Source of the DNA: a virus
Strand: one strand, 5' to 3'
Virus record (IMG/VR): IMGVR_UViG_3300032296_002041
Span: 1-22,218 of that record
DNA: 22,218 bases
Shown here piece after piece: positions 1-22,218 of this stretch. The position numbers were made by a program, and so were the translations under genes. Every line of letters starts with the position of its first letter. Position 1 is the first letter of the stretch. The notes below the pieces were generated by a model that saw nothing but the letters and a program-made list of their open reading frames with translations, ran no database searches and was not told the DNA's origin.

Positions 1-145
1 AACCTACGGCCCCTATACCCTGACGAACCCTACATCTGTCCGCTTCAACGGCCGACAAATACAGATGAAGGTGACGGCAGTTAATAACTCCGATTGGCGG
101 GTTGGGACGCAGCGGCTCAACGCTATACCCGGCGGGCGTCGATGA
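1..145 (+). CDS. C-terminal end of a phage tail/virion protein (partial)
   Basis: An open frame enters from the left edge (first full codon at base 2) and ends at TGA 143-145. The last 47 residues include SVRFNGRQIQMKVTAVNNSD and end in RLNAIPGGRR. This resembles the C-termini of podovirus tail or DNA-stabilisation proteins, where a motif of the type 'RFTARQVRMRV..DWRVGTMRLDVKPGGRR' recurs. That resemblance is from memory of the family, not from a search. The stop overlaps the next start as ATGA, so the two genes are probably translationally coupled. The plus-strand virion context fits a structural role. Most of the gene lies outside the window, so function cannot be assigned more closely. 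Confidence 0.7.
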   Translation, partial: TYGPYTLTNPTSVRFNGRQIQMKVTAVNNSDWRVGTQRLNAIPGGRR

Positions 146-738
146 GGCTCAAACTACCGCCAGCACCAAGCGCGTATAGCCCTAGCTATGACGACCAACG
201 CAATCGTCTTATCGAGGCTTTTGCGAAGAATGCGTATATCAAGGGTGAAGATGTCGGCATCTACGCGCCAGCGAAGCTGATATACAACGGGTTCTACGGC
301 CAGTTTAAGAAGACCACTAGCGTGTCTCCTGCCGCTACAAATACGGCGTATGCGATTACATTCGACACAACTGAAGAAAGCAATGGCATTTCAATCGGAT
401 CACCTGCATCTCGGATTGTCGTAACGGAAGCTGGCATCTATAATTTCTCAGCCCATTTTACAATTCTATCCAATAACAGCAGCGCAAAAACTGTATATTT
501 TTGGTTCAGAAAAAACGGAGTAGATGTTTCTGCGAGTACGTTCTTGTCAACAAGTGACATCAATGGCGGGCACATGGCGTCAGGTAGGGATGACTTCTTT
601 TCTTTAGTTGCTGGCGACTACATTGAGTTGATGTGGGCTGCTGATAGCACGAACCTTGAACTCCATGCATCTGCCGCGACGGCGTTTGCGCCATCTGGAC
701 CATCTTGCCTATTATCAGTAATGCAGGTTCAGCAGTAA
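142..738 (+). CDS. C1q/TNF-like jelly-roll appendage protein (198 aa)
   Basis: The start is taken as ATG 142, inside an ATGA overlap with the upstream stop. The frame is open back to TTG 94, but that would need a 52-base overlap. Residues from about 50 to the end have the C1q/TNF-like beta-sandwich pattern seen in many marine and freshwater phage structural proteins: 'YGQF..TT', 'NTAYAITFDTTEESNGISIG', 'SRIVVTEAGIYNFSAHF', 'VYFWFRKNGVDV', 'DYIELMWAADSTNLELHA' and a final 'SVMQVQQ'. In phages these domains usually decorate tail fibres or capsids and may bind cell-surface glycans. Receptor binding here is inference. The N-terminal 45 residues are Pro/Tyr-rich and probably form the attachment segment. 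The end overlaps the next small ORF as TAATG. Confidence 0.8.
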   Translation: MRLKLPPAPSAYSPSYDDQRNRLIEAFAKNAYIKGEDVGIYAPAKLIYNGFYGQFKKTTSVSPAATNTAYAITFDTTEESNGISIGSPASRIVVTEAGIYNFSAHFTILSNNSSAKTVYFWFRKNGVDVSASTFLSTSDINGGHMASGRDDFFSLVAGDYIELMWAADSTNLELHASAATAFAPSGPSCLLSVMQVQQ

Positions 739-809
739 TGGGCTGTCAATCTATTTTGTTTTGTGTTAATAACGAAGGATTAGGCGGCCAAACCGCACGG
801 GGAATATAA
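738..809 (+). CDS. possible 23-residue mini-ORF
   Basis: ATG 738 overlaps the preceding stop (TAATG). The frame runs 23 codons to TAA 807-809, which overlaps the next start (TAATG again). The peptide is MGCQSILFCVNNEGLGGQTA followed by RGI. Exact stop/start overlap on both sides matches the packing used elsewhere in this genome and argues for translation, perhaps only as a coupling leader for the next gene. There is no clear Shine-Dalgarno sequence before its ATG, and I recognise no family. It could equally be a chance ORF in a 70-base spacer. Confidence 0.35.
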   Translation: MGCQSILFCVNNEGLGGQTARGI

Positions 810-1657
810 TGGCGACTACAACAACCACTGCTCAGCAACTCAATCCTTTCATTCAGGATATTCTGGCGCGTAACTATGGAGCCGCACAGCAAGTCGCGGC
901 TATTCCGTATCAGGCATATCAGGGGCCACGCGTTGCGGGCTTCCGTCCAGCCGAAGAGCAGGCGTTCCAGACGGCAATCGGGGCTGCGACCCAGCAAGTT
1001 GGGATGCCGCAACTTCAGCAAGCCACCCAAGTTGCAGAGCGCGCTGCCGGATATACCCCGCAGCAGTTTCAGCAAGATGTCTCCGGCTTCATGTCGCCGT
1101 TCCAGACCAACGTCATCGACGCCACGATGGCTCGACTGGCACAGAACCGCGCCGAGCGTGACGCTGCTACCAAGGCTCAGCTTGCTTCTTCGCGGGCATT
1201 CGGCAACGAACGTCGCGGCGTATATGAGGCGCAGCTTGCGGGTGAGCAGGATTTGAATACGGCTCAGACTTTGGCTGATCTCTATAATCGTGGATATACG
1301 CAAGCCGCTGGACTTGCACAGGGTCTGCCAGCACAGCAGCTTGCGGGTGCAGCGGCTCTGTCTGGCTACGGCCAACAGGCGCTTGGCAATCAGCAGGCTT
1401 ATGCTGCGATGCTTCAGGGTGCGGGTCAAGCACAGCGTGGCATGGCCCAGCAGAACCTTGACTTGGCCTACAAGGACTTCCTCGAACAGCGCGGCTTCCC
1501 ACAGCAGCAGCTTCAGACGTTGCTTATGGGATCGCAAGGTCTTCCGTCTCCAGTCACGCAGACGACAACCACGCCGGGCCAGTCAACGCTCAGCCAAGTT
1601 GGTACGGCTGCGTCCACGATTGGTACTCTCCTCGATCTATTTGGTAAAGGTGGTTAA
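809..1657 (+). CDS. Gln/Ala-rich probable internal virion protein (282 aa)
   Basis: The start ATG 809 follows GGGGAAT at suitable spacing. The protein is rich in Gln and Ala and looks strongly helical: repeated 'QQL', 'AAQQV' and 'AQGLPAQQLAGAAALSGYGQ' stretches occur through residues 1-235. A Thr/Ser-rich linker (about 245-262) and a short hydrophobic C-terminus (TIGTLLDLFGKGG) follow. There are no catalytic motifs. Together with the next two genes it forms a three-gene block just after the tail genes, where podovirus-type phages encode internal or ejection proteins. That role is inferred from position and composition. An injected helical structural protein is the best guess; a minor tail component is the alternative. 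Confidence 0.6.
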   Translation: MATTTTTAQQLNPFIQDILARNYGAAQQVAAIPYQAYQGPRVAGFRPAEEQAFQTAIGAATQQVGMPQLQQATQVAERAAGYTPQQFQQDVSGFMSPFQTNVIDATMARLAQNRAERDAATKAQLASSRAFGNERRGVYEAQLAGEQDLNTAQTLADLYNRGYTQAAGLAQGLPAQQLAGAAALSGYGQQALGNQQAYAAMLQGAGQAQRGMAQQNLDLAYKDFLEQRGFPQQQLQTLLMGSQGLPSPVTQTTTTPGQSTLSQVGTAASTIGTLLDLFGKGG

Positions 1658-1661
1658 ATAG

Positions 1662-2594
1662 ATGGCAACCCCTACGGAAATTCTGATGCGTTCATTCGAT
1701 CTGACCCGCCCTCGGCCGGTTGGCGCGACGGTTTCTCCTCGTATCATGCCCGCTATGGCTCCGTTAGCTGTTGCGCCTCAGCCAGCCGCACCAGTAGCGC
1801 CGCAGCTTTCGCCAACGGCAAAGTACATCCAAGACATGCAGGCCCTTATGAGCGGCGGTATCGGCAAGCTATCGACCGGCGAAAAGATTAGTGCGGTTGG
1901 TCAAGTACTTCAGGCCGCAGGTAGCCGTGGCGCGGCTGATCCGGCCGCTGTTCTTCAGAACATCCGCCAACAGCAGATGCAAAAGCTGAACGCTCAGTAT
2001 CAGATTGCGCAGTTGCAACAGTCGGCGCAGCGAGAGCAGCAGCAGAGAGCATTTATCAAACAATACGCTTCGGCTTTGCCAGAGGCCAAGCGCGGTGTTC
2101 TTGAAAACGCAGACCCCGCAGAGGCATTTAAGATTGTGCAGGAAGAAACATTCCGTCCGAAGCAAGTTCTAAAGCACGTTCGGGATGCGGCTTCCGGTAT
2201 GATGCGGATTGAGTTTCAAGATGGTTCGTCGCAGCTTACGGATCGCCCGATGCCGCGTAACACTGAGGACCGCGATATTGGCGGCGCTATTCAGGTTATC
2301 GATAAAGACACGGGTGATCTTGTTGCCACAATCCCGAAGACTATGGCTCCGGGTGAAGCATCGCGTCTTAATCTTGCTGAGCGTCAATTTGCTTTTGACA
2401 AAACTCGTCCCCGTGGTGGCGATGGCGGCAGCGCGCCGTCGTATCAGTTCCGCGAAGTTGAGGGCGGCGAAATTCTTGCGTTTAATCCGAAGAACCCAAC
2501 ACAGCAGATTAGAACTGGCCAGAAAGCGCCTACTCCTACCAGCATCTTTAGTGGTGTTCTTACGCCAAAAACCGGCCAACGAGTTTATAAATAA
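1662..2594 (+). CDS. probable virion-associated protein (310 aa), family unknown
   Basis: It starts at ATG 1662, four bases after the previous stop. The N-terminus (about residues 15-55) is a Pro/Ala-rich low-complexity arm. Residues about 95-135 are a Gln-rich probable coiled coil (IRQQQMQKLNAQYQIAQLQQ). The C-terminal half is mixed alpha/beta with 'MMRIEFQDGSSQL' and 'GGAIQVIDKDTGDLVATIPK', which reads like small beta-domain strands. I do not recognise a family or catalytic residues. Its place between the Gln-rich gene and the giant gene suggests a shared virion role, for example an internal or ejection protein. This is inference from position. Confidence 0.6.
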   Translation: MATPTEILMRSFDLTRPRPVGATVSPRIMPAMAPLAVAPQPAAPVAPQLSPTAKYIQDMQALMSGGIGKLSTGEKISAVGQVLQAAGSRGAADPAAVLQNIRQQQMQKLNAQYQIAQLQQSAQREQQQRAFIKQYASALPEAKRGVLENADPAEAFKIVQEETFRPKQVLKHVRDAASGMMRIEFQDGSSQLTDRPMPRNTEDRDIGGAIQVIDKDTGDLVATIPKTMAPGEASRLNLAERQFAFDKTRPRGGDGGSAPSYQFREVEGGEILAFNPKNPTQQIRTGQKAPTPTSIFSGVLTPKTGQRVYK

Positions 2595-2605
2595 TAGGAT
2601 TTTAA

Positions 2606-5600
2606 ATGGCTGAACCTAAGCCAAAAGGCGCACCAGTATTTCTGGAAATTCCTGCCACCGGGGAGACGATCACGCTTCCCGGTGTAACGTCGCTTAGCAA
2701 TGATGACGAACTTAAAGCTGCGGCTGACGCTTGGATTGCAAAGAACTACAAAGGCCCCCTACTTGCAGCGCCTATTGTCGCACGCACGCCGGTAGAGGGC
2801 GAGACGCAAGGCGTTGCACCGAGCGAAGAGATTAGTCTAGTCGCGAACCGGCAGCCAGAACTAACCGCGTATACCCCGACTACAATTATGGGGGGCATCT
2901 ACGATAAACTTACTTCCGGTTTTGAAACTTTAGCGGATCTAATCCCCGGTTTCGATGAACGCGATGCCGCTTCGTACGGCCGAGAGATAGTTAGGAACAT
3001 CAAAGCCGGTACCGAGGGTATACTTGGCCTTGAAACAACCGAACGTAGTGCTGGCGACATTGCAACGGGTCGCGGAACACTTGAGGATTACCTCAACGTT
3101 GGGCTTCTTGCCGCGCCGTTTGCGGCTAAACCAGTAGCGGCGGGTTTCCGTCGTGTTGCACCGGCGACTAGCGCGGCTATAGGCCGCTTTGCTACCGGCC
3201 CTGTCGCAGTTGCAGATGAAATTGCAGCAGCGGTTCCAGAAACTGCGCTCTCTCCAGAGATGGCCGCAGTTGCTAAGCCTGTTGCTCCAACCCCCGTTGT
3301 CCCAAGCACGTTGCCAAGGGCGCAGGCTGTTGAGTTACCGGAAGCCCCCGCAACAGGCACAGGCACAGGCGCTGTTTCTAAAGGAAAGTTTACGCTTGAT
3401 GATTTACTTGAAGCCCCCGCAACAGGCACACGCGCTGCTTCTAAGGGAAAGTTTACGTTTGATGATTTACTTGAAGCCCCTGTGGCCGCGGCGGCAATAC
3501 CGGAGGCAGCACCCCTAACGGGTACAGGCGCTGTTTCTAAAGGAAAGTTTACGTTTGATGATTTACTTGAAGCCCCCGAAGCGGCAGTAATCCCTGAAGC
3601 TGCGGTAGTACCACGCAATGTGGCGTATGATCTACCGCCTTCTACACCGGGAACAGGCATCCCTGCCATCGAGGCTATGCAAGTAAAGGGCCAGACGCAG
3701 CCTGTGCCTACCGCTGAAATTGGCGGTAAGGTCGCCAACTTTGCAGCAGACTATAGCAATCTCGCCGGTCTTCAGCGCCCGGCCGACATGCCGTTCTCCG
3801 AATTTTTCTATCGCCACTTCAAGGCCGGTACTCTTCCAGAGGAAGAAGTATCGAAACTCGTCACAAAGTACGACCTTAAAGACGAAGACTTGTTCGAACT
3901 TATCACGGGATCACGCCAAGGTCTTGGCGATGCCGCTCGTGTGATGCAGCGTTTCAGCATCGCCAGCCGGTATGTTCCTAAAGAAGCGGCCGACATTGCT
4001 AAACTCGGCCTTCAAGAAGCAGACGATCTCGGCTTCTGGAAACGGTTCACAAACGCATATCGCGGTGCGCTCGTATCGAGCGTGGCCACCACGATGCGTA
4101 ACGTCATATCGTCCGTAGGCCGCGTGCCTATCGACGCGGCGACGAACCTTATGGATAGCGCAATAAATGCTGCGGTAAATCCTTTTCGCCAACAGAAAGT
4201 CGGCGTCAATCCATTTGATGCAGCGGCGGTTATTACCGACCGTTTCGCTCCCGGTCGGAACACTAAGTTCTGGGAGCAGATGAAGAATGTCCAACCAGAA
4301 ATACAGAAAGAGTTGGCGGCTACTTACGCGGCGGATGTGGCGCGTGTAACCAAGAAAGACGCTTTTGCGAAAGTCGAGAAAGCCGTTGACGTTGCTAACC
4401 TCTTGAACCGCGTTAGTGAAACCGCAACGCGCAAGGCGCTGTTCCCGGTTATGCTACGCCGAGAAGCGACCCGCCTTGGTCTAGACTTTAACGAACTGGT
4501 GGACACAGGCGGTATCGCACGTCTTCCTGAAGAGGCATGGACGAAGGCGCTCGACGACACCCTTAGCTTCACTTACTCTGGTCGGTCTGAAGTTGCTGAT
4601 GGCATCAGTAAAATTCTGGATAAGATGGGCAAGATCGGGACTGTTGCCCGCGTCGTTGGCACAACGGTTATGCCGTTCCCGCGCTTCATGATGAACGCCT
4701 TGAAATTTCAGTTTGACTATAGCCCGGCGGGATTTACACGGCTGCTCTCCCCAACGACGACGCGGCTGTTTTCCCCGACTGAACTTAAAAAGATTGCCGA
4801 AGGCGATACCGGTGTTTTGTCAAAAGGGTTGATTGGCTCAACCATGTTGTACGGTGCATATCAGTTCCGCAACAGCGAAAACGCTGGGGAAAAATGGTAC
4901 GAAGGCCGCTTGCCGGACGGCCGGACTGTCGATCTCCGTCCATACTTTCCTGCGGCCCCCTATCTCTTGGTCGCCGATCTCATCAAACGAGCGCAGGATA
5001 ACACCCTCGACCAAGCGTTCGAGACGAAAGATATTCTTCAAGGTCTATCCGGTGCGCAGTTCCGTGCAGGCACGGGCCTTTATGTAACCGATCAGCTTCT
5101 CAAGGATTTAGGCGGTGCGGGCGGAAACCTTGACAAAGCCAAGACGATTGTGACGAGTTGGCTGGCGGATGTAGGTGCTGCCTTCCTGCAACCGTTCAGC
5201 ACGTTCAAAGACTTTTACGCCCAGTACGATCCGGAAGAAGCGGTCTACCGCGACACCAAGGACAACCCACTTGCCGCTTTGGCACGTCCCCTCCCCGGTG
5301 TACAGCAGGCAATGGGCGTCCCAGCCGCACCATCGGCTACGCGTGAAGGGCCAATGACAACAGATAATCCCGCGTTGCGTCAGCTTCTTGGGGCCACAAT
5401 CCGTCCGGCCAAGAACATTGTCGAAAGCGAATTGGATAAACTTGGTCTTACGCCTTACGATGTTGGGTCGAAGACTGGCGAAGTTGCTATCGACCGTCTT
5501 GTTAACCGCGATCTGGGCATCATCGCCGAGCGCGGGATCGCACCGTTGTTGCAGTCTCCTGAGTATCAGAACCTCGATAATGTCGGCAAGTCCGCAGCGA

Positions 5601-5881
5601 TTAAAGAAATTTACAGCAAGGCGCGTGAAGCAGCCAACGCTAAGTTCAACGCGGAGAACCCAGAACTTGCTTTGCTAAAGAAGTTTAAGGGCATGAACCG
5701 CGAAGAGAAGATCATGCTCAACCGCCAAATCGAAAGCACCACGGGCATGACTGCTGATACATTGTTACGTCAGTTGAGCAAGGCCCCCCTTATCAAGAGC
5801 CAAGAACAATTTGATGCACTTCCTGTCGGCACTCAATACACTGATCCCGGCGACTATAAGGTCTATACGAAAGGCAAGTAA
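2606..5881 (+). CDS. giant probable DNA-ejection/internal virion protein (1091 aa)
   Basis: It starts at ATG 2606 after AGGATTTTAA. The N-terminal 60 residues (VFLEIPATGETITLPGVTSL...ELKAAADAWI) resemble a short domain that often begins such phage proteins. Residues about 180-350 are Ala/Pro/Val-rich low complexity and carry three in-frame copies of a KGKFTFDDLLEAP unit. From about 390 onward the protein is helical, with 'AYRGALVSSVATTMRNVISS' near 490 and Gly/Ala-rich segments near 740-760 that could be amphipathic or membrane-active. I see no lysozyme or transglycosylase catalytic signature. Length, composition and position at the end of the virion block fit the large ejected core proteins of podoviruses. 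This is inference; a tape-measure-like role is the alternative. The stop overlaps the next start (TAATG). Confidence 0.6.
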   Translation: MAEPKPKGAPVFLEIPATGETITLPGVTSLSNDDELKAAADAWIAKNYKGPLLAAPIVARTPVEGETQGVAPSEEISLVANRQPELTAYTPTTIMGGIYDKLTSGFETLADLIPGFDERDAASYGREIVRNIKAGTEGILGLETTERSAGDIATGRGTLEDYLNVGLLAAPFAAKPVAAGFRRVAPATSAAIGRFATGPVAVADEIAAAVPETALSPEMAAVAKPVAPTPVVPSTLPRAQAVELPEAPATGTGTGAVSKGKFTLDDLLEAPATGTRAASKGKFTFDDLLEAPVAAAAIPEAAPLTGTGAVSKGKFTFDDLLEAPEAAVIPEAAVVPRNVAYDLPPSTPGTGIPAIEAMQVKGQTQPVPTAEIGGKVANFAADYSNLAGLQRPADMPFSEFFYRHFKAGTLPEEEVSKLVTKYDLKDEDLFELITGSRQGLGDAARVMQRFSIASRYVPKEAADIAKLGLQEADDLGFWKRFTNAYRGALVSSVATTMRNVISSVGRVPIDAATNLMDSAINAAVNPFRQQKVGVNPFDAAAVITDRFAPGRNTKFWEQMKNVQPEIQKELAATYAADVARVTKKDAFAKVEKAVDVANLLNRVSETATRKALFPVMLRREATRLGLDFNELVDTGGIARLPEEAWTKALDDTLSFTYSGRSEVADGISKILDKMGKIGTVARVVGTTVMPFPRFMMNALKFQFDYSPAGFTRLLSPTTTRLFSPTELKKIAEGDTGVLSKGLIGSTMLYGAYQFRNSENAGEKWYEGRLPDGRTVDLRPYFPAAPYLLVADLIKRAQDNTLDQAFETKDILQGLSGAQFRAGTGLYVTDQLLKDLGGAGGNLDKAKTIVTSWLADVGAAFLQPFSTFKDFYAQYDPEEAVYRDTKDNPLAALARPLPGVQQAMGVPAAPSATREGPMTTDNPALRQLLGATIRPAKNIVESELDKLGLTPYDVGSKTGEVAIDRLVNRDLGIIAERGIAPLLQSPEYQNLDNVGKSAAIKEIYSKAREAANAKFNAENPELALLKKFKGMNREEKIMLNRQIESTTGMTADTLLRQLSKAPLIKSQEQFDALPVGTQYTDPGDYKVYTKGK
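3341..3568 (+). repeat. three tandem in-frame coding repeats (69, 63 and 96 bp)
   Basis: Within the giant virion gene, units at 3341-3409, 3410-3472 and 3473-3568 each run from GAAGCCCC to TTTACTT. They share a near-identical core encoding SKGKFT(L/F)DDLLEAP (about residues 246-321 of the protein). Unit lengths are multiples of three, so the frame is kept. The third unit has a longer Ala/Pro spacer. High nucleotide identity indicates recent duplication. Confidence 0.9.
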
Positions 5882-6012
5882 TGGCCAAGAAAAGTGGTGT
5901 TAAAGATATGTCGTGGCGTCCGCAGCCGAAAGCGAAACGTCGCCACAAACCCGACGGGCTTCGCCATCGTAAGTCTTTGGGGCCACGCAGTCACTTGCGA
6001 ACTAGCTTCTAA
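5881..6012 (+). CDS. small basic protein (43 aa)
   Basis: ATG 5881 overlaps the stop of the giant gene (TAATG), and the frame ends at TAA 6010-6012. The peptide begins MAKKSGVKDMSWRPQPKAKR and is about one third Lys, Arg or His, with one hydrophobic/Trp patch near the start. Such small basic proteins can bind nucleic acid or act as virion-associated peptides, but no family is recognised. The exact coupling to the upstream gene and the consistent codon usage support a real gene. Confidence 0.6.
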   Translation: MAKKSGVKDMSWRPQPKAKRRHKPDGLRHRKSLGPRSHLRTSF

Positions 6013-6029
6013 TACTATACACATCGCCC

Positions 6030-6557
6030 ATGAAAATATGGGGCATCGATCCGGGCGCGTTCGGAGCCATTGCTATTCTGGATAAGGATAGCCGAGAACT
6101 TGTCATCATCGACATGCCTACCTTAAAGGTTAAGCGCGGGCCGCGTGTCGTCAATCAGGTTGACGCGCACATGCTGGCCGATGCGCTCCGCCCGCATGTA
6201 GACAGCGATACCAAGGCCCTCATCGAGAAAGTTTCCGCTATGCCGGGAAACGGGGTTGCTTCCATGTTCAGTTTTGGCCGGGCTGCGGGTATCGTCGAAG
6301 GTGTTCTTGCTGGCCTGTCTGTATCTTTTGAGTTGATACCGCCTGCGACTTGGATTAAGTCTATGCGCACGTTCGGAGGGAAGGACGGTAGTCGGCAGCG
6401 GGCGCAAGAGTTGTTCCCGGATTACGCCCATCTCTTCGCACGGAAAAAGGACGACGGCCGGGCCGAAGCTGCGCTTCTCGCCTGTTACGCCGCTGAGAGG
6501 GAACGACATGAACCACCTATTCGATTACCAAAAAGTCGGCGCAGACTTTCTTTGTAA
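6030..6557 (+). CDS. RuvC-like Holliday junction resolvase (175 aa)
   Basis: The protein has the RNase H-fold resolvase layout: 'IWGIDPGAFGAIAIL' with Asp7 on strand 1, 'ALIEKV' with Glu66, and the C-terminal helix 'KKDDGRAEAALLACYAA' supplying Asp142 and Glu146. These match the four acidic metal-binding positions of RuvC-like nucleases. The length is typical for phage and bacterial RuvC-type enzymes. It should cleave branched DNA during recombination or before packaging. The 3' end overlaps the helicase gene by 50 bases, suggesting coupled expression. There is no strong Shine-Dalgarno sequence before ATG 6030. A CTATAC box just upstream (6014-6019) could belong to a promoter but lacks a good -35, so I do not list it. 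Confidence 0.88.
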   Translation: MKIWGIDPGAFGAIAILDKDSRELVIIDMPTLKVKRGPRVVNQVDAHMLADALRPHVDSDTKALIEKVSAMPGNGVASMFSFGRAAGIVEGVLAGLSVSFELIPPATWIKSMRTFGGKDGSRQRAQELFPDYAHLFARKKDDGRAEAALLACYAAERERHEPPIRLPKSRRRLSL

Positions 6558-7791
6558 GAACCCCGCCGCATTCCTTGCCGATGAACAGGGCCTTGGGAAA
6601 ACACTTCAAGTTATCGCGGCCTGTGATACACTCGGCTTGACAAAGGTCGTCGTGATCTGCCCGGCCATCGCCAAGATTAACTGGCGTCGTGAGTTCGAGC
6701 GATGGGGAACCGTCGAGCGCGAAGTCAAGGTGTTCAGCTACGACAAGATCACGCAATCGAAGGAGGTCCGCAATGAAATCGCAAAGTTTGAGCCAGACGT
6801 TCTTGTGTTGGACGAGGCGCATTATCTGCGCAACCGTACTGCTAAGCGCACAAAGTATATCTACGGCCAGTATTGTCGTGGCGATGGTCTTGTTAAGTTT
6901 GCTGATCGTATTTGGTTGCTTAGCGGTACTCCCCTTCCTTCTAATGTCAGTGATCTGTGGACACATCTCAAAGCGATTTGGCAGTACCCTCTAAACTTTA
7001 CTGACTTTACATTGTATTTTTGTAAAACTTGGAATGGTAAGTTTGGATTGCAAATTCTTGGGAACAAGTCGGAACGCATGGCTGAGTTTAAGACCGTGCT
7101 AAAATCAATGATGCTCCGCCGTAAATCCGAAGTTGTGTTGAAGGATTTACCCCCAATATGGTGGCAAGATACCTCCATAGAAGTTGATAACTGGAGCGAT
7201 ACTAAGCACATTGAAGACCCACGAGAGAAGGAGGCCGTCGATGCTATCCTTGCTAACGCTCTGACAAACGAAGATTTATCCGAAAAAATAAGTAGCATCG
7301 CCCCGCATATCGCGTCACTAAGACGGCTAACGGGTGCGGCCAAGGCAGCGCCCATCGCCACACAGATAGCTGGCGAGTTGGCTGATGAAGCTTACGATAA
7401 AATCGTAGTCTTCGCCTACCACACCGACGCAATCCAGACGCTTTACGATAAGCTGAAGGACTTCAATCCCGTGGTGGTCGCAGGCGGTATGCCGACGGCT
7501 GAGCGCCAAGCGGCGATTGATAACTTCCAAACCGACCCGAAGGTGCGCGTGTTCATCGGCCAGATCACGGCGTGTTCCACAGCAATCACATTGACAGCCG
7601 CAAATCAGGTGGCGTTTGTCGAGATGGACTGGCTTAATTCTACTAACGCACAAGCCGCCAAGCGTTGCCATAGGATCGGCCAGCTAAAACCGGTGATCGT
7701 TCGCGTGTTCTCGTTAGCCAATTCGGTAGACGAACACGTCAACAAGATACTTGCGCGTAAAGCCCAGATGATTTCGGAGGCTTTAGACTAA
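6508..7791 (+). CDS. SNF2-type DEAH-box helicase/translocase (427 aa)
   Basis: This is a superfamily 2 ATPase with motifs in canonical order: Q-motif 'FDYQ' (residues 5-8), Walker A 'ADEQGLGKT' (24-32), 'VVICPAIAKINW' motif Ia region, Walker B 'DEAH' (102-105), motif III 'LLSGTP' (about 141), and motif VI 'QAAKRCHRIGQ' near residue 390. The 'HRIGQ' signature marks the SNF2 family, closest in style to short SMARCAL1/HepA-like phage helicases. It likely remodels or translocates on DNA during replication or recombination. Strong Shine-Dalgarno GAGAGGGA precedes ATG 6508, inside the resolvase gene. At 427 residues it is a minimal two-lobe helicase without accessory domains. Its last nine bases overlap the convergent HNH gene. 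Confidence 0.92.
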   Translation: MNHLFDYQKVGADFLCKNPAAFLADEQGLGKTLQVIAACDTLGLTKVVVICPAIAKINWRREFERWGTVEREVKVFSYDKITQSKEVRNEIAKFEPDVLVLDEAHYLRNRTAKRTKYIYGQYCRGDGLVKFADRIWLLSGTPLPSNVSDLWTHLKAIWQYPLNFTDFTLYFCKTWNGKFGLQILGNKSERMAEFKTVLKSMMLRRKSEVVLKDLPPIWWQDTSIEVDNWSDTKHIEDPREKEAVDAILANALTNEDLSEKISSIAPHIASLRRLTGAAKAAPIATQIAGELADEAYDKIVVFAYHTDAIQTLYDKLKDFNPVVVAGGMPTAERQAAIDNFQTDPKVRVFIGQITACSTAITLTAANQVAFVEMDWLNSTNAQAAKRCHRIGQLKPVIVRVFSLANSVDEHVNKILARKAQMISEALD

Positions 7792-8277
7792 CCTAGCAAA
7801 TTCGCCGTGAAGTTTTAGGGCTGCGCGGCAATACGCTGCGTGGGCTTCCTTTGGCGTATCGAACGTACCAAGATGGCGTTTTAGGCCGTCTTCATGTATA
7901 CTCGCGGCCCAACGTTTCCTGTTTTGGGATACGCCCTTGTATCCGGAGGTATTGTTAGACTGCGCAGGGCGGTTCATTCCGTTTTGGGATTTAGTCGCAA
8001 GTCTAAGATTATCCCATCTGTTATCTGTTTTGTTTCCGTTTATGTGGTCGATACCTGTTTCCGGCCATGCGCCATTGACTATCGCCCATGCCACACGGTG
8101 CGCTAAATATAGTTTTCCATTTACAAAAACGACACGATACCCACCACGCTGCGCGTATCCCGCAACGCCGTTATTGCGAACTCCGCTACGTGCCACACGC
8201 CAAGTAATATCGCCTGTGTCCGGATTATAAGAGAAAAGTTGACGGGCTTCTCCCGCCGTAATAAGGTCTTTGTGCAT
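7783..8277 (-). CDS. HNH homing-type endonuclease with C-terminal AP2 domain (164 aa)
   Basis: The N-terminal half is an HNH module: 'FSYNPDTGDITWR', 'AGYAQRGGYRVVFVNGKLYL', 'AHRVAWAIVNGAWP', then the core 'DHINGNKTDNRWDNLRLAT'. The C-terminal ~55 residues, from 'NTSGYKGVSQNRKRWAASI' to 'HLGTFDTPKEAHAAYC', are an AP2/ERF-type DNA-binding domain. This pairing is typical of free-standing phage homing endonucleases. ATG 8277 is preceded by strong AGAAGGAGCAGCAA. It sits on the minus strand with its stop inside the last codons of the convergent helicase gene, and downstream of a hairpin that ends the ssDNA-binding gene. It is paralogous in architecture to the gene at 17843-18343. Confidence 0.9.
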   Translation of the reverse strand: MHKDLITAGEARQLFSYNPDTGDITWRVARSGVRNNGVAGYAQRGGYRVVFVNGKLYLAHRVAWAIVNGAWPETGIDHINGNKTDNRWDNLRLATKSQNGMNRPAQSNNTSGYKGVSQNRKRWAASIHEDGLKRHLGTFDTPKEAHAAYCRAALKLHGEFARLV

Positions 8278-8306
8278 TTGCTGCTCCTTCTAAGCAGTTA
8301 AATGAA

Positions 8307-8338
8307 GGGGCCGGGGAGACTTCCAAATCCCCGGCCCC
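8307..8338 (-). terminator. GC-rich hairpin after the ssDNA-binding gene
   Basis: A perfect 11-bp inverted repeat GGGGCCGGGGA / TCCCCGGCCCC with a 10-base loop lies between the stop of the DUF2815 gene (minus strand) and the HNH gene. Read leftward it is followed by TTCATTTAAC, which is only moderately T-rich. It is therefore a terminator or mRNA-stabilising hairpin for the replication operon rather than a textbook intrinsic terminator. Confidence 0.6.
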
Positions 8339-8371
8339 AACATCTTATGACATTACTGGCGTAACGTCAAA

Positions 8372-8932
8372 TCACAAAAGGTCATCCAAATCCGAGATGT
8401 CTGCGGACGGGCGTTCCGTCGCAGTGAACTCGTCCGCAGCAGACAGACGGCCGTCCATACGGGGGCCATCGCCTACCTTCTGAAGATTGCCCAGTGAGAA
8501 GGCAACGCCATTGTTGCCGTTCACGCTGTACGCATACGCCCGCAGTGAGGCGCGAACCTTTGCACCCGGATAGATTTCCTTGGGGTCAGTAATCGGAGCG
8601 GGCTTGCCGTTCTCGCCAGCAAACTTGCTGACCACACCGGGTTGCTGCTTCGACTTGACGTTCATGAAGACCGACCCTTCAGGGTAGCCCTTCTCTTCGC
8701 CATCGTTGCGGAAAGGCATACGGATTTTGCCGCCTTCCATCAACGCCTTGGTCTTGTCTCCCCACTTCTCCTTGGCCACAGCAGCCGCCGTCGCCTTCAG
8801 TTCGGACATGTCAGTCCCGTCAAGGAATACAAGGCAGCAAGAATAAACTGGCTCACTTGCACCCGGAGGGGTCTGTGGTTCGAACACATGCGGATAAGAG
8901 ATGATTGCTTCAGGTGTAATAACTTTTGACAT
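8372..8932 (-). CDS. DUF2815-family ssDNA-binding protein (186 aa)
   Basis: It has the DUF2815 pattern: 'SYPHVFEPQTPPGASEPVYS', 'VFLDGTDMSELKATAAAVA', 'MPFRNDGEEKGYPEGSVFMN', 'IYPGAKVRASLRAYAY' and 'GVAFSLGNLQKVGDGPRMDG'. The C-terminus is acidic (DISDLDDLL). DUF2815 proteins are phage ssDNA-binding proteins of the OB-fold type, and the acidic tail is the usual contact for replication partners. I chose ATG 8932 (MSKVITPEAI) because AAGGAAACACCG precedes it; the frame is open back to 8965 inside the upstream gene. It lies 10 bases after the DUF2800 nuclease stop and shares its operon. It should coat single strands at the fork. Confidence 0.88.
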   Translation of the reverse strand: MSKVITPEAIISYPHVFEPQTPPGASEPVYSCCLVFLDGTDMSELKATAAAVAKEKWGDKTKALMEGGKIRMPFRNDGEEKGYPEGSVFMNVKSKQQPGVVSKFAGENGKPAPITDPKEIYPGAKVRASLRAYAYSVNGNNGVAFSLGNLQKVGDGPRMDGRLSAADEFTATERPSADISDLDDLL

Positions 8933-8942
8933 CGGTGTTTCC

Positions 8943-10088
8943 TTATTCAACGGTAAAGTCATCAATCGCTAAGGTAGCGATTGCTGGACGGTTATCTGTA
9001 TCAGCGACCATAGATGTGCCGGATGATACAGCTATGACGAGCGATGTCGGCAAGTTCTTCTTGCCTACGATACGCTCGATCTGCGGTGGCGACTTCAACT
9101 TCTTTTCGTAGATGTCGTCGTCATCGAGACCTTCTTGTGCGGCCCAAGCCACAAATTCTTCTTCAACACGCCAGCGGCGGGTCGGTCGTTTCTCAACCAG
9201 CTTGTAGCCGGGAAGCCCACCGCCAGTCTCAAGCAAGCTATTGGCGTGGCGGCGCAGAGATTTAATCCACTCTTCGATCAGCGGAACCCTTTCCAGAAAG
9301 TCCGCGATCTCTTGAGGGGATAGGTCATTGATGTTTCGCACTGTGCCAAACTCGTCTTGTGCAATCTCAAGGGCGTTGTTGCGCAGGGCCGAACAGGTTC
9401 CCGCCGCCAGACAGAACTTGCAGTGATCGCCAGAGATGCGCGGTGCGTCCGGCTTCATAGCTGCGTGCGCTGCGTCAATAAGGTCTGTGCCAAAGTCCAT
9501 GATCTCGTCGCGGGTGTAGGTGTACTGCCGTATCGGCCCATCGGGGTGCATGGCGCGTGGCTGAATGACAACCGTCACCACCTTGTTGACCGGAGCCTTG
9601 TCGCCAATCTCTAATATGCCACCGAGCGCATAATATTTAAGCTGCTCGTTATGCTCGACTTCAACTGCAACACCTTGGCCGTGCTTATAGTCAAGGACGT
9701 AGAGCGTCCCGCTCTCTTTGCCGTAGATGATACAGTCGGCCGTGCCGAACATCGGCATGGGCGGGTCAAGTTTGTCTAGGCTAAAGCGTTTCTCGTAGCG
9801 GCATAGGCTTGGTTCCAACGCGGCTGTTGCGCGGATGTGGTCGATGTAAACCTGAACCGCACGGGCCATGTTGTCGTCAACTATATGGCCGTTATGCGCT
9901 TCGCCAATGAAGGCGAAGGCATCTTCATGTCCATTGACTAAGCAGAACTCACCAAATTCATGCGCCGCTGTACCCAGTTCGGCGTAGGGTGAACTCTCGT
10001 TAGGAAATGGGGCCTCGGCGTTGAGTGAGCCGGGGCAGTTGATGCGGCGCTTCGCATTCGACGCGCCAAACTTTGCGTGTGCTGTCAT
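8943..10088 (-). CDS. DUF2800 RecB/Cas4-like Fe-S nuclease (381 aa)
   Basis: ATG 10088 overlaps the polymerase stop as ATGA, which fixes the start. PD-(D/E)XK signatures are visible: 'ELGTAAHEFGEF' (motif with His), 'MFGTADCIIY' (Asp) and 'LYVLDYKHGQGV' (D-x-K). Cys18 ('RINCPGS') and a distal C-x2-C-x5-C ('DHCKFCLAAGTC') match the one-plus-three cysteine layout of AddB/Cas4-type 4Fe-4S nucleases. The family (DUF2800, PF10926) usually sits beside DUF2815 and a family A polymerase in phages, as here. The likely role is a 5'-3' or ssDNA exonuclease for recombination or end processing. The exact polarity cannot be read from sequence. Confidence 0.85.
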   Translation of the reverse strand: MTAHAKFGASNAKRRINCPGSLNAEAPFPNESSPYAELGTAAHEFGEFCLVNGHEDAFAFIGEAHNGHIVDDNMARAVQVYIDHIRATAALEPSLCRYEKRFSLDKLDPPMPMFGTADCIIYGKESGTLYVLDYKHGQGVAVEVEHNEQLKYYALGGILEIGDKAPVNKVVTVVIQPRAMHPDGPIRQYTYTRDEIMDFGTDLIDAAHAAMKPDAPRISGDHCKFCLAAGTCSALRNNALEIAQDEFGTVRNINDLSPQEIADFLERVPLIEEWIKSLRRHANSLLETGGGLPGYKLVEKRPTRRWRVEEEFVAWAAQEGLDDDDIYEKKLKSPPQIERIVGKKNLPTSLVIAVSSGTSMVADTDNRPAIATLAIDDFTVE

Positions 10089-12001
10089 TTCCTGTACCTT
10101 TTCCCTTCTTTTCCTTCGGCATTTATCGGGCAGCCTTCGGCCCATGCAGGAACTTGCGTCATGATGTCAATCATTTCGTCAAGCGAACCAAAATCATCTG
10201 GCACTTCGCAGATGATTTCATCGTGGACGGACAGGATGACATTGTAGCCCTTGACTTCCAACGCCATCATGGCCGTGGCCATCATATCGCGGGCGGTTGC
10301 TTGCACCACGTTCTCCGTCAATAGGCCACCCCAGATAATCTGGGATACCCACTGACGCGTCACACTATTCAGCGTATCGACTTGGGCTGTGTCGCGCATA
10401 GCCCCCCAAGGTGTCTCTCGCTGAATGATGCGCGGATTGTGGTAAGTAAGCAACCGCCCGCTAGGTAGTGGAAGCTTGACCGACCCAACACGGCCAGCGT
10501 CCTTCACCATCTCTACAAAATCGTTCTCAACATCACGCCAGTATTGCGCGATCCGGTTATTCTTTTCACGGTAGACGGCCACGATGCGCTTGGCTTCGTC
10601 CTCGTCTACCCTAATCCCCATGCTGGCGCACTGCTCGGCAAAGCGTTTGCCGCCCATGCCATAGCCGCAACCCAAAATCGCCATCTTGCCAACTTGGCGT
10701 TGTTTATCGGTGACGCTCTCCACGCCCACGTTGTAGATGGCCGATGCCATTTCTATATACACGTCTCCCCCCTTTCGGAACGTCTCAACGAGATCGTTCT
10801 GCCCCGCTACCCACGCAAGAACGCGGGCTTCAATCGCCGAGTAGTCGGCGAACATAAGGCGGTTCCCTTCGTCGGCTATCAGCATCGAACGCAACAGGTC
10901 GGACGCTAGGACCGTTCCGGCCCCATGTTCTGACACATCCTCGCCCGCTTTGAGTTTGGCGATGATGGTGTCTAACTCGTCTTGTTTCTTTTGCGGACGG
11001 GGGAAGTTCTGTGGCTGTACCAACTTGCCCGACCAGCGGCCAGTCGCAGCGCCATGATAGACGAGAAGGCCACGCATCCGTCCGTCCGCGTTCACCGCGT
11101 GCAGCATCGCGTCATACTTGGCTGTGCTAGACTTCGCTCCGTTCTGCCTGAGTTTCAGAACCTCACGGATCACGGGGTGCAATCGGTCAAAAGATAACAG
11201 CCGGGCAACGGTCTGTTTGTCAACAGACTTGGCGCGGATGCCATGCGCGTTTAGCCACGCGGTCAAGTCCATCGCATTTGTTGCTGCTTTGACTTGGCCT
11301 TTGGTGAGGCGTTGGATTTCTGCATCAATCTCTAGGCTGGCGTTGTTCGCCAGTTCCTTAACGCGATGCACCAAGTCAACGTCAAGCGCCACGCCCCGGT
11401 CGTTGACACGCTGATCGAGTTGATAAAGGCGGCGCTCACTGTCAGGCATTTCGTTCAAGACTTCCGCGACGGACATTTCGGTGCGGACATCTTGTTTATT
11501 ATATTCAATAAGAGCCGCTAATTTATCGGGGGTGTCCCACCATGTGTAGCTGCCGTCGGCGGTTACCTTACGTGGCCGTGCCATCCGGAGCATAAGGGCC
11601 GCGCCAGCTTTGTCCTTCTGTTCTTCAACGCCAAGGACCGCAGCCGCTTGGCCCAGTGCGCGAGGTAGTCCCATCGCGCTGGCCTGCGCCATCGTGCAGC
11701 GCCATTGTTTGATTTTGGTAGCTGGCCATTGGTAGCGGCCAACCATAATCTCGTTCCAGATTGTGCGTTCGAACTGACTATTCCAAGCAGACAATAGCCC
11801 ACCTGCCGTAATCCAATCTTCGAGGTGGGTATCTACCGCATCGCCCGGCTGCCATACTAGCACGTCGTCAGACCACGGGGCTTTATATGCTAGACACCAA
11901 ATGTCGGTGCTAGGATCGGCTGCGTATTTATAGACACCCGTCTTTCGCAAATCAACGGCACTTCTTGTTTCGAAGTCGCAAAAAACTACCTTGTGGACCA
12001 A
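10085..12001 (-). CDS. family A DNA polymerase with 3'-5' proofreading domain (638 aa)
   Basis: The exonuclease domain is at the N-terminus: 'VVFCDFETRSAVDL' (Exo I, D-x-E), 'LSAWNSQFERTIW' (Exo II) and 'YNKQDVRTE' (Exo III). The polymerase domain has motif A 'LMFADYSAIEARVLAW', motif B 'RQVGKMAILGCGYGMGG' and motif C 'ILSVHDEIICEVP', giving the two catalytic aspartates. Start choice: the frame is open to GTG 12070 inside the HNH gene. TTG 12001 is preferred because it lies one base after the HNH stop with GGGAGAGATAAG directly upstream. It is the replicative polymerase, in an operon with nuclease and ssDNA-binding genes. I see no DnaJ-like CxxCxGxG insert of the kind reported in some SAR116 phage polymerases. 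Confidence 0.94.
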   Translation of the reverse strand: MVHKVVFCDFETRSAVDLRKTGVYKYAADPSTDIWCLAYKAPWSDDVLVWQPGDAVDTHLEDWITAGGLLSAWNSQFERTIWNEIMVGRYQWPATKIKQWRCTMAQASAMGLPRALGQAAAVLGVEEQKDKAGAALMLRMARPRKVTADGSYTWWDTPDKLAALIEYNKQDVRTEMSVAEVLNEMPDSERRLYQLDQRVNDRGVALDVDLVHRVKELANNASLEIDAEIQRLTKGQVKAATNAMDLTAWLNAHGIRAKSVDKQTVARLLSFDRLHPVIREVLKLRQNGAKSSTAKYDAMLHAVNADGRMRGLLVYHGAATGRWSGKLVQPQNFPRPQKKQDELDTIIAKLKAGEDVSEHGAGTVLASDLLRSMLIADEGNRLMFADYSAIEARVLAWVAGQNDLVETFRKGGDVYIEMASAIYNVGVESVTDKQRQVGKMAILGCGYGMGGKRFAEQCASMGIRVDEDEAKRIVAVYREKNNRIAQYWRDVENDFVEMVKDAGRVGSVKLPLPSGRLLTYHNPRIIQRETPWGAMRDTAQVDTLNSVTRQWVSQIIWGGLLTENVVQATARDMMATAMMALEVKGYNVILSVHDEIICEVPDDFGSLDEMIDIMTQVPAWAEGCPINAEGKEGKRYRK

Positions 12002-12002
12002 C

Positions 12003-12404
12003 TTATCTCTCCCGTTTAGTCGTATTTTTCCGTTTTGTGTGCCAATGTTTCCCTGCGTAAGTGTGCTCACTATGGCAATTAGCGCATAAAACTTCGCACT
12101 TATCTATCTCCGCAGTAATCTTGCCCCATGCGGTTTTTGGATCTTGGCTTATGTTGAATTTTTTATCGCCGGAAATATGATTAAATTGAAGAGCTTCGGC
12201 GCTACCTTTGTAGCCGCAAATACGGCACCCTCTTTCTAATTTTATGGCGTTGATCATATCCCGTCTTTTTTGCTGAAACGATCTAGTGTGGATTTTTTTG
12301 CTCGGAGAGTTGTTTTTGCATTTCGAACAGCAATACTTTGCGCGTACATCTTTTGGCTCAAAAATAACCAAGCAAGTTAAACAGGAACGACTTTCATACC
12401 CCAT
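12003..12404 (-). CDS. HNH endonuclease with N-terminal zinc finger (133 aa)
   Basis: The N-terminal 'SCLTCLVIFEP...KYCCSKCKN' supplies C-x2-C and C-x3-C pairs that look like a zinc-binding knuckle (residues 8-31). The HNH core follows: 'RGCRICGYKGSAEALQFNHI' carries another C-x2-C and the first His, and 'CEVLCANCHSEHTYAGKHW' carries C-x2-C and the final His. It differs from the two HNH/AP2 genes and is a separate acquisition. It is the first gene of the leftward replication operon. Its stop (12003-12005) is followed after one base by the polymerase TTG start, so its 3' end supplies the polymerase Shine-Dalgarno. ATG 12404 is preceded by AGGAAG about ten bases away. Confidence 0.85.
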   Translation of the reverse strand: MGYESRSCLTCLVIFEPKDVRAKYCCSKCKNNSPSKKIHTRSFQQKRRDMINAIKLERGCRICGYKGSAEALQFNHISGDKKFNISQDPKTAWGKITAEIDKCEVLCANCHSEHTYAGKHWHTKRKNTTKRER

Positions 12405-12436
12405 ATTTATGCACTTCCTACACTACATATGTGAGC

Positions 12437-12465
12437 ATATAGGCACGGGTATATAGTGTCGTCAA
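12437..12465 (-). promoter_or_regulatory. sigma-70-type promoter of the leftward replication operon
   Basis: On the minus strand TTGACG (12465-12460) is followed after exactly 17 bases by CTATAT (12442-12437), about 33 bases upstream of the HNH start at 12404. The box form matches the promoters proposed at 18505-18533 and 21897-21925. An A9 tract lies immediately upstream of the -35. Confidence 0.7.
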
Positions 12466-12537
12466 CAAAAAAAAAGTTCTTGCATTCGATATTCAAACTG
12501 TGCCACCCAAGAAGGGCAACAAGAAAGTTGGGAGAGT
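12466..12537. promoter_or_regulatory. divergent intergenic region, rightward promoter not resolved
   Basis: Seventy-two bases separate the leftward -35 box from the rightward regulator gene. They contain an A-tract and TTCTTGCATTCGATATTC, in which CTTGCA could be a -35, but no matching -10 is visible. GGGAGAGT directly before ATG 12538 is a good ribosome-binding site. Confidence 0.4.
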
Positions 12538-13308
12538 ATGAATAACCGTTTTACCGCATGGAGCGCCGAAGACGACGCTACCCTTACAGGGCTTTACGAG
12601 AATAAGCTGACACACGCGCAGATCGCAGACGTGCTTGGCCGTTCAATCGAGGCGATTGATGCTCGGCGTAGGAAGCTAGGGCTAAAGCGTGGCGTCATCA
12701 TACGCAAAGCGCAAACGCCAGATGATTTCGAAGAGATGGCGAAGACCATGAACATGGCGCAACTCGCTGTCCATTACGGCCGTGTTAGGTCAGTGATCTC
12801 CCGCTGGGTTGAAGAACTCGAACTTACGGAAATCGTTGCCATCCCACGCGGAAGGCCAAAGGCCGTCCCGGATAACTTCCACAAGATGGCCCCGACCATG
12901 ACCCGCGCCGAACTGATGCGGCTTTACAACACCGACCGCCTAACGATTAAAGGTTGGCTCAGGGAAACGGGGATTACTTGCCAGTCGATCACGGAACGGC
13001 GTGCGCAAAACGCCAAGTCCGCTCCGGTCAAGATTGAGGAAGATGGCCCGGTTGTTCGGCGTGAGTTCAACGGCCGCACAAAATTGGTTGCCGCTGAAGC
13101 TGCGCGTTTTCTGCGCCGCTTCCATGCGTCAGTCCATCGTGCGGATATAAAAATGTATGAGCATTCATCTCACACATGGGGTGACGTTAACAATTTGCCC
13201 CACCGAGGCATCAACCAATATTATGTCGCAGGAAAAGGCATAATGTGGCTCGATGACCTCATCGACTACGCTACCTCCAAAGGTTTTAAGATAAAGGAAT
13301 TAACATAA
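12538..13308 (+). CDS. multi-helix-turn-helix regulator (256 aa)
   Basis: It starts at ATG 12538 after GGGAGAGT. Three HTH-like segments can be read. Residues about 5-50 ('FTAWSAEDDATLTGLYENKL' then 'THAQIADVLGRSIEAIDARR') resemble a Myb/SANT or GcrA-like N-terminal HTH. Residues about 65-92 ('MNMAQLAVHYGRVRSVISRW') and about 118-145 ('MTRAELMRLYNTDRLTIKGW') form a tandem pair of HTH units. A Lys/Arg-rich linker and a C-terminal domain (about 180-256, 'HRGINQYYVAGKGIMWLDDL') of unknown fold follow. It opens the rightward early/replication operon and probably controls it or the divergent promoter. This is inference from position and fold. Confidence 0.65.
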   Translation: MNNRFTAWSAEDDATLTGLYENKLTHAQIADVLGRSIEAIDARRRKLGLKRGVIIRKAQTPDDFEEMAKTMNMAQLAVHYGRVRSVISRWVEELELTEIVAIPRGRPKAVPDNFHKMAPTMTRAELMRLYNTDRLTIKGWLRETGITCQSITERRAQNAKSAPVKIEEDGPVVRREFNGRTKLVAAEAARFLRRFHASVHRADIKMYEHSSHTWGDVNNLPHRGINQYYVAGKGIMWLDDLIDYATSKGFKIKELT

Positions 13309-13481
13309 TGGCACGTCCTACAAAAATTATTGACGCTAAAGTTGAAGCAGTTCTCGTAAAGCCAGTCGTGAACGAGAAGGACGCCCTTCTCGCGTGGCTT
13401 CGTTCGCCAAAGATAAATATGTTTGAGCGCAACACACGCTGGCTGGCGGATCGGATTGAAGAAGGAGAGCATTTGAAATGA
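13308..13481 (+). CDS. small unknown protein (57 aa)
   Basis: ATG 13308 overlaps the regulator stop (TAATG), and TGA 13479-13481 overlaps the next start (ATGA). The protein begins MARPTKIIDAKVEAVLVKPV and contains 'LLAWLRSPKINMFERNTRWL', a probable amphipathic helix, before an acidic end. No family is recognised. Exact overlaps on both sides and the shared operon support a real gene. It may be a small early host-modulating protein, but nothing in the sequence shows this directly. Confidence 0.65.
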   Translation: MARPTKIIDAKVEAVLVKPVVNEKDALLAWLRSPKINMFERNTRWLADRIEEGEHLK

Positions 13482-13855
13482 CCGAGATTGAAGCAAAAGC
13501 CTTGGCGCTGGTGCGCGAAGTGCTGGCCGAACGCGACCTAAGCGACAAACGTGCAGTGCGCCGTGAGGTCTCCCCATATACCGAAGCACTATGCCGCGCC
13601 ATCGAAGCGCACGAAGCCTTTAAGCAAGAGGTGAGCGACAAGGTGGAGAAAGTCATTGAGGGTTGCGCAGTTACCAGTTGGGGTGCTGCAATGCTTGACC
13701 CGCTCATCATCCCTGCGCCCAAGCCTGACCCGCTGGTGGAGGCGATAGAAAAGTGCGCGGCGCAGATGCATCTAACGAGTGAAGACGCTGCCAACGCTCT
13801 CCGCGCCGCACTGGAAGCCCGTGGCTTTGAGATAAGGAAGAAAAACGATGACTGA
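13478..13855 (+). CDS. unknown early protein with LRAALEARGFEIR tail (125 aa)
   Basis: GAAGGAGAGC precedes ATG 13478. The protein is mostly helical (EIEAKALALVREVLAERDLS; AIEAHEAFKQEVSDKVEKVI) with a Pro-rich linker 'IIPAPKPDPLVEAIE'. The C-terminal 'SEDAANALRAALEARGFEIR' is nearly identical to the end of the next protein, and the duplication is visible in the DNA. The tail looks like a small helix plus strand module, and I do not recognise a family. The end overlaps the next start by eight bases. Confidence 0.6.
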   Translation: MTEIEAKALALVREVLAERDLSDKRAVRREVSPYTEALCRAIEAHEAFKQEVSDKVEKVIEGCAVTSWGAAMLDPLIIPAPKPDPLVEAIEKCAAQMHLTSEDAANALRAALEARGFEIRKKNDD

Positions 13856-14166
13856 CAACAATTTCTACAAACTTGCATTAAGTGAAAGTTTCGAGCGCGT
13901 TGCAAAGGTGGCTGAAGAACGCGCAGCATTTAACGAGCAGATGCGTGAGAAGGAAACGAATATGATGACACCAGTCACGCAGGATGACCGAAACGCAGCA
14001 GCCGCGCTTTATCTAAAGAATATGGGTGAGCCGTCTAGCCTTCACGATAAGTCAACAGCGGCAGAGATAGAAATGGGTATGCACGATGATTGGGATTGCG
14101 TTCAAGCCTTTGCAGCGCACCGCCTCCGCGCCGCACTGGAAGCGCGTGGTTTTGAGATACGGGAGA
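13799..14166 (+). repeat. 43-bp direct repeat at the ends of two adjacent genes
   Basis: The copies are 13799-13841 and 14124-14166, beginning CTCCGCGCCGCACTGGAAGC, with four mismatches over 43 bases. Both are in frame and encode LRAALEARGFEIR at the C-terminus of consecutive genes, extending to the Shine-Dalgarno of the following gene. This indicates partial gene duplication or 3'-end recombination between neighbours. Confidence 0.85.
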
Positions 14167-14177
14167 AGGGACAATGA
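13848..14177 (+). CDS. unknown early protein, paralogous tail to its neighbour (109 aa)
   Basis: AAGGAAG precedes ATG 13848. The N-terminus (NFYKLALSESFERVAKVAEE) is a charged helix. The middle 'TQDDRNAAAALYLKNMGEPS' resembles a motif seen in many phage hypothetical proteins ('..DREAAAAY...'), and 'AFAAHRLRAALEARGFEIRE' closes the protein. The tail is shared with the upstream gene through a 43-bp DNA repeat. Function is unknown. An internal ATG (13963, residue 39) could give a shorter 71-residue form; no Shine-Dalgarno evidence favours it over 13848. Confidence 0.6.
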   Translation: MTDNNFYKLALSESFERVAKVAEERAAFNEQMREKETNMMTPVTQDDRNAAAALYLKNMGEPSSLHDKSTAAEIEMGMHDDWDCVQAFAAHRLRAALEARGFEIREKGQ

Positions 14178-14311
14178 CCAACCCAATTCAAACTAAGCGT
14201 ATTGAGATGGCCGACAAACGCAAGGGGCGAAGCTGCTTCTATTTTTCGGGAAGCAGGACTGGCCGCATTTCATGGGCTGACTGGTTTTATATACGGGAGA
14301 AAAGCAAATGA
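14174..14311 (+). CDS. small basic/aromatic protein (45 aa)
   Basis: GAAGGGACA precedes ATG 14174, which overlaps the upstream stop (ATGA). TGA 14309-14311 overlaps the next start in the same way. The protein is basic at the N-terminus (MTNPIQTKRIEMADKRKGRS) and aromatic toward the end ('SWADWFYIREKSK'). It is probably a small soluble nucleic-acid or protein-binding factor, and no family is recognised. Support comes from the chained overlaps and ribosome-binding site. Confidence 0.6.
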   Translation: MTNPIQTKRIEMADKRKGRSCFYFSGSRTGRISWADWFYIREKSK

Positions 14312-14514
14312 CCGACCCAGCATCCGAATGGCAGTCAGGTTATGACGCTGGCATCCAAGCCGCAATCAATGCGCTAGAAGCCGACGCCAAGCTATGCGAT
14401 TGCTTCGCGTTTGAGGAAGACGAGTGCGGCTGTGGCGCATGGTGGGATTACAAAACGATTAAGTCAGAACGAGCGGTCGAGATTGTCCGCGCACTAAAGG
14501 GAGAAACGAAATGA
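14308..14514 (+). CDS. small acidic Cys-containing protein (68 aa)
   Basis: ACGGGAGA precedes ATG 14308. The N-terminal helix (EWQSGYDAGIQAAINALEAD) is followed by 'KLCDCFAFEEDECGCGAWWD', with C-x-C and C-x-C pairs that could bind a metal, and then by a short charged helix. The 'WQSGYDAGIQAAINALE' start resembles the small acidic proteins common in early regions of alphaproteobacterial phages. Function is unknown. Confidence 0.62.
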   Translation: MTDPASEWQSGYDAGIQAAINALEADAKLCDCFAFEEDECGCGAWWDYKTIKSERAVEIVRALKGETK

Positions 14515-14753
14515 AACAGGTATTAGCAGCACAACTGGCCGAGTGGATTGCCAACAACGCACGGGGCTACACCAACCGGATCGGGAATAAAATTAAAATT
14601 GAAGGCACGATTGATGCCTACGATCTTCTCGTATATGTCCAGTCGCTTCTGGCTGACAGAAGCAGGGAGCAAATCCAAGCGGACAACAAAGCGTCTTACA
14701 CTGGCCGGGTTGTAAAGGTTGCGGTTGAAGGTGGCGACTTCATGGAGGCATAG
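14511..14753 (+). CDS. unknown small protein (80 aa)
   Basis: AAAGGGAGAAACGAA precedes ATG 14511, overlapping the previous stop by ATGA. The protein opens with 'LAAQLAEWIANNARGYTNRI', continues with 'IKIEGTIDAYDLLVYVQSLL' and ends with a short strand 'GRVVKVAVEGGDF'. It looks like a compact alpha/beta domain. No conserved catalytic residues are visible and no family is recognised. The following gene starts three bases later, with Shine-Dalgarno GGAGG inside this gene's last codons. Confidence 0.6.
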   Translation: MKQVLAAQLAEWIANNARGYTNRIGNKIKIEGTIDAYDLLVYVQSLLADRSREQIQADNKASYTGRVVKVAVEGGDFMEA

Positions 14754-14755
14754 TC

Positions 14756-14977
14756 ATGGACAAGATAAGGTGGACCGACGATGAACAAAAAGTGGACTTT
14801 GTTCCAGTATTCATCATCGGTTTTGAAGAAGACTTTGAGCGCGGCGTAATAATAACAACCGCCGCGTATCCCCTAATCGCTGAAGCTGGCCCCGATGCCG
14901 CGCTCTATGTGATAGACGCGGCGGTAGATATGCTGATGCAGAAGCGCGACCAAATTGAAAAGAGGGATTTGAACTAA
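14756..14977 (+). CDS. unknown small acidic protein (73 aa)
   Basis: GGAGGCATAGTC precedes ATG 14756. The sequence 'VDFVPVFIIGFEEDFERGVI' then 'AYPLIAEAGPDAALYVIDAA' suggests two strands and a helix in a small acidic alpha/beta fold. The stop (14975-14977) overlaps the primase start (TAATG), so it is probably co-translated with the primase-helicase. That coupling makes a replication accessory role plausible, but the sequence does not prove it. Confidence 0.6.
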   Translation: MDKIRWTDDEQKVDFVPVFIIGFEEDFERGVIITTAAYPLIAEAGPDAALYVIDAAVDMLMQKRDQIEKRDLN

Positions 14978-17448
14978 TGAAATTTAAGACACTGTATGAG
15001 GTCGGGTTCACCGACCTCGTGTCCGTTATCCCGCCGAACGCTGAGTTGTCGGCCATGTCTAAAATCCAAGCGGATCAGGCAGGCAAAGCGCCCGGTCGGC
15101 AGAATGCGCAAGGCACATGGGGAGGCTATGCTTGGCAGGACTATGTGCCGACGCCCAATGATGTGGAACGGTGGGACCGCAGCCATGCTAATATCGGCTT
15201 GAAGGCCAGCAAATATCCTGCGGTTGACATTGATGTTGTTAACGAGGGGCTGGCTAGGGTCATTGGGGATATGGCGGTGAAGGCATTGGGCAAAGCGCCT
15301 ATGCGTATTGGTCGTTACCCCAAGCGCCTGTTCATGTATCGCACCGACGATAAGATCGGCCGTATGCAAGTGCGGTTCCGCGATGGCCGTGGTGTCGAGC
15401 AGCTTGTAGAATTTCTAGGGGACGGGCAGCAATACGTCATCGCAGGTATTCACCCTATCACTAAGGAGCCATACAGTCTCGATGTGGACTTGGAGGCACG
15501 CGGCCCGGCTGGGTTGAAGAAGGTCACGCGGGAAAAGATTGAGCGGTTCTTTGCTGATCTGACGGAGACGTTGGAGATGATGGGCTGCGAGATTATCCAC
15601 GCCGACAAGACGGCACAGAAGGCAGTCGAGCGGCAGTCGGTCGATCAGGCTTCGCTTACTGCGCCAAGCGTTATCCATGTGGCTGCTGCGGTGACCGCGA
15701 TCCCGAACAAGACCGAACACTTTCCTGACCGTGATGACTATATCCGCATGGGCTATGCCATCAAGGCTGCGTGTGGCCCTGACAATGAGACGGATGCGTT
15801 CGAGATTTTCGCAGGCTGGGCCGAGCGTTGGGAAGACGGCGTTAACTCGCTCGATACTATCGAAGCAGACTTCGGCCGTATGCACCCGCCCTATGAGTTG
15901 GGTTGGGACTGGCTGGCGGATAAGGCTGCGACCTTTGGCTACAAGCGTGAGGTCGATGAGTTCGATGTGACGGACTTCAGCGACGAAGACTTTGGCGTGG
16001 TGGCCTCGGCTGGCGAAACGCCGATTGAGTATAGCGACATTGCATTGGCGCAGCGCGTTGCTCGGCTACACGTTTCGGATATCCGATACGTTGTGGGCGG
16101 CATGGGCTGGGTCGCATGGGACGGCAACAAGTGGGCCAAGGACGTAGCGAACAAGCATCTGTCCATCGTCCGCAAGGTCTGCGCTCAAGCATCGGCCGAG
16201 GCGTTGCAGAACATCGAAAGCCCACAAAAGGGTGAGCGGATCGCGCAGCGTGTGGCGTCGTATAATGTCATCGCTAACGTGGCGAAGCTGGCGGCTGTTG
16301 AGCCTGCCATGCAGGCGACAACCGAACAGCTAGACGCCGACATCTATATCCTCAACACCCGGTCGGGCATGGTGGACCTGAAGACGGGGGTCTTATTCGC
16401 GCATGATCGTTCTCGCATGTGCACAAAATGCACATCGGTCGAGGCGGACTTCAGCAAGCCAGCCCCGCAATGGCAAGCGTTTCTCAATGAGGCGTGCAAC
16501 GGTGATGGTGAGTTAATCACTTACCTTCAAAGGTTGGCTGGCTATTCGGCTACAGGTTCGACCAAAGAGCATGTGCTTGCCTTCGCCCACGGCTCCGGCG
16601 GTAATGGCAAAGGAACCTTCCTTGGAGCGATAGGCAATATCCTTGGCGATTATGCCACCGTGGCCAGTGCGGACGTATTCTTGGCGTCGAACAATCAGCG
16701 TCACCCTACAGAGTTGGCGTCGTTGATGGGCGCAAGGCTCGTTCACGCGCAGGAGATTGATCCATCGCGCAAGTGGGATGAAGCCAAGGTCAAGGCGCTG
16801 ACTGGCGGGGACAAGATCAGTGCGCGCTTCATGCGGCAGGATTTGTTTGAGTTCAATCCGCAGTTCACGCTTGTAATCGCGGGCAATACAAAGCCAGAGA
16901 TTACTAATGTGGACGATGCTATGCGTCGGCGTATGCACCTGATCCCGTTCGAGACTAAGCCGCTCCGCAAGGACGTTGACTTGCCGGACAAGCTGAAGGA
17001 GGAATACCCAGCCATCTTGGCGTGGGTTATCGAAGGTGCGAAGGCTTGGCTGGAGCAGGGCTTGAACCCACCGCAGGTAGTTATCCAAGCTACCGATGAG
17101 TATCTCGCAGGAGAGGACGCATTGGCCCGCTGGATCACTGAACGCTGCGTGGCTGGGCCTGACAACGAGATGACTACCAATGAGGCGTTCAATGATTTCC
17201 GTGACTGGTGCAAGGAAAACAACGAGGGCAAGGGGCGTGACTGGTCGCAGCGTAAGTTTAATGGAGAGATGAAGACGCATGGCTATGAACCCACAAGGGA
17301 TCGGGCGACACGAACGAAGCGTGTGTTCCGTGGTCTTGAACTTCTCATAGGCGATGAGGACTATATGGTTATCAACGCCATGATCGATGAGCAGTCGGAC
17401 GATTTCTTTGGCGTTCAGATTAACTTCAAAGCAGGTGAGGAGGACTAA
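14977..17448 (+). CDS. Prim-Pol primase / superfamily 3 helicase (823 aa)
   Basis: This is a fused replication-initiation protein. Residues about 1-200 are a bifunctional primase-polymerase (AEP) domain: 'KYPAVDIDVVNEG' provides the D-x-D metal pair (Asp84, Asp86) and 'GDGQQYVIAGIHP' the later conserved segment. A PriCT-like helical linker follows ('DDYIRMGYAIKAACG...FAGWAERWEDG'). The C-terminal half is a D5_N/P4-type SF3 helicase with Walker A 'GSGGNGKGT' (about 538-546), motif B 'LVHAQEID', motif C 'FTLVIAGNTKPEI' and arginine finger region 'DDAMRRRMHLIPF'. It should prime and unwind DNA for the family A polymerase encoded on the other strand. The length is usual for P4-type fusions. Confidence 0.93.
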   Translation: MKFKTLYEVGFTDLVSVIPPNAELSAMSKIQADQAGKAPGRQNAQGTWGGYAWQDYVPTPNDVERWDRSHANIGLKASKYPAVDIDVVNEGLARVIGDMAVKALGKAPMRIGRYPKRLFMYRTDDKIGRMQVRFRDGRGVEQLVEFLGDGQQYVIAGIHPITKEPYSLDVDLEARGPAGLKKVTREKIERFFADLTETLEMMGCEIIHADKTAQKAVERQSVDQASLTAPSVIHVAAAVTAIPNKTEHFPDRDDYIRMGYAIKAACGPDNETDAFEIFAGWAERWEDGVNSLDTIEADFGRMHPPYELGWDWLADKAATFGYKREVDEFDVTDFSDEDFGVVASAGETPIEYSDIALAQRVARLHVSDIRYVVGGMGWVAWDGNKWAKDVANKHLSIVRKVCAQASAEALQNIESPQKGERIAQRVASYNVIANVAKLAAVEPAMQATTEQLDADIYILNTRSGMVDLKTGVLFAHDRSRMCTKCTSVEADFSKPAPQWQAFLNEACNGDGELITYLQRLAGYSATGSTKEHVLAFAHGSGGNGKGTFLGAIGNILGDYATVASADVFLASNNQRHPTELASLMGARLVHAQEIDPSRKWDEAKVKALTGGDKISARFMRQDLFEFNPQFTLVIAGNTKPEITNVDDAMRRRMHLIPFETKPLRKDVDLPDKLKEEYPAILAWVIEGAKAWLEQGLNPPQVVIQATDEYLAGEDALARWITERCVAGPDNEMTTNEAFNDFRDWCKENNEGKGRDWSQRKFNGEMKTHGYEPTRDRATRTKRVFRGLELLIGDEDYMVINAMIDEQSDDFFGVQINFKAGEED

Positions 17449-17450
17449 CA

Positions 17451-17786
17451 ATGTATGGGAACGAGTTCATGAAATATAAAGATGTCAGGGATGCGCTCAT
17501 CAACGAGATAGCCGCTACCAGAGTAGTCAGTGACGAGGTAACCGATACCGGGGTGGTCGATGTGGTCAATAGCCCTCCGCATTATAAGTCCGGTGGCATC
17601 GAGGCCATCGAAGGGATCGAAGCGTCGATGGAGCCGGAGGCATTTGCTGGCTACCTCAAGGGCAATATCATGAAATATATGTGGCGCTATGAGAGGAAGG
17701 GGAAGCCCGTTGAGGACTTGAAAAAGGCACAATGGTATCTTGGTCGGCTCATCGCTGCGCAGGAGAAAGTGAGCAGCCGAGATTGA
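17451..17786 (+). CDS. DUF3310 (SaV-like) protein (111 aa)
   Basis: AGGAGG lies seven bases before ATG 17451. The conserved DUF3310 core spans residues about 39-100: 'VNSPPHYKSGGIEAIEGIEA', 'FAGYLKGNIMKYMWRYERKG' and 'PVEDLKKAQWYLGRLI'. This family is frequent in phage nucleotide-metabolism and replication operons. To my knowledge it includes the C-terminal part of T7 gp1.7, reported as a nucleotide kinase. No P-loop is visible here, so activity is uncertain. It is the last gene of the rightward operon and is followed by a strong terminator. Confidence 0.85.
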   Translation: MYGNEFMKYKDVRDALINEIAATRVVSDEVTDTGVVDVVNSPPHYKSGGIEAIEGIEASMEPEAFAGYLKGNIMKYMWRYERKGKPVEDLKKAQWYLGRLIAAQEKVSSRD

Positions 17787-17817
17787 AATGCGCACCTAAA
17801 TGTTGGCGCTGTTGATT

Positions 17818-17844
17818 GAGGGGGCATAGCGCCCCCTCTTTTTT
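17818..17844 (+). terminator. intrinsic terminator of the rightward replication operon
   Basis: The stem GAGGGGGC / GCCCCCTC (8 bp, perfect) with loop ATAGC is followed directly by six T. It lies 32 bases after the DUF3310 stop. The T-tract touches the stop codon of the convergent HNH gene (17843-17845). The leftward direction has no T-run after the stem, so it is a one-way terminator. Confidence 0.9.
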
Positions 17845-18343
17845 ATAGTGGCCCCGGCGCGTCGTGGCCTGTTACAAATTTGAAAACTTCATTCGCTTCT
17901 TCCCGTGTCTCAAACCGACCAAGGAACATGCGATTGCCGCTAATCGTGGCATTTGCTTCGAACCGTGTCTGCCCCATTTTGGCAAAGGAACACCGGCTCA
18001 CTCCATGAGCAACACGACGGCCCGGATCGTGCTTAATTGGTTTGCGGGTTACAGGGTCGCGTTCGCGGAGTGGAGTGGGAACTACTAAATTGTTCCAGCG
18101 GTTGTCCAGTTTGTTACCGTTGACATGGCGGACGGCGTGCTGTGGCCATTCGCCTGTCATCATGTTCCATATGATCCGATGGGCTAGGGTCTGGCTCCCG
18201 GACAAAAGGACAGATATGCCGCCAGCAGTTACCTTGCCCGCTGGGCGTCCGGCGGGGAGTGATCCTCTTGGCTGGCGGTAGGTCAATGCTCCGGTGTCTG
18301 GGTCGTAGTTGAAGGTGTCTTTCAAAGTCTGATGTATGGTCAC
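17843..18343 (-). CDS. HNH/AP2 homing-type endonuclease (166 aa)
   Basis: It has the same architecture as the gene at 7783-8277: 'FNYDPDTGALTYR', 'AGRPAGKVTAGGISVLLSG', 'LAHRIIWNMMTGEWP', the HNH core 'RHVNGNKLDNRWNNL', then an AP2-like C-terminus 'RFEANATISGNRMFLGRFET'. I chose GTG 18343 because AAAGGA lies six bases upstream and homology begins there. The frame is open to 18478, but the extra 45 residues are translated from the motif-bearing leader. It has its own promoter about 160 bases upstream. It ends against the rightward terminator, a typical insertion position for a free-standing homing gene. The residue before the core His is Arg rather than the Asp of the paralogue; activity may still be intact. 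Confidence 0.88.
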   Translation of the reverse strand: MTIHQTLKDTFNYDPDTGALTYRQPRGSLPAGRPAGKVTAGGISVLLSGSQTLAHRIIWNMMTGEWPQHAVRHVNGNKLDNRWNNLVVPTPLRERDPVTRKPIKHDPGRRVAHGVSRCSFAKMGQTRFEANATISGNRMFLGRFETREEANEVFKFVTGHDAPGPL

Positions 18344-18500
18344 GTAAAATCCTTTCGGGCCGGGTTGGGCCGGGTTTGAAAATTCCGTGCACGGTTTGGC
18401 GTGAGCGGAAACCCGCAGAAAACAGCCATTGGTGCATGGTTGGGCCGGAAGTGCCGACTTTTCCCACCATTCACTCAAGAAAGCATATAGTAGGGTATTT

Positions 18501-18530
18501 ACATCTATAGATACTAGTATAGCTAGATGT
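18501..18530. repeat. 30-bp interrupted palindrome (operator-like)
   Basis: Half-sites ACATCTATAGATACT and, on the other strand, ACATCTAGCTATACT match at 12 of 15 positions. The centre is the perfect 10-mer ATACTAGTAT and the outer arms ACATCTA/TAGATGT are perfect. It covers the spacer and -10 of the leftward promoter and the tip of its -35, as expected of a repressor operator. Confidence 0.8.
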
Positions 18531-18533
18531 CAA
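18505..18533 (-). promoter_or_regulatory. promoter of the HNH gene
   Basis: On the minus strand a consensus TTGACA (18533-18528) is followed after 17 bases by CTATAG (18510-18505). Transcription would start near 18498, leaving a leader of about 155 bases before the GTG start. The leader contains two copies of the repeated 16-bp motif in sense orientation. The spacer is fully occupied by the 30-bp palindrome. Confidence 0.75.
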
Positions 18534-18692
18534 CACCCAAAATGCTATAGCGAATTTGAAAAAACCATGCACTTCTGGCCCAACCATGCACGGATGGCAG
18601 AAACAAGCCATTTTTAAGAGAGCCAAACCGTGCACGGATTTTTGCAAACCCGGCCTGAAAGGGTCAAACCATGCACGGATGGGAGTTTTACG

Positions 18693-19214
18693 TTAGTCGT
18701 CGTCAAACACACCCGGCAAGTCGTCCGCATCGAGATTATGAGAGCCGACTTGCTTGGTCGGTGTGACGTCGATGGTGACTTCTGGTTCTGGACTGTCTTG
18801 GTTTGATGACGCCAAGTTTAGCTGGCGCAGTGCATCAAGGTGGAGTTGGTTCACGTTGACTTGGACCGCTGTGGTCGGCTTGGCTTGGAACTTCTCCGGT
18901 GCTGCAACGCCAGCCAGCCATTTGCGTGTCTCGATCTTGAGCCTGTCAGCATTGGCCGATGTGTTGTCCGAGGCGTCGGCAATGTCGAGGCACTCATCCG
19001 CCCATTGGTCAGCCGCGATTGCACGGGCCTGTTTAAACCGCTCCTCCCGATCTGGGTCTTTGCGTATCCAATGATAGAGAGAAAGGTTGCTGATGTTAAG
19101 TTCACGAGCGAGGCCAGCCATTGTCAGGCCGGATGCAATCTTCTCCAGCAAAACAGTCTCACCAACCTTATCTAAGTTTGACGCAATGGTGCGCCGTTTA
19201 ATATGTCCAGCCAT
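18693..19214 (-). CDS. terminase small subunit (173 aa)
   Basis: Residues about 18-55 form the DNA-binding HTH ('GETVLLEKIASGLTMAGLAR', 'ISNLSLYHWIRKDP'). The central part 'RFKQARAIAADQWADECLDI' and 'RLKIETRKWLAGVAAPEKF' is the characteristic Sf6-type small terminase oligomerisation region ('..D.RKW.A....P.K(F/Y)'). The C-terminus is acidic (DADDLPGVFDDD). The protein recognises the packaging site and hands DNA to the large terminase. ATG 19214 is preceded by AAAGGATAAGAC. No large terminase lies downstream. The gene is instead followed by the 16-bp motif array and an HNH gene, and the virion genes are at the opposite end of the window. Confidence 0.88.
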   Translation of the reverse strand: MAGHIKRRTIASNLDKVGETVLLEKIASGLTMAGLARELNISNLSLYHWIRKDPDREERFKQARAIAADQWADECLDIADASDNTSANADRLKIETRKWLAGVAAPEKFQAKPTTAVQVNVNQLHLDALRQLNLASSNQDSPEPEVTIDVTPTKQVGSHNLDADDLPGVFDDD

Positions 19215-19225
19215 GTCTTATCCTT

Positions 19226-19270
19226 TATATGCCTCTATAAGCCCATATAAAGCCCATAGAGAGGCATATA
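19226..19270. repeat. interrupted inverted repeat between the XRE and terminase genes
   Basis: Perfect 11-bp arms TATATGCCTCT (19226-19236) and AGAGGCATATA (19260-19270) flank a 23-base centre containing AGCCCATA twice. It ends 11 bases before the terminase start, covering its ribosome-binding zone. It is probably an operator or mRNA structure controlling terminase expression, and the XRE protein encoded just upstream is an obvious candidate ligand. Confidence 0.7.
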
Positions 19271-19302
19271 GGGCGATTGCTAGGTAACTATCCCGATTGT
19301 AG

Positions 19303-19482
19303 CTATGCACGCTCCAGACCCCTTAAAAACGTCTCTAAGAGGATAGAGACTGGAGCGGGCACTGAACGGCCACCTTGCTCATAGTATCTGATCGACCGTT
19401 CGGACAGTCCTATCTTGTAGGCAAGCTGTCCTTGCGTCAGCTTTAGCCTCTCGCGTGTTGCTTTAAATTCTTCACTTGTCAT
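19303..19482 (-). CDS. XRE-type HTH regulator (59 aa)
   Basis: The frame from ATG 19482 to TAG 19303-19305 encodes an HTH_3 domain: 'EFKATRERLKLTQGQLAYKI' then 'GLSERSIRYYEQGGRSVPAP', a classic helix-turn-helix with the 'LTQ..LA...G.S...I..YE.G' signature, and a closing helix 'SILLETFLRGLERA'. It is little more than the DNA-binding domain itself. It overlaps the upstream gene by ATGA, with Shine-Dalgarno GAGGAAC. Located 88 bases ahead of the small terminase gene, with an inverted repeat between, it is a likely regulator of this operon or of late functions. Confidence 0.85.
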   Translation of the reverse strand: MTSEEFKATRERLKLTQGQLAYKIGLSERSIRYYEQGGRSVPAPVSILLETFLRGLERA

Positions 19483-19649
19483 TTGCTTTGTTCCTCAAGT
19501 CCGCGCCGGATGCCCTGCTCAACGAGGCGCATCCAGATTGTATGGTCCCAACCGCCGGACAGATATAGCTGCCCGTCGCTGTTGTCCTGCTTTTCGCATT
19601 GAGCCGCGCAAATTTGCCGTGCGGCGTGTGTTATTTCTTTATCGGTCAT
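19479..19649 (-). CDS. unknown small protein (56 aa)
   Basis: ATG 19649 overlaps the previous stop, and TGA 19479-19481 overlaps the XRE start. The protein starts MTDKEITHAARQICAAQCEK and contains 'LYLSGGWDHTIWMRLVEQGI'. It is a soluble, mixed-charge protein with two cysteines four residues apart, and no family is recognised. The end 'EEQSK' and its DNA are shared with the gene ending at 19846, so the junction sequence is duplicated. Chained ATGA overlaps on both sides support translation. Confidence 0.62.
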   Translation of the reverse strand: MTDKEITHAARQICAAQCEKQDNSDGQLYLSGGWDHTIWMRLVEQGIRRGLEEQSK

Positions 19650-19849
19650 GCTTCATCCTTTAGCGCCTTTTCGGCGTCCTCAATCAATTCAATAGGTGGG
19701 TAGCGTAGATAGGACACATGGTCTTTGCCTATCACGCCAAGCATCTCAAGAAACTCCATCAAGCGATAGGCCAAGGTTTCCCCGGCCCGTTCGATGTATC
19801 GTTCGGGCAACGCCAATTCGTCGTCCTCATCGTCGTCGTAGTAGGTCAT
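19646..19849 (-). CDS. unknown acidic small protein (67 aa)
   Basis: AAGGAACAAAGCAA precedes ATG 19849. The N-terminus is extremely acidic (MTYYDDDEDDELALPERYIE), followed by a helix 'GETLAYRLMEFLEMLGVIGK' and 'PPIELIEDAEKALKDEA'. Strong negative charge on a very small early protein is typical of DNA mimics and enzyme inhibitors, but that is only a compositional hint. It overlaps both neighbours by ATGA. Confidence 0.62.
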   Translation of the reverse strand: MTYYDDDEDDELALPERYIERAGETLAYRLMEFLEMLGVIGKDHVSYLRYPPIELIEDAEKALKDEA

Positions 19850-19983
19850 TTGCTTTGTTCCTTTTCACGTTCTGCGCGGCGTTCCGCGAATGTCTTGCCA
19901 TCGAGGCCGCGCAGCGGCCAAGCATCGTCTGACGATACGCGGTGGCTCCGGCCCATTGGCGCGGCTTGCTGCGGTTTAATCAT
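19846..19983 (-). CDS. small basic protein (45 aa)
   Basis: AAGGGG precedes ATG 19983, and TGA 19846-19848 overlaps the next start. The protein begins MIKPQQAAPMGRSHRVSSDD, continues 'WPLRGLDGKTFAERRAEREK' and ends EQSK. The C-terminal half is a charged helix. No family is recognised. Codon phase and chained overlap support a real gene. Confidence 0.58.
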   Translation of the reverse strand: MIKPQQAAPMGRSHRVSSDDAWPLRGLDGKTFAERRAEREKEQSK

Positions 19984-19986
19984 TGA

Positions 19987-20223
19987 TCAGGCCCCTTTCA
20001 AAAGTGATTTTAATTCGGCTTTGATTGCGCGGGCAGTTTCGCCTTTCCACGACGTAGCGTTAGATAGGAAATAGCGGACAACGCTTTCGGCGTCGTCATA
20101 ATAGTATTTGTCCCGGATCGTCTGCAGGCTATGCATTGCGTCAAGATAGGGAACCGCGCCGAAATAGGGCTTGGTCCAGTCGCGGCTAATATCGCGGGCA
20201 ATAATGTTTAGTGTACGGTTCAT
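19987..20223 (-). CDS. unknown phage protein of the 'ARDI..DW.KPYFGAVPYL' type (78 aa)
   Basis: I chose ATG 20223 because AGGGAGAATAAA precedes it; the frame is open to 20259. The sequence 'IIARDISRDWTKPYFGAVPY' followed by 'LDAMHSLQTIRDKYYYDDAE' and 'YFLSNATSWKGETARAIKAE' matches a small conserved hypothetical protein I know from many unrelated phages, where it is usually an early gene. Its function is not established. It is separated from the upstream gene by a structured 80-base region. Confidence 0.7.
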   Translation of the reverse strand: MNRTLNIIARDISRDWTKPYFGAVPYLDAMHSLQTIRDKYYYDDAESVVRYFLSNATSWKGETARAIKAELKSLLKGA

Positions 20224-20253
20224 TTTATTCTCCCTTACTGTTGTTGGCATTAG

Positions 20254-20316
20254 CGCCATAAACGCCGCGCCCTATTGATCGGCGCGGCTAATATGGCGGT
20301 AACGGATCAATCCGTT
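20254..20316. repeat. nested hairpins between two leftward genes
   Basis: An inner stem GCCGCGCC (20264-20271) / GGCGCGGC (20281-20288) is enclosed by an outer stem CGCCATA (20254-20260) / TATGGCG (20292-20298) with three unpaired bases on each side. Next to it AACGGAT CA ATCCGTT (20301-20316) is a 7-bp inverted repeat that spans the stop codon of the 52-residue gene. No T-run follows in either direction, so attenuation, RNA processing or protein binding is more likely than simple termination. Confidence 0.7.
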
Positions 20317-20465
20317 AAGTGTCCCTTCAACAACGCGTGAATTAAACGCGCCTCCCTTTTGCCTATCTTTTGACGCAATCTGTTATGCGTGCGGATCGCG
20401 TGATTGACGCTATCGGCGTTATATGCTGCGCCGGGTTGTTTATCGGTAATTATAAAGCTTTTCAT
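20307..20465 (-). CDS. small basic protein (52 aa)
   Basis: AGAAGGGATATGAA precedes ATG 20465, one base after the upstream stop. An earlier in-phase ATG belongs to the upstream reading frame. The protein begins MKSFIITDKQPGAAYNADSV and is rich in His, Arg and Lys afterward ('HAIRTHNRLRQKIGKREARL'), ending 'HALLKGHLTD'. It may bind nucleic acid. No family is recognised. Confidence 0.62.
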   Translation of the reverse strand: MKSFIITDKQPGAAYNADSVNHAIRTHNRLRQKIGKREARLIHALLKGHLTD

Positions 20466-20466
20466 T

Positions 20467-20655
20467 TCATATCCCTTCTCTTGCATAGCCGTAATCTTTC
20501 CAGCGCGGGCCGGTTAACGATCGCACAAGCTCGCGCTGTATCCAATGATAGCGCCAGCGCGCTTGGTTATAGGTTAAGCCGGGCCATGCTAGCGTCTCGC
20601 CATTATCCAGATTGATATACGCCCGGAATAGATCGCTTGTTGTTTGTTTAGTCAT
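20467..20655 (-). CDS. unknown small protein (62 aa)
   Basis: AAGGGGAAAGCATA precedes ATG 20655. The sequence 'DLFRAYINLDNGETLAWPGL' followed by 'TYNQARWRYHWIQRELVRSL' suggests a strand pair and an amphipathic helix rich in Arg and Trp. It resembles short conserved hypothetical proteins of phage early regions ('..F..Y...GE...WPGLT..QA...Y'), but I cannot name a family. It lies directly downstream of the GP88-type gene in the same operon. Confidence 0.65.
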   Translation of the reverse strand: MTKQTTSDLFRAYINLDNGETLAWPGLTYNQARWRYHWIQRELVRSLTGPRWKDYGYAREGI

Positions 20656-20667
20656 TATGCTTTCCCC

Positions 20668-21504
20668 TTATCCTACAACAAAGCCGGATTGATCGCGGCG
20701 TGCCTTGCCCTTAGCGTATAGCGCAACAACGACGCCCTTAGGATCCAAATGCCTTATGTCGGTGTCATCACCGTCAACAACTGGCAGGCCAAGAAACGTA
20801 TCGCCATTGGCAAGCATAGCGTTAACGATCGCGCGATCGCGAAACACAACGGCGATCCGCTCGCCATTGGCAACAGCTTTAGCGACATAGGGCACATAAT
20901 CTGCGACGCCGCTATAGCTAAATGTTAGATCATAATTAGCCGGTATATGCTTGCGATTAGCGATTTTCGTATAATCGTAAAACTGGATATCGGGCAAAGC
21001 TTGCATAATGTTAGCGTACGAATAGCCGATAGCGACATTTTCCCAACGGATATCGCTTGTGCCGTTTAGACGCACAATAAGCTTATATCCTTGACGTTCG
21101 GCTTTAGCGCGCTCGCGGATCAATTCATTATGCAATTGGTTCATGAATAGATCGCGATATTGATTGAAGTATAGCGTCTTACGCAAGCGCGAAAGCATAA
21201 CATTAGACATAGCGCCGCGACCGGCGGTAAATAGGCAAGCTTTCTCACAGCCGGCTGTTTTTGCCATAGCGCACAATTGCACGCCGCTTTGCATTGCGGG
21301 CATTAGATAAAGGATCGCCGTTTTGACGCCGTATTTTTCGCCCTTGATCGTTTTAGCGTTTGTATCAATCCCTAAAAGCTTTTCCGGGAAGCGGCTAAAC
21401 AACGAACGGTTATGATCGTTACCTAATATCTGCAATTGGATATCCAGCGACAAGCCGGAAATGTCATATGCTAGCGTATTTTCGATTTTAGTTTGCATTA
21501 ACAT
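20668..21504 (-). CDS. GP88-family protein (278 aa), function unknown
   Basis: The pattern matches the phage 'gene product 88' family (PF17338): 'AILYLMPAMQSGVQLCAMAK', a cysteine triad C78-x7-C86-x3-C90, 'FTAGRG', 'VMLSRLRKTLYFNQYRDLFM', 'VRLNGTSDIRWENV', 'IQFYDYTKI', 'YDLTFSYSG', 'IAVVFRD', 'LGLPVVDGDDTDIRHLDPKG' and 'ALYAKGKARRDQSGFVVG'. The family is widespread in actinobacterial and other phages. The closely spaced cysteines suggest an Fe-S or metal site, and the conserved acidic/aromatic motifs suggest an enzyme. No reaction is established to my knowledge. ATG 21504 follows AAGGGTGAG; ATG 21498 is an alternative start. Its codon and base-word usage (many CGCTA words) differs from the replication genes. 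Confidence 0.82.
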   Translation of the reverse strand: MLMQTKIENTLAYDISGLSLDIQLQILGNDHNRSLFSRFPEKLLGIDTNAKTIKGEKYGVKTAILYLMPAMQSGVQLCAMAKTAGCEKACLFTAGRGAMSNVMLSRLRKTLYFNQYRDLFMNQLHNELIRERAKAERQGYKLIVRLNGTSDIRWENVAIGYSYANIMQALPDIQFYDYTKIANRKHIPANYDLTFSYSGVADYVPYVAKAVANGERIAVVFRDRAIVNAMLANGDTFLGLPVVDGDDTDIRHLDPKGVVVALYAKGKARRDQSGFVVG

Positions 21505-21532
21505 ATTGTCTCACCCTTATGTTGTATTGATA

Positions 21533-21748
21533 TTATAAATGAATAATGCCGGTATCGGCCATTAGCGTAGCGTAATGCACCGGGCGTTCGTACAAGCCGG
21601 TAACGCCGTCGCGATAAATAGATATCCAACGACCGGCGATAGCAAAGCCGATAGTCGCGCCATAAGGCAAGCTGGCAGTCACCGGCCATATATCGGTTAA
21701 GCTTTCGCTATCCAACGCGCCGTTAAGCGTTTCAAAATAGTTTTGCAT
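21533..21748 (-). CDS. unknown small protein (71 aa)
   Basis: I chose ATG 21748 because AAAGGGGGAAAG precedes it, inside the last codons of the upstream gene; the frame is open to 21781. The protein starts MQNYFETLNGALDSESLTDI and continues 'WPVTASLPYGATIGFAIAGR' and 'WISIYRDGVTGLYERPVHYA'. It reads as a small beta-rich protein with Gly/aromatic turns. No catalytic residues are evident and no family is recognised. Confidence 0.62.
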   Translation of the reverse strand: MQNYFETLNGALDSESLTDIWPVTASLPYGATIGFAIAGRWISIYRDGVTGLYERPVHYATLMADTGIIHL

Positions 21749-21749
21749 T

Positions 21750-21863
21750 TTACTTTCCCCCTTTATCGTTGCGGCTTGCAAACGCGAAGCCTGCTAACGT
21801 GCAAGCAATCCAAATAAACGCAAACGCGTTAAACGGTATATATTGTGATAAATCGAATAGCAT
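21750..21863 (-). CDS. single-pass small membrane protein (37 aa)
   Basis: ATG 21863 follows AGGGACTTTCAA. The protein begins MLFDLSQYIPFNAFAFIWIA and continues CTLAGFAFASRNDKGGK. Residues about 9-29 form one hydrophobic helix, with a positively charged C-terminal end (RNDKGGK) expected in the cytoplasm. It is the first gene of the leftward operon and is followed by the next start after one base. Small membrane proteins at the head of early operons are common in phages. No specific role can be read. Confidence 0.65.
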   Translation of the reverse strand: MLFDLSQYIPFNAFAFIWIACTLAGFAFASRNDKGGK

Positions 21864-21896
21864 TTGAAAGTCCCTATTTCGTTGTTACTAACCCGC

Positions 21897-21925
21897 CAAT
21901 AGGAACAATGTGCCGGTTCAGTCAA
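21897..21925 (-). promoter_or_regulatory. candidate leftward promoter P1
   Basis: On the minus strand TTGACT (21925-21920) is followed after 17 bases by CTATTG (21902-21897). Transcription would start about 27 bases ahead of the first gene of the operon (21863). The -10 and most of the spacer coincide with the first 19-bp direct repeat. Confidence 0.55.
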
Positions 21926-21931
21926 TAACAA

Positions 21932-21960
21932 AATGCAATTCAATTGAAAACAATTGTCAA
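21932..21960 (-). promoter_or_regulatory. candidate leftward promoter P2
   Basis: On the minus strand a consensus TTGACA (21960-21955) is followed after 17 bases by TGCATT (21937-21932), a poor -10. The -35 starts five bases after the unique GANTC site and the 20-bp palindrome, so an activator bound there could compensate for the weak -10. Confidence 0.45.
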
Positions 21961-21966
21961 CAATCG

Positions 21967-21986
21967 AATCACATTCGAATGTGATT
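21967..21986. promoter_or_regulatory. perfect 20-bp palindrome (operator candidate)
   Basis: AATCACATTCGAATGTGATT reads the same on both strands. Its left end overlaps GAATC (21966-21970), the only GANTC I find in the window. It lies just upstream of the leftward TTGACA and overlaps the weak -35 position of the rightward TATAAT, a position suited to a two-way switch. Confidence 0.75.
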
Positions 21987-22024
21987 GCCTTGTCTATATA
22001 ATATAAAGCAACAGGAACCATGTG

Positions 22025-22052
22025 CCGCTTTATAGCGGTGAATAGTCACCGC
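22025..22052. repeat. two mutually exclusive short hairpins
   Basis: CCGCT-TTAT-AGCGG (22025-22038) and GCGGTGA-ATAG-TCACCGC (22035-22052) share the GCGG segment, so only one can form at a time. Such overlap is typical of attenuators, but no leader gene is visible in the window. Confidence 0.5.
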
Positions 22053-22150
22053 CGCGCTTCCGTTTTCGCGTGCCTCTGACGCCATTTGGTCACTAACTAA
22101 TACGCTGTTACAGCGCGAAACCCGCAGAAATACTAGGCTTTTTACATATA

Positions 22151-22182
22151 GGGGGGTGGGGGTGCTTTAAATTTAACCCCCC
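22151..22182. repeat. G-tract / C-tract hairpin near the window edge
   Basis: GGGGGGT (22151-22157), followed by GGGGGT, can pair with ACCCCCC (22176-22182) across an AT-rich loop containing TTTAAATTTA. A second C/G-rich stretch follows to 22206. It may be a terminator for transcription entering from the right, or a structured end region. Confidence 0.5.
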
Positions 22183-22218
22183 CCGGCCCGGCCTTGCGCG
22201 GGGGGCGTGTGCGTATAA

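Follow-up and report, generated by a model that had tools for sequence, protein, structure and literature searches.

The window, by which we mean the whole stretch of DNA analysed here, is a virus record of 22,218 bases whose minus strand carries an open frame at 20668-21504 that encodes 278 amino acids plus stop. The encoded protein belongs to the GP88 family: Pfam PF17338 aligns from model position 6 to 227 of 230 at 142 bits, against a gathering cut-off of 24.4, PHROG 1617 (phrog_1617) matches at E 7.5e-68, and no Pfam family besides GP88 was found at E <= 1. NCBIfam gave no match to the window protein at E <= 10 and none to two other GP88 proteins at E <= 1. The motifs quoted for this protein in a first-pass annotation, VRLNGTSD (residues 144-151), FYDYTK (175-180) and PVVDGDDTDIRHLDPKG (241-257), are all present, and the three cysteines singled out there do lie at residues 78, 86 and 90. 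A literature search, mostly at the level of titles and the beginnings of abstracts, found no paper that assigns a reaction to the GP88 family or calls it a radical-SAM-type enzyme. The Gp88s in the available parts of PMC11797047 and PMC9339283 are gene numbers in cluster K phages, and in the available parts of PMC12445080 and PMC12429752 TcmP appears only in tables.

All neighbours described here are likewise encoded on the minus strand. Upstream of GP88 lies an ORF of 82 aa with no family match (21533-21781). Downstream follow an ORF of 62 aa with no family over cut-off (20467-20655), a phrog_13953 small protein (19987-20259, E 4.9e-29), a small helix-turn-helix regulator (19303-19482, with HTH_31 at 31.3 bits and HTH_3 at 30.1 bits, both over cut-off) and the terminase small subunit (18693-19214, Sf6_terminase 60.4 bits). 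Of 276 loci, 39 (with the window's locus counted and redundancy kept) have a phrog_13953 relative on the same strand as GP88, and in 35 of these it lies within 700 bases downstream. An ORF similar to that of 62 aa also follows GP88 in L082, a locus whose GP88 protein is 98% identical to the window protein: there, GP88 points away from an upstream frame that, judging by its sequence, we take as the terminase large subunit, with a possible recombinase frame and small ORFs between the two. Elsewhere, the window encodes DNA polymerase A, an Enc34-type ssDNA-binding protein, a DUF2800 protein with a PD-(D/E)XK match, a D5-type helicase and an SNF2-type helicase; no RNA family and no tRNA was found in it.

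The first-pass annotation had placed the gene in an early leftward operon of a probable alphaproteobacterial phage, in the company of small possible anti-host genes. The early placement is plausible; an early promoter here is not supported, with six promoter-like sites in 18600-22218 versus 5.0 +/- 2.0 in shuffles. Nothing found in the window supports anti-host roles for the small neighbours, nor is an alphaproteobacterial host established: the closest named relative among the matches listed belongs to a Limnohabitans phage (52%), and the best matches of the window's DNA polymerase are two uncultured phages, followed by a Janthinobacterium phage. As a general rule, a position of GP88 as first gene was rejected: a divergent gene precedes it in 28 of 95 non-redundant viral loci versus 140 of 531 other ORFs (p 0.53), and a gap of at least 300 bases in 9 of 95 versus 40 of 531 (p 0.53). 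In two cluster A mycobacteriophages the gene is second from the right end (Peaches gp85 of 86, LHTSCC gp90 of 91); the available part of PMC6550527 places the early promoter Pleft close to the right terminus, L5 gene 89 being the first coding sequence that follows.

GP88 was found in 267 named phage records, 235 of them from Mycobacterium phages; the earlier statement that the family is known mainly from actinobacterial phages reflects sampling, and the other hosts are varied, including phages of Pelagibacter, Roseobacter, Rhizobium, Mesorhizobium, Caulobacter, Stenotrophomonas and Puniceispirillum, with further matches listed in Xanthomonas and Limnohabitans phages. Scans of virus contigs returned GP88 in 269 of 276 stretches and, in two further scans, in at least 595 of 599 and at least 595 of 600; 80 loci were kept from each scan. 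Bacterial or archaeal assemblies yielded 40 GP88 loci from 92 stretches, and these loci may include prophages or phage contigs; plasmids gave a single match. Nearly all of 60 named records listed carry the annotation "hypothetical protein", with two "Gp37/Gp68-like", one "minor head protein" and one unannotated; two marine fosmid phage genes were labelled "Gp37/Gp68-like", the name of DUF5131, by their depositors. Among the individual loci, three planctomycete assemblies (L184, L187 and L186, at about 7190-8830) have GP88 with a similar overlapping upstream ORF of 273-287 aa, and one planctomycete genome (G008) carries two GP88 copies. In phage HMO-2011 the gene after GP88 (L336, 1550-1951) matches Pfam Phage_L5_gp82, so that two families known from mycobacteriophages are also neighbours in a marine phage.

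Conservation was assessed on 126 sequences of less than 75% identity, the window protein included, drawn from 276 GP88 ORF matches longer than 150 residues. The cysteine triad C78-x7-C86-x3-C90 (21235-21273), which in the structural model follows strand 1 (residues 60-65), is kept almost without exception: C78 and C90 in 126 of 126 sequences and C86 in 125 of 126. The same holds for R145 and D151 (126/126 each) in the segment R145-L-N-G-T-S-D151, which spans the end of predicted strand 2 and the next loop (21052-21072), and for Y176, D177 and Y178 (126/126 each) and K180 (124/126) in Y176-D-Y-T-K180 at the end of predicted strand 3 (20965-20979). Further conserved positions are the lysines of K51-x2-K54 ahead of strand 1 (21343-21354; K51 123/124, K54 117/124), N190-Y191...S196 in predicted strand 4 (20917-20937; N190 and Y191 124/125, S196 125/125) and G245-D-D-T-D249-I-R251 in the loop after predicted strand 6 (20752-20772; D249 and R251 125/125). 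This conservation is not chance. Departures from it include the following: in LHTSCC gp90 and Peaches gp85 of the cluster A phages, YDYTA replaces YDYTK, placing alanine at position 180, and at locus L176 (7992-8702) the middle cysteine is changed to tyrosine with the other motifs kept, the sole such member of the 126 and a natural test of whether the triad is needed.

GP88 has three conserved cysteines in one loop, as is the rule in the radical SAM superfamily, and lacks the canonical CxxxCxxC motif: C-x5..9-C-x3-C holds in 268 of 270 GP88 ORFs (x7-x3 in 167, x6-x3 in 88, x5-x3 in 7, x9-x3 in 6, x6-x2 in 1 and none in 1). Variant cysteine spacings also occur in the accepted radical-SAM members ThiC, HmdA and PhnJ, for which reason we call GP88 a divergent relative and not a canonical member.

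The fold predicted by AlphaFold2 (pLDDT 85 from 33 sequences; mean pLDDT 93.3 and pTM 0.90 from 71 sequences) points the same way. From residue 60 on, DSSP assigns to the model strands of at least three residues at 60-65, 141-145, 174-179, 191-196, 217-221, 240-244 and 259-263; the cysteine loop (78-90) comes after the first of these and is followed by long helices. Strand order and cysteine position fit a partial (beta/alpha)6 barrel. Foldseek against the PDB gave no match at E <= 0.001 for either model, and its top rows are mostly glycosidases and sugar epimerases, every E being above 0.001. When 991 Foldseek candidates were re-aligned with VIA-align 2 and the 50 best entries listed, radical-SAM enzymes filled ranks 1-15, with nine kinds represented: PFL activase, QueE, spore photoproduct lyase, NifB, viperin-like, TYW1, EpeE, SkfB and TigE. 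The leading entry is PFL activase 8fo0 (Z 6.9, rmsd 4.2, 162 aligned), and the first entry of another type is 5tcb, the PelA hydrolase domain, at Z 4.7. With 19 radical-SAM entries among the 50, the chance of their filling ranks 1-15 is 1.7e-9 under an assumption of independence that these entries do not satisfy; the less confident, shallower model has radical-SAM entries in ranks 1-10. All Z values are below 8, a range in which the tool warns of common arrangements, and the fold match alone is therefore not proof. The comparison with radical-SAM folds proposed in the first-pass annotation favours these enzymes by rank and stays modest in score. In a viral model library 14 proteins match at E <= 0.001, six of them longer than 400 aa, and a Campylobacter phage "putative radical SAM protein" stands at rank 17 (E 0.013).

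Sequence comparison connects GP88 to radical-SAM proteins in two steps, the first of which leads to DUF5131. When Pfam GP88 was run against 385 genomes of one class and 294 of a phylum, 10 and 25 genomes, respectively, had matches at E <= 0.001, many of them weak. Eleven of 12 loci were examined and comprised four clear GP88 genes (L426-L429, two of which were already in the collected set), four DUF5131 genes and three with weak GP88 matches only. On the DUF5131 proteins L423, L425, L432 and L433 (four of six scanned, these four having been picked by the GP88 search) Pfam GP88 scores 25.3-31.5 bits in a separate Pfam scan (cut-off 24.4; E 2e-7 to 1.6e-5). The match starts within two residues of the first motif cysteine in L423 and L433, eight residues ahead of that cysteine in L432 and clearly beyond it in L425. 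L191 and L192, DUF5131 proteins chosen independently of the GP88 search, have no GP88 match. Three divergent proteins (L424, L430 and L431) score 30.6-39.6 bits for GP88, over the cut-off, have no DUF5131 match and weakly resemble PHROG 1392; to judge from these three sequences, the superfamily appears wider than its Pfam names.

The second step was examined with hhalign, using profiles of 94 DUF5131 sequences and of 28 SplB-like proteins filtered for CxxxCxxC. These two align at 96.9% with E 1.7e-10 and a score of 77, whereas none of 74 further comparisons in forward or reversed orientation exceeded 30; a mixed profile of 30 radical-SAM proteins reached 26.3 with DUF5131, which is inside the control range. 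The alignment places GCDKISAGCKFCYA over GCTH---GCIYCDS, FVNSMSD over GTGSMTD and LTKR over LTKS, and shows that DUF5131 is homologous to SplB-like radical-SAM proteins. Because of it, we regard DUF5131 as related to radical-SAM proteins, its cysteine motif carrying an insertion of three residues, and the entire family has the look of a radical-SAM family so altered. NCBIfam rSAM_mob_pairA (rSAM mobile pair protein A) also matches three DUF5131 proteins, with E values of 1.5e-21, 1.4e-10 and 1.1e-26 and scores short of its equivalog cut-off (355 bits); pairB matches one of the three at 1.4e-4. At L443 (1477-3083, minus strand), a true rSAM mobile pair protein B gene (592.6 bits) adjoins a DUF5131-like ORF of 236 aa, which by eye has C-x3-C-x2-C, TGMSD, LTKR and a DUF5131-like remainder.

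Direct comparison of GP88 itself gave less. Its profile scored 20.5 against DUF5131 and 22.1 against SplB, within controls (reversed controls up to 24.5), and GP88-DUF5131 scores of 19.8-20.7 overall are not above unrelated or reversed controls where these were run. Broadened profiles (134 and 8 sequences) rank SplB-like and mixed radical-SAM proteins first, respectively, though marginally, with single-comparison E values of 0.013 and 0.0011. Our own GP88 profile, which is narrower than Pfam's, found at E <= 1 one of the four Pfam-matched DUF5131 proteins (L425, E 0.0031) and none of the 94-sequence DUF5131 set. At E <= 10 it found 13 of 94 DUF5131 proteins, 3 of 28 SplB-like proteins, 15 of 715 neighbour proteins and 1 of 94 shuffled sequences, an enrichment over neighbours with Fisher p 2.7e-6 for DUF5131 and 0.027 for SplB-like proteins; no member of either set is individually significant, the lowest E being 1.4, and one neighbour control reached 0.64. 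Conversely, none of 33 GP88 members matches Radical_SAM PF04055 or DUF5131 PF07505 at E <= 10, and neither family is among 25 listed for 71 GP88 members. Sequence searches with the GP88 and DUF5131 profiles retrieved no solved structure at E <= 0.001, and the SplB-like protein L442 retrieved no radical-SAM chain from the PDB by sequence, its best matches being triosephosphate isomerases (E 0.081). The GP88 segments R145-D151 and Y176-K180 are proposed counterparts of DUF5131 SMSD and SplB-like SMTD and of DUF5131 LTKR and SplB-like LTKS, respectively, in a GP88-DUF5131 alignment that is weak. Taken as sequences, GP88 proteins are best read as a further divergence from DUF5131 and its radical-SAM relatives.

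Within phage genomes, GP88 is an accessory gene. In LeoAvram, the complete record of 47,079 bases contains no GP88 match, and five of five other phage records searched do contain one; the LeoAvram recombination directionality factor gene starts with 66 bases that match the start of Peaches gp85. At this site (L419, 1366-1701) a natural deletion fuses the first GP88 codons to the directionality factor gene, the intervening genes being gone, and GP88 is therefore dispensable in at least one isolate. In Tunturiibacter phage Tunturi_5, gp272 (L333, 6398-7735) is a fusion of InPase (117 bits) and GP88 (142 bits) domains and is encoded next to a JAB protein and a 1489-aa NUDIX-ART-GNAT protein. The three are annotated as "minor head protein", "minor tail protein" and "MutT/NUDIX hydrolase", respectively, of which the first two labels look doubtful. 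The InPase domain of this jumbo-phage fusion is typical of "polyvalent" proteins, which are probably injected. No relatives of the fusion were found; a search with the long GP88 protein L291 returned L291's own contig only. In L291 (1319 aa; 4831-8787), a lysine-rich phage protein with GP88 in its middle, and in L188 (577 aa), GP88 is the sole Pfam domain at E <= 0.1, and the window protein, too, has the GP88 domain only and lacks the several domains of a polyvalent protein. Neither radical SAM nor gp88 appears in the main text, as far as available, of the polyvalent-protein paper PMC5512222, nor in the available parts of PMC7824862 and PMC9503650. These phage contexts, few in number and not amounting to a statistical association, speak for an accessory part in the contest between phage and host.

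Taken together, GP88 is a real, well conserved viral family and most likely a divergent radical-SAM-type enzyme; the earlier suggestion of a metal or Fe-S enzyme is supported in its Fe-S, radical-SAM form, indirectly, by the predicted fold and the two-step link to SplB-like proteins. We infer the following mechanism: GP88 would adopt the radical-SAM superfold, a partial TIM barrel, in which a [4Fe-4S] cluster is held by the three conserved cysteines of the loop that follows strand 1. The binding site of S-adenosylmethionine would lie at the C-terminal strand ends, by the loops R145-D151, K180, S196 and D249-R251, and cleavage of S-adenosylmethionine would then start radical chemistry. For the phage, GP88 would serve as an accessory enzyme, probably an early product, which chemically modifies a molecule of host or phage. 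We favour an early, host-directed modification and, from context, a nucleotide or nucleic acid as the target, serving takeover or counter-defence; substrate, timing in this phage and counter-defence are likewise what we infer. As a whole, we hold this reading of GP88 as a divergent radical-SAM-type accessory phage enzyme to be probable.

The alternative with the best claim to attention, unlikely as we consider it, keeps the radical-SAM-like fold and removes the SAM radical chemistry: the triad would hold zinc or a structural cluster, and the protein would act by binding or by another reaction. Such a protein would accord with the non-canonical cysteine spacing (x3 before the last cysteine), with the missing Pfam Radical_SAM match and with the loss of the YTK lysine in both cluster A phage members examined. 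What argues for retained chemistry is that polar residues at several strand ends are conserved as strongly as the cysteines, which suggests an enzyme, and that the likely relatives, the SplB-like proteins (28, filtered for that motif), carry CxxxCxxC. An enzyme that modifies the phage's own DNA and renders it nuclease-resistant seems distinctly less probable: in Caulobacter phage Sansa a pair of DNA methyltransferase genes stands immediately before GP88, and in phage Peaches a pair follows it at a distance of about 2 kb, but no methyltransferase was seen beside GP88 in the window, and the neighbour clusters of 124 loci, their functions mostly unassigned, contain no shared DNA-modification partner. 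Slightly more improbable still is an unrelated TIM-barrel metalloenzyme of epimerase, isomerase or hydrolase type with a cysteine metal site, whose likeness to radical-SAM enzymes would be that of a common barrel; the Foldseek top rows and the Z values below 8 would be expected of it, and the ranking of nine radical-SAM enzyme kinds above every other barrel, together with the DUF5131 link, speaks against it. Least probable is an early growth-inhibiting host toxin with incidental chemistry. In LHTSCC, gp90 has neighbours on both sides that are toxic on expression, gp89 (68 aa, toxicity index 4) and gp91 (39 aa, index 5), but is itself absent from the table of 45 toxic genes in the available part of PMC7474061, whose 193 tested genes need not include it.

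The radical-SAM-type reading of GP88 may extend further. Tentatively, and with considerable doubt, we suggest that GP88, DUF5131 and their kin form a large virus-borne radical-SAM branch with an expanded cysteine motif (C-x5..9-C-x3-C in GP88), which might act early in phages of many phyla and, in some jumbo phages, be delivered inside polyvalent proteins, altering a host nucleotide, nucleic acid or protein against defence. If GP88 is of radical-SAM type, a viral family of "unknown function" gains a concrete, testable chemistry, and the range of proteins that annotation pipelines count as radical SAM would broaden to include a cysteine motif with x3 before the last cysteine. The genes are common, with 267 named phage records and at least 595 virus-contig relatives, and to our knowledge radical enzymes dedicated to phage infection have hardly been described. 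Genetic work in M. smegmatis is straightforward, since the gene is present in LHTSCC and Peaches, both of them cluster A mycobacteriophages.

Compared with known systems, the window protein shows no notable difference from Pfam GP88 and PHROG 1617: the match is nearly full-length, and motifs and cysteine triad are common to both. DUF5131 (PF07505, "phage Gp37/Gp68", PHROG 2045) shares with GP88 three cysteines, [ST]D and TK in the same order, [ST]D and TK following the cysteine motif at median distances of 59 and 87 residues in GP88 and of 47 and 77 in DUF5131, as measured with regular expressions chosen after the motifs were seen. It differs in its cysteine spacing, C-x6-C-x2-C instead of C-x7-C-x3-C, and its model was not seen to match GP88, although the Pfam GP88 model matches some DUF5131 proteins. 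PFL activase, QueE and spore photoproduct lyase are the best structural matches to the GP88 model (best Z 6.9, 6.2 and 6.1, all below 8), at 9-13% identity and with another cysteine spacing. The SplB-like proteins, relatives of TIGR04470 (rSAM mobile pair protein B), have the canonical CxxxCxxC and a significant direct match from DUF5131 only, not from GP88; their fold class is like that predicted for GP88, and L442 has the same order of elements, with the cysteine motif followed by SMTD (TD 44 residues on) and LTKS (74 on).
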